From the NCBI GenBank assembly GCA_009692365.1, contig SHZJ01000010.1, positions 24,481-88,480 on the forward strand: a DNA stretch of 64,000 nucleotides, read 5' to 3'. This stretch comes from Gammaproteobacteria bacterium (GTDB taxonomy: Bacteria; Pseudomonadota; Gammaproteobacteria; Ga0077536). Numbering within the stretch: the stretch's first letter is position 1; each line of letters starts with the position of its first letter. The position numbers and the translations under genes are program-made. Below are positions 1 through 64,000 of the stretch, piece after piece. The notes below the pieces were generated by a model, which did no database searches, had not been told where the DNA came from, and saw only the letters and a program-made list of their open reading frames with translations.

Positions 1-2
1 AC

Positions 3-464
3 GAGACCATCGACAAAGAGCGGAAATCGCTGGCGGCCGGTAATCCACCCACGCTGATCCCCGTGTGCAGCGATGACCCCAGCCAGCCCGAAACCTCGCC
101 GGGCCGGCGCAGTTGGGCTTATTTCAACCATTTCGTGGCCGCCGGCCGCGCGGTGTGGCCGGGCACTTTTACCACGGGTTCGCTGGAGCTGCGGCTGGCC
201 TACGATGCGCTGGCGTTTATCGAGCGCGTGGCGCCCACCCCGCTGCTGATGATCGTGGCTACCGAGGATGACATCACCCCCACCCGCATCGCGTTGGCGG
301 CCTACGAGCGTGCCTGCGAGCCCAAACGTCTGCTGCTCATCGCCGGGCACCATTACCGGCCCTACCTCGAGGATTTTGCGCAGTCCAGCCGCGCCGCCTG
401 CGACTGGTTTGTGGCCCATTTGAGTAATCACGCAGAAACCGCTGCCCTAGGAGAATCCGCATGA
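3..464 (+). CDS. alpha/beta hydrolase, C-terminal part (truncated by window edge)
   Basis: The frame stays open upstream of the listed start at 63 (ETIDKERKSLAAGNPPTLIPV...). The C-terminal segment 'TPLLMIVATEDDITPT...LLLIAGHHYRPY' resembles the Asp/His end of dienelactone-hydrolase-type alpha/beta hydrolases. Confidence 0.6.
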   Translation, partial: ETIDKERKSLAAGNPPTLIPVCSDDPSQPETSPGRRSWAYFNHFVAAGRAVWPGTFTTGSLELRLAYDALAFIERVAPTPLLMIVATEDDITPTRIALAAYERACEPKRLLLIAGHHYRPYLEDFAQSSRAACDWFVAHLSNHAETAALGESA

Positions 465-1297
465 CTCACACCGTTGAAGCACAATTGGCGTACCTCGTGC
501 CCACCGCTGGGCGCGCCGCGCAGTTGGTCTATCCACCCACCAGCGCGCACAAGACCGTGGGCCTAGCGCAGGTGCATCACCCGCGGCTGGTCGCTGATTG
601 CCGCGGGCTGGTGCCCCCGGCCACGCTGGATGTCGCCGGTTTTGAACTGCTACAAGCCCCTTCCAGCGTGGCCGATTTCTACGACGACGCGGCGGTGCGG
701 CGGGACTATTACCCCGAAGTGGCCGCGCTACTGCGGCGCGTCCTTGGGGTGGTTGAGGTGGTGGTGTTCGACCACAACCAACGCAGCGCGGTGCGGGCGC
801 AGCGGGGCCAACCCGGGGTGCGCACGCCGGTCGACGCCGCCCATATTGACTACACGCCGCGCTCGGGGCCACGCCGCGCCCAAGAGATTCTGGCCGCTGC
901 CGGTTGCCCCAGCTACGCGGGTCACCGACTGGCGCTGATCAACGTGTGGCGACCCATCATCGGGCCAGTGCAGGACGTGCCGCTGGCCGTGTGCGACGCG
1001 CGCACGACGCAGCCCACGGATTTTGTCGCCACCGAAATCCATCATTTTGGCGAAGACGACCTCGAGCACCCTCAGCACAGCGGCGAAATCTACTCCGTGC
1101 AATACAACCCGGCGCACCGCTGGTACTACGCACATGACATGCAGCCCAGCGAAGTGCTGTTGCTGAAGAACTGGGATTCCGTCACCGACGGCCGCGCCAG
1201 CTACGCGCCGCACACGGGTTTCCGCAATCCGGCCGCCCCAGCGGGCGCGCGGCCTCGTGAGAGCATCGAGGCGCGCACGTTGGTGGTCTACCCCTAG
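461..1297 (+). CDS. CmcJ/NvfI-family oxidoreductase-like protein
   Basis: Motifs 'VVVFDHNQRSAVR', 'AHIDYT', 'ALINVWRPI', 'HRWYYAHDM..SEVLLLKNWDS' recognised as CmcJ/NvfI/EfuI-like; overlaps the preceding gene stop; paralogous to 62982-63980. Confidence 0.75.
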   Translation: MTHTVEAQLAYLVPTAGRAAQLVYPPTSAHKTVGLAQVHHPRLVADCRGLVPPATLDVAGFELLQAPSSVADFYDDAAVRRDYYPEVAALLRRVLGVVEVVVFDHNQRSAVRAQRGQPGVRTPVDAAHIDYTPRSGPRRAQEILAAAGCPSYAGHRLALINVWRPIIGPVQDVPLAVCDARTTQPTDFVATEIHHFGEDDLEHPQHSGEIYSVQYNPAHRWYYAHDMQPSEVLLLKNWDSVTDGRASYAPHTGFRNPAAPAGARPRESIEARTLVVYP

Positions 1298-1500
1298 GCC
1301 GCCGGTGCGGCACGCCCCCGCGCGGCGCTAGGGAAAACCTCGCTCCGCGGGGCGCATGGCGGTCTGCGGCGCGCCCGCAGTGGCCCCGGGGGCGCTAGCC
1401 TCATCGCCAAAAGGCCCCCAAACGCCTATGCTTGCGCGCCCCCGCCGGCGCTTGCACCGCGGGGGGTCGTTTCTTTCAACTTCAGGTCGGGAATTCTGCC

Positions 1501-3123
1501 GTGTTAAGCGCCGCTAACGTCACCATCCAGTTTGGTGCCAAACCCCTGTTCGAAAATGTCTGCGTGAAGTTTGGCAACGGTCACCGCTACGGGCTGATCG
1601 GCGCGAACGGCTGTGGCAAATCCACGCTCATGAAAATCCTGAGCGGTGACCTCAAACCCAGCTCCGGCAATGTCTCGCTAGGCCCTAACGAGCGCCTGGG
1701 CAAGCTGCGACAGGACCAGTTCGCGTTCGAGGAAATGACGGTGCTCAATACCGTGATCATGGGTCACGAGGCGCTGTGGCAGGTCAAGGCGGAGCGCGAG
1801 CGGCTCTACAACCTCCCTGCGATGAGCGAAGCCGAAGGCATGCAGGTCGCCGAACTCGAGGTGCAGTTCGCGGAGCTCGACGGCTATACCTGCGAATCGC
1901 GGGCGGGGGAATTGCTGATGGGTTTGGGGATCCCCATCGAACAACAGACGGGCCTGATGAGCGCCATCGCCCCGGGCTGGAAATTGCGGGTGTTGCTGGC
2001 CCAGGCGCTGTTTGGCGATCCGGACATCCTGCTGCTGGACGAGCCCACCAATAACTTGGACATCAATGCCATTCGCTGGCTGGAGGAAGTTCTCGCCGGG
2101 CGCGAATGCACGATGGTCATCGTCTCCCACGACCGGCATTTCCTGAACCGCATCTGCACGCATATGGCCGACCTCGACTTCGGCGAGTTGCGGCTGTATC
2201 CGGGCAATTACGACGACTACATGATGGCCTCCACCGAAGTGCGGGAGCGCACGCTGGCCAACAACGCGCGCAAGCAAACCCAAATCGACGACCTCCGGCA
2301 ATTTGTCAGCCGGTTTTCCGCGAACGCGTCTAAAGCCCGTCAGGCCACTTCGCGCGCCCGCCAGATCGAAAAAATCAAACTCGATGACATCAAGCCCTCC
2401 AGCCGCGAAAACCCCTACATCCGCTTCGAACAGGGCAAGAAACTGCATCGTCTGGCGCTGGAAGTAGAAAATCTCAGCAAAGGTTTTGACGGTTCGACGC
2501 TGTTCAAGAAGCTCAATCTGATGGTGGCGGTGGGCGAGCGGGTGGCGATTATCGGCTCCAACGGCATCGGTAAAACCACGCTGCTCAACTGCCTGGCGGG
2601 CCAGTTAGAGCCTGAGCGCGGCGTGGTGAAGTGGTCCGAGAACTCAGAACTCGGCTATGTGCCCCAGAACCGCACCCACGATTTCGCCACCGATATGACG
2701 CTGTTTGACTGGATGAACCAGTGGCGGCAGAAGCACCACGACGAGCAGGCGATCCGCGCGGTGTTGGGACAGCTGCTGTTCTCCAAGGAGGACAGCCAAA
2801 AATCGGTGCAGGTCATTTCGGGCGGCGAGGAGGCCCGCATGCTGTTCGGCAAGCAGATTTTGCAGCGGCCCAACATCATGCTGCTGGACGAACCCACCAA
2901 CCATTTGGATATGGAATCCATCGAGTCGCTGAATCTGGCGCTGGATAACTACGAAGGCACGCTGATTTTTGTCAGTCATGACCGCGAGTTCGTCTCCTCC
3001 TTGGCCACGCGGGTATTAGAAATCACCGCCGCCGACATCGTCGATTTTCGCGGCACCTACGACGAATATCTCCAGTCCCGTGGGTTGGAACGCCCCCCGA
3101 CTCGGCGCAGCGCCGGCGATTGA
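1501..3123 (+). CDS. ybiT: ABC-F family ATP-binding protein (YbiT-like)
   Basis: Two ABC ATPase domains ([18 protein letters not shown]) with [11 protein letters not shown] / [11 protein letters not shown] and no membrane domain. GTG start at 1501 ([12 protein letters not shown]) preferred to the longer ORF. Confidence 0.9.
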
Positions 3124-3156
3124 GCCGAGGCTCGGGCGGCGCAGCAGGGCGGGTGT

Positions 3157-3666
3157 CTACGCCGGCACCACCCGGGTAGTGAGGGTCGTTGGTACGGGCT
3201 GGCTGAGCATATCGAGTACGGGACAATGCGCGTTCACCGCCGCCGTGAGCCGGGCGAGGTCGGTGGGTGAGGCGCTAGAGGTCAGGGTGATATTCACCCG
3301 GAGGGCGCCGAAACCCGGCCGCACGGTGTCATCCAGCGCGAAGAATCCGCGAAAATCGATATCGCCTTCCACGCTCGCCGCAACCCCCGCTAAGGGGATC
3401 GCCAGCGCCGTGGCGAACGCGCGGTAGGTAATTTCCTGACAGGTGCCCAACGCCGCCAGCACCAGTTCGACGGGTGTCGGGCCCCGATCGCTGCCGCCGA
3501 TGCCGCTCGGCTCGTCCACGGTGAGGCTGTGGTGGCGCACACTCACGGCGGAGTGAAACCCCTCCTGGAGGGCCGAGTCGCTGCGAAACGTTACGCGGGC
3601 GCGGGCCGGCTCGGTGCCAAACGTTTGCGTGGTGCGGGCAATAGCCGCGTGTAAGTCGGTGTTCAT
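3157..3666 (-). CDS. OsmC family protein
   Basis: 'GPTPVELVLAALGTCQEITYRAFA...HCPVLDMLSQPVP' typical of OsmC/Ohr-like proteins with two Cys. Confidence 0.85.
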   Translation of the reverse strand: MNTDLHAAIARTTQTFGTEPARARVTFRSDSALQEGFHSAVSVRHHSLTVDEPSGIGGSDRGPTPVELVLAALGTCQEITYRAFATALAIPLAGVAASVEGDIDFRGFFALDDTVRPGFGALRVNITLTSSASPTDLARLTAAVNAHCPVLDMLSQPVPTTLTTRVVPA

Positions 3667-3801
3667 CGGGGGCGTGTCCTCGGCTGTGGCAGGGCGGCCA
3701 GTCGGTGTCCCTGCGGGGGAACGGCGGGCATTTTGGCTTGGGCTAGCGCACCCATTCCGGCCTCATCTTGCGCTGGCAGAAACTCATAAGGAATCCCTCG
3801 A

Positions 3802-4836
3802 ATGGTGCCCCGCAAACGCATCGGCCTCATGTTGTGGCCCGCCCCCGGCCTGGACGCCGACTTCGCGCGCGGGCGCTGGGCGGAGCAGGTCGGTTTTGAT
3901 GATGTCTGGCTGCCGGATGCGGAGGGTATGCAAGATCCTATTGCGCTGGCCGCCACGCTGGCGGTCTCGACCCGGCGGGTGCGCATTTGTACCGGCGTGG
4001 TGCCGGTGTTCAACCGTCCGGCGCCCATTCTGGCGACCAGCGTGAGCGTTATCGCCCACCACGCCCCGGGGCGCTTCGTGTTGGGGTTGGGCTCCTCGAC
4101 CGGCAATATGGTGGAGCGCTGGTACGGCGTGCCGTTCCAGCGTCCGCTGACCCACGTGCGGGAATATGTGCAGCTGCTGCGCCAAATTTTTGCCGGGGAG
4201 AAGACCGCTTTTGCCGGTGCGTGCCTGCGCAGCCACGGCTTTCGTTTACAGACGCTACCCCAGCCGGCGGTGCCGCTGCATGTGGGCGCGATGGGCCCCC
4301 GCATGCTGCAGCTGGCGGGCGAACTGGCCGACGGCGTGGTGCTCAACGACTTCACGCCCCCGGACCGACTGGCGTTTGCCATGGAGCAACTCGACGTCGG
4401 CGCACGGCGCGGGGGGCGGCGCGTGGAAGACCTCGAAATCGTTAAGCGCCGAGCGTATATCGTGACGTCCAACGCCGCTGAAAACGCCGCCGCCCGCGAA
4501 TTTTTTCGCCGTTATTTCGCGTTCTATGCGTCAGCACCCGCCTATCAGGAGGTCATGTTGCAGCTGGGTTACGCCGCGGCGGTGGCGGAAATTCGCGCCG
4601 GCTACGCGGGGCGCGACCGCGCGCGGGTGACGGCGGCCATTAGCGACGACATGGTGTCGCGTATTTTTCTGTTTGGCTCGGCCGAGCAATGCCACGCGCA
4701 GGCGCGCGCCGACTACGCCGCGGGCATCGGCGCGCTTGCCATGAGCCCGCAGGCCGCCACCGCCGAGGCGTTCGCACGCTCGGCCGGCGTGTTTGCCGCG
4801 GCGGCGTTTAACCCCGCAGCGCCGGCAGGTGGCTGA
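3802..4836 (+). CDS. LLM class flavin/F420-dependent oxidoreductase
   Basis: Luciferase-like TIM barrel sequence: 'WAEQVGFDDVWLPD', 'FVLGLGSSTGNMVERWYGVPFQRPLTHVREYVQLLR'. Confidence 0.85.
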   Translation: MVPRKRIGLMLWPAPGLDADFARGRWAEQVGFDDVWLPDAEGMQDPIALAATLAVSTRRVRICTGVVPVFNRPAPILATSVSVIAHHAPGRFVLGLGSSTGNMVERWYGVPFQRPLTHVREYVQLLRQIFAGEKTAFAGACLRSHGFRLQTLPQPAVPLHVGAMGPRMLQLAGELADGVVLNDFTPPDRLAFAMEQLDVGARRGGRRVEDLEIVKRRAYIVTSNAAENAAAREFFRRYFAFYASAPAYQEVMLQLGYAAAVAEIRAGYAGRDRARVTAAISDDMVSRIFLFGSAEQCHAQARADYAAGIGALAMSPQAATAEAFARSAGVFAAAAFNPAAPAGG

Positions 4837-4959
4837 GCGCAGCCCACCGGGTGGTCGACGCACGCTGGGGTGCCGACTAAAAATCCAGCGGCCGCGCCGC
4901 GCGCCCTCACCGGCAACGCCCGCTGCGACGCTGGTGGCCGAGGACTCGCCCGTCAGTGC

Positions 4960-6684
4960 CTAGCCGCGCGCAATCACCGGCAATACCAGATGCGACGCCT
5001 GCTGCGCGCTGTGCAGCACGCTGTTGGTGGCGAGCTTAAAGTCGGCCTCGGTTTCGCGCGCGATCACCCCGCCGGTATTGGTGTTGCGGTCAAAGCGCGG
5101 AAAATTTGAGCTGGCGACCTCCAGCCGCATCCGATGGCCGGCACGAAACACGTTGGATGTCGCCACGAGGTCGATTTCGATGCAATAAACTTCGCCGGGC
5201 ACCAGCAGCTTTGGGGTGCTGCAGCCCTCGCGATAACGCGCCCGTAGAATGCCGTCGGTGAGAATGATGGCGCGTCCGTCCGGGTGGACGTCCACCAGTT
5301 TGCCGGTGAAGTCGGTATCGAGCGCGGATGAAGTCACATACAGCACCAGCCGTACCGGGCCGGTGACCTCCAGATCGGCCGCGAGCACCGCACTGGTGTA
5401 GCACAGCACATCGGCGCGTTCCTCCACAGCGCGTTGGTCGCGCGGGCCCGCGTTGGCGGCTACGAACAGCCCCGGCAGGAAGGTCGCGCCGCCGACGGTA
5501 GGCACCGGATTGCGGGGGTCGTAGAGGTAGGTGTCGGCCGGCTCGGCGCCCGGCGCGGTGGTCGACAACTCGCCGTCGGCGGATTGACTCCCCGCGCAAC
5601 CGCCACTGTGCAGATACCACGCCTGCCACTGCGTATCGGGCAACGGCCAGGCCGCTTCTTCGCGCCACACATCCGGCCCCATCACAAAGATTTTGACCGG
5701 CGGTTCTTGCGGTACGCCGTTGGCGATGCCCTTCAGAAAGTGGTCAAACCAGCGAATTTGGGCGGCGGTCACATCGGCCACACCGTCGTGCGCCAGCAGG
5801 CCAAAGTTACGCTCGGCATACACCCCACCGTTATAGCCATGGACCCACGGCCCGATGATGAGTTTTTGCGTCGTGCGCGCTTGCATCGCCGTGTAATTGG
5901 CCAACGTGCCGCCGAGGAAAAGGTCATACCAGCCGCCAAAATTTAGCGCCGGCACGGTGATTTTGTCGTAATGCTCGCACGGCGCTGCGGCGCGCCAGTA
6001 GTCGTCGTAATCCGGATGGGCCAGCCAATCTGCGACATAGGGGGTGAGCGCAGCCACTTCCGGCAGGTCGCACAACGGCAGGTGCGAGTAGTTGATCGCC
6101 ACGCGGTCGGCGGCGGCCAGTGCGGCCCCCACCAGGGTGCCCGCCGCCTCCCCCCGGGTGAGTCGCCGCACGGCTTCGGCCACGCCGAAAGTCACGCTCG
6201 CCCACTGCAACATGAAACCCAGCTGGAACGCGCCCCCTTGATAGGTCCACTTCTCGTAGTACTGGTCGGTGGTGATAAAAGGCGCGATGGCCTTGAGCGC
6301 GGGCGGGGCGAGGCTGGCCGCGAGCCACTGCGTGGCGCCGTAGTAAGAGGCCCCCATCATGCCCACCACACCCGTACACCAGGGCTGCGCGGCGGCCCAC
6401 GCGATGGCGTCCGCGCCGTCTTCCGCCTCCTGAAAATAAGGGCTGAATTCGCCCTCCGAAGCCCAGGTTCCCCGGCAGTCCTGCACCACCACCGCGTAGC
6501 CCGCCTGTGCCACGCGCAGGATGTCGCCGGAGAGAAACAACAGCACCGGCTGCTCTTTGTTGTAGGGCAAGCGCAGCATCACCGCCGGATAGCGGCCATC
6601 GCCCACCGGCCGATACACATCGCTCGCCAATAAGACGCCGTCGCGCATCGCAACCTGGAGGTTCTTCTCGATGGTCAGTGACAT
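4960..6684 (-). CDS. CocE/NonD family hydrolase (X-Pro dipeptidyl-peptidase S15 type)
   Basis: 'VAMRDGVLLASDVYRP', 'GYAVVVQDCRGTWASEGEF', 'GMMGASYYGATQWLAA' (GxSxxG nucleophile), C-terminal jelly-roll. ATG at 6684 chosen over the longer ORF. Confidence 0.9.
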   Translation of the reverse strand: MSLTIEKNLQVAMRDGVLLASDVYRPVGDGRYPAVMLRLPYNKEQPVLLFLSGDILRVAQAGYAVVVQDCRGTWASEGEFSPYFQEAEDGADAIAWAAAQPWCTGVVGMMGASYYGATQWLAASLAPPALKAIAPFITTDQYYEKWTYQGGAFQLGFMLQWASVTFGVAEAVRRLTRGEAAGTLVGAALAAADRVAINYSHLPLCDLPEVAALTPYVADWLAHPDYDDYWRAAAPCEHYDKITVPALNFGGWYDLFLGGTLANYTAMQARTTQKLIIGPWVHGYNGGVYAERNFGLLAHDGVADVTAAQIRWFDHFLKGIANGVPQEPPVKIFVMGPDVWREEAAWPLPDTQWQAWYLHSGGCAGSQSADGELSTTAPGAEPADTYLYDPRNPVPTVGGATFLPGLFVAANAGPRDQRAVEERADVLCYTSAVLAADLEVTGPVRLVLYVTSSALDTDFTGKLVDVHPDGRAIILTDGILRARYREGCSTPKLLVPGEVYCIEIDLVATSNVFRAGHRMRLEVASSNFPRFDRNTNTGGVIARETEADFKLATNSVLHSAQQASHLVLPVIARG

Positions 6685-6904
6685 GTTGTTTCCCCGTGGT
6701 GGTGGTTTATTTTTTTGTGAGATTCCAGGCGCTCTGGCGCCCCAGATGGGACGCGCTGCCGTGCGCGCACCCCCGCACCCGCGGCACGCCTGCGACCCGC
6801 CAGACCCTGCCAGATTAGCCCCAAAGTCCGGCGGGCGCCCGGCGGGCCGCGTGACGACCCGCGGCGGTAGACTCCCTGCCATTCCTCTCCTAAGGTGGCG
6901 TCGC

Positions 6905-7657
6905 ATGAAACTCCAACAACGCATCGCGCTCATCACCGGCAGCAGTTCGGGCATCGGGCGGGGGGTGGCGCTGGCTTTCGCTGCACAGGGTGCGGATGTG
7001 GTGATCAATTACCCCAGTGCGGCGGAGTTGACGGCCGCCACGCAGGTGGCCGTCGGGGTGCGCGCGCTGGGCCGGCAGGCGCTGCTGGTGCAGGCAGATG
7101 TGAGCGTGGAGGACGAGGCGCGTGCGCTGGTGGCGGCGGGCGTCGCGGCGTTTGGCCGGCTGGATATTCTGGTCAACAACGCGGGCATAGCGCTCGCTGG
7201 GCTGGTGCATGAACTCGAAGCGGCGCGGTGGGACCGGGTGATCGCCGTGCACCTGCGCGGCACTTTTCTGATGACCCGCGAGGTGCTGCCGCAGATGTAT
7301 GCCCGGGGCCACGGCCGCATCATCAACACCGCCTCGCAGTTGGCCCACAAGGGTGCGCCGGGCTTTAGCGCTTATACGGCGGCCAAAGGCGCCATCTTGT
7401 CCTTTACCCGCACCATCGCGCTGGAAATTGGTGCGCGCGATATCACCATCAACTGCGTGGCCCCGGGTGCCACCCGTACGCCCATGCTGGACGACGTGTC
7501 ACCCGCAGTGCTGGAGGCCATCCGTTTGGCCATTCCGTTAGGCCGTCTCGCCGAGGTAGAAGACATCGTGCCGAGCTATGTTTTTCTCGCCTCGGAGGAG
7601 GCGCGGCACTACCAAGGCCAGTGTCTCAGCCCCAACGGGGGGGATGTGTTCTTGTAG
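6905..7657 (+). CDS. SDR family NAD(P)-dependent oxidoreductase (FabG-like)
   Basis: 'ALITGSSSGIGRGVALAFA', 'LVNNAGIA', 'YTAAKGAI', 'NCVAPGATRTPM'. ATG at 6905. Confidence 0.92.
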   Translation: MKLQQRIALITGSSSGIGRGVALAFAAQGADVVINYPSAAELTAATQVAVGVRALGRQALLVQADVSVEDEARALVAAGVAAFGRLDILVNNAGIALAGLVHELEAARWDRVIAVHLRGTFLMTREVLPQMYARGHGRIINTASQLAHKGAPGFSAYTAAKGAILSFTRTIALEIGARDITINCVAPGATRTPMLDDVSPAVLEAIRLAIPLGRLAEVEDIVPSYVFLASEEARHYQGQCLSPNGGDVFL

Positions 7658-7780
7658 GCTCGCAGCTTGGCGGGCCGGCGCTCGCGGCCCCCGCCGACGG
7701 GGGGTGGCGGGCGCGTGTTCCGGCCCCGCCGTCGGCCTCAAAGTGTGGTCGACGGCGCTCGCGCCCGGCCGGCGGCGGGC

Positions 7781-8383
7781 TTAGCTTAGCCGGATATTAA
7801 ACGACACCGAGACTCGCTCGCTGTCGGTCGTATTGGGCGTGACCCAATGTTTGAGCCAGCCCGGAAAAAACAGAATGCTGCCTTCGCGGGGTTCCACCTC
7901 GTGGATGAAATCTGTCAGCGGCGTGCCGTCTTTCAGGTCCATATAACAGCGCCACTGCGCGGTGGGGCTGCCTTCGCGGGCGTCGAAGAACTGAATGACG
8001 CCCTGTTCACGCTGCTCGACCTTGAGATACACCACCCCCGAGAGCACCGCGTCCGGGTGGGTGTGGAGGGCGTTGAAATCCCCGCGTCGATTGACGTTGG
8101 CCCACAGGATGCCGTCATCGAAGCGCTTTTTGACGGAAAACGCCGAGGCAATCTCGTTGCCTAAGGCCATGACGCGGCCGATGAGCCATTGAAATTCGGG
8201 GTAGCGGTAGAGGTCGTCCGGGCTTTGCCAACCACCGAAATTGGTTCTCTGGACCCCCAAGCCCTCGGTGGCAAGCGCTGCAATGCGCGTGAGCATGAGT
8301 TCACGACGTTGCGGCCAGTTGGCCTCTGGGAGGGCTAATTCGTCGCGCCAAACCGGGGTGTAGAACAAACGTGTTTCGTGCAT
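7781..8383 (-). CDS. putative 2OG-Fe(II) oxygenase (TIGR02466-like)
   Basis: 'WANVNRRGDFNALHTHPDAVLSGVVYLKVEQ' and 'GSILFFPGWLKHWVTPN...RVSVSFNIRL' with H/H/R typical of this family. Confidence 0.85.
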   Translation of the reverse strand: MHETRLFYTPVWRDELALPEANWPQRRELMLTRIAALATEGLGVQRTNFGGWQSPDDLYRYPEFQWLIGRVMALGNEIASAFSVKKRFDDGILWANVNRRGDFNALHTHPDAVLSGVVYLKVEQREQGVIQFFDAREGSPTAQWRCYMDLKDGTPLTDFIHEVEPREGSILFFPGWLKHWVTPNTTDSERVSVSFNIRLS

Positions 8384-8514
8384 GGGTGACTCCGCTGCCA
8401 GCCGTTGGATTGCAGAATTGAAAACGTCGCCGAGACACTATACGGAACTGTCGCGGCGGGGAATCCGGGGGCGGGTCAGAGCGGTGAGGCGGTGAGGCGG
8501 GTTACGGCGACCGC

Positions 8515-9999
8515 CTAACTGGGGTGCTCGGTGGCCCAGCTTAGCCCGCGCTCGGCCATTTCGACCGCGCGGAACATGGCCCGACCTTTGTTGAGCGTTT
8601 CTTCCCATTCCAGCTGTGGAATGGAATCGGCTACCACCCCGCAACCCGCCTGAATGGACAGGCGTCCGTTTTGGATCACCGCGGTGCGAATGGCGATCGC
8701 GGTGTCCATATTGCCGTTCCACGAGAGATAGCCCACGGCGCCACCGTAGATGCCGCGCTTCGTGGGTTCGAGTTCATCGATGATTTCCATCGCGCGAATT
8801 TTGGGTGCACCGGACAGGGTGCCAACCGGCAGCGTGGCGCGCAGCACATCGATGGCGTCGCAGCCGGCGCGAATTTTGCCCTCCACGTTGGAGGAAATAT
8901 GCATCACGTGCGAGTAGCGCTCGATGATCATTTTTTCGGTCACGCGCACCGAGCCGATTTCCGCTACCCGGCCAATATCGTTGCGGCCAAGGTCGATGAG
9001 CATCAGGTGCTCGGCGATTTCTTTGGGGTCCGCCAGTAATTCGGTTTCCAGCGCCAGATCTTCGGCCGGCGTGGCGCCCCGTCGGCGGGTGCCGGCGAGC
9101 GGACGGGTGGTGACAATCTCACCGTCCAGTCGCACCAAGATTTCGGGCGAGGAGCCGACAATCTGAAAATCGGCCAAATCCATAAAAAACAGATAGGGCG
9201 AAGGATTGGTGTGGCGTAAGGCGCGGTAGACGTCGATCGGGGCCGCGCGCAGCGGCACCGACATCCGCTGCGAAGGCACGACCTGCATGACATCCCCCGC
9301 CACAATGTATTGTTTGATGCGCTCGACCGCCGCTTTAAAAGCCTCTTGGCCGAACTCAGAGGTAAAATCTTCTTCGCTCGGCACCGGCCCGGGGGGTGTC
9401 TGCGGGGCGGGTTTAAGCGGTTGGGCCAGGCGGGCTAGGAGTTCGTCGAGGCGGGCTTCGGCGCGGGCGCGCGCGCCGGTCCGCGCCGGATCGCTGCAGA
9501 CCACGAGTTCCATTTCACCCCGGAGGTTGTCGAAGACCACAAATTCATCCGAGAGCATCAGCAGGATGTCAGGGGTGTTGAGGGTGTCGGGCGGGGTGCT
9601 CGCAGCTAGGCGTGGCTCTACATAACGCACCGTGTCGTAGCCAAAATAACCCACCAGCCCACCGGCAAAACGCGACACCGCCAGCGGGGGCGCGAGCACT
9701 CGCGCGTGATATTGGCGCACGAATTCTAGCGGGTCTGGGCTGTCCAGACGCTCGATGGTGATCCCATCTTGGATGATGCTGACGTGGCTGCCGCGCACGC
9801 TGAGGATGCGCCGTGCGGGTAGGCCGATGATGGAATAACGGCCCCATTTTTCGCCGCCCTGCACGGACTCCAACAGGTAGCTGAACGGCCCGGCCGCCAA
9901 TTTGAGATAAACGCTCAGCGGGGTGTCTAAGTCGGCCAGTACGCGCCGTGAGACGGGCAAGCGATTGTAGACGGGCGCAAGGGGCTTGGGTGTTGGCAT
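8515..9999 (-). CDS. trpE: anthranilate synthase component I
   Basis: Chorismate-binding signature '[45 protein letters not shown]'; '[20 protein letters not shown]'. ATG at 9999 ([18 protein letters not shown]). Confidence 0.95.
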
Positions 10000-10334
10000 G
10001 GCAAACTGGGGCCGCGGCGGGGCCCATCCAGCAGAGTGAGGCGCAAGCCTAGAGCACGCGTCGGGGCCGCGCAACCGCACCCGCCGCGCCGCGAAAGCCC
10101 GGGCGCAAACCCTCGCTGCGCGCGGCGCTGGGGCGAGAATGCGGGGGATGCTCAGGAGGGTAGTGAGGGGCGGTGCGCGCGTCGGCGGGCGATTATCTGG
10201 CCCGGCGGCTGGTCGACCCAAGGCGCGCTGGCCAGTAGTCCGTCTGGCGTGCGTGGACGGTGGCTGGAAAATCGGCGTGAAGGGTCGCTGGGCACAGCGC
10301 GCCGTTGGTGCGTCCGGGGATTAGGTCTGGGGCC

Positions 10335-10544
10335 TCAACCGGTCAGGCTAGTGTCGCTCGTGTAGAACAGCCCTTTGAGCTGCTGATTGGGCGCTATCTC
10401 GAGACGCAGCAGCACCCGCGCGCCCAGCTTGCGGGCGCGTTCGAAGACCTCATCAGAGGTGCTAAAAGCCACGAATTGGCCATTCAGGTCGTGGAACCCT
10501 GCAAAGCGTGCGATGCGCGCGTCAAACGAGTTCAGAGTTTTCAT
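10335..10544 (-). CDS. hypothetical small protein (69 aa)
   Basis: ATG at 10544 preceded (minus strand) by a good Shine-Dalgarno-like TTGGAGGAG; no recognised domain. Confidence 0.5.
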   Translation of the reverse strand: MKTLNSFDARIARFAGFHDLNGQFVAFSTSDEVFERARKLGARVLLRLEIAPNQQLKGLFYTSDTSLTG

Positions 10545-10702
10545 TGAGGACTCCTCCAAGGGCCGTTTGCGGGTGCTCGGGACCTACCAGCCCGGCGCTT
10601 GCGCCACCTTAAAGTGGTCGACGCTGGAGGTGATAGCGGCGGTCCTGACAGGCGCTGAACCCTCTAAAAACTTTTTCTGTGATGCAGTTCGCGCTGCCCG
10701 CT

Positions 10703-11740
10703 TTAGCGCGGCTCGAGGGGGACGGGTGGTGGGCCGTAAGGGCGCGCCAAGGCTTCACCGACGAACACCCCTTGGCCGGGCCACGCGACGCTTTTCCAAT
10801 AGGCCTCCAGCGCGGTATCGCCCGCAAGATAAGCCGCCATCAGGAGGCCGGGAGAGGGAAATTTCTGCGGGAAATTGCACGGTTCTAGCACCGTGCCGTA
10901 GCTCGCCGTGGCCCCCGCTTCCAGCCAGCGCAGGGCGCTCATTTGGTCGCTGGCGCGGAAGTCGCCGCCACACGCGGTGAGATGGTCGGCGATCGCCCCG
11001 GGTAGGAAGCCTAGGGTCTCCAAATAGGGCACTTGGAGGGTGCCGGTAAAATAGAACAGCACATCGTGGCGGTCGCGAATGCCGGCGCTGCGCTCGATGC
11101 TCACCGGGATGCGCTGCCCCAGTGCCGTTTGTACGGCCGGGGACAGCGGCGCGCGGGTGTTGCGCGCGGCCTCCTGCGTGATCACCAAATACGCCCGTCC
11201 GCGCGGCGCCAGCCCGTCGCTGCGCACGCCGCGGTCGATCAGCGCGCGCGCGTTCGCAAGGCTTTCCGCCGCCAGCATCATGCTGGGATAGAGTTGGAAA
11301 TCGCGCTGGGGCTTGCCCGCGCCAGCGGCATAGTAGGGGTTGGGCGCCGTGGGCTGACACCCGTCCGCACAATAGCGAGGGTTGTAGCCCAACGCGAAGG
11401 CGGTGGTGACGGACTGGCAGCCAACCCGGTAAGGGTAGCGCCAGGCGAGCGCATAGCCTTCGATGCCCTGCGTGGTGTGCATCCGCGCCTTGATGAAGGC
11501 GATCTCGAACACAGCTGGGGTAAGCGCCGGCTGGGGCACGCCCAGCGCGACGTGCACGATATTGGCGGCAGGAATTCCCCTCTACACCCGGTAGTACTCG
11601 CCTATCGCCAGGCTCTGCGGGTCGTCGTCGTTGACGATGACCGCCAGTTCGCTCGCCGTGATGGCCGCCAGTGCGCCGGCGGAGGATAGGCCTAGCGCCA
11701 GCGCCCCAAGTGCGGCGAGCAGGCCGGGACGGGTGCTCAG
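10703..11740 (-). pseudogene. TIGR03790 family protein, interrupted by in-frame TAG and lacking a standard start codon
   Basis: Reading through 11582-11584 (TAG on minus strand) gives 'LSTRPGLLAALGALALGLSSAGALAAITASELAVIVNDDDPQSLAIGEYYRV*RGIPAANIVHVALGVPQPAL...', a signal peptide plus family N-terminus. The only codon near the expected start is CTG (11738-11740). The remaining ORF is 10703-11557. Confidence 0.7.
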
Positions 11741-12921
11741 CGAGATTTCTTAAGCGCCTTCATCGCGCGACTCAGGCCATCGATGGTCAGCGGAAACATG
11801 CGCTCGGAGAGGAGGGTCTTGATCACACCGATCGAGGGGATATAACCCCAGTGCTCCTCCGGTTGTGGGTTGAGCCACACCGCGTGCGGATACAGGGCGA
11901 GCAGCCGTGCCATCCACGTCGCACCCGTTTCTTCGTTCCAGTGCTCGATGCTACCGCCCACCGCCATCACCTCATAAGGGCTCATGGTCGCATCGCCCAC
12001 GAAAACCACCTTGTGGTCCGGGCTGTATTTGTTCATTAACTGCGTGGTGGGAAAACGCAGATTGGCGCGCATGAGGTTGTCGCGCCAGACGGTTTCGTAC
12101 ACAAAATTATGAAAGTAGAAATGCTCTAAGTGTTTGAACTCGGTGCGGGTGGCCGAGAACAATTCCGCGCAAACTTTAACGTGCGGGTCCATGGAGCCGC
12201 CCACGTCCAGAAACAGCAGCAGCTTGGTGGCGTTGCGCCGTTCCGCCACCATTTTGATGTCCAGCATCCCCGCTCGGCGTGCCGTACAGCGGATAGTGTC
12301 GTCGATATCGAGTTCTTCTTCGGCGCCTTCGCGCGCGAACTGCCGTAGTTTGCGCAACGCCACCTTGATATTGCGGGTGCCAAGTTCTACTTGGTCGTCG
12401 AGATTGCGGTATTCACGCTTATCCCACACTTTGACGGCCCGGCCTTGGCGACCTTTGGATTCTCCAATGCGCACGCCTTCTGGGTTGTAGCCGTTGGAGC
12501 CGAACGGCGAAGTACCGCCGGTGCCGATCCATTTGTTGCCCCCGTGGTGCTCGCCTTTCTGCTCTTCTAGGCGTTTTTTGAGGGTCTCCATGAGCTTTTC
12601 CCAGCCCCCGAGACTTTCAATTTTCTGTTTTTCTTCCTCGGTGAGGTTGAGTTCCTGCTGCTTGCGCAGCCAGTCCAAGGGGAACTCACCCAGAATTTCT
12701 TCAAACACCGTCTGCTTGCCGCTGATGTAGTCCCCAAAGACTTGGTCAAAACGGTCGAAGAAGCGCTCGTCTTTCACCAAGGTACAACGGGCGAGGAAAT
12801 AGAATTCTTCCACGCTAAACGCCGCGAGGTGCGCTTCCAGGCCGCGCAGGAGGGTCAGATATTCGGTCAGCGAGACCGGGATCTGCACCTTGCGTAGCCG
12901 ATAGAAAAGATCAGTTAGCAC
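11737..12921 (-). CDS. VWA domain-containing CoxE-like protein
   Basis: 'KLLLFLDVGGSMDPHVKVCAELFSA' MIDAS-like segment; overlaps the upstream MoxR gene by 11 nt. Confidence 0.88.
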   Translation of the reverse strand: MLTDLFYRLRKVQIPVSLTEYLTLLRGLEAHLAAFSVEEFYFLARCTLVKDERFFDRFDQVFGDYISGKQTVFEEILGEFPLDWLRKQQELNLTEEEKQKIESLGGWEKLMETLKKRLEEQKGEHHGGNKWIGTGGTSPFGSNGYNPEGVRIGESKGRQGRAVKVWDKREYRNLDDQVELGTRNIKVALRKLRQFAREGAEEELDIDDTIRCTARRAGMLDIKMVAERRNATKLLLFLDVGGSMDPHVKVCAELFSATRTEFKHLEHFYFHNFVYETVWRDNLMRANLRFPTTQLMNKYSPDHKVVFVGDATMSPYEVMAVGGSIEHWNEETGATWMARLLALYPHAVWLNPQPEEHWGYIPSIGVIKTLLSERMFPLTIDGLSRAMKALKKSR

Positions 12922-13768
12922 CGGGGCGCCGCGACAGGAACACCAAGCGCTCGAATAAATGCATGTCTTGCTCGTTTTTGAGCAACGCCCCGTAGAGCTT
13001 GGGGATAGCTTTGCGGGAGTCTTTTTCGCGCAGGGCCTCGGGTGGGATGTCTTCGGCCACCAAGAGTTTGATCCAATCCAGCAGTTCGGAGGTCGACGGT
13101 TTTTTCTTCAGCCCCGGCAGCTCGCGCAGTTCGAAAAAGCACTGCATGGCCTCGGCCAACAGGCGTTTTTTGATGTCCGGGAAATGCACTTTGACGATGG
13201 TTTCCATGGTGTCCGCTTCGGGGAAACGGATGTAATGGAAGAAGCAACGGCGCAGAAAGGCGTCGGGGAGCTCTTTCTCGTTGTTACTGGTAATGATGAT
13301 GATGGGACGCTGGCGGGCCTGGATGGTTTCCTGAGTCTCGTAAACGTAGAACTCCATGCGGTCGAGTTCCTGCAGGAGGTCGTTCGGAAATTCGATATCG
13401 GCTTTGTCGATTTCGTCGATGAGCAGTACCGGCTGGCTGTCGGCTTCAAAGGCTTCCCAGAGTTTGCCTTTGAGAATGTAGTTCCGGATGTCCTTGACCT
13501 TGTCGTCGCCCAGTTGGGAATCGCGCAAGCGCGCGACGGCGTCGTACTCGTACAGGCCGCGCGCCGCCTTGGTGGTGGACTTGATGTGCCAGGGGATGAG
13601 CGGTCGGCCCAGAGAGTTGGCAATTTCCTCGGCCAGCATGGTTTTGCCGGTGCCCGGCTCGCCCTTGACCAGCAGTGGGCGCTCCAGCGTGATCGCCGCA
13701 TTGACCGCCATCATGAGGTCGTCGGTGGCGACATAGGTGTCGGTGCCGGAAAAACGTTGCTTGGACAT
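12911..13768 (-). CDS. MoxR family AAA+ ATPase
   Basis: Walker A 'VKGEPGTGKTMLAEEIA', Walker B 'LLIDEIDKAD', sensor region 'IIIITSNNEKELPDAFLRRCFFHYI'. ATG at 13768 (MSKQRFSGTDTY). Confidence 0.93.
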   Translation of the reverse strand: MSKQRFSGTDTYVATDDLMMAVNAAITLERPLLVKGEPGTGKTMLAEEIANSLGRPLIPWHIKSTTKAARGLYEYDAVARLRDSQLGDDKVKDIRNYILKGKLWEAFEADSQPVLLIDEIDKADIEFPNDLLQELDRMEFYVYETQETIQARQRPIIIITSNNEKELPDAFLRRCFFHYIRFPEADTMETIVKVHFPDIKKRLLAEAMQCFFELRELPGLKKKPSTSELLDWIKLLVAEDIPPEALREKDSRKAIPKLYGALLKNEQDMHLFERLVFLSRRPGAN

Positions 13769-13994
13769 GAATGAACCCACTGGAAAAATTGAGGCCAAAT
13801 TGTATGACACTGGGACGAGCCAGCCTACCCATGCCCAGGCGGCCCCCGTGCGGCCGCCTGCGCGCTCACCGCAGGTAAACGCTGGTGAGGGCCGGGCTTG
13901 GGTGCTTGGAACTGAGAACCAGCGCACGGTTTGCTGGCTCCGGCCCTTTTAGGGTAGAGGCCTAACACAACGGTTATGAGGGAGGTGCCCGGTG

Positions 13995-14528
13995 ATGGTT
14001 GAAATCTCCAGTTGGCAGCAAGCCCAACGCGCCGCAGTGCGGCGCTCGCCCGCGGCAAGCCCTTGGGAGTCACGGGCCTGCACGGCGAACGACCAACGCA
14101 GAGCAATGCGCCACGAACTCAGTCTGCCGGTGACTTTTCGCAACAGCGGCGGTCAGCAAGCAGCGGCTTGGGTGCAAAATGCGACGTCCGAAGGTTTTCA
14201 AATCCGCTGCAACCCGGCCACCGCGCAGGCGATCCATCCGTTGGCCGGACGCCTGAACGATGAGAACAGGCCGGTGCTGCAGGCCAGCTTTATCTTAAGT
14301 TCGAGCGCAGAGCCGCAGGTCCTCTCGGTGGGGGTGCAGTTGCTGTATCGCACGCCGCACGCCGAGGAGCCACGCTGCCTGCTCGGTTTCCGCTTTCTAA
14401 GCCTGCGACCCAAGGCGCGGCGCCTGCTGGCGAGGTTTTTTAGCGACGAGTTGCCGGGCCAACCAAGCGCGGGCTGGCATCAGGCGTCTAAATTAGGAAT
14501 CAGCGAACTGCGCAGCAGGGCAATCTGA
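13995..14528 (+). CDS. PilZ-domain-like protein
   Basis: 'RRAMRHELSLPVTFRNSGGQ...NATSEGFQIRC' and 'GVQLLYRTPHAEEPRCLLGFRFLSL' compatible with PilZ; weak motif match. Confidence 0.5.
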   Translation: MVEISSWQQAQRAAVRRSPAASPWESRACTANDQRRAMRHELSLPVTFRNSGGQQAAAWVQNATSEGFQIRCNPATAQAIHPLAGRLNDENRPVLQASFILSSSAEPQVLSVGVQLLYRTPHAEEPRCLLGFRFLSLRPKARRLLARFFSDELPGQPSAGWHQASKLGISELRSRAI

Positions 14529-14698
14529 TCTTTCAGCAAGAGCTTGCGGCGCTTGAGGCGTTTTAGCAGCAGTTCGTCGAGATCGGGTTGCAGGCTCAAG
14601 CGCGCCACGATTTCGTCCAGATCGCGATGTTCAACCTCGAACGCCCGCAGGCGTCGCTCGATGGATACGGAACTCTCTTTTCGCACACCAACACCCAT
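14480..14698 (-). CDS. YdcH/DUF465 family protein
   Basis: 'FEVEHRDLDEIVARLSLQPDLDELLLKRLKRRKLLLKDQIALL' matches YdcH-type short helical proteins; converges with the preceding ORF. Confidence 0.82.
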   Translation of the reverse strand: MGVGVRKESSVSIERRLRAFEVEHRDLDEIVARLSLQPDLDELLLKRLKRRKLLLKDQIALLRSSLIPNLDA

Positions 14699-14916
14699 TC
14701 AGCACGTTAACCGATGCGGGCGATTCTACCTTGTCGCCCCGAAACAAGAACCTCCCGGCGGCGCTTGGCGCGGGTCTCGGGCGGCAACTGCGTGAGCGAG
14801 TTCACATCTTGCGACATGCGAGGGGGGCAAAAACCCGCACCAGCCGCTACGACGGCTAACCGACGCTGCGCGTCAGCAACGTTGCTCGTTCACTCCTACG
14901 AGGGGAGAGGCCCGCT

Positions 14917-15972
14917 ATGAGCACTGCAGAAATCGCTAGCCAACCGCTAGTCACCGCCCCGAGCGCGCCGAGCGTGGAGTCGCTAAAGACGTGGTTGCGC
15001 GGCCGTGTACGCACCACTCAGTTGGCCAAGCTGCCGTCCGCCCACCTGCAACGCCTGCTGGTCGCGTTTGAACAGACTTGTTTTCGGGCCGGTGATTGGG
15101 TGCTGCGTCAGGGGGAACCCGGCGAGCACTATTACGTTATTGTCAGCGGTCAGTGCGAAGTGGCGCGCAGCGATGAACCGCAAGGCGTGGGGCGTCGCGT
15201 GGCAGAATTGGGGCCGGGAGAGACTTTTGGCGAAGAGGGGCTAGTGGCCAATCGGCCACGTAACGCCTCGGTGCGCATGCTCACAGCCGGCACGCTGCTG
15301 CGGTTGCCGAAGCAGGCTTTTCTCGAATCGCTGCTGCGCCCGCTGGTCCGGCCCCTCAACTACGACCAAGCCGACAAGCTCGTGGTCAGCGGCGGTGCCT
15401 GTTGGCTCGGCGTGTGCGAGGAACACGCACCGGCGATAGACGCCCGCGCCACAGCGGTGCGAGAGCCGCTAGCCGGGCTGCGACAATTTGCGCTTGGGCA
15501 GCCGCACGACCGCCGGTTTGTGGTGTATTGCCGTAACGGCGTGCGCAGTGCCGTGGGCGCTTTTTTATTGGCCGAGCGGGGCTTCGATGTCTACTATTTA
15601 CGCGGCGGTTTGCAGCGCTACGGTCTGCTGGCCGCGCCGGTGGCGCCACTCGATTTGGAAATCATCCCCGCCGACGCCGCCCTCCGCGTCGCCGACCCCG
15701 CCCCCCAGGACCCCACTAAGGAGCGCCGCGCCCCCACTGCGGCCCCGGCCCGACTTTCCCTGGTGCCCGATCTGCGGGACGACGCCGAGCGGGAAATTGA
15801 ACACTGGCTGCTAGAACAGGAAGCCTTGCGCGCAGCGCAGACCGGCGCGCGTGAGGTGTACTGCGCCGCGGCGCATCGGGCGCGCCTGCGCGAACGCGAT
15901 CTGGCCGTCCAGGCCGCCGCGCGGGCCCATACCCAGGCGCTGATCGACGACCTCGCCCACGGCCTCGATTAG
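14917..15972 (+). CDS. cyclic nucleotide-binding domain plus rhodanese domain protein
   Basis: N-terminal cNMP-binding fold ('GEPGEHYYVIVSGQCEVAR...GPGETFGEEGLVANRPRNASVRM') followed by rhodanese 'RRFVVYCRNGVRSAVGAFLLAERGFDVYYLRGG' with the active-site Cys retained. Confidence 0.85.
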   Translation: MSTAEIASQPLVTAPSAPSVESLKTWLRGRVRTTQLAKLPSAHLQRLLVAFEQTCFRAGDWVLRQGEPGEHYYVIVSGQCEVARSDEPQGVGRRVAELGPGETFGEEGLVANRPRNASVRMLTAGTLLRLPKQAFLESLLRPLVRPLNYDQADKLVVSGGACWLGVCEEHAPAIDARATAVREPLAGLRQFALGQPHDRRFVVYCRNGVRSAVGAFLLAERGFDVYYLRGGLQRYGLLAAPVAPLDLEIIPADAALRVADPAPQDPTKERRAPTAAPARLSLVPDLRDDAEREIEHWLLEQEALRAAQTGAREVYCAAAHRARLRERDLAVQAAARAHTQALIDDLAHGLD

Positions 15973-15984
15973 GCCTAAGTCCGC

Positions 15985-16320
15985 TCAGCCAGCGGGCCGT
16001 AAATCCAGATAAATAGCGCCCTCCGGATGATGCACCCGGGCCCACGCCAGCGCGCCGTTGGTCAGCGCGACCTCACCCGTGTGGCGCTGCGCGCCATCGC
16101 GACTGAACTCAAACCGATACACGCGTAGGACGACCAGCCGGCCATGCCCCCACCGCAGCGCTAGCCGGTGCAGGGCCACGCTCTCATCCAGCCGCTGCAG
16201 GGCTAACTCGCGGCAGAGTTTCTCGACGCCGCGCAGCGCGCATTCCCGTCCGGCAGTACTCCAGGTCCACAGCCCCGCGAGGCCACCGGCGGCCAGCAAT
16301 AGCGCCAGCGCCTCGTGCAT
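15985..16320 (-). CDS. DUF3301 domain-containing protein
   Basis: 'LDESVALHRLALRWGHGRLVVLRVYRFEFSRDGAQRHTGEVALTNGAL' pattern of DUF3301; ATG at 16320. Confidence 0.75.
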   Translation of the reverse strand: MHEALALLLAAGGLAGLWTWSTAGRECALRGVEKLCRELALQRLDESVALHRLALRWGHGRLVVLRVYRFEFSRDGAQRHTGEVALTNGALAWARVHHPEGAIYLDLRPAG

Positions 16321-16327
16321 CAGGCGC

Positions 16328-16516
16328 TCAGTCGTCCGACCGGCGGGCTTGAAAGCGTTCGAGTTCTCCATCGAGGTCAAAATCGCAGCTGATTTCGATC
16401 GGCTGGCAGCACACTTCGCAGTCCTCTACGTAGCGTTGGGCACCCGCCGAGCCATCAATCACGCAGCTCACGGGTTCGCCGCAGTAAGGACAGTCAAAGG
16501 TTTGTTCGGACACCAT
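16328..16516 (-). CDS. CPXCG motif-containing cysteine-rich protein
   Basis: 'FDCPYCGEPVSCVIDGSAGAQRYVEDCEVCCQPIEI' zinc-ribbon signature. Confidence 0.9.
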   Translation of the reverse strand: MVSEQTFDCPYCGEPVSCVIDGSAGAQRYVEDCEVCCQPIEISCDFDLDGELERFQARRSDD

Positions 16517-16528
16517 GTCGGCGCGGCC

Positions 16529-17011
16529 TTAGTCGCGAAAATTAGTGAACTGCAGGGGCACGCCCAAGGCGCTGCCACGCAGCGCGGCCATGACGTCCTG
16601 TAGGTCGTCGCGTTTTTTGCCCGTAATGCGCACTTGCTCATCCTGAATTTGCACCTGCACCTTAATTTGAGTTTCCTTGATCGCCTTGACGACCTTGCGC
16701 GCGTATTCCGCGTCGAGGCCATTGCGCACGGTGACCTTTTGCCGGGCTTCACTCAAGTTGCGGCTGACCTCACCAATATCGAGGCTGGTGACATCGATGC
16801 CCCGCTTGGCCATGCGCAGGCGCAGGATTTCGAGCACCTGTTGGACCTGAAAATCGGCTTCCGCGCTGAGGGTGAGGACGTATTTGTCCTGCTCGACACG
16901 CGCACCCGTCCCTTTTAAATCGAACCGATTGCCGATTTCCCGCGTAGTTTGATCGACCGCGTTGGCAAGTTCGTGGGCATCAACTTCCGAGACCACGTCA
17001 AATGAGGGCAT
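16529..17011 (-). CDS. yajQ: YajQ family cyclic-di-GMP-binding protein
   Basis: 'MPSFDVVSEVDAHELANAVDQTTREIGNRFDLKGT...LQDVMAALRGSALGVPLQFTNFRD'; ATG at 17011. Confidence 0.95.
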   Translation of the reverse strand: MPSFDVVSEVDAHELANAVDQTTREIGNRFDLKGTGARVEQDKYVLTLSAEADFQVQQVLEILRLRMAKRGIDVTSLDIGEVSRNLSEARQKVTVRNGLDAEYARKVVKAIKETQIKVQVQIQDEQVRITGKKRDDLQDVMAALRGSALGVPLQFTNFRD

Positions 17012-17111
17012 GATGGCGCTCCAGCAGCTCAAGGCCTTGGAGTTTAGCGCTTCGCGCCTCACCCCCAACAGCCTTGAATTGCCCCGCTGCAATCCCAATT
17101 TAGAGAAAATC

Positions 17112-17831
17112 GTGCTGGCGCTAATTTCGTTCGACCTCGATGACACCCTGTGGGACGCCGGGCCCGTGCTCTGGCGGGCTGAGGAATTGCAATACGCCTG
17201 GCTGCAGGAGCAGCTGCCACGGGTGACGGCAGAACTGGGCATCCCGGAACTCCAAGCACGGCGCCGGGATTTGGCCCGCGAACAACCAGCGCTGGCGCAC
17301 GATTTCACGCAGTTGCGCCTGCACGCGCTGCGCGAACTGTGCGTGCGCTTTGGCTATCCGGAAGGTTTGGCGCCGCTGGGCCTCGCGGTTTTTGTGGCGG
17401 CGCGCAGCCAAGTTGTTTTATTCCCCGAAGTGGACGCCGTGCTGCGCGCGCTGGCCACGCGCTATCGACTGGCGGCGCTGACGAACGGCAACACGGACTT
17501 GGTGCGCGCGGGCGTGGCCCATTATTTCGAGTTCGCCCTGTCCCCCGCCGAGACCGGCACCAGCAAACCCGATCCGCGCATGTTCGAGGCCCTGTGGCGG
17601 CGTGCCGGGGTGGCCGCTGAGAGCGTTGTGCATGTCGGGGATGAGCCGCTGCACGACATCGAGGGTGCCCATCGCGCCAAGTTGGCGTCGGTCTGGGTGA
17701 ATCGCCGGGCGCGCGCGTGGCCAACCGAGTACCGTCCGGCACACGCCGAAATTACGACGCTGACCCAATTGCCGGCAGCTATCGACCGACTCGCGGCAGA
17801 GTCCGCGTTAAAAAGGACTGTAGAAACATGA
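17112..17831 (+). CDS. HAD family hydrolase
   Basis: 'LISFDLDDTLWD', 'LTNGNTDL', 'TSKPDPRMF', 'VHVGDEPLHDIEGA'. GTG start at 17112. Confidence 0.9.
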   Translation: MLALISFDLDDTLWDAGPVLWRAEELQYAWLQEQLPRVTAELGIPELQARRRDLAREQPALAHDFTQLRLHALRELCVRFGYPEGLAPLGLAVFVAARSQVVLFPEVDAVLRALATRYRLAALTNGNTDLVRAGVAHYFEFALSPAETGTSKPDPRMFEALWRRAGVAAESVVHVGDEPLHDIEGAHRAKLASVWVNRRARAWPTEYRPAHAEITTLTQLPAAIDRLAAESALKRTVET

Positions 17832-20746
17832 CTGGATCTTCTTTCGAACTGTTGGAAACGCGCCGGATCCCCACGCTAAACCTCGAGTTCCAGGCCTATC
17901 TCCACCCGGCCACCGGCGCTCGGCACTACCATTTGGCTTGCGACGACGACAACAACGCTTTCATGGTGGCCTTTCCCACGATTCCCGAAGACTCCACCGG
18001 GGTTGCCCACATTTTGGAACACACCACGCTGTGCGGCAGCCAGCGTTACCCCGTGCGCGACCCCTTTTTTATGATGCTGCGACGTTCGCTGAATACTTTT
18101 ATGAACGCCTTCACCAGCAGTGACAGTACGGCTTACCCTTTCGCGACCCGCAATCGGAAGGATTTCGACAACCTCCTGAACGTCTATCTGGATGCGGTGT
18201 TTTTTCCTTTGCTAGACCCTTTGGATTTCGCGCAAGAAGGCTGCCGGGTGGAATTTTCCGACCCGCAGGACCCCGCTTCCGATTTGGTCTACAAGGGCGT
18301 GGTGTTCAACGAAATGAAAGGCGCGATGAGCTCGCCGGTGTCCCAGTTGTGGCATCACCTGCAGGCGACGCTGTTTCCAAACACGTCCTATCGGTTTAAT
18401 AGCGGTGGCGATCCGGCGGAGATTCCAGACCTCACGCACCCGGCGCTCCGGGCTTTTCATGCGCGCCACTACCATCCGGCACTAGCGGTCTTTTTGACCT
18501 ACGGTTGTTTTGACCCGCGTGAACATCAGACGCGCTTCGCAGCGCTGGCGCTCGATCGCTACGCCGGCAGCGCGACGGGTGGTGCGGCACCTTTGGTGAG
18601 CGCGCTGCAGCCGACTTTAAGCGCGCCGCGCACCTTGGTGGCGGATTATGCCATCGGCGATGACGACGACACCGAGCACGCCACCCATTTGGTTTGGGGC
18701 TGGCTGCTGGGCGAAGGCGCGGACCCCCGGGCCTCGTTGGAAGCGCATGTGCTCTCCAGCGTGTTGCTGGACCACAGCGCATCCCCGCTGCGCCATTTTT
18801 TAGAAACCACCGCCCTTGCACGCGCCCCCTCGGAGCTGTGCGGGGTCGACGACTCGGGGCGACAGTTGGCGTTTTATTGTGGCGTTGAGGGTAGCGACGC
18901 CATGCATCTGGCGGCAATCGAGCAGGGAATTTTTGCCGTGTTGGAAAAATTGGCCGCGGAGGGCGCGCAAGGCGCGGTGCTAGAAGCGGTGCTCGATCGG
19001 GTTGAGATGTCCCAACGCGATGTGGGCGGGGATGGTTATCCCTATGGTCTGCAACTGATGAGCCGGGTGCTCCCGGGCGCGCTGTATCGCGCCGATCCGG
19101 CGGCGCTGCTGGACCTCGACGCGTTGCTGGCAGAACTGCGCGTGCAGGTCACCCAGCCAGATTATTTTCGCGGGCTGGTGCGCCGTCTGCTGCTCGATAA
19201 CGCGCATCGGGTCTGCGTCACCATGGCCCCCAATGCCGGCAAGCGCGACGCCGAACGCGCGGCCGAGCACCTGCGGTTGGCCCAGCTTGCGGCGCAGCTG
19301 GATGAGGCTGCACGCGCCAACATCACGACGGCGAGCGCCGCCTTGGCAGCGCGCCAAAGCCGCACGGAGGACCCGGATGCTTTGCCACGGATCACCTTGG
19401 CGGATGTGCCGGCCGGTGAAGTGCCCATTGTTGGGACTTTGCGCGAAGTGGCAGGTTTGGCCACGCACTGCTACGAACGGGGCACCAACGGCATCGTCCG
19501 GGTGCAGTTGGTGGTGGATTTGCCCGCGCTCACGCCCACGGAAATCGCCACCCTCGCACTATTTGCAGACTACCTCACCGACCTCGGCGCTGGCCGTGAG
19601 ACTTATCTGGAAACCCAAGCGCGGCGCGCGCTCGTGGGCCAGTTTGGGGCCAGTGCCGCCATTCGCAGCCATCTCACCGACGTCTCGCAGAGTGCCGGTG
19701 CGTTGGTGATTTCCGCGAAGGGTCTTAAGCGCCGCACCCCTGAGCTGGTCGCGGCGGTGTGCGAAATTCTGGCCGAGGTGCGTTGCGATGAATCGCAACG
19801 GCTGCGCGAATTGCTCACCCAGTCGCGGGCGGATCTGGAGCAGTCCATCACGGACCGCGGTCACCAGTTGGCGATGCACGGGGCGATGCGGGGCCTCAAT
19901 CCAGCCGCTTGGCTGGCTGACCTGTGGGGTGGCCCGGCGCAGATTCTGGCCTTGCAAGAGCTCGAAACCGCCGCGCGCGAAGCCGATGAACCGCTCGTCG
20001 CCTTGTTGACGAGTTTTGCCGAACTCAAACAAAAACTACTCGCAGCGCCTGCCCGGGTGCTGTTGGTCGGCGAGGCCGACGGCCTTGACGCCGCCGCCGC
20101 CGCGCTGGCTGCCCACGGTCTGCCGGGGGTGCGGAGCGTTGCTGCGCCGTTGTGCCTGCCCGCCCCTGCCGCGGCGCCCGGCAGCGCCTGGATTGCCAAC
20201 GGTGACGTTAATTTTTGCGCAAAAGTCTATGCGGCCGCGCCCGAGGGCGCGCCGGACGCCCCGGCGCTGGCGGTGTTGGCACGTTACCTGTCGGACGGTT
20301 TTCTCCACCCCACGGTACGCGAACGCGGTGGTGCTTATGGCGGGGGCGCAAGCTTTGATGGGGATACGGCCAGCTTTGCGTTTTATTCCTACCGTGACCC
20401 GCGGCTCGCGGAGACGCTGGCAGATTTCGATCGCGCGCTGGGCTGGTTGCACGATGAACAAGCGCCCCAGCTGCTAGAAGAGGCCATTTTAGGGGTGATT
20501 CAGCGACTCGATAAACCACGCTCGCCGGCCGGCGCGGCCGTACATTGGTTCTACAGCGAACGGCATGGACGCAGTGCGGCGCATCGCAGCCGTTTCCGCG
20601 CGCAGGTGCTGGGCACTTCGTTGGCCGATCTGCGTCGGGTTGCCGCCACTTGGCTGCAACCGGCAACAGGGGTCATCGGGGTGGTGACGCATGCGGGAGA
20701 GCGGGCCACCGTCGAGTCTTTGGGACTGACATTATTCAACTTCTAA
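17828..20746 (+). CDS. M16C (presequence-protease-like) insulinase family metallopeptidase
   Basis: 'GVAHILEHTTLCGSQRYPVRDPFFMMLRRSLNTFMNAFTSSDSTAYPF' contains the inverted zinc motif HxxEH. ATG at 17828, overlapping the HAD gene stop. Confidence 0.93.
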   Translation: MTGSSFELLETRRIPTLNLEFQAYLHPATGARHYHLACDDDNNAFMVAFPTIPEDSTGVAHILEHTTLCGSQRYPVRDPFFMMLRRSLNTFMNAFTSSDSTAYPFATRNRKDFDNLLNVYLDAVFFPLLDPLDFAQEGCRVEFSDPQDPASDLVYKGVVFNEMKGAMSSPVSQLWHHLQATLFPNTSYRFNSGGDPAEIPDLTHPALRAFHARHYHPALAVFLTYGCFDPREHQTRFAALALDRYAGSATGGAAPLVSALQPTLSAPRTLVADYAIGDDDDTEHATHLVWGWLLGEGADPRASLEAHVLSSVLLDHSASPLRHFLETTALARAPSELCGVDDSGRQLAFYCGVEGSDAMHLAAIEQGIFAVLEKLAAEGAQGAVLEAVLDRVEMSQRDVGGDGYPYGLQLMSRVLPGALYRADPAALLDLDALLAELRVQVTQPDYFRGLVRRLLLDNAHRVCVTMAPNAGKRDAERAAEHLRLAQLAAQLDEAARANITTASAALAARQSRTEDPDALPRITLADVPAGEVPIVGTLREVAGLATHCYERGTNGIVRVQLVVDLPALTPTEIATLALFADYLTDLGAGRETYLETQARRALVGQFGASAAIRSHLTDVSQSAGALVISAKGLKRRTPELVAAVCEILAEVRCDESQRLRELLTQSRADLEQSITDRGHQLAMHGAMRGLNPAAWLADLWGGPAQILALQELETAAREADEPLVALLTSFAELKQKLLAAPARVLLVGEADGLDAAAAALAAHGLPGVRSVAAPLCLPAPAAAPGSAWIANGDVNFCAKVYAAAPEGAPDAPALAVLARYLSDGFLHPTVRERGGAYGGGASFDGDTASFAFYSYRDPRLAETLADFDRALGWLHDEQAPQLLEEAILGVIQRLDKPRSPAGAAVHWFYSERHGRSAAHRSRFRAQVLGTSLADLRRVAATWLQPATGVIGVVTHAGERATVESLGLTLFNF

Positions 20747-20759
20747 ACGGTGCAGGCAG

Positions 20760-21224
20760 ATGAATATCGACTTCGACGAGGCAGAATCAGGCTTCTGGGA
20801 AGCCCGCGCGGTCTTTGCCATGGCCGAGCAGTTTGCCGAGCACGTGACGCGGTCGGGCGACCGTGAGTTGATCAGTTTCCTGCAGGACTCTAGCGTCGCG
20901 CACCTCCAGCTGCCGGCCTACGCCGCGCTGCGCGAAACGCAGGGACTGCGCGACACCGCGTGGCCCTCGTGGTCGCTGCTCAACCAGTTTTGGCGGCGCA
21001 CCGTGGGTGCAAGCCGTGCCGAAGAAGCGCTAAGCGCCCAGCGCAGCGACGCCCTGGCGCGGGCCGATCGGGCGGAGCACTCCGCTTTTGATGCGTTTGC
21101 CGATTCCGCCCGGGTGACCCGCGAACGCGATCTGCTGCGCGCGGAAGTCGCGCGTTTAAACCTCACCGTGGCCCAGCTGCAAGCGGCGCTGAGCGCGACT
21201 GGGCCGCGCGAAGTCGGCCCCTGA
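20760..21224 (+). CDS. hypothetical protein
   Basis: 154-aa ORF directly downstream of the M16C gene, same strand; C-terminal coiled-coil-like composition. Confidence 0.55.
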   Translation: MNIDFDEAESGFWEARAVFAMAEQFAEHVTRSGDRELISFLQDSSVAHLQLPAYAALRETQGLRDTAWPSWSLLNQFWRRTVGASRAEEALSAQRSDALARADRAEHSAFDAFADSARVTRERDLLRAEVARLNLTVAQLQAALSATGPREVGP

Positions 21225-21283
21225 AGCGGCCGGGCAGTTGGCGCGGCGCTGCACGCGCTGAGATCGGGCCGACCGGCCAGCGC

Positions 21284-22729
21284 TCAGCGCGCAGCAGGCC
21301 CTTGCAACGGCGCGGCGCGCGTGAAATATCGCGCCAGCAGGTAGGCCTCATCGAAATGCCGAATGCCCACGAACGCGGTCGCGTGGTGTCCGCGCTGCCG
21401 CATGGCGCCCGCCGAGGGCACGCCGAGTGGCCACAACAGGTAGCGCTCGGCGCGCTGTGAGCCCGGCAGCAGGCCGTCGGGTGCAAACAAGCTGCGCGGC
21501 TGCCCGCTCGGCGCGGGTAAGGCGCGTAACGCCGTGTAATCCCGGACCTGCAGCGGTATTGCCGGGTGCGCCGGCGCCGGCCCCACCCCCCGCACAAAAT
21601 GCGTGCCGGCGGCCAACTGCACCCCGATGCGCGGCGCGGGCACAAGGCTAAAGGGCACCCACAGGGCTTCCCCGTCGGCCGGGTCCACGGCCCGCAGGCG
21701 CAGGCGCGCCGTGGGGAACCACAGGTGGTAGCAGCCGCAGTTGTGCAGGGTATCGAACGCCAGTGGCGCGCCGTCGGTATCCAGGGTCACCCGCCAGATC
21801 AGGCCGTCAAACTTGCCCGCCAGCGTATCGAGCATCCCAACCGCCGGGCGGGCCGGGAACCAAACGACGTAGTTCAACTGCAACAGCACCCGCGCCTCGA
21901 ACCGCGTGTACGAGGTGTATTGATAGACGCTCGGCGGCGCGGCAACCACCGGGGTGTCGGCGGTGCTGCGCACGATGGTGCCGATCACGTCATCCGCGCT
22001 CGCACTCGCCACCACCCACACCGGCGCGTGCTGGGCAAACAGCGCGGCCAGCACCGGCGCGGCGAGTGCAGGAAAACCCAAAGGGTCGAGGCGGGCGTTC
22101 GCCAGGGCAGGGGTGAGGTCGAGGGGTTCGAGCGGCGACGCGGGGGCGGCATAGACTCGGCCATTGGGGGGGATCTCAACGCGTGGCTGGGGCTGCTCGG
22201 TGTTCTGCAGACGGGCGATCCCGCGCCGCGCCAGCGGGGCCGCCAAGGGATATAGACCCAGCACCCGCTGCAGCGGCCGATAGTCGTCGGGGACGGTGGC
22301 GGCCCGCAACAGCGCAGCCCACGCCGAGTCGTTGGTGGCAAGGCTCGCCACCAGTTGGCGACGACACTCGTCAAGGGCCACGGTAGGCGCGCCTAGCGCG
22401 GCCATCTCGACCCGGCGTCCATCGGCATCCAGCGCGGCCAACCGCGCTAGCCACGCGCTGCGCTGCTGTGGGTCCAGCGGGTGTGCCGCAAAACTGGCGA
22501 GCAGCCGGTCGACCCGCAGATAGGGAAAGCCCGCCACCCGGGCGCTGTCGGCATCGCCCACCCCGGCCCGTGCGACCCGTCGGTCGGCCGCGTCGAACGC
22601 GGCGAGACACGCCGCTTGTGAGCGGTCCAGCGCGGCGGACAGCGGCCGCCCGAGGTTGCTGGCGCAGGCGCTGAGTCCCGACAGCAGCGCGCCTGCGAGC
22701 AGCGTTTTTGCGCTCCGAAATTTGCCCAC
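21284..22729 (-). CDS. hypothetical lipoprotein (482 aa class)
   Basis: 'MGKFRSAKTLLAGALLSGLSACASN' with lipobox LSAC; long uninterrupted ORF; no recognised domain. Confidence 0.7.
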   Translation of the reverse strand: MGKFRSAKTLLAGALLSGLSACASNLGRPLSAALDRSQAACLAAFDAADRRVARAGVGDADSARVAGFPYLRVDRLLASFAAHPLDPQQRSAWLARLAALDADGRRVEMAALGAPTVALDECRRQLVASLATNDSAWAALLRAATVPDDYRPLQRVLGLYPLAAPLARRGIARLQNTEQPQPRVEIPPNGRVYAAPASPLEPLDLTPALANARLDPLGFPALAAPVLAALFAQHAPVWVVASASADDVIGTIVRSTADTPVVAAPPSVYQYTSYTRFEARVLLQLNYVVWFPARPAVGMLDTLAGKFDGLIWRVTLDTDGAPLAFDTLHNCGCYHLWFPTARLRLRAVDPADGEALWVPFSLVPAPRIGVQLAAGTHFVRGVGPAPAHPAIPLQVRDYTALRALPAPSGQPRSLFAPDGLLPGSQRAERYLLWPLGVPSAGAMRQRGHHATAFVGIRHFDEAYLLARYFTRAAPLQGPAAR

Positions 22730-22780
22730 CTGAGTCTGGCCTAATGGATGAGTGAGCGAGTGTACAATCGGGTTCCTGCC

Positions 22781-23872
22781 ATGCAGAGCGCGCAGACCAC
22801 CGGCATGAGTTTAATTTCCCCGGAACTGGCCACCGCCGCAGCGCGTGCGCTCGCCGCCTATGATCTGCCTTGGCAGACGCTAAGCCCGCTCACGGGTGGT
22901 CTCATCAACACCACGCTGCGGGTGGAAACCGCCGGTGGCCCGGCCTATGTGCTGCAGCGCTTGCATCCGATCTTCGATGCGGCGGTCAACCATAATCTGG
23001 ACCTAGTGACCGCCGAGCTGGCGCGCCAGGGCCTGACCACGCCGGTGCTAATCCGCACCCGGGAGAACGCGCGTGCGCTCCAACTAGAGGGCGCCGTGTG
23101 GCGGGTGCTGAGCCTAGTGCCTGGGCACAGCGTGGCGGCGCTAAGCGCTGCCGCCGGGGCGCGCGCCGCGGGCGCTTTGTTGGGGAGTTTCCACGCCGCG
23201 CTGGCTGATTGGCACGCGCCTTTACCGCATCTCCGGCCGCCCGTGCACGACCCGGCGCGGCATTTGGCGGCGCTGCGGGGCGCGCTGGCGGCCCATCCGG
23301 GGCATCGGCTGTACCCCGAGGTAGTTCGGCTGGCGCTAGCCATCACGACCCAATTGGCAGATTTGCCGGCGTGGCCGGCGGGGCCAGCCAGATTGGTCCA
23401 CGGTGATCCCAAGATTTCCAACCTGCTTTTTGACGCCGACGGACGGGGGCTGTGTCTGATCGACCTCGACACCCTCGCCCACGGCCCTTTGGTGCCTGAG
23501 TTGGGGGATGCTTTTCGTTCGTGGTGCAATCCGGGCCCGGAAGACGCGCCGCGAGCCCGCTTTGCGCTGGACTTTTTTGCCGCCGCCATTGAAGGTTATG
23601 CCAGCCAGACGGTGGGTTTGCTCGGCCCGGCCGAGTGGACGGGGCTGGTTACAGGGACCCAAAGCATCTACTTGGAACTCGCCGCCCGGTTCGCCGCAGA
23701 TGCCTTGGAGGAGCGCTATTTCGGCTGGTCACCGGCGCGCTATGCGACCCGCGGTGAGCACAATCTGGCGCGCGCCAGCAACCAACTGGCGGCGGCCCAG
23801 GATTTGGCGCAGCAGGCAGACGCCGCACAGGCGATCCTCGTGCGACATTTTACGACAGGGATGAAAGCTTAA
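22781..23872 (+). CDS. aminoglycoside phosphotransferase (APH)-family kinase
   Basis: 'LVHGDPKISNLLFDADGRGLCLIDLDTL' catalytic and metal motifs; 'GGLINTTLRVE' near the N-terminus. ATG 22781 chosen (22805 is an alternative). Confidence 0.85.
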   Translation: MQSAQTTGMSLISPELATAAARALAAYDLPWQTLSPLTGGLINTTLRVETAGGPAYVLQRLHPIFDAAVNHNLDLVTAELARQGLTTPVLIRTRENARALQLEGAVWRVLSLVPGHSVAALSAAAGARAAGALLGSFHAALADWHAPLPHLRPPVHDPARHLAALRGALAAHPGHRLYPEVVRLALAITTQLADLPAWPAGPARLVHGDPKISNLLFDADGRGLCLIDLDTLAHGPLVPELGDAFRSWCNPGPEDAPRARFALDFFAAAIEGYASQTVGLLGPAEWTGLVTGTQSIYLELAARFAADALEERYFGWSPARYATRGEHNLARASNQLAAAQDLAQQADAAQAILVRHFTTGMKA

Positions 23873-23942
23873 CTTTCGCTCGCCCATTTCCCCGGGGTCG
23901 CTAGAATAAGCTCGCGCACCCCCGCGCAACGAGGAGTAGAGC

Positions 23943-24875
23943 ATGGAACTGAGTGGCATTTTGACGTTGGGGTTTGTCGCGTTGGTGGCGATTACGCTCT
24001 ATAAGGGCGCGAAAGCGGTGCCGCAGGGTTGGGAATGGACCATCGAGCGCTTCGGTCGTTATCGCACGACGCTCCGGCCCGGGCTGGGCATCATCCTGCC
24101 GTTTATCGATAAGGTCGGGCACCGGGTCAACATGATGGAGCAGGTGCTGGAAGTGCCCTCGCAAGAAGTCATCACGCGCGACAACGCGGTGGTGCGGGTC
24201 GATGGGGTGGTGTTTTTTCAGGTGCTAGACGCCGTGCGCGCGGCCTACGAGGTCACCCGGCTCGAATACGCGGTGCTCAATCTCACGATGACGAATATCC
24301 GCACGGTGCTGGGTTCGATGGACCTCGACGAATCCCTGTCCAAACGCGATGTCATCAACTCCCGGCTACTCTCGGTGGTGGACGAGGCCACCCACCCGTG
24401 GGGTTTAAAGGTCACCCGCATCGAAATCAAAGACATCACGCCGCCGCAAAACATGGTGGATTCGATGACCCGGCAAATGACCGCCGAGCGTTCCAAGCGC
24501 GCGGCCATTCTGGAAGCCGAGGGGATGCGGCAGGCCGCCATTTTAAAAGCCGAGGGCGAGAAGCAGGCGGCGGTGCTGGAGGCTGAAGGGCGGCGGGAGG
24601 CGGCCTTTCGCGAAGCCGAAGCCCGCGAGCGCTTGGCCGAGGCGGAAGCCAAAGCGACCACGATGGTCTCGGACGCCATCACCCGCGGCAACGTGCAGGC
24701 GGTGAATTATTTCATCGCGCAGAAATACGTGGAGGCGCTGAAAACCATCGGCGCCGCGCCCAATCAGAAGATTATCTTTATGCCCTTGGAGACTACCGGG
24801 CTGCTGGGCTCGGTGGGGGGCATTGCGGAACTGGCGAAAGCGGCCTTCGCGCCGCAAATTTCAAACCGGCCGTGA
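23943..24875 (+). CDS. SPFH/stomatin-like (paraslipin/QmcA-type) protein
   Basis: N-terminal TM, 'VPQGWEWTIERFGRYRTTLRPGLGIILPFIDKVGHRVNMMEQVLEVPSQEVITRDNAVVRVDGVVFFQV'. Confidence 0.95.
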   Translation: MELSGILTLGFVALVAITLYKGAKAVPQGWEWTIERFGRYRTTLRPGLGIILPFIDKVGHRVNMMEQVLEVPSQEVITRDNAVVRVDGVVFFQVLDAVRAAYEVTRLEYAVLNLTMTNIRTVLGSMDLDESLSKRDVINSRLLSVVDEATHPWGLKVTRIEIKDITPPQNMVDSMTRQMTAERSKRAAILEAEGMRQAAILKAEGEKQAAVLEAEGRREAAFREAEARERLAEAEAKATTMVSDAITRGNVQAVNYFIAQKYVEALKTIGAAPNQKIIFMPLETTGLLGSVGGIAELAKAAFAPQISNRP

Positions 24876-25321
24876 ACCTCCTGCTGCAAAACCTAGGTCC
24901 GTGGCATTGGGTGCTGCTGAGCATGGGGTTGCTGATCGCTGAAATGCTGCTCCCGGGCACTTTTTTGGTGTGGTTTGGGGTGGGGGCGGCGGTCACGGGG
25001 GGCTTGCTGCTGCTGGTGCCGGGATTGGCTTGGCAAGTGCAGTGGGTGGTGTTCGCTCTGGTGTCGCTGAGCAGCGTCGTGGCCTGGCGGGCCTACCGCA
25101 AAAATCACCCCGAAGCCGAAGGCTACCCCACGCTCAATCGGCGCGGGCACTCCTACGTGGGGCGCCGGTTTACCTTGGTAGCGCCGATCATCGATGGCGT
25201 TGGCAAGCTGCAGGTGGACGATTCCAGCTGGAAAATCACCGGCCCAGACTTGCCCATCGGCACGGTCGTCACGGTGGTAGGGGCAGAAGGAACTATCCTA
25301 ACGGTCGCGCCGGCGGGGTAG
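24872..25321 (+). CDS. NfeD family protein
   Basis: TM segments plus C-terminal OB-fold 'VGRRFTLVAPIIDGVGKLQVDDSSWKITGPDLPIGTVVTVVGAEGTILTV'; GTGA overlap with the SPFH gene. Confidence 0.92.
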   Translation: MNLLLQNLGPWHWVLLSMGLLIAEMLLPGTFLVWFGVGAAVTGGLLLLVPGLAWQVQWVVFALVSLSSVVAWRAYRKNHPEAEGYPTLNRRGHSYVGRRFTLVAPIIDGVGKLQVDDSSWKITGPDLPIGTVVTVVGAEGTILTVAPAG

Positions 25322-25404
25322 GCCACGGCGGTTGGTACGCCGCGCAACGGACAAAATCAATCAACGGGCCGCGAGCGCTCACCGCAAAATTAAGGGGAAC
25401 ACGC

Positions 25405-26166
25405 ATGGATTTGGGATTGGCAGGCAAGGGCGTCATCGTGACCGGCGCCAGCAAAGGGATAGGGCGCGCCATCGCGCTAGGATTCGCCCGCGAGGGTGCC
25501 CGGGTTGCGATCTGTGCGCGTGGCGCCGAAGCGCTGGAACACACCCGCGCCGAGCTGGCCGCCATCGGCGGCACGGTGTTCGCCGCCAGCTGTGATGTGG
25601 GCGACGCCGCTGCGCTGCAGGGCTTTCTCAGCGCGGCCCACGAGGCCTTGGGTCGGGTCGATGTGCTGGTTAACAATCCCTCCGGTTTTGGCGTGAGCGA
25701 CGATGAGGCCAGCTGGGCGGCGAGCGTCAATGTCGACATTTTGGCCGCCGTGCGGGCCACCAAGGCCGTCGTGCCGTGGATGGTGCACAATGGGGGCGGC
25801 GCGGTGATCCATATCAGCTCTATTTCCGGGCTAGAAGCCAGCCTGCCGGGGGTGGCCGCCTACGCCGCCGCCAAGGCAGCACTCATCAGCCATGCCAAAA
25901 GCATGGCCATGGAACTCGCCCCCAAGGGGATTCGGGTCAACTGCGTGGCGCCGGGGTCCATCGACTTCCCCGACGGCTTCTGGGATGGCGTGCATAAATC
26001 CACCCCCGCTTTCTACGACATGGTCGTCGGCAGTATCCCGTTTGGGCGCATGGGGCGGCCCGAAGAAGTCGCCAATGCGGTGCTGTTTCTGGCGTCGGCT
26101 AAAGCGAGTTGGGTGGCCGGCGCGCTGTTGGCGGTGGACGGGGTGCAGCACAAAGGTAACCTTTGA
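25405..26166 (+). CDS. SDR family oxidoreductase
   Basis: 'VIVTGASKGIGRAIALGFAREG', 'LVNNPSGFG', 'YAAAKAALISHAKSMAMELAPKGIRVNCVAPGSI'. ATG 25405. Confidence 0.92.
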   Translation: MDLGLAGKGVIVTGASKGIGRAIALGFAREGARVAICARGAEALEHTRAELAAIGGTVFAASCDVGDAAALQGFLSAAHEALGRVDVLVNNPSGFGVSDDEASWAASVNVDILAAVRATKAVVPWMVHNGGGAVIHISSISGLEASLPGVAAYAAAKAALISHAKSMAMELAPKGIRVNCVAPGSIDFPDGFWDGVHKSTPAFYDMVVGSIPFGRMGRPEEVANAVLFLASAKASWVAGALLAVDGVQHKGNL

Positions 26167-26256
26167 TTCCGACCCGGAGTCTGAGGGCGAGTGCGGCTTA
26201 GCTCGGCCAGTTTCACCCGGCCGCCGTGCGCCAACCCGCGCGAAGGAGGACTCGGT

Positions 26257-27261
26257 ATGCAAGTATTTTTGACCGGCGCAACGGGTTTCATCGGTGGACC
26301 CCTCGTGAATGCGCTACTGGTGCGCGGTCATCGGGTGACCGCGCTGGTGCGCGACCCCGCGAGTGCGGCGGCGCAGGCGCTGCAGGCGGACGGGGCGGAA
26401 CTGGTGGTGGGTGATGTCAGTGACCGTGAGGTTCTGCGCACGGCGATGACCGGCGCGGATATGGTGCTCCACGCGGCGGGTCACTACGAACTCGGCTTAA
26501 ACAAGGCGGGGCGCGCCCGCATGACCCAGACCAACGTCAACGGCACCGCCAACACGCTGGGGATTGCGCGTGAACTGCGGGTCAAGCGCATACTTTATGT
26601 CTCGACAGCCTTTGTTTTCGGGCAGAGCGACGGCCGGCTACGCGATGAAACCTGGGTGCGCAGCAGTCCACCGCAATCCCATTACGAGGCGACCAAGTCC
26701 GAGGCCCACGAACTGGCCCTAGCCCTGCAGCGCGCGGGCGCACCGCTGGTGATCGCCTGTCCGGTGGCGGTCATCGGGCCCGGCGACCATTCAAACTTAG
26801 GGCGCTTGGCGCGGTTGTATGTCCGCAATCTGCTGCCACCAGTGTCGTTTGGCGAGGGCACCGTGAGCTTTGTGCACCGGGAAGACGCGGTCGCCGGTCT
26901 GCTCCACTGTCTGGAACGCGGGCAGTTGGGCGAGACCTATCTGCTGTCTGGCGGCGCGCTGCCGGTGCGTGAGGTTTTTAAGATCTGGCAGACCACGCCC
27001 GGCGGCCTGCAGTTTATCTGGTGGTGGATGCCGCGCTGGTGGGCCGTGCGTTACTGCGCAGTGCTCGAACCGCTGCAGCGGCTGTTTGGTCAAACGCCGC
27101 TGTTTAGCGCCGACCTAGCCCGGATTGCCTTTATGGATCTCCAGTTCAGCGGGGCTAAGGCAGAGCAAGATTTACAGCTGAAATTCCGTTCGCCACGGCA
27201 GGCTTGGCTAGACACCTTGGCGGGCGAACGGCGCGCGCTGCTGGGACTCGGCGGGCCCTAG
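26257..27261 (+). CDS. NAD-dependent epimerase/dehydratase (extended SDR, dihydroflavonol-reductase-like)
   Basis: 'MQVFLTGATGFIGGPLVNALLVRGHRVTALVRD', 'YEATKSEAHELA'. ATG 26257. Confidence 0.9.
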   Translation: MQVFLTGATGFIGGPLVNALLVRGHRVTALVRDPASAAAQALQADGAELVVGDVSDREVLRTAMTGADMVLHAAGHYELGLNKAGRARMTQTNVNGTANTLGIARELRVKRILYVSTAFVFGQSDGRLRDETWVRSSPPQSHYEATKSEAHELALALQRAGAPLVIACPVAVIGPGDHSNLGRLARLYVRNLLPPVSFGEGTVSFVHREDAVAGLLHCLERGQLGETYLLSGGALPVREVFKIWQTTPGGLQFIWWWMPRWWAVRYCAVLEPLQRLFGQTPLFSADLARIAFMDLQFSGAKAEQDLQLKFRSPRQAWLDTLAGERRALLGLGGP

Positions 27262-27374
27262 CAGCGCAGCGGCCGGGCACCCAACAGGGACAGGTAGTTG
27301 AGCAGCAGGAAGGTGAGCCTTGACGGCGCGGGTGGTTTACACTACGCGCCCCCCGTCTGGTCACGCCTCAGCCC

Positions 27375-29384
27375 ATGTCTGAACCGACGCTTACTTTTGC
27401 CGATCTCAAGCTGCCCGCGGCGCTGCTCGCGACCTTAGACGCCATCGGCTACGAAACCCCCTCGCCCATTCAGGCCGCAGCCATTCCGGCCCTGTTGGCG
27501 GGCGAAGACATTATCGGCCAGGCGCAGACCGGCACCGGTAAAACCGCGGCCTTCGCCTTGCCGTTGCTGGCGCGCATCGATCTCGCCGCCCACGACCCCC
27601 AGGTGCTGGTGTTAACCCCCACCCGTGAGCTCGCCATTCAGGTGGCTGAAGCCTTTCAGAGTTACGCCCACGGCCTGCCCGGCTTTCATGTGCTGCCGCT
27701 GTACGGCGGACAGAGCATGGGCCAACAGCTCCACCAGCTGCGCCGCAGCGTGCATGTGGTCGTTGGCACGCCCGGCCGCATCATGGACCATCTGCGCCGC
27801 GATACCCTTAAGCTGTCCTCTTTGCGCGGCCTCGTGCTCGACGAAGCCGATGAAATGCTCCGCATGGGCTTCATCGAAGACGTGGAGTTTATTCTCGAGA
27901 AAACCCCGGCCAGTCGGCAAACGGCGCTGTTCTCGGCCACCATGCCCGAACAAATTCGCTCGGTGGCGGCGCGCCATCTCAAGAACCCGCGGGAAATCCG
28001 CATCAAAGCGAAGACCAGCACGGTGGAATCTGTGCGGCAACGCTATTGGCAGGTGGCGGGGCTGCACAAACTAGATGCCCTCACGCGCATTCTGGAAGCT
28101 GAAGAACTGGACGCCGTGCTCATTTTCGTGCGCACCAAAATGGCAACCTTAGAACTGGCGGAAAAACTGGAGGCTCGCGGCCACGCTTGCGCCGCGCTCA
28201 ACGGCGACCTCAATCAGGCCCAGCGCGAAAAAACCGTCGAGCAGCTGAAGTCCGGCGACTTAGACATCGTGATCGCCACCGACGTCGCGGCCCGCGGTTT
28301 GGATGTGCCACGCATCAGCCACGTCGTGAATTACGACATTCCCTACGATATCGAGAGCTACGTCCACCGGATCGGGCGCACCGGCCGCGCTGGCCGACCG
28401 GGTGAGGCCATTCTCTTTGTGGCGCCACGGGAAATCCGGATGCTGCGTGCGATCGAGCGCGCCACCCGGCAACCCATCGAGCCCATGCGGGCGCCTACCC
28501 GCGAAGCCATCGCCAGCCGGCGGGTGACCCAGTTCAAAAAAGCCGTGTTCGATGTCCTCGCCACCGAGGACTTGCACTGGTTCCAAGGCTTAGTCGAGGA
28601 AATGGCCAGCGAGGGCGGGGTCGAAATTCCCAAGCTCGCCGCGACGCTGGCCTTCATGATCCAGCGCGATCGCCCCCTGAGTTTTGAGGGCGCGGTGGTC
28701 AACGTGCCCTATGCCTCCCACGCCGCCCCGCCCCGGCAGGAGCGCCCCGCCCGCGCAGACACCCCCGAGCCGGCGCCCCGGTTCGAACGCGCAGAGCGCA
28801 CGGAGCGCCCCTCACGGGTGGAGCGTGCCCCGCGCGAGGAGCATCCCACGCGCGCGCGTCCGCCAGCGCCCGCCTTCAACGCGGCCGAGGACCGTGCCCC
28901 CGCCGCGCGTCCGCGCCCGCCAGCACCCGCCTTCAACGCCCCCGCGGTGGAGGCCCCGTTGATCGAGACCCCGGCCCACTCGCCGCGCGAGCGCCCGCCC
29001 GCCCCGCGCGCAGAAGCGCCGGCAGCCCCCGCCGCCAGCGTGGCGTTTGCGCTGGAAGCCGAGCCACTCAAAGATTTCCCGGACCTCGCCATGGTGCGCT
29101 ATCGCATCGACGTCGGTCTCCAAACCGGTGCCACGCCAAAGCATATCGTGGGGGCTATCGCCAACGAGGCGGGCATTGAGTTCCGTTACATCGGCCGCAT
29201 CGATATGTACGACGATTTCAGCACCGTCGACCTGCCCGACGGGATGCCGCGCGATTTGCTGGAACACCTGAAGAAAGTTCGCTTTGGCCAGTTCCGGTTC
29301 AATATGGAACCGGTGGTCTCGACCCCGCCCCGCAAGCGCGCGCCGCGCCGCGAGGGCGAAGGCCCGCCCCGCCGCCAAAAATAG
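27375..29384 (+). CDS. deaD: DEAD-box ATP-dependent RNA helicase (DeaD/CsdA-like)
   Basis: 'AQTGTGKTAAFALP', 'PTRELAIQVAEA', 'VLDEADEMLRMGF', 'HRIGRTGRAGRPGEA' and C-terminal DbpA-type RNA-binding domain 'VRYRIDVGLQTGATPKHIVGAIANEAGIEFRYIGRI'. Confidence 0.95.
   Translation: MSEPTLTFADLKLPAALLATLDAIGYETPSPIQAAAIPALLAGEDIIGQAQTGTGKTAAFALPLLARIDLAAHDPQVLVLTPTRELAIQVAEAFQSYAHGLPGFHVLPLYGGQSMGQQLHQLRRSVHVVVGTPGRIMDHLRRDTLKLSSLRGLVLDEADEMLRMGFIEDVEFILEKTPASRQTALFSATMPEQIRSVAARHLKNPREIRIKAKTSTVESVRQRYWQVAGLHKLDALTRILEAEELDAVLIFVRTKMATLELAEKLEARGHACAALNGDLNQAQREKTVEQLKSGDLDIVIATDVAARGLDVPRISHVVNYDIPYDIESYVHRIGRTGRAGRPGEAILFVAPREIRMLRAIERATRQPIEPMRAPTREAIASRRVTQFKKAVFDVLATEDLHWFQGLVEEMASEGGVEIPKLAATLAFMIQRDRPLSFEGAVVNVPYASHAAPPRQERPARADTPEPAPRFERAERTERPSRVERAPREEHPTRARPPAPAFNAAEDRAPAARPRPPAPAFNAPAVEAPLIETPAHSPRERPPAPRAEAPAAPAASVAFALEAEPLKDFPDLAMVRYRIDVGLQTGATPKHIVGAIANEAGIEFRYIGRIDMYDDFSTVDLPDGMPRDLLEHLKKVRFGQFRFNMEPVVSTPPRKRAPRREGEGPPRRQK
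28830..29000 (+). repeat. Pro/Ala/Arg-rich low-complexity linker with a duplicated RPPAPAFNA unit inside the helicase
   Basis: Translated sequence 'TRARPPAPAFNAAEDRAPAARPRPPAPAFNAPAVEAP' shows two copies of RPPAPAFNA. Confidence 0.7.
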
Positions 29385-29423
29385 TCTCGCGGCGTGGCCA
29401 GACGGCGCGCCCAACGGAGCCCT

Positions 29424-30745
29424 TCAGGCCGCCGGTGGAACCCAGCCGCGACGATGTCCCGGCAAGCGCAGCGCGGCGGCGTATTTGGCCGCGCCCAAGA
29501 CCGCTCCGCTGGGAATATGCTGGCTGGGGAACAACCCAGCACCGGGCGACTGCGCGCGCAGCAGTTGCTTGGCCAGCATCAGTTTGTGCACTTCGCTAGG
29601 GCCATCGGCCAGCCCTAGGGCGTGGCCCCAGAGCAACCATTCGCCGAATAACATCTCGTTGGAAACCCCCAGCGCGCCGTGGAGGTGGATGGCCTTGCTG
29701 GCCATTTCGACCATCACCCGTTCACTCAAGACCTTCACCGCCGCGATGTCGCCGCGCACCAGTTTGTAATCGTTGAGGCGGTCGATTTTCCACGCGGTTT
29801 GGAGGACGAGCAAACGAAACTGCGCTAGCTGCATCCACAATTCCGCGATGGTGTCTTGCACCAGTTGTTTGTCGGCCAGCCGCGAACCCTGGGTGTGGCG
29901 TGACTGCACGCGTTCCAAAATGGCGTCGAAAGCCCGTTGCGCAAGCCCCACGGTGCGCATGGCGTGGTGCACCCGGCCGCCGCCGAGGCGGGTTTGGGCA
30001 ATTTTGAAAGCGGCACCAGCTTGACCCAGCAGGTGGTCGTGGCTGAGCTGCACCTCGTTGAAGTGCAGATAGGCGTGGGCGCCGTGTTCGGGCTGCTCGA
30101 AGGCCATGCCGGTGTTGCGGATAAATTCCACCCCCGGGGTGTGGGTGGGGACGATAAACATCGTCGCGCCGTGGTGGATCGCGGTACTGGTGTCCGTGAC
30201 GGCCATCACGATGAGAAACTCGGCCCAACGCGCGTTGGACGCAAACCATTTTTCGCCCCGCAACACCCAACCCTCGGTGGTGGGGTCGGCACGGCAGGTG
30301 AACACGTTGGGATCCGCACCACCCTGCGGTTCGGTCATCGAGAAACACGAGACGATGTCGCCGTCCATGAGCGGCTTCAAATAGCGCGTTTGCTGGGCCG
30401 GGGTACCGAAGTGGGCGAGGATCTCCGCGTTGCCGGTATCGGGGGCGGCCGTGCCAAAAATCGTGGGGCAAAAAACGACCGGCCCAGGAGTTCGTTCATG
30501 AGCGCCAGCTTCAATTGGCCCCAGCCCCCGCCGCCCATTGCCGGGGGGAGATGGCAAGCCCACAGCCCCTGCGCGCGCACTTCGGCTTTCAACGGGGCCA
30601 TGATGGCCATCAGCGCCGGGTTGCCGGTGTTGTAGGTCTCATCTTTGGGAAATAAATAATCCAGCGGCTCGATTTCCGAGTGCACGAAGCGGTCGATCCA
30701 GTCGAGCTTTTGCTGAAATTCAGGGTCGGTTTCGAAATTCCACAT
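29424..30745 (-). pseudogene. acyl-CoA dehydrogenase, disrupted by an apparent 1-nt frameshift near 30465-30468
   Basis: N-terminal half (MWNFETDPEFQQKLDWIDRFVHSEIEPLDYLF...LKLALMNELLGRSFFAP) lies in the frame of ORF 30377-31036. The rest (TIFGTAAPDTGNAEILAHFGTPAQQTRYLKPLMDGDIVSCFSMTEPQGGADPN...) is in the frame of ORF 29424-30563. Confidence 0.85.
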
Positions 30746-30765
30746 CGGGTCGCCTTTGAAGTGGC

Positions 30766-31095
30766 TTAGGGCTGGTTTAACAGGGCGGTTTGGTGTGCCC
30801 GCAAGCAGCGCGCGACCAAGACTCCAGCCATTGGATTGGGCGCCGGCTCGACCAGCAGATGGCTGATGAACCGGCTGGCGCGGGCGTAGGTGCTCGCCTC
30901 GCCCGTCGCGCTCGCGCTGCCAGCGGGCGACCCGCCGCTCGGGGTAACGCTCGCCGCACGGGTTTGGTCTGCGCAGGCCTTGTCGGCTTCGGCGGTGGGG
31001 CCGGCGGGCGCGCGGTTGGGCGTTAGGCTGGCGCACCCGCCCAGGGTCACGAGTAGGGCGGCGGCGAGCGTCAGCCGGGGACTAAGGGCGAGCAT
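30766..31095 (-). CDS. hypothetical lipoprotein
   Basis: 'MLALSPRLTLAAALLVTLGGCASL' lipobox LGGC; short ORF. Confidence 0.5.
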   Translation of the reverse strand: MLALSPRLTLAAALLVTLGGCASLTPNRAPAGPTAEADKACADQTRAASVTPSGGSPAGSASATGEASTYARASRFISHLLVEPAPNPMAGVLVARCLRAHQTALLNQP

Positions 31096-31363
31096 GGCAT
31101 GTTCCTAGGGTTTGAATCGGCACTCTAACCGGCGAGAGCCTGAGCGTCGATCGATCTGGTTGCGGCCGCCGCGTGCGGCGTGCAAGGTAGCAATCTATGC
31201 GCGGCGCCGAGGGGCGGCGAGCCGCCACCGAGGATTTGTGGAAGGATTTGTATATGGCCAGATCTTTGCTGCGTAGACGTGCGGCCCTTAGCCGGTCGGC
31301 GGCCTCCCGGGTGCGCCCGGGCCGTGGCCCGGGTTGCCGCCGTGCGCTGGCCGGGTCGCGCCG

Positions 31364-32095
31364 ATGAGTCGCCGGCGCCCCGGTGCCGCACCGGAGGTGC
31401 CCGCGCCCGAAAGTCCCACCCGCCAGCGCTGGGGGCGGTTGTGTCTGGCCTGTGGTGCGGCGGCGGTCGCGCTGTGGTGGACCTTGATCGCCTGGGCTGG
31501 CGCGCAACTGCCAGATTTCAATCATCGGCAACAATTTATCAGCGAGCTAGGCGCCGGCGACAGCACCGGTGCCTGGGTCCTGCGCGTGCTGGGCTTCGGC
31601 CTGTCGGGGGCCTTGCTCATGGTGTGCGGGCTCTACATCGCGGCGCGCTGCCGGCGCGACCGCGCGGCGCTGCTGGGTAGCTCACTCTTCATTATGGCCG
31701 GGGCGGCCCGGCTGGCCGCGGGCCTGTATCCCTGCGATGCGGGCTGCCCGGTGTTTCAGGCATCCGCCACGCAACTCACCCACGTGTGGGCCGAGCGCGC
31801 GAGCGTGGGCTTGCTCATTTTGGCGGCGAGCAGTTGGGGGGTGGCCGCCAACCGCTATCCCGCGCTCAGGCCGATTTCGGTGGCGAGCTTTGGTTGTGCC
31901 ACCTGGACGATCGTCCTGTTGGTGATGATGGTGACCAGTCCGGACCAGCCGGGACTCTATGAGCGTTTGGCGAATGGCCTGTTATCGATATGGGTCATTT
32001 TGTTCGTGGTCAGCCACTGGCGCGCAGGCGTGTGGCGGCAGGCGCTGGCCTGGGCGCGGCCAGATTACGCGCCGCGCCGCCGCCGCTTCCGATGA
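31364..32095 (+). CDS. DUF998 domain-containing membrane protein
   Basis: Multiple TM segments, 'NHRQQFISELGAGDSTGAWVLRVLGFGLSGALLMVCGLY...AGLYPCDAGCP'. ATG 31364. Confidence 0.82.
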   Translation: MSRRRPGAAPEVPAPESPTRQRWGRLCLACGAAAVALWWTLIAWAGAQLPDFNHRQQFISELGAGDSTGAWVLRVLGFGLSGALLMVCGLYIAARCRRDRAALLGSSLFIMAGAARLAAGLYPCDAGCPVFQASATQLTHVWAERASVGLLILAASSWGVAANRYPALRPISVASFGCATWTIVLLVMMVTSPDQPGLYERLANGLLSIWVILFVVSHWRAGVWRQALAWARPDYAPRRRRFR

Positions 32096-33138
32096 CCACC
32101 CCGCGGCCGGTCTCCGGTAACGTTGCGCTGCCCGAACCACTGCCGGCGCGGCCGAGCAATCCGGGCGACACCCCGTTTGCCACGCTCACTCCCGAGCGCA
32201 TCCTCGATGCGGTCGATGCGCTGGGCTTTGAGAGCAACGGCCGCCTGCTGGCGCTCAATAGCTACGAGAACCGCGTGTATCGGGTGGGGCTAGAAGATGG
32301 CTCCACGCTGATCGCCAAGTTCTATCGCGCTGCGCGCTGGACCAACGAGGCCATCTGCGAGGAACACGCTTTCGCCCAAGAACTGGCCGACGCCGAACTC
32401 CCCGTCGTGCCGCCGCTGCAGGTGGCCGGCCACACCCTGCAGCTGGATGCAGATTTGCGCTATGCGCTGTTTCCCAATCGCCCGGGCCGCGCACCCGAGC
32501 TCGATGACGCAGACACCCTGCGCTGGATCGGGCGTTTTCTGGGGCGCATCCACGCGCGGGGTGGGGTGGCGCGGTTTGCGCACCGCGCCGCGCTGACGCA
32601 GGCGCGGCTGGGCGAGGAATCGGTGCGCTTTGTGCTGGCGGGCGACTATCTCCCCGGTGAACTGCGGCCCGCCTATACCAGCGTGGCGGAGGCGGCGCTG
32701 GCGCAGGTGGCCGCTACTTTCGAAGCCGTCGGGCCGGTGCGCGGCCTTCGGCTGCACGGCGATTGCCACCACGGCAACATTTTGTGGACGAGCGCCGGCC
32801 CGCATTTTGTCGATCTCGATGACTGCATGCAGGGACCCGCGGTGCAGGATTTATGGCTGCTGCTGTCCGGCGACCGCGCCGATATGACCCGCCAACTGAC
32901 GCTGCTGCTAGCAGGCTATGAAGAATTTCGCGAATTTGACCACGGCGAATTGGCGCTCATCGAGGCGCTGCGCACGCTGCGAATTTTGCACTATGTGGCG
33001 TGGCTGGCGCGGCGTTGGGCCGACCCCGCCTTCCCGCTGCATTTCCCGTGGTTCAATACCCAACGCTATTGGCAGGACCATGTTTTGGCGCTGCGCGAAC
33101 AACTCGCCGCCATGGATGAACATTCGCTGTCGGTTTGA
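32092..33138 (+). CDS. srkA: stress response serine/threonine kinase (SrkA/YihE-like)
   Basis: 'LTPERILDAVDALGFESNGRLLALNSYENRVYRVGLEDG', 'RLHGDCHHGNILWTSAGPHFVDLDDCMQGPAVQDLWLLL'; ATGA overlap with the preceding gene. Confidence 0.92.
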   Translation: MTTPRPVSGNVALPEPLPARPSNPGDTPFATLTPERILDAVDALGFESNGRLLALNSYENRVYRVGLEDGSTLIAKFYRAARWTNEAICEEHAFAQELADAELPVVPPLQVAGHTLQLDADLRYALFPNRPGRAPELDDADTLRWIGRFLGRIHARGGVARFAHRAALTQARLGEESVRFVLAGDYLPGELRPAYTSVAEAALAQVAATFEAVGPVRGLRLHGDCHHGNILWTSAGPHFVDLDDCMQGPAVQDLWLLLSGDRADMTRQLTLLLAGYEEFREFDHGELALIEALRTLRILHYVAWLARRWADPAFPLHFPWFNTQRYWQDHVLALREQLAAMDEHSLSV

Positions 33139-33207
33139 GAGTGCGCGCTTGCCTGACAAGCGACGCTCCCCACATACTTAACTCACTAATTTCCAAACTG
33201 TATTGCC

Positions 33208-33651
33208 ATGACCAGCAGCACCACCCCCGAACAAACACTGGCCGAACACGCCCGTGCTGCGATGTACGCCAAGGATGCCGCGAGCGTTGGGCTGGGCATT
33301 CTTATTCCCGTCATTGCGCCCGGTTATGCGCTTGCAACCATGACCATCCGCCCGGATATGCTCAACGGTTTTGGCCTGTGCCATGGGGGCTTCATCATCA
33401 CCCTCGCCGATACGGCTTTTGCTTTTGCCTGTAACAGCAACAACCAAATGACGCTCGCCACGGGGCTAGACGCTGAGTTTCTGAAGCCCGTAGAGCTGGG
33501 CGATACGCTGAGCGCCGAAGCTCGGGTGCAAGCGCGCGCCAGCCGCTTGGGCGTTTGTGATGTGGCGGTGCGTAATCAACAAGGGGTGCTGGTAACGCTG
33601 GTGCGGGGCCGCTCCTATACGGTCAAGGGCAAACAAGTGGTAAACCTGTGA
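33208..33651 (+). CDS. paaI: hydroxyphenylacetyl-CoA thioesterase PaaI
   Basis: Hotdog thioesterase 'MLNGFGLCHGGFIITLADTAFAFACNSNNQMTLATGLDAEFLKPVELGDTL'; first gene of the paa cluster. Confidence 0.92.
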   Translation: MTSSTTPEQTLAEHARAAMYAKDAASVGLGILIPVIAPGYALATMTIRPDMLNGFGLCHGGFIITLADTAFAFACNSNNQMTLATGLDAEFLKPVELGDTLSAEARVQARASRLGVCDVAVRNQQGVLVTLVRGRSYTVKGKQVVNL

Positions 33652-33667
33652 ACACGATGACTCCGGG

Positions 33668-34972
33668 ATGGGCGTAAGCCGCACGCGACATGGCCCGCGT
33701 GAGGCCGTTGAAATAGCCAGTACGGATGAAATTCGCGCGCTGCAACTGGCGCGCCTCAAGACCACTCTCCAGAGCGTCGCGGCCAACGTGCCGCACTACC
33801 AGCAGGCTTTTGTGGCGCACGGCGTGCATCCCGACGACCTGCGCACGCCAAGCGACTTGGCCCGCTTTCCATTTACCGTCAAAGCCGACCTACGGGCCCA
33901 CTATCCGTTTGGTTTATTCGCCGTGCCCCGCGAACAAGTCGTGCGTCTGCACGCCTCCTCGGGCACGACCGGTAAGCCCACCGTGGTGGGCTATACGGCG
34001 CAGGACATCGATACCTGGGCCAATCTCATGGCGCGCTCCCTCCACGCTGCGGGCGCCCGGGCCGGGGATATTGCGCACGTGGCCTACGGCTACGGCCTGT
34101 TCACGGGGGGCTTGGGCGCGCATTACGGCGCCGAACGTCTGGGTTGTTCGGTGGTGCCGATGTCGGGTGGCCAGACCGAAAAACAAATCCAACTCATCAC
34201 CGACTTCCGGCCAGACCTCATCCTCGTCACACCCTCTTATATGCTTACCCTCATTGACGCCATGGTGCAGGCCGGCATCGATCCGCGTCAGACCTCCCTG
34301 CAGCTGGGGGTGTTTGGCGCCGAGCCATGGACCGAGGCGATGCGCCGCGAAATTGAAACCCGCACCGACATGGACGCGGTCGATATTTTTGGCCTGTCGG
34401 AAATCATGGGCCCGGGGGTTGCCTGCGAGTGCATCGAAACCAAAGACGGGGCGGTGATCTGGGAAGACCATTTCTATCCGGAAATCATCCACCCGGTCAG
34501 CGGCGAGGTGTTGCCGGACGGCGAGCTAGGCGAGCTGGTGATTACCACCCTCACCAAGCAAGCGCTGCCCCTCATTCGCTACCGCACGCGCGACCTCACC
34601 CGGCTACTGCCGCCCACGGCGCGCAGCATGCGACGCATCGAGAAAATTACCGGCCGCTCGGACGACATGCTGATTATTCGTGGGGTTAATCTGTTCCCCA
34701 CGCAGATTGAAGAAATTGTCTGCGCGATTCCCGGCCTGTCGCCGCACTATGTGATCCACGTGGACAAAGAGGGGCACCTCGACCGGCTACTGATCGAGGT
34801 GGAATTGCGCGATGAATCCGCCGCCTCGAGGCGGGCCGAGCTCGCGCGCGAAGTGGCCCACAAAGCCAAAACGCTCATCGGGGTGTCGGCGGTGATTGAA
34901 GTGCGTGACCCCTTTGCGCTGGAGCGCGTGACCCTAGGCAAGGCGCGCCGCGTATTTGATCGGCGGGCTTAA
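33668..34972 (+). CDS. paaK: phenylacetate-CoA ligase
   Basis: 'RLHASSGTTGKPTVVGYT', 'DIFGLSEIMGPGVACEC', 'ITGRSDDMLIIRGVNLFPTQIEEIV'. Confidence 0.95.
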   Translation: MGVSRTRHGPREAVEIASTDEIRALQLARLKTTLQSVAANVPHYQQAFVAHGVHPDDLRTPSDLARFPFTVKADLRAHYPFGLFAVPREQVVRLHASSGTTGKPTVVGYTAQDIDTWANLMARSLHAAGARAGDIAHVAYGYGLFTGGLGAHYGAERLGCSVVPMSGGQTEKQIQLITDFRPDLILVTPSYMLTLIDAMVQAGIDPRQTSLQLGVFGAEPWTEAMRREIETRTDMDAVDIFGLSEIMGPGVACECIETKDGAVIWEDHFYPEIIHPVSGEVLPDGELGELVITTLTKQALPLIRYRTRDLTRLLPPTARSMRRIEKITGRSDDMLIIRGVNLFPTQIEEIVCAIPGLSPHYVIHVDKEGHLDRLLIEVELRDESAASRRAELAREVAHKAKTLIGVSAVIEVRDPFALERVTLGKARRVFDRRA

Positions 34973-35008
34973 GACTTAAACGCAGCGCACGAGCGGCAAG
35001 GAGACAAC

Positions 35009-36019
35009 ATGTACACCCAGTCACTGGATATTCCGTCGCCGGCAGAGGGTGTCCCCGACCCAACGGCGCTGCCGCTCGACGAACTAGCCCGCAGCGCAGC
35101 GTTTAACGAGCGCGCGGGGAGCGGGGAAATTGTCGAGGCCAAGGATTGGATGCCGCCAGCCTATCGAAAAACGCTCATCAGGCAGATTAGCCAGCACGCC
35201 CACTCAGAAATTGTCGGCATGCTGCCCGAAGGCAACTGGGTAACGCGGGCGCCTAGCCTGAAGCGTAAAACCATCCTGCTCGCCAAAATTCAGGACGAGG
35301 GCGGGCACGGGCTATATCTGTATGCGGCGGCCGAAACTCTGGGGGTTTCGCGCGACGAACTGCAGGCGGCGCTGCACAGCGGGAAAGCTAAATATTCCTC
35401 AATTTTTAATTACCCCACCCTCACTTGGGCCGATATCGGCGTGGTGGGCTGGCTAGTGGACGGCGCGGCGATCATCAACCAAGTGCCACTTTGTCGCTGC
35501 TCCTACGGCCCTTACGCGCGCGCGATGGTGCGAATTTGTCGCGAGGAATCATTCCACCAACGGCAGGGTTTCGATTCCCTATTAGCGATGATGCAGGGCA
35601 CGCCCGCCCAACGCGCCATGGTGCAGGATGCGGTTAACCGTTGGTGGTGGCCGGTTTTGATGATGTTTGGCCCGCACGATAAAGATTCGCAGAACTCCGA
35701 GCTCTCGACCAAATGGGGCATCAAGCGCATTTCTAACGATGACCTGCGCCAGCAGTTTGTCGACGCCGCGATGGCCCAAAGCGAGGTGCTGGGGGTTAGC
35801 TTCCCCGATCCGCATTTACAGTGGAACGCCGCGCGCGGCCACTACGACTTTGGCCCTATCGATTGGGCAGAATTCTGGAACGTCGTGAACGGTCATGGCC
35901 CATGCAACCGCGAGCGCCTACAAGCCCGCGTGGCTGCATGGGAAGAAGGCGAGTGGGTGCGGGCCGCGGCCAGTGCCTATGCGGCTAAACACCCGGCGCC
36001 AGCGCGCGCTGCGGCCTAA
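35009..36019 (+). CDS. paaA: 1,2-phenylacetyl-CoA epoxidase subunit PaaA
   Basis: '[54 protein letters not shown]' (diiron ligands), '[12 protein letters not shown]'. Confidence 0.97.
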
Positions 36020-36031
36020 CGGGGTGCGACC

Positions 36032-36322
36032 ATGAGCGAACGCAAAGACTGGCCGCTGTGGGAAGTGTTTCTGCGCAGCAAGCAGGGGCTAGACCATAAA
36101 CATTGCGGCAGCCTGCACGCCCCCGATGGGCAACTGGCGCTGCAGCTGGCGCGCGATGTGTACACGCGGCGTCAAGAAGGGGTGTCGATTTGGGTGGTGC
36201 GGGCCGACCAAATAATCGCCTCGGATCCGGCCGAGAAAGCGGCGTTTTTCGACCCCATGCAAGATAAAATTTATCGTCATCCCACGTTCTACGAACTGCC
36301 CGACGAAGTGAATCACCTGTAA
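36032..36322 (+). CDS. paaB: 1,2-phenylacetyl-CoA epoxidase subunit PaaB
   Basis: 'WPLWEVFLRSKQGLDHKHCGSLHAPDGQLALQLARDVYTRRQEGVSIWVV'. Confidence 0.96.
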   Translation: MSERKDWPLWEVFLRSKQGLDHKHCGSLHAPDGQLALQLARDVYTRRQEGVSIWVVRADQIIASDPAEKAAFFDPMQDKIYRHPTFYELPDEVNHL

Positions 36323-36327
36323 GCAAG

Positions 36328-37119
36328 ATGTCAGTTAGCGACCCGCCCCCCGCGCAGGCGAGCGCGGTGTGCGCGACCCATGTGCCGACACTACTGCGCT
36401 ACGCCGACGGCTCCTTAGTCCTCAGCCAGCGGCTGGCGGCATGCTGTGGGCACGGCCCGGCGTTGGAAGAAGACATTGCCTTGGCCAACATCGCGCTGGA
36501 CTTGCTTGGCCAAGCGCGCCTGTTGTTCGCTCACGCCGGCGCGCTAGAAGATCAGGGCCGGGACGAGGACGCGCTGGCCTTCTGGCGCGTCGAAAGCGAG
36601 TTTCACAACCCGGTACTTTGCGAATTGCCTAACGGGGATTTCGCCCAAACCTGCCTGCGGGCATTTTTCTATGTCGCGTGGCAGGCCGAACTTTGGGCCG
36701 GCTTGACGCACAGCGTGGACCGCACGCTGGCGGCGGTCGCGCAGAAAAGCGCGAAAGAAACCCGTTACCACTGCGAGCATCTGGCCGCGTGGGTAGTGCG
36801 CCTGGGTGACGGCACGCCCGAGTCTCAACGTCGCCAGCAGCGCGCGCTGGATTATTTATACCCCTACGCCAACGAACTTTTTTGCGACGATGACACCGAC
36901 CGGGCCGCCGCCGCAGCGCAGCTCGGGCCGTTGCCGTCCACCCTCGAAGCCGCGTGGCGCGCGCGCATCGCCCGCGTGATCGGCGAGGCCACGCTGGCGC
37001 TGCCGGCCCCAGTGCCGTTCTACTCCACCGGGCGACAGGGGCGGCACAGCGAATGTTTTAGCTATGTGCTGGCCGAAATGCAGGCGCTGGCGCGGGCGCA
37101 TCCGGGCGCCACGTGGTGA
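36328..37119 (+). CDS. paaC: 1,2-phenylacetyl-CoA epoxidase subunit PaaC
   Basis: 'RLAACCGHGPALEEDIALANIALDLLGQARLLFAHAG', 'KSAKETRYHCEHLAAWVVRLGDGTPES'. Confidence 0.96.
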   Translation: MSVSDPPPAQASAVCATHVPTLLRYADGSLVLSQRLAACCGHGPALEEDIALANIALDLLGQARLLFAHAGALEDQGRDEDALAFWRVESEFHNPVLCELPNGDFAQTCLRAFFYVAWQAELWAGLTHSVDRTLAAVAQKSAKETRYHCEHLAAWVVRLGDGTPESQRRQQRALDYLYPYANELFCDDDTDRAAAAAQLGPLPSTLEAAWRARIARVIGEATLALPAPVPFYSTGRQGRHSECFSYVLAEMQALARAHPGATW

Positions 37120-37604
37120 TGCTCGACGAGGCTGCCGTGTGGCAGGTCTTGGCGGACGTGCCAGATCCCGAAATCCCTGCGATCGCGATTACTGAACTGG
37201 GCATCGTGCGGGCCGTCGAGTGTCTCGCCGGCGCGGTCACCGTGACGGTCACGCCCACCTACGCCGGTTGCCCGGCGACGGAAGTCATCCACGCGGATAT
37301 CCGCCGGGCGCTGCTGGCGGCCGGCGCTGTGGACGTGCATTTGCGCACCCAACTCGCCCCGCCCTGGACCACCGACTGGCTGAGCGCGGCCACCCGCGCC
37401 AAGCTCAACGCCAACGGCATTGCGCCACCCTGTAGCGCCGCCGCCAGCAACACCCACGCGCTGGTATTTCGGCCGCGTGTGCGCTGCCCGCGTTGCCACA
37501 GCCAGCGCACCGAGTGTCTCTCGGCTTTTGGTGCTACCGCCTGCAAAGCGCTGTACCGTTGCCTCGAGTGTCATGAACCTTTCGAATATTTCAAACCGCT
37601 ATAA
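37119..37604 (+). CDS. paaD: phenylacetate-CoA oxygenase assembly protein PaaD
   Basis: DUF59-type N-terminus 'LADVPDPEIPAIAITELGIVRAVE' and C-terminal zinc ribbon 'RCPRCHSQRTECLSAFGATACKALYRCLECHEPFEYFKPL'. Start overlaps the paaC stop (TGATG). Confidence 0.95.
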   Translation: MLDEAAVWQVLADVPDPEIPAIAITELGIVRAVECLAGAVTVTVTPTYAGCPATEVIHADIRRALLAAGAVDVHLRTQLAPPWTTDWLSAATRAKLNANGIAPPCSAAASNTHALVFRPRVRCPRCHSQRTECLSAFGATACKALYRCLECHEPFEYFKPL

Positions 37605-37610
37605 ACCGAT

Positions 37611-38708
37611 ATGGCCCAGCGTTTTTATCCGATTCCGGTCGCCGAAGTGCGCCACGAAGCCGACGACGCGGTGTCGGTACAACTCGCGGTGCCGGCCGAT
37701 CTCGCGGCGCGGTTTGCCTTTCTTCCCGGGCAACACCTGACCCTGCGGCGGGAGTTCGACGGGCTGGAACAGCGGCGCAGCTACTCCCTGTGCTCCGGGG
37801 TTGATACGGGCGAATGGCGGATCGGTATTCGCGCGCTGCCGGGAGGCGTTTTTTCAACTTGGGCAAATCAGGCACTGCGCCCCGGGGACATCATCGAGTG
37901 CATGCCGCCGGACGGTCTTTTTTCGCCCGTGCTGGCGAGCGTGCATGCCAAGCATTATCTACTGATTGCTGCGGGCAGCGGCATCACACCCTTGCTGTGT
38001 ATTGCGCGCTCGGTCTTGAGCCGCGAGCCGCGCAGCCAAGTCACCCTCCTCTACGGTAACCGCCGGCCGAGCACGGTGATGTTTCGCGAGGATTTGGAAG
38101 ACCTCAAAAACAGCCATCTCCGCCGCCTGTCCGTGCACCACGTGTTCTCGCGCGAAGCCCAGGAAGTGGCGCTGGCCAACGGCCGACTCGACGCGGCCAA
38201 ACTGCAGGCATTCCTCGACCAGCTCATCGCCCCGGCCAGCCTCGACGAGGTGTTTCTGTGCGGGCCCAACGCCATGCTGGATGAACTCACCGCCACCCTG
38301 CGCACGGCCGGTGTGGCGGCCGCGCACCTTCATCTCGAGCGTTTTGGGAATGATGGGGTCGCCGGCGTGCCACGCGTCGTGACAGCTGTGGGCACCGCGG
38401 CAACACCCGCCCAGACGGCAGGCGCCGAGGCGCTGGTCACGGTCATCGCCGAGGGCGCTACCCGCAGTTTGCGCTTGGCACCCGGCGGGGCCACGATCTT
38501 GGAGGCGGCGCGCGCCGCGGGCATCGACTTACCGTTTTCGTGCAAGTCGGGCGTGTGCTCCACCTGCCGCGCCAAACTGCTGGTGGGCACGGTCGAGATG
38601 CGACGAAATTTCGCGCTGATGCCCGCCGATCTGGCCGCCGGTTTTGTCCTCACCTGTCAGGCGAGGCCTACCAGCGGGCAGGTGACGGTCAGCTTCGACG
38701 ACCGCTAA
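37611..38708 (+). CDS. paaE: 1,2-phenylacetyl-CoA epoxidase reductase PaaE
   Basis: FAD/NAD-binding reductase ('RRSYSLCSG', 'GSGITPLLCIARSVL') with C-terminal 2Fe-2S ferredoxin 'CKSGVCSTCRAKLLVG...LTCQARPTSG'. Confidence 0.96.
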   Translation: MAQRFYPIPVAEVRHEADDAVSVQLAVPADLAARFAFLPGQHLTLRREFDGLEQRRSYSLCSGVDTGEWRIGIRALPGGVFSTWANQALRPGDIIECMPPDGLFSPVLASVHAKHYLLIAAGSGITPLLCIARSVLSREPRSQVTLLYGNRRPSTVMFREDLEDLKNSHLRRLSVHHVFSREAQEVALANGRLDAAKLQAFLDQLIAPASLDEVFLCGPNAMLDELTATLRTAGVAAAHLHLERFGNDGVAGVPRVVTAVGTAATPAQTAGAEALVTVIAEGATRSLRLAPGGATILEAARAAGIDLPFSCKSGVCSTCRAKLLVGTVEMRRNFALMPADLAAGFVLTCQARPTSGQVTVSFDDR

Positions 38709-38763
38709 GGCGGGCCGGCGCGCGCGGCGTATGGGTCGTGTGCGCGCCCGCCTGCCGGCGTCG

Positions 38764-39864
38764 CTAGGGCGCCGCGGGTAGCTGGTAGCCGGCTTGGGCG
38801 AGCCGGATTTTATACAGGCTGTGGCCCGAGGTAACGTAGAGCACCGTGGCCTCCTCGCCGCGGCCAAAACCCACGTTTGTGGGCAATTCCTTGCCCGTCG
38901 GGATGAACCCCCGGAGCTGTCCTTGCGGGGAGTAAATGGCGATGCCGGGGCGGCTCTCGGCCCGTAACGCCGCGTAGACATTCCCCGCGCTGTCGGCCGT
39001 TAGGCCATCGGGTCCACTGTCAGGGTGGTAGTCCACCAAGACGCGGCGGTGCGCCACGCTACCGTCGGGCGCTAAGTCAAAAGCCTGCAGCACAGGATGG
39101 CCCTGTACCGGCGGCGGCAGGTTTTTATCCTGCCGCGAAATATCGAACCAGCCGTTGTCGTTGGACACGACGTAGAGCGTTTTTTGATCCGGCGACACCA
39201 GGACCCCGTTGGACTTGCCGCCGTCGATGAGAATGCGCGTGACCTGCCCGTCGGGATCCAGACGGTACACCGCAAAGCCCGGCTGCTCGATGGGCTCGTG
39301 ACCGTAGTAGCGCGGGTCGGAGAAATAAATTCGCCCCTGCTCATCGCTGCTGAGGTCGTTGGGGGCGTTGTACGGGCGGCCCTCGTAGCGCGCGGTGAGG
39401 ATATAGCTGCGCCCGCTCTGCATATCCGTCTTGACCCGCATGCGGCCGCCGTGATCGGCCCCCAGGGCGGCAATCAGGTTGCCCTCGCGGTCGAATTTAA
39501 GGCCGTTCGACATGCCAGAGGGGCTGCGCCACACCACGGTTTTCCCGCTGTGTGGGTCGTAGCGAAGAATATTTCCCGCCTGCAGGGAATGACCGTCAGG
39601 GCCTTTGCACAAGGCGGTGAACGTGAGGTCTGAAAAATACACATAGCCATCGGGGCCGGCCGTCACCCCTTCGGTCAGGACGCACCCGGCGTCGAAAACC
39701 CGCTGCAGTTTGGCCCCTGCTGGCAGCACGGCGGGGTCGCCAGTGGGTGCCGGGAACCCGCTGTCGGTCCCGGCAAAAAAAACCTCGGCGCGGGCGCTGG
39801 TGCCGGCCCCGAGGCCCAGCCCTAGTACCAGCATGCGCAACCCTAAACGGTAGGCTTTAAACAC
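38764..39864 (-). CDS. SMP-30/gluconolactonase-like secreted beta-propeller protein
   Basis: 'GCVLTEGVTAGPDGYVYFSDLTF', 'NAPNDLSSDEQGRIYFSDPRYYG', 'PDGLTADSAGNVYAAL', N-terminal signal peptide. GTG start 39864 preferred. Confidence 0.85.
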   Translation of the reverse strand: MFKAYRLGLRMLVLGLGLGAGTSARAEVFFAGTDSGFPAPTGDPAVLPAGAKLQRVFDAGCVLTEGVTAGPDGYVYFSDLTFTALCKGPDGHSLQAGNILRYDPHSGKTVVWRSPSGMSNGLKFDREGNLIAALGADHGGRMRVKTDMQSGRSYILTARYEGRPYNAPNDLSSDEQGRIYFSDPRYYGHEPIEQPGFAVYRLDPDGQVTRILIDGGKSNGVLVSPDQKTLYVVSNDNGWFDISRQDKNLPPPVQGHPVLQAFDLAPDGSVAHRRVLVDYHPDSGPDGLTADSAGNVYAALRAESRPGIAIYSPQGQLRGFIPTGKELPTNVGFGRGEEATVLYVTSGHSLYKIRLAQAGYQLPAAP

Positions 39865-40132
39865 GGCGTGGCTCCAAGTTGGCGGGGCGGCGCATGAGTG
39901 TTTAAGCGCGCGCACCCCCCGGCGAGGTATCGAGAACTCGAAAGTCAGCGCAACACACCGGGGTTGCGAGGCACCTGCCAGCCTTTGCTGCTGTGACGGA
40001 CCCGATGAGGTCGAAATCTCGTTATCATCGCGCTGACCTGTCGGGTGCTGAGCGGCGGTGCCGTTTTGTCCTGCACATTTCAACCCTGGCGGGCGCGCGG
40101 TGCGCCCGTCAAAACAATTGGCCGGAAACCAT

Positions 40133-40996
40133 ATGCTCAGCCCCCCCTCAACCCGCTTGAACAAGTTCATCAGCGACAGCGGCATTTGCTCCCGCCGCGC
40201 CGCCGACCGCTACATCGAACTCGGCAATGTATTCGTCAACGGCAAGCGTGCGCGGGTGGGTGACGCCGTGTTTCCCGGCGCCCAAGTGAAAGTGAACGGG
40301 CAGTTGCTGGAAGCGCCCGGTGCCAACGCGCTCATTTTCATCGCGCTCAATAAACCGGTCGGCATTGTGAGCACGACGCTGGCGAGCGAGAGCCACAATA
40401 TCGTCGACCACGTTAACCATAGCGCGCGAATTTTTCCGATCGGGCGCTTGGATAAAGACTCTCAGGGTCTGATTTTTTTAACCAACAACGGCGATTTGGT
40501 GAACAAAATTTTGCGCGCCGGTAATCGGCATGAAAAAGAATATCTGGTCACCGTTAACAAACCCCTGAGCGACGAGGCGCTGGGCGCCATGGCCCAAGGG
40601 GTGCCGATGCTGGGGGTGGTGACCAAGAAGTGCAAAATTGTTAAAGAGTCGGCGTTTGTTTTTCGAATTGTTTTGCTCCAGGGCTTGAACCGGCAAATTC
40701 GCCGGATGTGCGAGTACTTCGATTATCAAGTCACTAAATTGGAGCGCATTCGGATCATGAACGTGGGGCTGAAGGGTTTGGCGCTGGGTGACTGGCGCGA
40801 TTTGACGGACGCTGAATTAACCGGCCTGTTCCAGTTGCTGGGGCATTCGACGTCAGAGGCTAAACCGGGGCGGCCAGCCGCGCCCCGAAAGCCGCGGCCG
40901 GCCCCGCCGGGCGCGCCGCGTCAAACAGCCCCGCCTCGCCAGCCCGGCCCCGGGCCGCGCGCCGCCGCGCCGGGCCGCACGCGGCGTGGCCGCTAA
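40133..40996 (+). CDS. rluF: 23S rRNA pseudouridine synthase RluF-like
   Basis: S4 domain '[33 protein letters not shown]', catalytic '[26 protein letters not shown]', '[18 protein letters not shown]'; basic Pro-rich tail. Confidence 0.94.
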
Positions 40997-43900
40997 GCAG
41001 TCGCCTGAATCGCCATGGCAAGCGCGCGGGCGCCGGCAAAATCGGTCTTGCCGCTGCCGAGTTTGGGGATCTCGGCGACCCGCCGGTATGCGGCCGGAAT
41101 CGTCAGGGGGTTGGCGCCGCTGGCGGTGAGTTTGCCGCGGATCTCGTCCACCAGCGTCGTCGCGTCCGCGACCAGCAAGACCACCATTTCGCCTTTTTTG
41201 TCATCGGGCAGATTAACCGCGCACACCTCCATTTCGGGGTCGCCCAAAACCCGCCGAACTTGCTCTTCCACCGCCGTGAGGCTCACCATTTCGCCGCCAA
41301 GTTTCGCGAACCGCGAGTAGCGGTCGATGATGGTGAGGAAACCATCCTCATCGAGATGCCCCTTGTCGCCGGTTTTGTACCAACGCGTGTCGTCGATCGA
41401 CACGATGGCCAGCGCCGTACGCGCTGGGTCTTCCCAGTAACCCAACATGACCTGCGCGCCGCCGATGAGGATCAGGCCATCGCTCCCAGTGGGCAGTTCG
41501 CTCAGGGTATCCGGGTCAACAATGCGAAAACTGGTGCCGGGCAGTGGCATGCCCACGGTGCCGGGCCGCGAGCCGATTTGCACTTTCCAGAAGGTGGTGT
41601 CCAGCCGGTCGGGTAGATTGACGCTCGCCACCGGCGTGGTTTCGGTGGCCCCGTAGCCTTCCAGAATTTCGTGGCCGAAGCGGGTCTTAAAGGCCTCGCG
41701 CACATCGGGTGAGAGTTTTTCCGCGCCCGCCACCACCAGCCGCAGGGTCTCGAACATCAGCGGATGGACGCGCGTATTGCGGGCATATAAACGCAGAAAC
41801 GTGGAGGTGCCAAAGAGCACCGTGCCGCGATATTCGGCCACCGCCTTGGCCACGCCCACGGCGTCGGTGGGGTCGGGATGGCAAACCACGGGGATCCCTT
41901 CCACGAGCGGCATGAGGGTGGTGGCAGTCAGGCCAAACGCGTGGAACAGCGGCAGCGTGGCGACCAGCACGTCCTGACCCTCGGTGTTCACCATGTCAGA
42001 AATCTGCTGGATGTTGGACATGATGTTGCGGTGGGAGAGCACTACGCCTTTCGGCTGCCCTTCGCTGCCGCTGGAAAACAAAATGGCCGCCGGGCTGTTG
42101 GTGGCGACCCGTTTTATGTACAGGAGTTTTAGCGCCCAGGCGGGCAGCAGCACGGCCTGCAGCAGCGTTGTCACCCGTCGCATGGGGCTAATTTGCTTGG
42201 CTAGATCTTCCAGCGTATGCACGGTCACGCCGGCCAATAAGGCGGCGCCGTCGACCCCCTTCTGCTCGAGTCGCGCGAGAAAGCGCGAGGAGGTAAACAC
42301 CGTGCGGAGCCCCGCCTTGGCAATGGCGGCCTGCACGGCCTGCGGGCCGGCCGTGTAGTTGAGATTCACGAGCGTTTTGCCGCACATCAACACCGCCAGG
42401 TTGGCGATGGCGCCACCGATGCTGGTGGGCAGCAGCACGCCGACGTTTTGCTCGCGGCACAGATGACGGATGAAGCCGCGGATCAGAATGACGCCGGTCA
42501 GCAGACGCCAGCCGGACAGGCCGCCGCTGAGGGTGTCGGCGATCGCCATGTCGCCACGCTGGCGTTTGGCGGTGGACAGCCACGCGCTGGGCAGCGTGTT
42601 CAGGCCCTTGATGTGGCGCTCCCAAGCCTCGATCGAGAGGTCAAACACCCGCCGCTTGAGGTGTTCGGTGGTCAGCGTCAGCGGCTGCGGGGTACCGAAG
42701 GCGCAGATGATCCGCCGCCGCACGCTGGTGCCCCGCATCAGCCCAAGCCGCGGGCTGGCGCGGGAAAAACTGCTGCCCCACAAACCACGCAGGTAAAAAG
42801 GCACGATCACGCCGCGCGCGTCGAGGGTGGCTGCTTCATAGCCGCGCTTGAATTCGCCCAGGTGGCCGGTGCGACTGATCGCGCCCTCGGGAAACAGGCC
42901 CACGACTTCGCCCCCAAGGAGACACTCACGCACCTCCGCCAAGGCATCGCGGGTGCCCGTGGGGCTGATGGGAATGACGCCAAAGGAGTCCAGAAACCAC
43001 CGTAAATACCAGCGCTCGTAGAAGCCGCGGTCCATCACAAACCGGATCGGGCGGGGCGAGGCCATTTGCAAAATGGCCCAGTCGATCCACGAAATATGGT
43101 TGCCCAGCAGCAAGACGCCCCCGGTCGGCGGGATGCGCCCAAAACCGACCACCTCGATGCGATAACGCTGGGCGATGACGAGGCTAACCAGCAGACGCAC
43201 GAGTGCCTGCGGCAGGGTGAAGACCGTGTAGATGGCGCTCGCCACGGAGACGCCCAGCAGGGCGAAGAAAATGCCGCGGCTGGCCACGCCCGCCAGCGAT
43301 AGCAACGCGGTGACACCCAGCAGCGAGAGCATGAGGGCGTTCTGTAAAAAATTACTCGCGGACAGTACGGTGCCGCGCTCATGTTCGGGCGCGTTGTATT
43401 GGATGAGCGCCGTCAGCGGAATGACAAACAGCCCGCCGAAGGCACCAAAGGCCACGAACGCCAACGCTTGGGTTATCAGGTTCTCGGTGGTAGGCACCAG
43501 CAGCAGCGCGGCGCAGACGCCGGCCGCACCCAGCGGCACCAAGCCTATTTCGATGCGATCGCGTGACATCGCCCCGGCGGTCAGCGCCCCCAGCACGACC
43601 CCCAGACCGGCGCAGGCCAACAGCCCCTGCACCACGACGGTGTTGTGGAGACCCAACGTCGTTTTGGCGTATTCCGGATAGGCCGCCGTGACCACTTGGG
43701 CGATTGCCCAGAACAGCGCCAGCCCCAGCATGGCCCGCAGGGTGTCCGGCTGGTGACGCAGTTTGCCGAGGTTATCGCGCAGATAGCCGCCACGCAGATA
43801 GTGCGCGCGCTCTAGCCGCCGCGTCGGATCCCCGGGTGCGCTGCCCGGGAGCCGAAACGCCAGCGCAAATTCCAGCAGTGAGCAGCCCACCAGCCAGTAG

Positions 43901-44454
43901 CCCAGCGGGGTCAGTTTGGCCAGCACCGCCTCGCTGGTGGCGGGCACGCCGTCGGCTAAACGCTGTTCGAAGAGGATGGAAAACACGAACACCCCGGCGA
44001 GGATGGCGATGGTGGAGACCGCCTGTACCAGGCCGTTGGCACTGGTCAGGCGGGCCGCGCCCACCAGTTCTTTGATGTAGCCATACTTCGCGGGTGAATA
44101 CAGCGCCGCCTGCGCACCCAGCAGCAAGGTCATGCTAAAGGCGCTCCAGAACCAGCCCTGCGAGTAGCACAGGGTGATCAGCAGGGTGAGGACCACCGCG
44201 GCCCCGGCCGCCACGCGCATCACCTGTGGTTTGGCGTAGCGGTCGGAAAGAAAACCCGCCGGCGTAAACAACAGCAAAAACGGCAGCAGGATGAGGCCGT
44301 TGAGGATGGCGGTCAGGGTGACCTGAAGGCTGCCGTCGAACACTTTGAACACCGTGTTCTGGATCACGATTTTGTGGCCAAGGTCCACAAAGGCGTTGAG
44401 GAATACCATGGAGATGAACGCGGTGAAGCCACGCAGGTGGAACATGCGAAACAT
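40993..44454 (-). CDS. aas: trifunctional MFS (LplT-like) + acyltransferase + acyl-ACP synthetase (Aas) fusion
   Basis: 1153 aa: N-terminal MFS TMs; PlsC motif '[13 protein letters not shown]...[10 protein letters not shown]'; AMP-binding '[22 protein letters not shown]', '[15 protein letters not shown]', '[19 protein letters not shown]'. Confidence 0.94.
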
Positions 44455-44469
44455 GAGGGTTTCCTTCGT

Positions 44470-45540
44470 TCAGGTCATGGTGAGGACGATTTTGCCGCTG
44501 AAGGCGCCGGTTTCCAGCAACCCATGCGCTGCTGCCGCGGCCGAGAGTGGGAAAGTGGCGGCGATACTCGGGCGCAGGTGGCCGGCCTCCGCGAGCTGCA
44601 TCACCCGCGCCATGGCCGTGTGCGGCGCGCGCGTAATGCCGAAAATGCTGAGATTGCGGCCAAATACCTCGCCCAGATTGAGGGTGGTGTGGAGGCCGCC
44701 ATGCGAGCCGATGACCACCACCCGGCCCCGCGCGGCGCAAGCGCTGAGGCTCTCGCGCCAGCTGGCGGCGCCCACTAGCTCGCAGACCACATCCGCGCCC
44801 CGCCCCTGGGTGAGCGCCAGCACCTGCTCGCTCCACGGCGTGTTGTCGGGGGCCACGATGACCTCGGCCGCGCCGGCGGCGCGCAGGGCGGCGACTTTGG
44901 CAGCACTCCGGGTGACCGCGATCACTCGCACCCCCAGCAGCCGCCCCAGATCGATCGCCGCATGCCCACAGCCGCCAGCCGCACCGGTGACCAGCAGTGT
45001 TTCGCCCGGCTTCATACCAGCTTGGTCCATGAGGCCAAACCACACGGGGCCGTAATTAACGCTGACCGCGGCCGCGGTGGTGTGCGGCAAGCCCTCGCCG
45101 TAAGAAATCAAGCGATCTGCGGGCCAGCAGAAGTACTCGGCGTAGCCACCACAGTCCGGCGTTTGCACCCCCAGCACGCGAATTTCGGCGCACGCGTTGT
45201 CGTGGCCGGCGCGGCAGTGGGTACAGTGGCCGCACGACAGATGCGAATGCGCCACCACCCGGTCGCCCACTGCCGCACCGCGCGCGTTGGCTCCCAGCGC
45301 CACCACCACCCCGGCCGGCTCGATGCCCGGCAGATGGGGTAGGACGATAGCCTTGCCGAAGAAAAAATTCGCCAGCGGCTCGCCGCCATAGGTGCCCGAG
45401 CGTAGTTCGGTGTCCATCCGGTTGATGCCGCAGGCGTGAATGCGCACCAGCGCTTCGGTGGGGCCGGGGGTGGGCACGGGGATGTCGTCTTCGCGCAGAC
45501 AGTCGGGGGGACCAAATACCGGTACGCGCATAGCCTTCAT
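44470..45540 (-). CDS. zinc-binding alcohol dehydrogenase/quinone oxidoreductase (MDR family)
   Basis: 'GDRVVAHSHLSCGHCTHCRAGHDNACAEIRVLGVQTPDCGGYAEYF', 'LLVTGAAGGCGHAAIDLGRLLGVRVIAVTRS'. Confidence 0.92.
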   Translation of the reverse strand: MKAMRVPVFGPPDCLREDDIPVPTPGPTEALVRIHACGINRMDTELRSGTYGGEPLANFFFGKAIVLPHLPGIEPAGVVVALGANARGAAVGDRVVAHSHLSCGHCTHCRAGHDNACAEIRVLGVQTPDCGGYAEYFCWPADRLISYGEGLPHTTAAAVSVNYGPVWFGLMDQAGMKPGETLLVTGAAGGCGHAAIDLGRLLGVRVIAVTRSAAKVAALRAAGAAEVIVAPDNTPWSEQVLALTQGRGADVVCELVGAASWRESLSACAARGRVVVIGSHGGLHTTLNLGEVFGRNLSIFGITRAPHTAMARVMQLAEAGHLRPSIAATFPLSAAAAAHGLLETGAFSGKIVLTMT

Positions 45541-45882
45541 GGGGTGGATCTCACGCTCAGGAGTGGAGGGGCAGGCGCTGGTATGGTAGCTGGAAAGCGC
45601 CCGTGTGCGGGTCAGCCGCAGTGCGTGGTCGCCCCTGCTGGGCTCGCGCGCACGGGGTCGGTGGGCGGGGTTGCTCGCCGCCGCCGGTCTGGTGCCGGCT
45701 TCCCAGGGATGGCTCTGGGCGGGCGCGCCGGCGGGCGCCGTGGCGGGAGCCGACTGTCCGGCTGGCAGCTTAGGCGGCTATCGAGGGCGCGTCGCGGCGC
45801 GGGTGGCTAGGCGTTGGTCGGCCCGCGCAGGTGCCAGACCCGCTGGCTCTCAGCGCCACGCGCGGCCGGCCCGCGTGCCGCT

Positions 45883-47490
45883 TTAGCGGATCCCGGCATC
45901 CGCATAGTCCTCGGGGGCGGCGAGCGCGAAGGGCCCGTCCAATGCGCGCAGGCGCACTGGGTCGCGCCCGTACAGATCGTGGCGAAACTGCGGCGCGCCA
46001 TCGGGCGCCGGGAAAGCCGTGAGGTAGACCAGCATCACCGGTACTTTGTGCGGCAGGTTCACCCGGGTGGTACGACCTTGGGCGACCACTGCTGCGATCG
46101 CCGCCTGGTTCCATTGGGAGGAGTCTTGCAGCAAGGCTTCTGCTAGTGCCAGGGGGCGCTCCACCCGGATGCAGCCTGAACTGAAGGCGCGTTCTGTTTG
46201 GGCAAAGAGTTCGCGCGCGGGGGAGTCGTGGAGATAGACCGAGTGTTGATTGGGGAACATGAACTTCACTTGACCCAGTGCGTTAGTCGGCCCCGACTTT
46301 TGGCGTAGCGTATAGGCGAAACGTTGCCAGTCGACCCGCGCCGGGTCGATGACCTTGCCCCCGCCGTCGATGACCTCGAGATTTTTCTGCTGCAGGTAGT
46401 GCCGGTCGGCCCGGATTTTCGGCAGCATGTCTTGGCGCAGGATGGTGGGCGGCACGGTCCAAGTGGGATTAAATTCTAGATACGCTATTTGCGCTCTGAA
46501 CAGCGGCGTTTGCCGGAACGGCTTACCCACAATTGCCCGTCCCGCCCAGCGCGTGGCACCTTGTTTGACATAGGCTGCTTCGAAGCCGGCGACGTTGACC
46601 ACGACGAACTCAGGCGTTAAATCGCGAAACACCCAGCGCAGACGCTCCAGATTGAGCCGCAGGGTGGCGACGCGCGCCGCCACCGGCACGTTCAGCACAG
46701 CCAGCGTTGCCGGCCCAAGCACGCCATCGGGGCTTAGCCCCTGCCGGCGCTGAAAGCTCATCACGCCCGCCGCGAGTGCCGCATCGTAGTGGTCGCCCTC
46801 ACCCCCGGCGCCCAGCAGTTTTTCGGCCCGTAGCCGCCCCCGCAGCGCGGGCACGCGGGGGTCATTCATGGCGGGTTTCAGCGTGGGCCCCGCCGCCACT
46901 GGTTGCCAGCCGCCCGGCGCTGCGATCGCGCGGTAGTCGGCGAGTGCTTGCCGCAGTCCGGTGTAGTACTGGCCGTCGGGGCGAATTTCGGCTAATGCCT
47001 TCGGGAGGTCGCCCGCCGCTAAGGTGGCGCGTATCCAGCCAACCGGGTCGATGCCATCGAGCCGGCGCGAGTAGTTCCAGTTGGGGTCTAGCACGGCCGG
47101 ATTTATTTTGCCAAAGCGCAGGCTGTAGGCGAGCCGGATCAGGGCTTCGGTGGCCAGCACATCGCGGCTGGCGGGGTCTAAGTCCCCGCGGCTGAGCGTC
47201 TTCGCGAAGTAATCTTGCGGCAACAGCCCATCCTCGGGGGCCTGGGCAATGGCGGTGTTCAACGAGGCCAAAGTAGCCGCGGTCCACAGGGGTTTTGGCG
47301 TGGCCCCATAAAGTTTGGCCACCAGCGCGGGGGCTTTGATGGCCTCGCCGGCCACCGGGTGCCCGCGGCTTAGCGCGGCCAGTTCGGCGGCGAGGTCGGC
47401 GGCAGCAGCCGGTGCCGACAGCGCGCCCAGCGCGCCGCACAGGAGTAAGTATTTCGTTCGGGGGTGGAAGAGGGTCGACGCGCGCGGCAT
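45883..47490 (-). CDS. ldtD: L,D-transpeptidase (YcbB/LdtD-like)
   Basis: PG-binding-like region 'GVMSFQRRQGLSPDGVLGPATLAVLNVP' and YkuD active site 'HSVYLHDSPARELFAQTERAFSSGCIRVERP'. ATG 47490, signal peptide. Confidence 0.92.
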   Translation of the reverse strand: MPRASTLFHPRTKYLLLCGALGALSAPAAAADLAAELAALSRGHPVAGEAIKAPALVAKLYGATPKPLWTAATLASLNTAIAQAPEDGLLPQDYFAKTLSRGDLDPASRDVLATEALIRLAYSLRFGKINPAVLDPNWNYSRRLDGIDPVGWIRATLAAGDLPKALAEIRPDGQYYTGLRQALADYRAIAAPGGWQPVAAGPTLKPAMNDPRVPALRGRLRAEKLLGAGGEGDHYDAALAAGVMSFQRRQGLSPDGVLGPATLAVLNVPVAARVATLRLNLERLRWVFRDLTPEFVVVNVAGFEAAYVKQGATRWAGRAIVGKPFRQTPLFRAQIAYLEFNPTWTVPPTILRQDMLPKIRADRHYLQQKNLEVIDGGGKVIDPARVDWQRFAYTLRQKSGPTNALGQVKFMFPNQHSVYLHDSPARELFAQTERAFSSGCIRVERPLALAEALLQDSSQWNQAAIAAVVAQGRTTRVNLPHKVPVMLVYLTAFPAPDGAPQFRHDLYGRDPVRLRALDGPFALAAPEDYADAGIR

Positions 47491-47622
47491 AAAGTAGGTC
47501 CGAAGTCGGTAAGGTCTGCTTATACTATGGGTTGTTGGGGTATTAAAGGTCGCGCAGCCCGCTATCGTGCTCGCGCCGGTCAACCCGAGCCGCCCCGCAT
47601 CCAAGTCGATAAGGATCGCCGC

Positions 47623-48174
47623 ATGACCCCACCCCCACCCGCCCCGCGGGCCTTGACCCGCCGTGCTTGGCTAGGCCTCAGCGCGGCGGTGGCGCTGACC
47701 GCAGCGCTGCCAGCGCGCACGCGCGCGCCGCCGGCGCGCAGTTTGGCCTTCAAGCATCTGCACACCGGCGAGCAACTGAGCGTCGAATTTTTTCGCGCCG
47801 GCCGCTATCAGCCCAGCGCGCTGGCCGCCATCGACCGTTTATTGCGCGACTTCCGCACCGACGAGGTCTACCCGATCGACCGCAGCCTGCTCGACCAGCT
47901 GTCCGTCATTCACCGGGCCGTGGGCAGCGATGCGCCCTTCGAAATCATTTCTGCCTACCGCTCACCTGCCACCAACCAGATGCTGCAACGTAGCTCCGCG
48001 GGCGTGGCGTCGGGCAGCCTGCACCTGCAGGGCAAAGCCATCGACATCCGGCTGGCCGACACCCGCACGCAGCACCTGCGTGAGGTGGCGCAAAAACTGG
48101 CGCTGGGCGGCGTGGGTTATTACGCCAGTTCAAACTTTGTGCACCTCGATATCGGTCGCCCGCGGCACTGGTAA
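47623..48174 (+). CDS. ycbK: DUF882/YcbK-family M15-like peptidase
   Basis: 'ALTRRAWLGLSAAVALTAALPA' (Tat-like RR), 'EIISAYRSPATNQMLQRSSAGVASGSLHLQGKAIDIRLADT...VGYYASSNFVHLDIGRPRHW'. Confidence 0.92.
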   Translation: MTPPPPAPRALTRRAWLGLSAAVALTAALPARTRAPPARSLAFKHLHTGEQLSVEFFRAGRYQPSALAAIDRLLRDFRTDEVYPIDRSLLDQLSVIHRAVGSDAPFEIISAYRSPATNQMLQRSSAGVASGSLHLQGKAIDIRLADTRTQHLREVAQKLALGGVGYYASSNFVHLDIGRPRHW

Positions 48175-48186
48175 GGCGCGCAGGCC

Positions 48187-48852
48187 GTGTGTGGTCGCTA
48201 CGCGCTCTACCCCGATTCGGCGAAGCTGGCCGCCGAGTTTAACCTCCACCTGCCGCAGCCTTTGCGGCCCCGCTACAACCTGACGCCCGGTGCGTTCCAT
48301 CCGGTGATTCGGCAACTGGCGGGAGCTGCGCGGCACCTCGAGGTGGCCCGCTGGGGCTTGTTGCCGAGTTGGGTCAAAGACCCGCGCGCGCTAGCGCAGC
48401 CCATCAACGCCAAAAGCGAAACCGCGGCCGACAAACCCATGTTTCGGCACGCCCTGCGACGACAGCGCGTGTTGGTGCCTGCCAGCGGGTGGTATGAATG
48501 GCGCACCGAGCAGGGGCTTAAGCAGCCCTATTTTTTTGCCCGGGCCGACGGCCAAACGCTGGCCTTTGCCGGCTTACTAGAACGGTGGAGCGGGCCGGAT
48601 GGGGAAGTGCAAACCTATGCCATCCTCACCACCAGCGCCAACGCGCTGGCGGCGCCTATCCACGCCCGCATGCCGGTTATTTTGGCGTCCGATGACTATT
48701 CGCAATGGCTCGATCCGGCGCTAACCCTCACCGCGCCGTTGCAGGCTTTGCTGGTGCCGGCAGCCACGGGACTGCTGACCTGCTGGCCGGTTAGTCGGCG
48801 CGTCAATCACCCGGTTGAAGATGACCCAAGCCTGCTGGAACGGCTGGGCTAA
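48187..48852 (+). CDS. yedK: SOS response-associated peptidase / DNA-protein crosslink sensor (YedK/HMCES)
   Basis: Catalytic Cys2 'MCGRYALY', 'RYNLTPGA', 'ARWGLLPSWVKDPRALAQPINAKSETAADKPMFRHALRRQRVLVPASGWYEW'. GTG start 48187. Confidence 0.95.
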   Translation: MCGRYALYPDSAKLAAEFNLHLPQPLRPRYNLTPGAFHPVIRQLAGAARHLEVARWGLLPSWVKDPRALAQPINAKSETAADKPMFRHALRRQRVLVPASGWYEWRTEQGLKQPYFFARADGQTLAFAGLLERWSGPDGEVQTYAILTTSANALAAPIHARMPVILASDDYSQWLDPALTLTAPLQALLVPAATGLLTCWPVSRRVNHPVEDDPSLLERLG

Positions 48853-49004
48853 CCGGACAGTCATCGCCCGGCGTTGCTGACTGAGTGAGCCCGCCACGCC
48901 GCAACTGGGCTAGGCATGACCTGCCGGCCAAGGGTGGTCACAAATTCACCCTTGGCCGGGCGAGACCCGTAAACTGCGGCCTCTACCACCAGCAGGGGCC
49001 GCGC

Positions 49005-50276
49005 ATGAATTTCGATATCCCAGCCGATCTTGCGGCATATTTATTGGAGCTTGATGAGTTCATCGAGCGCGAAATCAAGCCGCTCGAGCAGCGTGACGAC
49101 AACGTGCGTTTTTTCGACCACCGCCGCGAACACGCGCGCACCGATTGGGATAACGGCGGGCTGCCGCGGGCCGACTGGGAAGCTTTGTTGGCGCAGGCTA
49201 AACGCTTGGCGGACGCCGCGGGTCATTTTCGCTATCCCTTCCCGCGCGAATTTGGCGGCCGCGACGGCACCAATCTCGGCATGGCGATCATCCGCGAGCA
49301 TCTGGCGGGTAAAGGCTTGGGTCTGCACTGCGATTTGCAGAACGAACACGCCATCGTGGGGAATAACATCAGCCTGTTGCTGATGCTGGCGTACGGCAGC
49401 GACGCGCAGAAGGCGCAGTGGGTAGAGCCGTTGGCCGCCGGCACGCAAATGTTCGCCTTTGGGATCACCGAGCCCGCGCACGGCTCGGACGCCACGCATA
49501 TGGAAACCGTGGCCGTCGCGCAGGGCGAAGGCTGGTGCATCAACGGCGAGAAAACCTGGAACACCGGGATCCACACCGCGACCCACGATTTAATTTTCGC
49601 GCGCACCAGCGGTAACGCCGGCGACGGGGCGGGCATTACGGCGTTTTTGGTGCCCACCAACTCCCCGGGCTTCCAACTCGAAGCGATGCTGTGGACTTTC
49701 AATATGCCGACCGACCACGGCCACGTGACGTTTAAAGACGTCTATGTGCCCGCCAGCGCAGTGTTTGGTCAGGTGGGTCGCGGGCTGCAGGTGGTGCAGC
49801 ACTTCTTCAATGAAAATCGCATTCGGCAGGCCGCGTCCAGTTTAGGCGCGGCGCAGTACTGCGTGAACGAGGCGGTGGCTTACGCCAAAGTTCGCAAACC
49901 TTTCGGCAAGTCGCTGGCGTCAAATCAGGGTATTCAATTTCCGCTGGTGGAACTCCAAACCCAGTGCGAGATGCTGCGCGCGTTAATCCATAAGACAGCG
50001 TGGCTGATGGACCGCGACGGCGCGTTTTCGGTGTCAGATAAAGTGTCGATGTGTAATTACTGGTCTAACCGGCTGTGCTGCGAGGCGGCCGACCGGGCGA
50101 TGCAGGTCCACGGCGGCATGGGCTATTCGCGGCATAAACCTTTTGAGCATATCTATCGTCATCATCGGCGCTATCGCATTACCGAAGGCGCTGAGGAAAT
50201 CCAGATGCGCCGGGTGGCAGGCTATTTGTTTGGCTTCATGTCCCAGCGCGCGCCCAAAGGCGTGCTGGAAGACTGA
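49005..50276 (+). CDS. acyl-CoA dehydrogenase (ACAD10/11-like clade by context)
   Basis: 'GNNISLLLMLAYGSDAQKAQWVEPLAAGTQMFAFGITEPAHGSDATHMET', 'QVHGGMGYSRHKPFEHIYRHHRRYRITEGAEEIQMRRVAGYLF'. ATG 49005. Confidence 0.94.
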   Translation: MNFDIPADLAAYLLELDEFIEREIKPLEQRDDNVRFFDHRREHARTDWDNGGLPRADWEALLAQAKRLADAAGHFRYPFPREFGGRDGTNLGMAIIREHLAGKGLGLHCDLQNEHAIVGNNISLLLMLAYGSDAQKAQWVEPLAAGTQMFAFGITEPAHGSDATHMETVAVAQGEGWCINGEKTWNTGIHTATHDLIFARTSGNAGDGAGITAFLVPTNSPGFQLEAMLWTFNMPTDHGHVTFKDVYVPASAVFGQVGRGLQVVQHFFNENRIRQAASSLGAAQYCVNEAVAYAKVRKPFGKSLASNQGIQFPLVELQTQCEMLRALIHKTAWLMDRDGAFSVSDKVSMCNYWSNRLCCEAADRAMQVHGGMGYSRHKPFEHIYRHHRRYRITEGAEEIQMRRVAGYLFGFMSQRAPKGVLED

Positions 50277-50281
50277 CGCCA

Positions 50282-51694
50282 GTGAGCGAGGTCAGCGAGG
50301 ATTTTCGCGCCGCGCTCAGCGGTGCCCTGGCGCGTGAACTACCGGGCTTTGTCGCCCTGGAGAGTTGTGCGCGGCTGTCGGGTGGGGCGAGTCAGGAGAC
50401 CTACCGATTGCGGGTGGCGTGCACCCACGGCCCGTTGCAGTTGGCCTTGCGGCGCACGCCGGGTGGGGCGCCGCCGGCGCTGGATGCCGAACAGATCGGC
50501 CCCGGGGTCGAGGCCATGGTGGTGCGCGCGGCACGCGCGGCGGGCGTGCCGGTGGCCGAAATAGTGGCCGAGCTCGCGCCCGAGGATGGGCTGGGCGAAG
50601 GCTATGTCATGGCGTGGCTAGCGGGCGAAGCCTTAGGCAGTCGGATCGTGCGCAGCCCCGCATTAGCCGCGGTACGGCCCCAGCTGGCGCACCAGTGCGG
50701 GCGTATTCTGGCGCGCATCCATGCTATCGATGTGGTCAGTTCGGGGCTGGACCGGGTGCTGAAAGTGGTGCCCCCCGCGGCGCTGGTCCAGCAGACTTGG
50801 CGCCAATATCAGTCTTTCAACACCCCCCAGCCCCTCATCGACTACACCGCGCAGTGGCTGCTCGCGCACTTGCCGCCGGCGCTGCCGCCCACCCTCACCC
50901 ACGCCGATTTTCGCAACGGTAATCTGATGGTTTCCCCGGCTGGGATCGTGGGCGTGCTGGATTGGGAAATTACCCACCTGGGCGATCCGATGCGCGATTT
51001 GGGCTGGTTATGCACCGCCTCGTGGCGGTTTGGCGTGGCCGGCTTACCGGTGGGCGGCTTTGGGGATTACGCGGCGTTATTTGCCGGCTACACGGCCGAA
51101 TCCGGGGTGGTGGTCGACGCCGCGCACGTGCGCTACTGGGAGATTTTTGGCTCGTTCTGGTGGGCCGTTGGCGCGCTGACCATGGCCGACCACTGGCGTC
51201 ACGGGCCCGACCGCACGGTGGAGCGATTGGCGATCGGTCGGCGCTCCTCGGAGTGCCAAATCGACTGCGTCAACCTGCTGATACCCGGGCGCGTGACGGC
51301 CCTCGCCCCCGCGCCGGAACCCACCGACGAACTCCCCGCCACCCACGAGCTGCTGCACAGCGTGCGCGATTTTCTGCGCGATGAAGTGGCCGCAGGCACC
51401 CGCGAGCGGCAGCGTTTTATGGCCCGCGTAGCTGCCAATTCGCTGGACATCGTGCTGCGCGATGCCGCTCTGGGACCGGCCGCGCGCAGCGCCGAGCAGG
51501 CCCGCCTCGAGGCCCTACTCGGTACCCGGGACAGCCTGCTGGCCCTGCGTTGGCAGCTGGTCCACGGCTTGCGCGAGGGTCGTTTTGCGCTGACTGACCC
51601 CGCACTCACGGCGCATCTGCGCCACACCGTGACCCAACAGGTGCTCATCGACCAACCGGGCTATCCCGGCCTGCAGCAGGCCTTGGGCGCTTAA
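50282..51694 (+). CDS. APH-family kinase (acyl-CoA-dehydrogenase-associated)
   Basis: 'LTHADFRNGNLMVSPAGIVGVLDWEITHLGDPMRDLGWLCTASWRFG' matches ACAD10/11-type and LvaA-type phosphotransferases; starts 5 nt after the acyl-CoA dehydrogenase stop. Confidence 0.92.
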   Translation: MSEVSEDFRAALSGALARELPGFVALESCARLSGGASQETYRLRVACTHGPLQLALRRTPGGAPPALDAEQIGPGVEAMVVRAARAAGVPVAEIVAELAPEDGLGEGYVMAWLAGEALGSRIVRSPALAAVRPQLAHQCGRILARIHAIDVVSSGLDRVLKVVPPAALVQQTWRQYQSFNTPQPLIDYTAQWLLAHLPPALPPTLTHADFRNGNLMVSPAGIVGVLDWEITHLGDPMRDLGWLCTASWRFGVAGLPVGGFGDYAALFAGYTAESGVVVDAAHVRYWEIFGSFWWAVGALTMADHWRHGPDRTVERLAIGRRSSECQIDCVNLLIPGRVTALAPAPEPTDELPATHELLHSVRDFLRDEVAAGTRERQRFMARVAANSLDIVLRDAALGPAARSAEQARLEALLGTRDSLLALRWQLVHGLREGRFALTDPALTAHLRHTVTQQVLIDQPGYPGLQQALGA

Positions 51695-51779
51695 CGCCGC
51701 GACGCCCGCGGATCGGACGAGGGCTTCTGGTAGTCTTCGATTCCGTCCCGTCAGCAAAAAAACCACAGGAGTAGTGTGT

Positions 51780-52655
51780 ATGCGACTCAAAGATAAAGTA
51801 GCAGTCATCACCGGCGGTGCCGGCGGTATGGGGCTGTCCACGGTGCAGCGATTTTTGGCCGAGGGCGCGCGAGTGGTCATCGCAGACTTCAATGCGCTCA
51901 CCGGCGCCCAGGCGCTGGCCGATGCCGGCCAAGCCGGTTTCGGCGATTCCGCACGCTTCATTCGCACCGATGTCGCGCAAGAAGCCGACGTCGCGGCGGC
52001 GGTCGCCTACGCGGTGCAGGAATTCGGCCGGCTCGATATTATTTTCAACAACGCCGGCGTGGGCGGCGCCATTGGGCCCGTCTGGGAAATGGAAGAAGCG
52101 GAGTGGGACTACACTTTTGCGGTGTTGGTAAAAGGCGTGTTTTTCGGTATCAAGCACGCCACGCGGGTATTCCGGGCGCAGGGTGAGGGCGGGGCGATTA
52201 TCAACACGGCCTCCGTGGCCGGTTTAAGTGGCGGTTGCGGGCCGTTGGCATACTCGGCAGCGAAAGCCTCGGTGGTCAATCTCAGCCGCGCAGCGGCGGT
52301 GCAACTGGCCCCGGACCGCATCCGTGTGAACGCCATCTGCCCGGGTTTCATCCTCTCGGGACTCACACAGCCTATGCAGAAAAGCGTTACCGAGGCGGGC
52401 CAGTTTCTGGACCGACTGCAGCCTTGGCCGCGCCACGGCGACGGGGCAGACATCGCAGGCACAGCGCTGTTCTTGGCCAGCGAGGACTCGGGCTTCATTA
52501 CCGGCGAGGCCATCATCGTCGATGGCGGCCTGACTGCCTTGGGTCCGGATCTGTGGAACCGTTACGGCACGCCACGCGAAGACACGATGAGCAAAACGCG
52601 CATCAATCGTGGCACCACCGGCGAAGGCCACTCGACCCGCCACTTGAATCCCTAA
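51780..52655 (+). CDS. SDR family oxidoreductase
   Basis: 'KVAVITGGAGGMGLSTVQRFLAEGARVVIADFN', 'NNAGVGG', 'YSAAKASVVNLSRAAAVQLAPDRIRVNAICPGFI'. Confidence 0.93.
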   Translation: MRLKDKVAVITGGAGGMGLSTVQRFLAEGARVVIADFNALTGAQALADAGQAGFGDSARFIRTDVAQEADVAAAVAYAVQEFGRLDIIFNNAGVGGAIGPVWEMEEAEWDYTFAVLVKGVFFGIKHATRVFRAQGEGGAIINTASVAGLSGGCGPLAYSAAKASVVNLSRAAAVQLAPDRIRVNAICPGFILSGLTQPMQKSVTEAGQFLDRLQPWPRHGDGADIAGTALFLASEDSGFITGEAIIVDGGLTALGPDLWNRYGTPREDTMSKTRINRGTTGEGHSTRHLNP

Positions 52656-52694
52656 CGGCGGGCCCCCGCACCCTCATCACACCTAGGACGCACT

Positions 52695-54305
52695 ATGAAT
52701 AATTTTGACCATCAACCGGGCGCAGAGTTGGACGTTGTCGTCGTGGGGGCAGGTTTTGCAGGGCTGTACTTGCTCTATCGCCTGCGTGAATTGGGGCTTT
52801 CGGTGCGCGTGCTCGAGGCGGGCAGCGGCCCGGGTGGGACTTGGTATTGGAATCGCTACCCGGGCGCGCGCTGCGATGTGCTGAGCATGGAGTACTCGTA
52901 TCAGTTCTCGCCCGAGCTTCAGGCAGACTGGGTGTGGCGTGAGCGTTACGCCACCCAGCCGGAAATCCTGCACTATATCAATCATGTTGCCGATCGCTTC
53001 GACCTGCGCGGTGATTTGCAATTCAACACCCGGGTGGACAGCGCACATTTTGACGAAGCGGCCGGGCGCTGGCAGCTAACCACCGACACCGGCGAGGTCT
53101 TTAGGGCGCGCTTCTGCGTGATGGCGACCGGCTGTCTGTCCTCGACCAATCTACCGGACTTTCCGGGCCGGCAGCGCTTTACGGGTGCCACTTACCACAC
53201 CGGGCGCTGGCCGCCGGCGGGGGTCGATTTTACGGGGCAGCGCGTGGGCATCATCGGCACGGGCTCCTCGGCCATCCAGTCGATCCCGCACATTGCCGAA
53301 CAAGCCGCGCACCTCACGGTTTTTCAGCGCACCCCCAGCTACAGCATTCCCGCTCGCAACGCGCCCTTGGGCGACGCCGAAGTGGCGCACATCAAGGCGG
53401 ACTACGCCAATTTCAGGGCGCGTAATCGCCAGATGAGTTTTGGGGTGGATTTCCGCCTGCGCGAGGAAGCCGCACTGTCGGTGAGCGCAGCCGAGCGCGA
53501 GCGCGAATATCACGCCCGTTGGGCCGCTGGCGGCTTGGCATTCCTCGGCGCGTTTAGCGATTTGTTGGTCGATCAAGCGGCTAACGACACGGCCGCAGAG
53601 TTTATTCGACAGCAAATTAAAGCCGTTGTGAGCGACCCATTGACCGCCGAAAAGCTCACCCCAACGCAGATTGTGGGTTGCAAACGGCTGTGCGTGGATA
53701 GCGGTTACTACGAGACCTTCAACCGCAGCAACGTGACGTTAGTGGATGTGAGCGACTCACCCATCGAGGCGATCACCGCTCAGGGCGTGCGGGTGGCGGG
53801 TCAAGACTACCCATTTGACAGCCTCATTTTCGCCACCGGCTTCGACGCCATGACCGGCGCGCTGGCAAAAATTGACATCCGTGGCCGAGCGGGGCGCCCG
53901 CTGAGCGAGAAATGGGCGGCGGGCCCGCGCACCTATCTGGGCTTGGGTACGGTGGGCTTTCCTAATCTGTTCCTGATGACCGGCCCGGGCAGCCCCTCGG
54001 TGCTGACCAATATGCTGCCGTCCATCGAACAGCACGCAGATTGGATCTCAAGCTGTATCGCCTATGTTTCCAGCGCCCAGATCAAGACCATCGAGGCGAC
54101 CCTGGAAGCGGAAGACGCGTGGGTCGAACACGTCAACGTGGTGGCCCACACGACGCTGTATCCGTCGTGCAATTCGTGGTACCTCGGGGCGAACGTGCCG
54201 GGTAAACCGCGGGTCTTTATGCCCTACATTGGCTTCCCCCCCTATGTTGCGAAATGTGACCAAGTGGCAGCCAACGGCTACGAGGGCTTTGAACTTGCCC
54301 ATTGA
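52695..54305 (+). CDS. type I Baeyer-Villiger monooxygenase / flavin-containing monooxygenase
   Basis: N-terminal GAGFAG Rossmann motif, BVMO fingerprint 'FTGATYHTGRWP', second GTGSSAIQ motif, 'GGTWYWNRYPGARCDV'. Confidence 0.95.
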   Translation: MNNFDHQPGAELDVVVVGAGFAGLYLLYRLRELGLSVRVLEAGSGPGGTWYWNRYPGARCDVLSMEYSYQFSPELQADWVWRERYATQPEILHYINHVADRFDLRGDLQFNTRVDSAHFDEAAGRWQLTTDTGEVFRARFCVMATGCLSSTNLPDFPGRQRFTGATYHTGRWPPAGVDFTGQRVGIIGTGSSAIQSIPHIAEQAAHLTVFQRTPSYSIPARNAPLGDAEVAHIKADYANFRARNRQMSFGVDFRLREEAALSVSAAEREREYHARWAAGGLAFLGAFSDLLVDQAANDTAAEFIRQQIKAVVSDPLTAEKLTPTQIVGCKRLCVDSGYYETFNRSNVTLVDVSDSPIEAITAQGVRVAGQDYPFDSLIFATGFDAMTGALAKIDIRGRAGRPLSEKWAAGPRTYLGLGTVGFPNLFLMTGPGSPSVLTNMLPSIEQHADWISSCIAYVSSAQIKTIEATLEAEDAWVEHVNVVAHTTLYPSCNSWYLGANVPGKPRVFMPYIGFPPYVAKCDQVAANGYEGFELAH

Positions 54306-54378
54306 CCCTTGGGCCCACGCCCGCGCCGTACCCGCGGCGTCGGCTGGGTCGGCTGCGTCGGCTGCGCAAGGCAGCGAG

Positions 54379-56559
54379 GTGCTAGAATTTTTCGCCACCT
54401 CGCCACGCGGTACGGCCGATTTGCTGCTGGCCGAGCTGCGCGAATTCGGCGCGGCGGCCGCAAAGGAGAACGCCGGCGGGGTGTTCTTTCGCGGTACGCT
54501 GGCGGTGGGCTACCGAGCCTGCCTGTGGTCACGGGTTGCCAATCGCGTGTTGTTGGTCTTGGCGCGCTTTCCGGCCGCCGACGCCGATGCCCTCTACGCC
54601 GGCGTGCAGACCCTGGATTGGCCTCGGCATTTGTCCCCCCACGGCACTTTGGCGGTGGACGCGGCGGCGAGCCGATCCCAACTCACCCACACCCAGTTCA
54701 TTGCCCAGCGCACGAAAGACGCCATCGTAGACACCTGTCGTACCCCCGAGGGGGTGCGCCCCGACGTCGATACCCAGCAGCCCGATGTGCGGATTAACCT
54801 GTATATCGATCGCGACCAGGCGCAGCTGGCGCTCGATTTGGGTGGCGGCAGCTTGCATCGACGCGGTTATCGGCGTGGCACCGGCGCCGCCCCTCTCAAG
54901 GAAAATCTGGCGGCCGCGCTGTTGTTGCGTGCGGGCTGGCAGCCGCTGGCCGTGGCTGGCGCGCCGCTGGTCGATCCGATGTGCGGCACGGGGACGCTGC
55001 TGATCGAGGCAGCGCTGGTCGCCGGCGACATCGCCCCGGGCCTGCTGCGGGGTGATTGCGGGTGTGCGAACTGGTTAGGTCACGACCCGGCACTGTGGGC
55101 CACTTTGTGGCACGAAGCGCAGGCGCGCCAAGCGGCCGGGGTGGGCCGGACGGGCGCTATCGTGGGTTACGACCTCGACCCGGAAGCTGTTCACGTTGCG
55201 TGGGAGAACATCGAACGCGCGGGGCTGCTGGGCGTGGTCCATGTTGAAACGCGCGAGTTGGGCGAGGCCGATCCTCCGCCCGGCGCGTCGGGGCTGGTAA
55301 TTTGCAACCCGCCTTACGGCGAGCGCTTGGGCGAGCACGCCGAGTTGGTGCAACTCTATCGGCGCCTGGGCGAGCGCTTGCGCGCCCGTTTCACCGGCTG
55401 GGAGGCCGCGATTTTTACCGGCAATCCCGGTCTGGGCTTGGAACTGGGCTTAAAGGCTTTTCGTACCCATACGCTGTTTAACGGCCCGCTGGAATGTCGG
55501 CTGCTGCGGCTGCATTTGCAGGCGGCGTCCTTTGCCCCGCAGGTGCCCCCGGGCAGCGTGCGGGTGGCGCGCGCACAGCAGCGCATTGCGGAACGGGCAA
55601 CGCCCTCGGCCGGGGCCGCGATGTTTGCCAATCGTCTGCGCAAGAACGTGCGTTTACTGGGGCGTTGGGCGGCGCGTGCAGGCGTGAGCTGTTACCGTTT
55701 ATACGACGCTGACATGCCCGAGTACGCCATCGCTATCGACCTCTACGCCAGTGCTGAACGTTGGCTGCACGTGCAGGAGTACGCGGCACCCGCGACCATC
55801 GACGAAGCCCAGGCACGCACGCGGCTCGATGAAGCTTTGTCGGTCTTGCCAGCACTGCTGGAGGTGCCGGTAGAGCGCATCGTATTCAAACGTCGGGAAC
55901 GTCAGCGGGGGACAGCGCAATACGAGAAACAAGCGGACGCCGGTAATTTTATCGAGGTGGAGGAACACGGGGTGCGCCTGTTGGTGAATCTGCGCGACTA
56001 CCTCGATACGGGGCTGTTTTTGGACCATCGCACGACCCGCGCACGCTTGCGCGCAGCGGCGCACGACCGCGATGTGTTGAATCTTTTTTCCTATACGGCT
56101 TCCGCCAGCGTGCAGGCGGCGGCGGGTGGTGCGCGCACCACGACTTCGGTGGATATGTCGTCGACCTACAGCGGGTGGGCGCGGCAAAATTTCGCGCTCA
56201 ACGGGTTTCCCGAGTACGCCCATCGGGTGGTGGTCGCCGACTGCCTACGCTGGCTGGAAGAGGCGCCCGTGTCACCCTGCGGGCTGATTTTTCTAGACCC
56301 GCCGACATTTTCCAACTCCAAGCGCATGGCTGACACGCTAGACATTCAGCGCGACCACGTGGCGCTGATCGACCACTGCCTGCGGCGGCTGGCGCCGGAC
56401 GGTTTGTTGGTATTTTCGACTAATTTGCGCCGCTTCAAATTCGACCGAGAAGCGTTTCCGGAGCTGGCCGTGGAAGACTGGAGCGCGCGCACACTCCCGC
56501 AGGACTTCGCGCGTAATCCCCGTATTCACCAGTGTTTTGCGCTGCAACGCCCAGCGTGA
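54379..56559 (+). CDS. rlmL: bifunctional 23S rRNA (guanine-N2/N7) methyltransferase RlmKL
   Basis: THUMP plus 'DPMCGTGTLLIEAAL', 'CNPPYGERLG', and second MTase 'NLFSYTASASVQAAAGGARTTTSVDMSSTYSGWARQNFALNGF', 'LIFLDPPTFSNSKRM'. Start uncertain (GTG 54379 or TTG 54295). Confidence 0.93.
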   Translation: MLEFFATSPRGTADLLLAELREFGAAAAKENAGGVFFRGTLAVGYRACLWSRVANRVLLVLARFPAADADALYAGVQTLDWPRHLSPHGTLAVDAAASRSQLTHTQFIAQRTKDAIVDTCRTPEGVRPDVDTQQPDVRINLYIDRDQAQLALDLGGGSLHRRGYRRGTGAAPLKENLAAALLLRAGWQPLAVAGAPLVDPMCGTGTLLIEAALVAGDIAPGLLRGDCGCANWLGHDPALWATLWHEAQARQAAGVGRTGAIVGYDLDPEAVHVAWENIERAGLLGVVHVETRELGEADPPPGASGLVICNPPYGERLGEHAELVQLYRRLGERLRARFTGWEAAIFTGNPGLGLELGLKAFRTHTLFNGPLECRLLRLHLQAASFAPQVPPGSVRVARAQQRIAERATPSAGAAMFANRLRKNVRLLGRWAARAGVSCYRLYDADMPEYAIAIDLYASAERWLHVQEYAAPATIDEAQARTRLDEALSVLPALLEVPVERIVFKRRERQRGTAQYEKQADAGNFIEVEEHGVRLLVNLRDYLDTGLFLDHRTTRARLRAAAHDRDVLNLFSYTASASVQAAAGGARTTTSVDMSSTYSGWARQNFALNGFPEYAHRVVVADCLRWLEEAPVSPCGLIFLDPPTFSNSKRMADTLDIQRDHVALIDHCLRRLAPDGLLVFSTNLRRFKFDREAFPELAVEDWSARTLPQDFARNPRIHQCFALQRPA

Positions 56560-56684
56560 CGGGTAGGCGCGCGGGCGTGCTCTAAACACAAGGCCACGCG
56601 ACCGGCCCAAACGGTGTGGGGCAGGCCGTCGGCGCGGTAGTAGCAAGCGGGTTTTAGCGTGCCACTAGGCCGCGCGTTCGGCGG

Positions 56685-57752
56685 CTATTGGGTACTGGCG
56701 TGCCACTGCGTCGACCCTGCGTCCACCTCGCGGATGAATTGAATTAACGCCGCGAAGTACGCCTGGGAGTCGTCATACATCGCGAGATGGCTGCCGTTGG
56801 GACACAGGACAAATTTTCCGTGCTTGACCGCACCCGCCATCATTTTCATTTGCTGCGGATCCATGGTGTCGTGAGTCGCGCCCAGAAAGAGGGTTGGCAC
56901 GGTAATCTGGCCAAGGTCCGCGGTACGGTCCCACTGCGCTAATTTCCCGCTTGCACCCATCTCGCTGGGACCCTGCATGGGGATGTAGACCTTCTTGTTG
57001 AGATGCGCAAACGAGCGGTTCACGGGTTCGGGCCACTGGTCCGGCGGCAGGCGCAACAGATGGTCGGTGTAGAAGTTCGCCATCAACAGTGCCATATACC
57101 GTGGCTCGTCGTAGGTCTTCGCCGCCTCCAAGGCCAAAATTTCCGCGAGCGCCTGCTGATTCATCGCGGGCATCAAGACCTTTTTCGCATACTCGTTGTA
57201 CTGCGGGACGCTGGACACCATGTTGGAGATAACCAGCCCTTTGAGGTGCTGCTGATACTTCAGCGCGTACTCCATCGCGAGCAGGCCGCCCCACGATTGA
57301 CCATAAAGAAAAAAGTTGCTCTGGTTGAGGTGCAGCGCCTGTCGCACCTGCTCTACTTCCTCGACGAAACGCGGCAGATCCCACAGCGCGGGGTCGTCAG
57401 GCTGGTCGCTATAAAAAGAACCCAGTTGGTCGTAGTAATAGAACTCGATGCCGGCGCCCGGGAAATAACTCTCGAACACGGCGAAAATCTCGTGCGTGAT
57501 GCCGGGGCCACCATGCAGCAACAACACTTTTATTTTTGGATTGTTGCCAATGCGCTTGGTCCAGACATGAAAATCTCCTTGCGGTGTTTTGACGGGAATC
57601 AATTTCACCCCGCCCGACAGGATGTCGTCACGGCCGGCGTTGTCGAAGTAATTAGACCCCAACGGCGTAGTGGTGACCGCCTGCGCTTGGGGCGCGCCGC
57701 CAGTGAACGCCACGGCGGCCAGTGCTGCGAGACAAAGTGAAGGAGCTTTCAT
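56685..57752 (-). CDS. secreted proline iminopeptidase-like alpha/beta hydrolase
   Basis: Signal peptide 'MKAPSLCLAALAAVAFTGGAPQAQA', 'VLLLHGGPGITHEIFAVF', 'FLYGQSWGGLLAMEYALKY'. Confidence 0.9.
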   Translation of the reverse strand: MKAPSLCLAALAAVAFTGGAPQAQAVTTTPLGSNYFDNAGRDDILSGGVKLIPVKTPQGDFHVWTKRIGNNPKIKVLLLHGGPGITHEIFAVFESYFPGAGIEFYYYDQLGSFYSDQPDDPALWDLPRFVEEVEQVRQALHLNQSNFFLYGQSWGGLLAMEYALKYQQHLKGLVISNMVSSVPQYNEYAKKVLMPAMNQQALAEILALEAAKTYDEPRYMALLMANFYTDHLLRLPPDQWPEPVNRSFAHLNKKVYIPMQGPSEMGASGKLAQWDRTADLGQITVPTLFLGATHDTMDPQQMKMMAGAVKHGKFVLCPNGSHLAMYDDSQAYFAALIQFIREVDAGSTQWHASTQ

Positions 57753-58208
57753 CGGGAGCCTCTTGGCTAGGCAGAGTTTTGGTGCGCCACCCATGAAGCC
57801 ACACCTGGCGTGGTATTGATACAGCTCGCAGCTTGCCACGGTGCTTAGCGCGTGCCGCACCTTGCCGCATAAAAACCGCCGCTAACGATCCACCGCCAAC
57901 GGCCCGCGACCGTGACGAGCACACCGGCGGAGACACTCACAAACCAGTGGCCGCCAGCGCATTTTGCGCCGGCCAAAGGCTGCCCGAAGTTCCGGTCGGC
58001 ATAACATCTGGCGCGCACGCAGGGAGCGCCCTCAGGTCGGGCCAAAATAGACTGGCGTGGCGGCTTGCTACGGTGCCTCAAAACGACTGTCGCCGGCCGG
58101 ACGCCTGAGCCGGACGCCTCAAACCTATGCCCTGCGCGACTGGCGCAGGGACCGACGCCACCCGCTAGGTCGCTGAATTGACTGCGCGTGAAGTTACCGC
58201 GGCGGCGC

Positions 58209-59648
58209 TCAGTTAGCCGTGGCTGTCGCTGCTTCTAGCAGTTCGCGCAGCTTGGGAAGGGCGTGGTTTAGCAGCTCGCCCATGGCCTGAATTTGCGCGA
58301 CCACCGCCGGGTTGCCGAAGTCAAAGTAAGGGCTAAAAAGATCCACGCGCGACGCATTGAGCCACGACACCACCGCCGGCTCGGTTAGCCAGACCAGCAT
58401 GTTTTCGCTGTCTTGGAGGACGCAGCGCAGGTAGTCAGAAGCCCGGTGCGGCAGCGGGACCGGGCGACACAACTCGTTCATCCGCGCCTCGTCTTGCAGA
58501 TTCGCTGCCACATTGCCGATGCACGCGGCGCTGTACACCTGTTGGCACATGCGCACTGTCTGCAGCGTGATGCGGTTTCCAGCAAAGACTTTTTTCGCGG
58601 GGCGCTGCTTCAGACCATCGGCAGCGCAGTCCACCTGCAACGCGCCAGGCGCGGTCTGGTAGCGCCCTTGCTGCAGTTGCAGCGCGCCCGACGCAACCAC
58701 CTCAACGTGACCCAGACGCACGATGTTCGGGATGCGGCGCAACTGCTCCAGTTCCAGTTGGGTGACGGTCGCGCAGCGCCAGTTGGTGGGTTTGACCGAG
58801 GGGTCGAACTGGCGCAGCTGCCCGCAGGCAACCACTCACCGGAAGAAGTCATCAGTAGAATTCGCCGCGAGTGCCGCCCGCAAAACCTCCCCGCGTCCGG
58901 CCGTAATGATGGCAGTGAAATGGCGGCCAGGGTTGACTGTGAAGCGGTCAAACAGCCACGCATCGTTCGGCATGACCCAGGTAATGTTGGCCGGAGCCAC
59001 GCCGTGCTCGAGCAGGAACAAGCAGCTGTCAATGCCGGTCTTGCCGGATCCGATCACGACGAAGTGGCGGTATTCGGGTGCCAGTTTCGGCAGGCTATTG
59101 GGTGCTGCGCAGGCAACGCCGGCGGCAAGCGTGAAGCGGGGCGGCCGCTGGGATGGCACCGCCACGTTGATGTAAGTCGCGTCCACAATTTTCTGCGCGC
59201 GAATCTCGTACTCATTACCGTTGCCGCGCGAAACTACCCGCCCATCGCCAAGGTACTCGCTCATGGGCAAGTACTTTACCCGGCCCGACGGCAGGAAACG
59301 CTGCCGCATCACTTGGTCGAAATACGCGACTACCTCGCTACCGCTGGCCAACTCGTAACAGCCTTTGTTCCAGCCTACCGGGTCGATACTGTGGCGGCCC
59401 AAGGGTGTGGAATTCACGCCATAGCACGCCGAGGCCTGATGTAGACGCACGAAGGGATAAGCGTCATTCCAGTGGCCGCCCGGGCGGTGGTTTCGATCGA
59501 CGATGGTCACCGAGGCCGACGTTTGGGTGACGATTTCATCCGCGAACGCCAGCCCCATGCCGCCTGCACCGACGATCAAATAGTCGCTATCAATGATTGC
59601 CGTCAGCGCTAATTTTCTCGGTGGTGTTAGGTTGTCGAGGCGGCGCAT
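58209..59648 (-). pseudogene. FAD/NAD(P)-binding oxidoreductase interrupted by an in-frame TGA (58836-58838)
   Basis: N-terminal part 'MRRLDNLTPPRKLALTAIIDSDYLIVGAGGMGLAFADEIV...VVIGSGKTGIDSCLFLLEHG...STDDFFR' ends at TGA. The same frame continues immediately with 'VVACGQLRQFDPSVKPTNWRCATVTQLELEQLRRIPNIVRLGHV...' to 58209, with no frame change. Confidence 0.75.
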
Positions 59649-60102
59649 CCCACGCGACGGTTCGGTGCCAGTGGTCGTGCCAGGCAGCGCCGTGAAATTG
59701 CCGCTGGCCACCACCCCACCGCGCCCGCCCGGTGGCCGCAGACAGCTTTTGCGCGGCGTCGGAATGGCACAGCATTCGGCGCTGGACTCGCGGCGACAAG
59801 CACTTCGGTCTTGGCAGATGGGGCGCCCGCACGAGCGGGCCAGCGGGCCTCGAGACGAGGCGCTGGACGCCTCAATCATGCCCCGCTGATAAGATACCAT
59901 TCTCTCCACAGCTGGGAAAAAGGTCCTGACTTGCGCCAGCTGCTGGTTCGGCAGGCGAGCAAAACAGGGGGAAATAAAGACTCTCGGCGCAGCGCATCGG
60001 AGCGTCGCACTGCCAACCCCACCGAGCGCTGGGCCGCCGGGCTGACGGTCTTTAGATCTGGTTGTACACTCGGACAGGTCTTCAGCTTGGCGAGGAAATG
60101 CC

Positions 60103-61530
60103 ATGTCACTGCCCAACGGACTGATTGCAGTCGTCAAGCGCGATTGCCCAACCTGTTTGCTCGTGGACCCGGTGCTGGTAGAAATTGAACGCGCGGGAAA
60201 GCCGTTGACCGTGTACGTGCAAGACGACCCCAGCTTTACGCAGGCCGCTGGCAGTGTTGACGATCGTGATCTGGCGCAGTCGTTTCGCTTAGGCATCGAA
60301 ATCGTCCCAACCTTGATCGAGGTCGTGGCGGGGCGGGAGGTGCAGCGCACTATCGGCTGGGTGCGCAGCGAATGGGCAGCGGTCAGCGGCTTGGCCACGC
60401 TCGGCGCGGATCTCCCCGCGCATCGACCCGGCTGCGGCTCCAAATCGGTCGAGCCCGGCATCGCCGAACAACTGGCTCTGCGCTACGGCAATACCGGCAT
60501 GACCGCGCGCCGGGTGATCGTTCCGCCCCAAGAAGACGACATCGAGGTTTGCTTTGAGCGCGGTTGGAGCGACGGCTTGCCGGTGGTGCCACCCAGCGAA
60601 ACGCGGGTTTATCGCATGCTGCAGGGTACCTCACGTGCGCCCGCTGAGGTGCTGGGCTTGGTACCCCCCAATTTGTCTGCCTGCACGATTGAGAAAGTGG
60701 CCATCAACGCCGTGATGGCCGGTTGTAAACCAGAATATCTGCCGGTCGTCATCGCCGCCGTGGAAGCCGCGCTCGACCCGGCATTTTGTTTGCACGGGCT
60801 CCTTGCCACCACCTGGTTTTCTGGCCCCATGATCATCGTCAACGGCCCCATCCGTGAGCGCATCGGGATGAACTGGCAGGGCAACGTGTTAGGGCAGGGT
60901 AATCGCGCGAACGCCACCATCGGGCGGGCGCTGCAGCTCGTGGTACGTAATGTGGGGGGCGGTCGGCCACGAGAGGTCGACCAAGCCACTTTTGGGACAC
61001 CCGCCAAGTTGTCTTTTTGCTTCGCCGAAGACGAGGCAACCGCCTGGACTACGCTGGGCGAGGACCGCGGTTTTCGCCGTGACCAATCCAGCGTGACGCT
61101 GTTCAGCGCCGACGGACCGTTGGGCTGCGCTGATCAAAAATCTCGCACGCCGCAGCCGCTCATCCGCTCGCTTGCCGGTAGCCTGCGGGCCGTCACTCAC
61201 GTGGAGATGACTAACGCCAGTGATGCGGTAGTGGTGATTGGGCCCGAGCATGGCCGGGTGTTTGAGCAGGCGGGTTGGAGCAAAGCGCAAGTGTTGGGGG
61301 CGCTGCACGCGGCGTTGCAGATCCAGGGGCAAGATCTCGGCATGGGCACCGACGCGGCGGCCCCGGTAGCGACCCCAAACACGGCGGGAACCCGCGCTAA
61401 ATTCCGCCCAGAGGGGCTGACCTTGATCCGTGCCGGCGGCCAGGCTGGACTTTTTTCCGCTATTATTCCCGGGTGGCTAATGAAGGGATCGCTAGGTACT
61501 GATCCCGTCAGTAAGGAGATCCTTCCATGA
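60103..61530 (+). CDS. thioredoxin-like (CPTC) N-terminal domain fused to a conserved uncharacterised C-terminal domain; partner of the UGSC protein
   Basis: 'MSLPNGLIAVVKRDCPTCLLVDPVLVEIERAGKPLTVYVQDDPSF...LGIEIVPTLIEVVAGREVQRTIGWV' is a thioredoxin-like fold with CxxC and cis-Pro (VPT). The ~300-aa C-terminal part contains 'FERGWSDGLPVVPPSETRV'. Stop overlaps the next start as ATGA. Confidence 0.8.
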   Translation: MSLPNGLIAVVKRDCPTCLLVDPVLVEIERAGKPLTVYVQDDPSFTQAAGSVDDRDLAQSFRLGIEIVPTLIEVVAGREVQRTIGWVRSEWAAVSGLATLGADLPAHRPGCGSKSVEPGIAEQLALRYGNTGMTARRVIVPPQEDDIEVCFERGWSDGLPVVPPSETRVYRMLQGTSRAPAEVLGLVPPNLSACTIEKVAINAVMAGCKPEYLPVVIAAVEAALDPAFCLHGLLATTWFSGPMIIVNGPIRERIGMNWQGNVLGQGNRANATIGRALQLVVRNVGGGRPREVDQATFGTPAKLSFCFAEDEATAWTTLGEDRGFRRDQSSVTLFSADGPLGCADQKSRTPQPLIRSLAGSLRAVTHVEMTNASDAVVVIGPEHGRVFEQAGWSKAQVLGALHAALQIQGQDLGMGTDAAAPVATPNTAGTRAKFRPEGLTLIRAGGQAGLFSAIIPGWLMKGSLGTDPVSKEILP

Positions 61531-62048
61531 ATGCTGTTCTACTCGACCCCACCGGAGAACGCGATCCGGTAAAACGCTCACCGCTGGCGAAACCGGCGAC
61601 CCTCGCTGGCCTCACCGTTGGTCTGCTCGATATTTCGAAAGCGCGCGGCGACGTGTTTCTCGATCGCCTAGACGAAATGTTCAAGGCCCAAGGCGTGGCC
61701 ACCCGGCGCTACAAAAAACCCACGTTCGCGCGCCCCGCGCCCATTTCGCTGGTGCAAGAAATTGCCAGCCAGTGCGATGTGGTGGTGGAAGGCCTGGCCG
61801 ACTGAGGTTCCTGCACGTCGTGCAGTTTGCATGACATCAGAGAACTCGACGGGCGTGGCGTACCAGGGGGCTTCATCGCCTCAGAAGTTTTTCGCACGGC
61901 AGCGAGTGCCCAGAGTGAGGCGTTCGGTTTCTATCCCAACGGCCTGTTCGTCGCGCATCCTATCCAGGACCGCACGGACGACGAAATGCGCCAGCTCGCA
62001 GAGGATGCCTTTAGCGCCGTGTGCGCGATGATCAGCGCGCCGGCTTAA
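61527..62048 (+). CDS. UGSC family selenoprotein (in-frame TGA at 61803-61805 read as selenocysteine)
   Basis: Continuous frame across the TGA: MNAVLLDP...EIASQCDVVVEGLAD-U-GSCTSCSLHDIRELDGRGVPGGFIASEVFRTAASAQSEAFGFYPNGLFVAHPIQDRTDDEMRQLAEDAFSAVCAMISAPA (173 aa). The U-G-S-C motif matches the UGSC family; a bSECIS-like hairpin follows; ATGA coupling to the upstream gene. Confidence 0.85.
61817..61835 (+). promoter_or_regulatory. candidate bacterial SECIS stem-loop
   Basis: gtcgtgca-gtt-tgcatgac: 8-bp stem (one G-U), loop GUU beginning with G, 19 nt between the UGA and the loop. An alternative overlapping stem ctgcac-gtc-gtgcag (61811-61825) is mutually exclusive. Confidence 0.65.
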
Positions 62049-62055
62049 GCGGCCA

Positions 62056-62088
62056 GCGCCGCGACCCAATCTGGGTTGGGCGCGGCGC
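62056..62088. terminator. strong hairpin between convergent genes, terminator-like but without a clear U-tract
   Basis: gcgccgcg(a)cccaa-tctggg-ttgggcgcggcgc: 13 base pairs with one bulged A, lying between the UGSC gene end (62048) and the convergent SDR end (62140). Confidence 0.4.
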
Positions 62089-62139
62089 GCCTGTTGGCGT
62101 CGGGGCTGCGCACCGGCGCCCCACCACCCGCCAAAAAAA

Positions 62140-62838
62140 CTAAGGCGGCAGCTGCGGCCTGATGATGATTTCTGTTGGACAGCAATGGGCTGAGGACGCC
62201 AATACGAAAGCCACGGTGTCGGCGATATCCTCGGGGCGGATCATCCGTTGCGCGCGCTTTTTCAGGCCGGCGGTGAGGGTGGTGTCGACGAAACCGGGCA
62301 CGATGCTGGAAACCTTGATGCCGAATTCGCGCACGTCTTCAAACAGGCTGGCGGTGAATCCGTTTAGGGCATGCTTGCTCGCTGCATAGATGGCGTCGCC
62401 GCCGTTGCTGTGGCGGCCGCTGATGGAGGAAATATTGATCACAGCACCGTGTCGCCGTTCGATCATCTCTGGGATCACGCTGCGGGTGAGGGTCATGACG
62501 GCCCAAAAATTAAGATCCAGCACCGCCCGCCAGGTGTCGAGGTCGGCGTGTTGTACCGCGCCGCGCCCAGCACTCCCGGCATTGTTAATCAACACTCCGA
62601 TGGGCCCGAAGTGGGCGCGCGCCGCGAGCACCGCGGCGGTGATGTGGCTGGTATCGCGTAAATCCCCCGCTAGAGAACCCACTTTTACGCCGCTGTTGGC
62701 ACACTCGGCGGCCACGCAGGCCAAGGCATCGTCGTTGCGCCCTAGCAAAAATAACGCATAGCCTGCGGCGGCGAGCCGCCGCGCGATGGCCCGCCCAATG
62801 CCCTTGCCCGCGCCGGTTATCAAAGCGGTATGCGTCAT
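62140..62838 (-). CDS. SDR family oxidoreductase
   Basis: 'MTHTALITGAGKGIGRAIARRLAAAGYALFLLGRN', 'LINNAGSAGRG', 'YAASKHALNGFTASLFEDVREFGIKVSSIVPGFVDT'. Confidence 0.93.
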   Translation of the reverse strand: MTHTALITGAGKGIGRAIARRLAAAGYALFLLGRNDDALACVAAECANSGVKVGSLAGDLRDTSHITAAVLAARAHFGPIGVLINNAGSAGRGAVQHADLDTWRAVLDLNFWAVMTLTRSVIPEMIERRHGAVINISSISGRHSNGGDAIYAASKHALNGFTASLFEDVREFGIKVSSIVPGFVDTTLTAGLKKRAQRMIRPEDIADTVAFVLASSAHCCPTEIIIRPQLPP

Positions 62839-62981
62839 ATCTGCCTCCTGTCGCGAACATTGCTGGGCACGGCACCTGCTGCTCCCGCTAAGACAACCAC
62901 GGCGCCAAATTTCCGGCCGCCAATATTTGCAGCTACACTCGGTTGTCGATGCAATTTAGGCGCAACCCAAAGGTAGCCGCA

Positions 62982-63980
62982 ATGACTGATAAATCGCAGG
63001 CCCGGCAACTGGGTACAGACACGGTCGGATCTTTCAAATATCTCGCGTCGACCGTGCGGCCTTCGCTGTACCGCAATGGCGAAGTGCTGACGCGGCGCGA
63101 CCCCGACGGCAGCGATGCTGGCACGCAAGGGGTGGTACTGACGCCGCAGCAGATGGTGGTCCACGACGCGCGGCAGCTCGCGGCGCTGGGGCGCTGCACG
63201 CTAGAGAAAAGCGGTTTCGAACTGTTGCGCCGGCCGTTCGCGGGGTCGGCCATCGATTTCTTTGACCACGCGCAAGTGGTCCAGCGGTACTACGCCGACT
63301 GCGTGCGGGTGGTCGAGGAGTTCACGGGCGCACGCGCGTTTGCGTTCGACCACAACCTGCGCTCGGCCGCCGGCAAGCAGCGCAAACAGCGCATCCGCGG
63401 CGGCCAGCAGGTGCAAGGGCCGGCGCATGTCGTCCATGGGGATTACACCCTGACCAGCGCCCCAGCAAGATTACAGGACCTGACACTTCCGCCCAGCGGC
63501 AACGATACGCTGCGGGGTGTGCTGCCGGCGGGAGCAAGCCTTATCTCCTCTACGCTGGCGGCCCGTGCCCACGCGCCCGGTGGGCGTTTTGCGCTGATCA
63601 ATGTCTGGCGAAATATCGCCGAGGAACCCGTGGCGACGTATCCGCTCGCGTTGTGCGACGGCCAGAGTGTGGTGCCCGAAGACCTCGCAGTGTTCGAAAT
63701 TCATTACCCCGATCGGATCGGCGAAAACTACTTTGCCCGACATTCGCCCCAGCATCGTTGGTACTACTATCCACACATGACCGGCGAGGAAGCGCTGCTG
63801 ATCAAGCAATGGGATTCGGCCGGTGGGCTGGCCCGCTCGCAGGGCGCGCGGGGCGACGCCAGCGACCCCAAGGGGCCGTGCACCTTTAGTTTTCACAGTG
63901 CTTTTGCCGACCCCGCGACCCCGCCCGATGCCCCGGACCGTTGGAGTATCGAGGTGCGCTGTATGGTGCTCTACGGCTGA
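62982..63980 (+). CDS. CmcJ/NvfI-family oxidoreductase-like protein (second copy)
   Basis: 'ARAFAFDHNLRSAAGKQRKQ...HVVHGDYT', 'RFALINVWRNI', 'HRWYYYPHMTGEEALLIKQWDS', sharing motifs with 461-1297. ATG 62982. Confidence 0.8.
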   Translation: MTDKSQARQLGTDTVGSFKYLASTVRPSLYRNGEVLTRRDPDGSDAGTQGVVLTPQQMVVHDARQLAALGRCTLEKSGFELLRRPFAGSAIDFFDHAQVVQRYYADCVRVVEEFTGARAFAFDHNLRSAAGKQRKQRIRGGQQVQGPAHVVHGDYTLTSAPARLQDLTLPPSGNDTLRGVLPAGASLISSTLAARAHAPGGRFALINVWRNIAEEPVATYPLALCDGQSVVPEDLAVFEIHYPDRIGENYFARHSPQHRWYYYPHMTGEEALLIKQWDSAGGLARSQGARGDASDPKGPCTFSFHSAFADPATPPDAPDRWSIEVRCMVLYG

Positions 63981-64000
63981 GGCGTTGGGGCACCCGCACA

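Follow-up and report, generated by a model that had tools for sequence, protein, structure and literature searches.

In aquatic metagenomes, UGSC proteins belong to the selenoproteins found in greatest abundance. The 2008 GOS survey already described UGSC-containing selenoproteins, giving 255 forms with selenocysteine (Sec) and 21 with cysteine (PMC2398784), and a 2026 review places UGSC among the selenoproteins whose functions are still largely uncharacterised (PMC13188914). No biochemical account of any UGSC protein was found in the literature. Among better described selenoproteins, GrdB, GrdF and GrdH carry the motif UxxCxxC, and glycine reductase gets its electrons from thioredoxin (PMC6778437).

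Here we compare with these systems a pair of genes of a gammaproteobacterium, contained in a stretch of 64,000 nucleotides of contig SHZJ01000010.1 (the window). The features of the locus, with the evidence for each in brackets, are the following:

60103 to 61530, + strand: partner gene, 475 aa, with a thioredoxin-like domain, Cys111 and an unmodelled domain (upstream in 76/77 loci, thioredoxin matches, Cys conservation)
61513 to 61518, + strand: Shine-Dalgarno sequence AAGGAG of the UGSC gene (sequence)
61527 to 62048, + strand: UGSC-family selenoprotein gene, 173 aa through one TGA (translation with TGA as U, NF041046 and PF24696, homologs)
61803 to 61805, + strand: predicted Sec-encoding TGA, codon 93, the U of UGSCTSC (recoded stop here in all homologs read)
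61817 to 61835, + strand: putative upper stem-loop of a bacterial SECIS element, stem 61817-61823 with 61829-61835 and loop A-G-U-U-U at 61824-61828 (silent-site conservation, pairing)

The UGSC gene starts with the ATG at 61527 and ends with the stop codon at 62046-62048; its start codon shares bases with the stop of the upstream 475-aa gene in the ATGA overlap at 61527-61530. In a list of ORFs made with standard table 11 it appears as a 92-aa ORF and a downstream 73-aa ORF. The preliminary description had joined the two through the TGA into a 173-aa selenoprotein of the UGSC family, and on re-reading of the sequence its coordinates, the TGA and the lengths of both ORFs and of the read-through product were all recovered. 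Both curated models support the family assignment: the read-through protein scored 130.8 bits with NF041046 (cut-off 125) and 128.8 bits with PF24696 (cut-off 25), while the 92-aa fragment preceding the TGA reached 50.5 bits alone with NF041046. Considering that the NF041046 match passes the cut-off and runs from residue 28 to 169, on both sides of the TGA, the read-through is not due to chance. The continuity of the protein across the TGA, also proposed beforehand, is seen as well in the conservation downstream of this codon, which reaches across phyla. The extra Cys that had been pointed out in UGSCTSC is present, is invariant in 80 of 80 sequences of the subfamily and is missing in the paralogs (UGSCTSG, UGSCTSW); the protein has three invariant thiols/selenols, Sec93, Cys96 and Cys99. 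The statement that automated annotation would lose the functional centre of the protein applies to the listing of ORFs, which splits the gene, but not to all annotation, since the NCBI pipeline has the family model. The gene is an additional member of an already known family, and it is the less surprising because that family had been described.

Alternatively, the TGA could be a true stop, or it could have arisen by a sequencing error or by a mutation in a pseudogene; the protein would then have 92 aa and the sequence after it would be unused. The two separate ORFs of table 11 agree with it, as does the absence from the assembly of selD, considered below; the homologs are against it. In the taxonomic family of the organism UGSC matches were found in 31 of 36 genomes, and all the 57 matches have exactly one in-frame TGA. 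In 31 family sequences read in detail, which include the paralog of the same genome, the TGA corresponds to the U of the motif, which is USTC in locus L037 and UGSC in the others. A wider scan covered 84,980 species genomes and recovered 80 loci, distributed among Gammaproteobacteria, Alphaproteobacteria, Actinomycetota, Chloroflexota, Latescibacterota and other groups. TGA is present in 77 of them and TAG in 3, and a sense codon in none; this count is not independent of the 57 matches, as some loci come from the same genomes. The peptide patterns used in the scan began after the Sec or stopped before it, and therefore they were not biased toward TGA over Cys. The three TAG loci (L102, L114, L125) all belong to Geodermatophilaceae (Geodermatophilus, Blastococcus), where UAG is decoded as Sec by a CUA tRNA-Sec and UGSC proteins are among the published examples (PMC5330540); as judged from their sequences, the three loci agree with this published code. 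Because a recoded stop is present in all the homologs, a sequencing error at the TGA, or a sense codon at 61803 hidden by it, is excluded.

The nucleotides 3' of the TGA show a second type of conservation. Among 96 distinct UGSC sequences the silent positions are nearly fixed only in codons 97-103 (codon 102 excepted), and they vary upstream of the TGA and beyond codon 104. Ser100 is encoded by AGT in all of 92 sequences, while Ser95 uses all six codons. Counting from the U of the UGA as nucleotide 1, nucleotides 15-21 are paired with 27-33 in 95.5% of cells, versus 63% (maximum 69%) in synonymous reshuffles, and the loop is A-G-U-N-U, in which G23, U24 and U26 do not vary among 88 sequences. 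In the window the stem has 7 bp and the loop AGUUU begins at nucleotide 22, with G at loop position 2; this hairpin agrees with the published constraints of bacterial SECIS elements (PMC13188914). The folding energy of the single sequence is unexceptional (z -0.3) and uninformative, therefore the evidence for the SECIS is comparative. From this comparison codons 97-103 are predicted to form a bacterial SECIS hairpin, selected at the RNA level.

The preliminary description had also called for a search of selA, selB, selC and selD in the genome. Contig C79 carries the tRNA-Sec (68.4 bits, also detected by ARAGORN) and selA (555 bits), and between them a selB-like GTPase ORF that was recognised by reading and not by a model. 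In the assembly of this species, which is 93% complete, selD was not found; the search gave two matches only, a ThiL-like gene beside ribH/nusB-like genes and a short PurM-type match. Above the cut-off, selD is present in 29 of the 36 genomes of the family, including 8 of 8 other congeners. In the close congener G012 it is a fusion of the Ndh-SelD type, and of the 11-kb region around it the assembly has a counterpart for 69 bp only, where contig C9 ends. Since the congeners carry selD and its G012 region is absent from the assembly, we read the missing gene as an assembly gap rather than a loss; that selD was lost, and hence that no Sec is made, was judged unlikely. Taking together the recoded stop in near and distant relatives, the protein conservation downstream of it, the selection on the SECIS and the presence of tRNA-Sec, selA and selB, the reading of the TGA as stop, error or pseudogene mutation is refuted by the comparative data and the SECIS, and we give it a negligible probability. 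The UGA at codon 93 is almost certainly read as selenocysteine, as had been proposed. The swap of UGA for UAG in Geodermatophilaceae and the silent-site signature of the SECIS together make a clear comparative proof of Sec coding.

In our opinion this locus is more interesting for the partner gene, and for the Sec form of it, than for the membership of the UGSC family. Of the 80 loci, 76 (or 76 of the 77 with enough upstream sequence) have a homolog of the partner 5' of UGSC and in the same orientation, and in 74 the two genes are no more than 150 nt apart; three of the exceptions are cut by contig ends, and in the other one (L106) the contig coordinates place the partner upstream as well, at a distance of about 7 kb. 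Across the 36 genomes of the family, the matches of partner and UGSC co-occur near 1:1. The partner is formed by a thioredoxin-like domain at about residues 1-95 (C15xxC18), a Cys111 within GCGS and an unmodelled domain with Cys306; all 35 sequences compared have C15 and C18 (CPTC), C111 and C306. Thioredoxin profiles match the N-terminus (E 7e-4; TIGR01068 in 24 of 35 members), and beyond this domain there was no match in Pfam or NCBIfam. With Foldseek the partner gave weak matches to class I fumarate hydratases (E 4e-4, TM ~0.2); a fumarase-like fold of the C-terminal domain was discarded as too weak, with its very low TM-score and no support from sequence models.

The same genome has a second UGSC gene, a UGSCTSG selenoprotein on contig C63 (L039/L045). 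It adjoins a gene with the C-terminal domain of the partner (36% identity), but the order of the two genes is reversed. This neighbour lacks the thioredoxin-like domain, and Pfam gave no match for it. Since the thioredoxin-like domain is lacking in the partner of some paralogs and also in that of L068, a closer homolog, it is not universal. In L037, from genome G021, the partner domain and UGSC are fused in one chain, with the motif USTC instead of UGSC; this genome has many copies of the partner domain (12 matches). The search of the neighbourhoods beyond the partner gave lineage-specific neighbours only and no clue to a pathway. In the window, an ORF similar to FAD/NAD(P)-binding proteins (58836-60461, minus strand) is divergent to the partner and, as listed, overlaps its start; the true start of this ORF is probably near 59.6 kb.

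In loci L093 and L096 the partner ORF is broken by a TGA exactly at codon 111, the position of the otherwise invariant Cys. Among 148 genomes of the order of L096 there are four with one TGA in the partner, and with G037 the number rises to five actinobacterial genomes (L093, L096, L199-L203). The five proteins all read FKPG-U-GSL(T/S)VDPGR(V/I)DELR, and downstream of each of the five genes comes a UGSC gene that has a TGA too. A hairpin is located 3' of the TGA of the partner, and its arms vary while the pairing is kept (GGTCGATC/GGATCGAC, GGTCGACC/GGGTCGAC, GGTTGACC/GGGTCGAC). In a search of the open literature, which was not exhaustive, no report of a selenoprotein form of the partner was found; the Sec111 form is apparently an unreported selenoprotein.

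The AlphaFold2 model of UGSC (pLDDT 90.6) is a five-strand alpha/beta structure whose best matches in the PDB are flavodoxins (E 3.9e-5, TM 0.4-0.5), and Sec93 is placed in the turn between the central strand 85-91 and the helix 94-109. A sequence search of the PDB with UGSC gave nothing meaningful. By this model UGSC would be flavodoxin-like rather than thioredoxin-like, and the thioredoxin-like fold regarded as likely in the 2008 survey (PMC2398784) is not supported by it. This comparison bears on the idea that UGSC is a lone thiol oxidoreductase of thioredoxin fold, acting on protein disulfides or peroxides. The resemblance of UxxC to redox-box motifs and the fold proposed in the survey are in its favour, but the high-confidence model resembles flavodoxins and the thioredoxin-like domain sits in the partner, with which UGSC travels, and we consider such a lone enzyme improbable. 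Less improbable, though still unlikely, is that UGSC and its partner are a noncatalytic pair that binds or carries a metal or selenium, with Sec93, Cys96, Cys99 and Cys111 and Cys306 of the partner as ligands. On this reading, the weak similarity to class I (Fe-S) fumarases would come from a domain of the partner that binds a cluster, and the three invariant thiols/selenols of UGSC are consistent with the same role. Against it are the structural scores of the fumarase matches, without counterpart in the sequence models, and the invariant CPTC of the thioredoxin-like domain, which favours electron transfer.

The best explanation overall, with a probability of about 0.65, is that UGSC contains Sec and provides the selenol of a two-component reductase formed with the upstream protein. 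SelB and tRNA-Sec would decode the UGA of codon 93, directed by the hairpin located about 11-30 nt downstream, and UGSC would be the catalytic selenol subunit of the reductase. The selenolate of Sec93 would attack either a thiol/disulfide or, as in GrdB/PrdB, an electrophilic substrate. Cys96 or Cys99 would then resolve the oxidised Sec93, and electrons would be returned by the thioredoxin-like domain of the partner (C15xxC18), possibly via Cys/Sec111. Of this scheme, the data show the Sec coding (by comparison), the hairpin, the machinery genes apart from selD, the motif with its invariant thiols and the tight association of UGSC and partner genes; the physical complex, the electron path and the reaction we infer, and we give the two-component redox mechanism an even chance. 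More tentatively, and with somewhat less than even chances, this would be a two-component selenoenzyme of wide distribution, made of a stand-alone selenol domain of the GrdB/PrdB type and of a partner with a thioredoxin-like domain of its own, this partner being itself an unrecognised selenoprotein family (Sec111, in some Actinobacteria). If this is true, there are operons with the genes for two selenoproteins of the same enzyme. The near-invariant partner, the exchange of Sec and Cys and the likely link to GrdB/PrdB give a specific and assayable two-subunit hypothesis for what was an "unknown redox protein".

By comparison with GrdB, GrdF and GrdH (TIGR01917/TIGR01918, PF07355), the Sec subunits of glycine, sarcosine and betaine reductase, UGSCTSC has the same spacing as UxxCxxC. 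Matches to TIGR01917 were obtained in 33 of 39 UGSC members (best E 8e-6), and in the members scanned singly they do not exceed ~21 bits, versus a cut-off of 602; the protein of the window gave no match to TIGR01917 or TIGR01918. Residues ~76-147 of a relative of UGSC align to columns 333-398 of GrdB. These matches vanish once the three Cys are masked, therefore the remote homology rests on profile-profile results that are moderate. UGSC differs from GrdB in its scores, far below the cut-offs, and in lacking the N-terminal part of GrdB (173 versus 431 model positions). No pyruvoyl subunit of the GrdE/PrdA type was identified beside UGSC at this locus, where the adjacent partner has only thioredoxin-type matches. 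Membership of GrdB was rejected, as the motif and weak scores are all that is shared and the full-length comparison fails.

PrdB of D-proline reductase (TIGR04483) and the PrdB-like selenoproteins of the family have UxxC at the aligned position. The profile-profile comparison of UGSC with the PrdB-like proteins gave P 2.9e-4, 1.3e-3 with the Sec masked and 6.8e-5 with all three Cys masked, the corresponding match probabilities being 41%, 18% and 63%, that is, moderate; the comparison of UGSC with the partner, used as negative control, gave 0.47 and no match. The PrdB-like proteins differ in their motif, UPVCHQT, and are longer than UGSC. The genome of the window has one of them (L145, G000 C37:40840-41040), with an in-frame TGA (ALLVAM-U-PVCHQTV), and many genomes of the family have genes like it. 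The comparison suggests that UGSC is likely, although not proven, to be remotely homologous to PrdB/GrdB, and we do not claim membership of these families.

With the UGSC family itself (NF041046/PF24696) there is no difference in kind: the protein of the window passes both cut-offs and has the U-G-S-C motif and the SECIS, and its subfamily is set apart by UGSCTSC with the second invariant Cys. The 2008 GOS paper includes a conserved uncharacterised domain, Unknown_1, associated with UGSC and fused to it. This domain is probably the C-terminal domain of the partner, and the fusion of L037 would be the UGSC/Unknown_1 fusion of that paper; in comparison with the form given there, at the loci described here it is mostly encoded by a separate upstream gene, with a thioredoxin-like domain added, and in some Actinobacteria it appears to be a selenoprotein.
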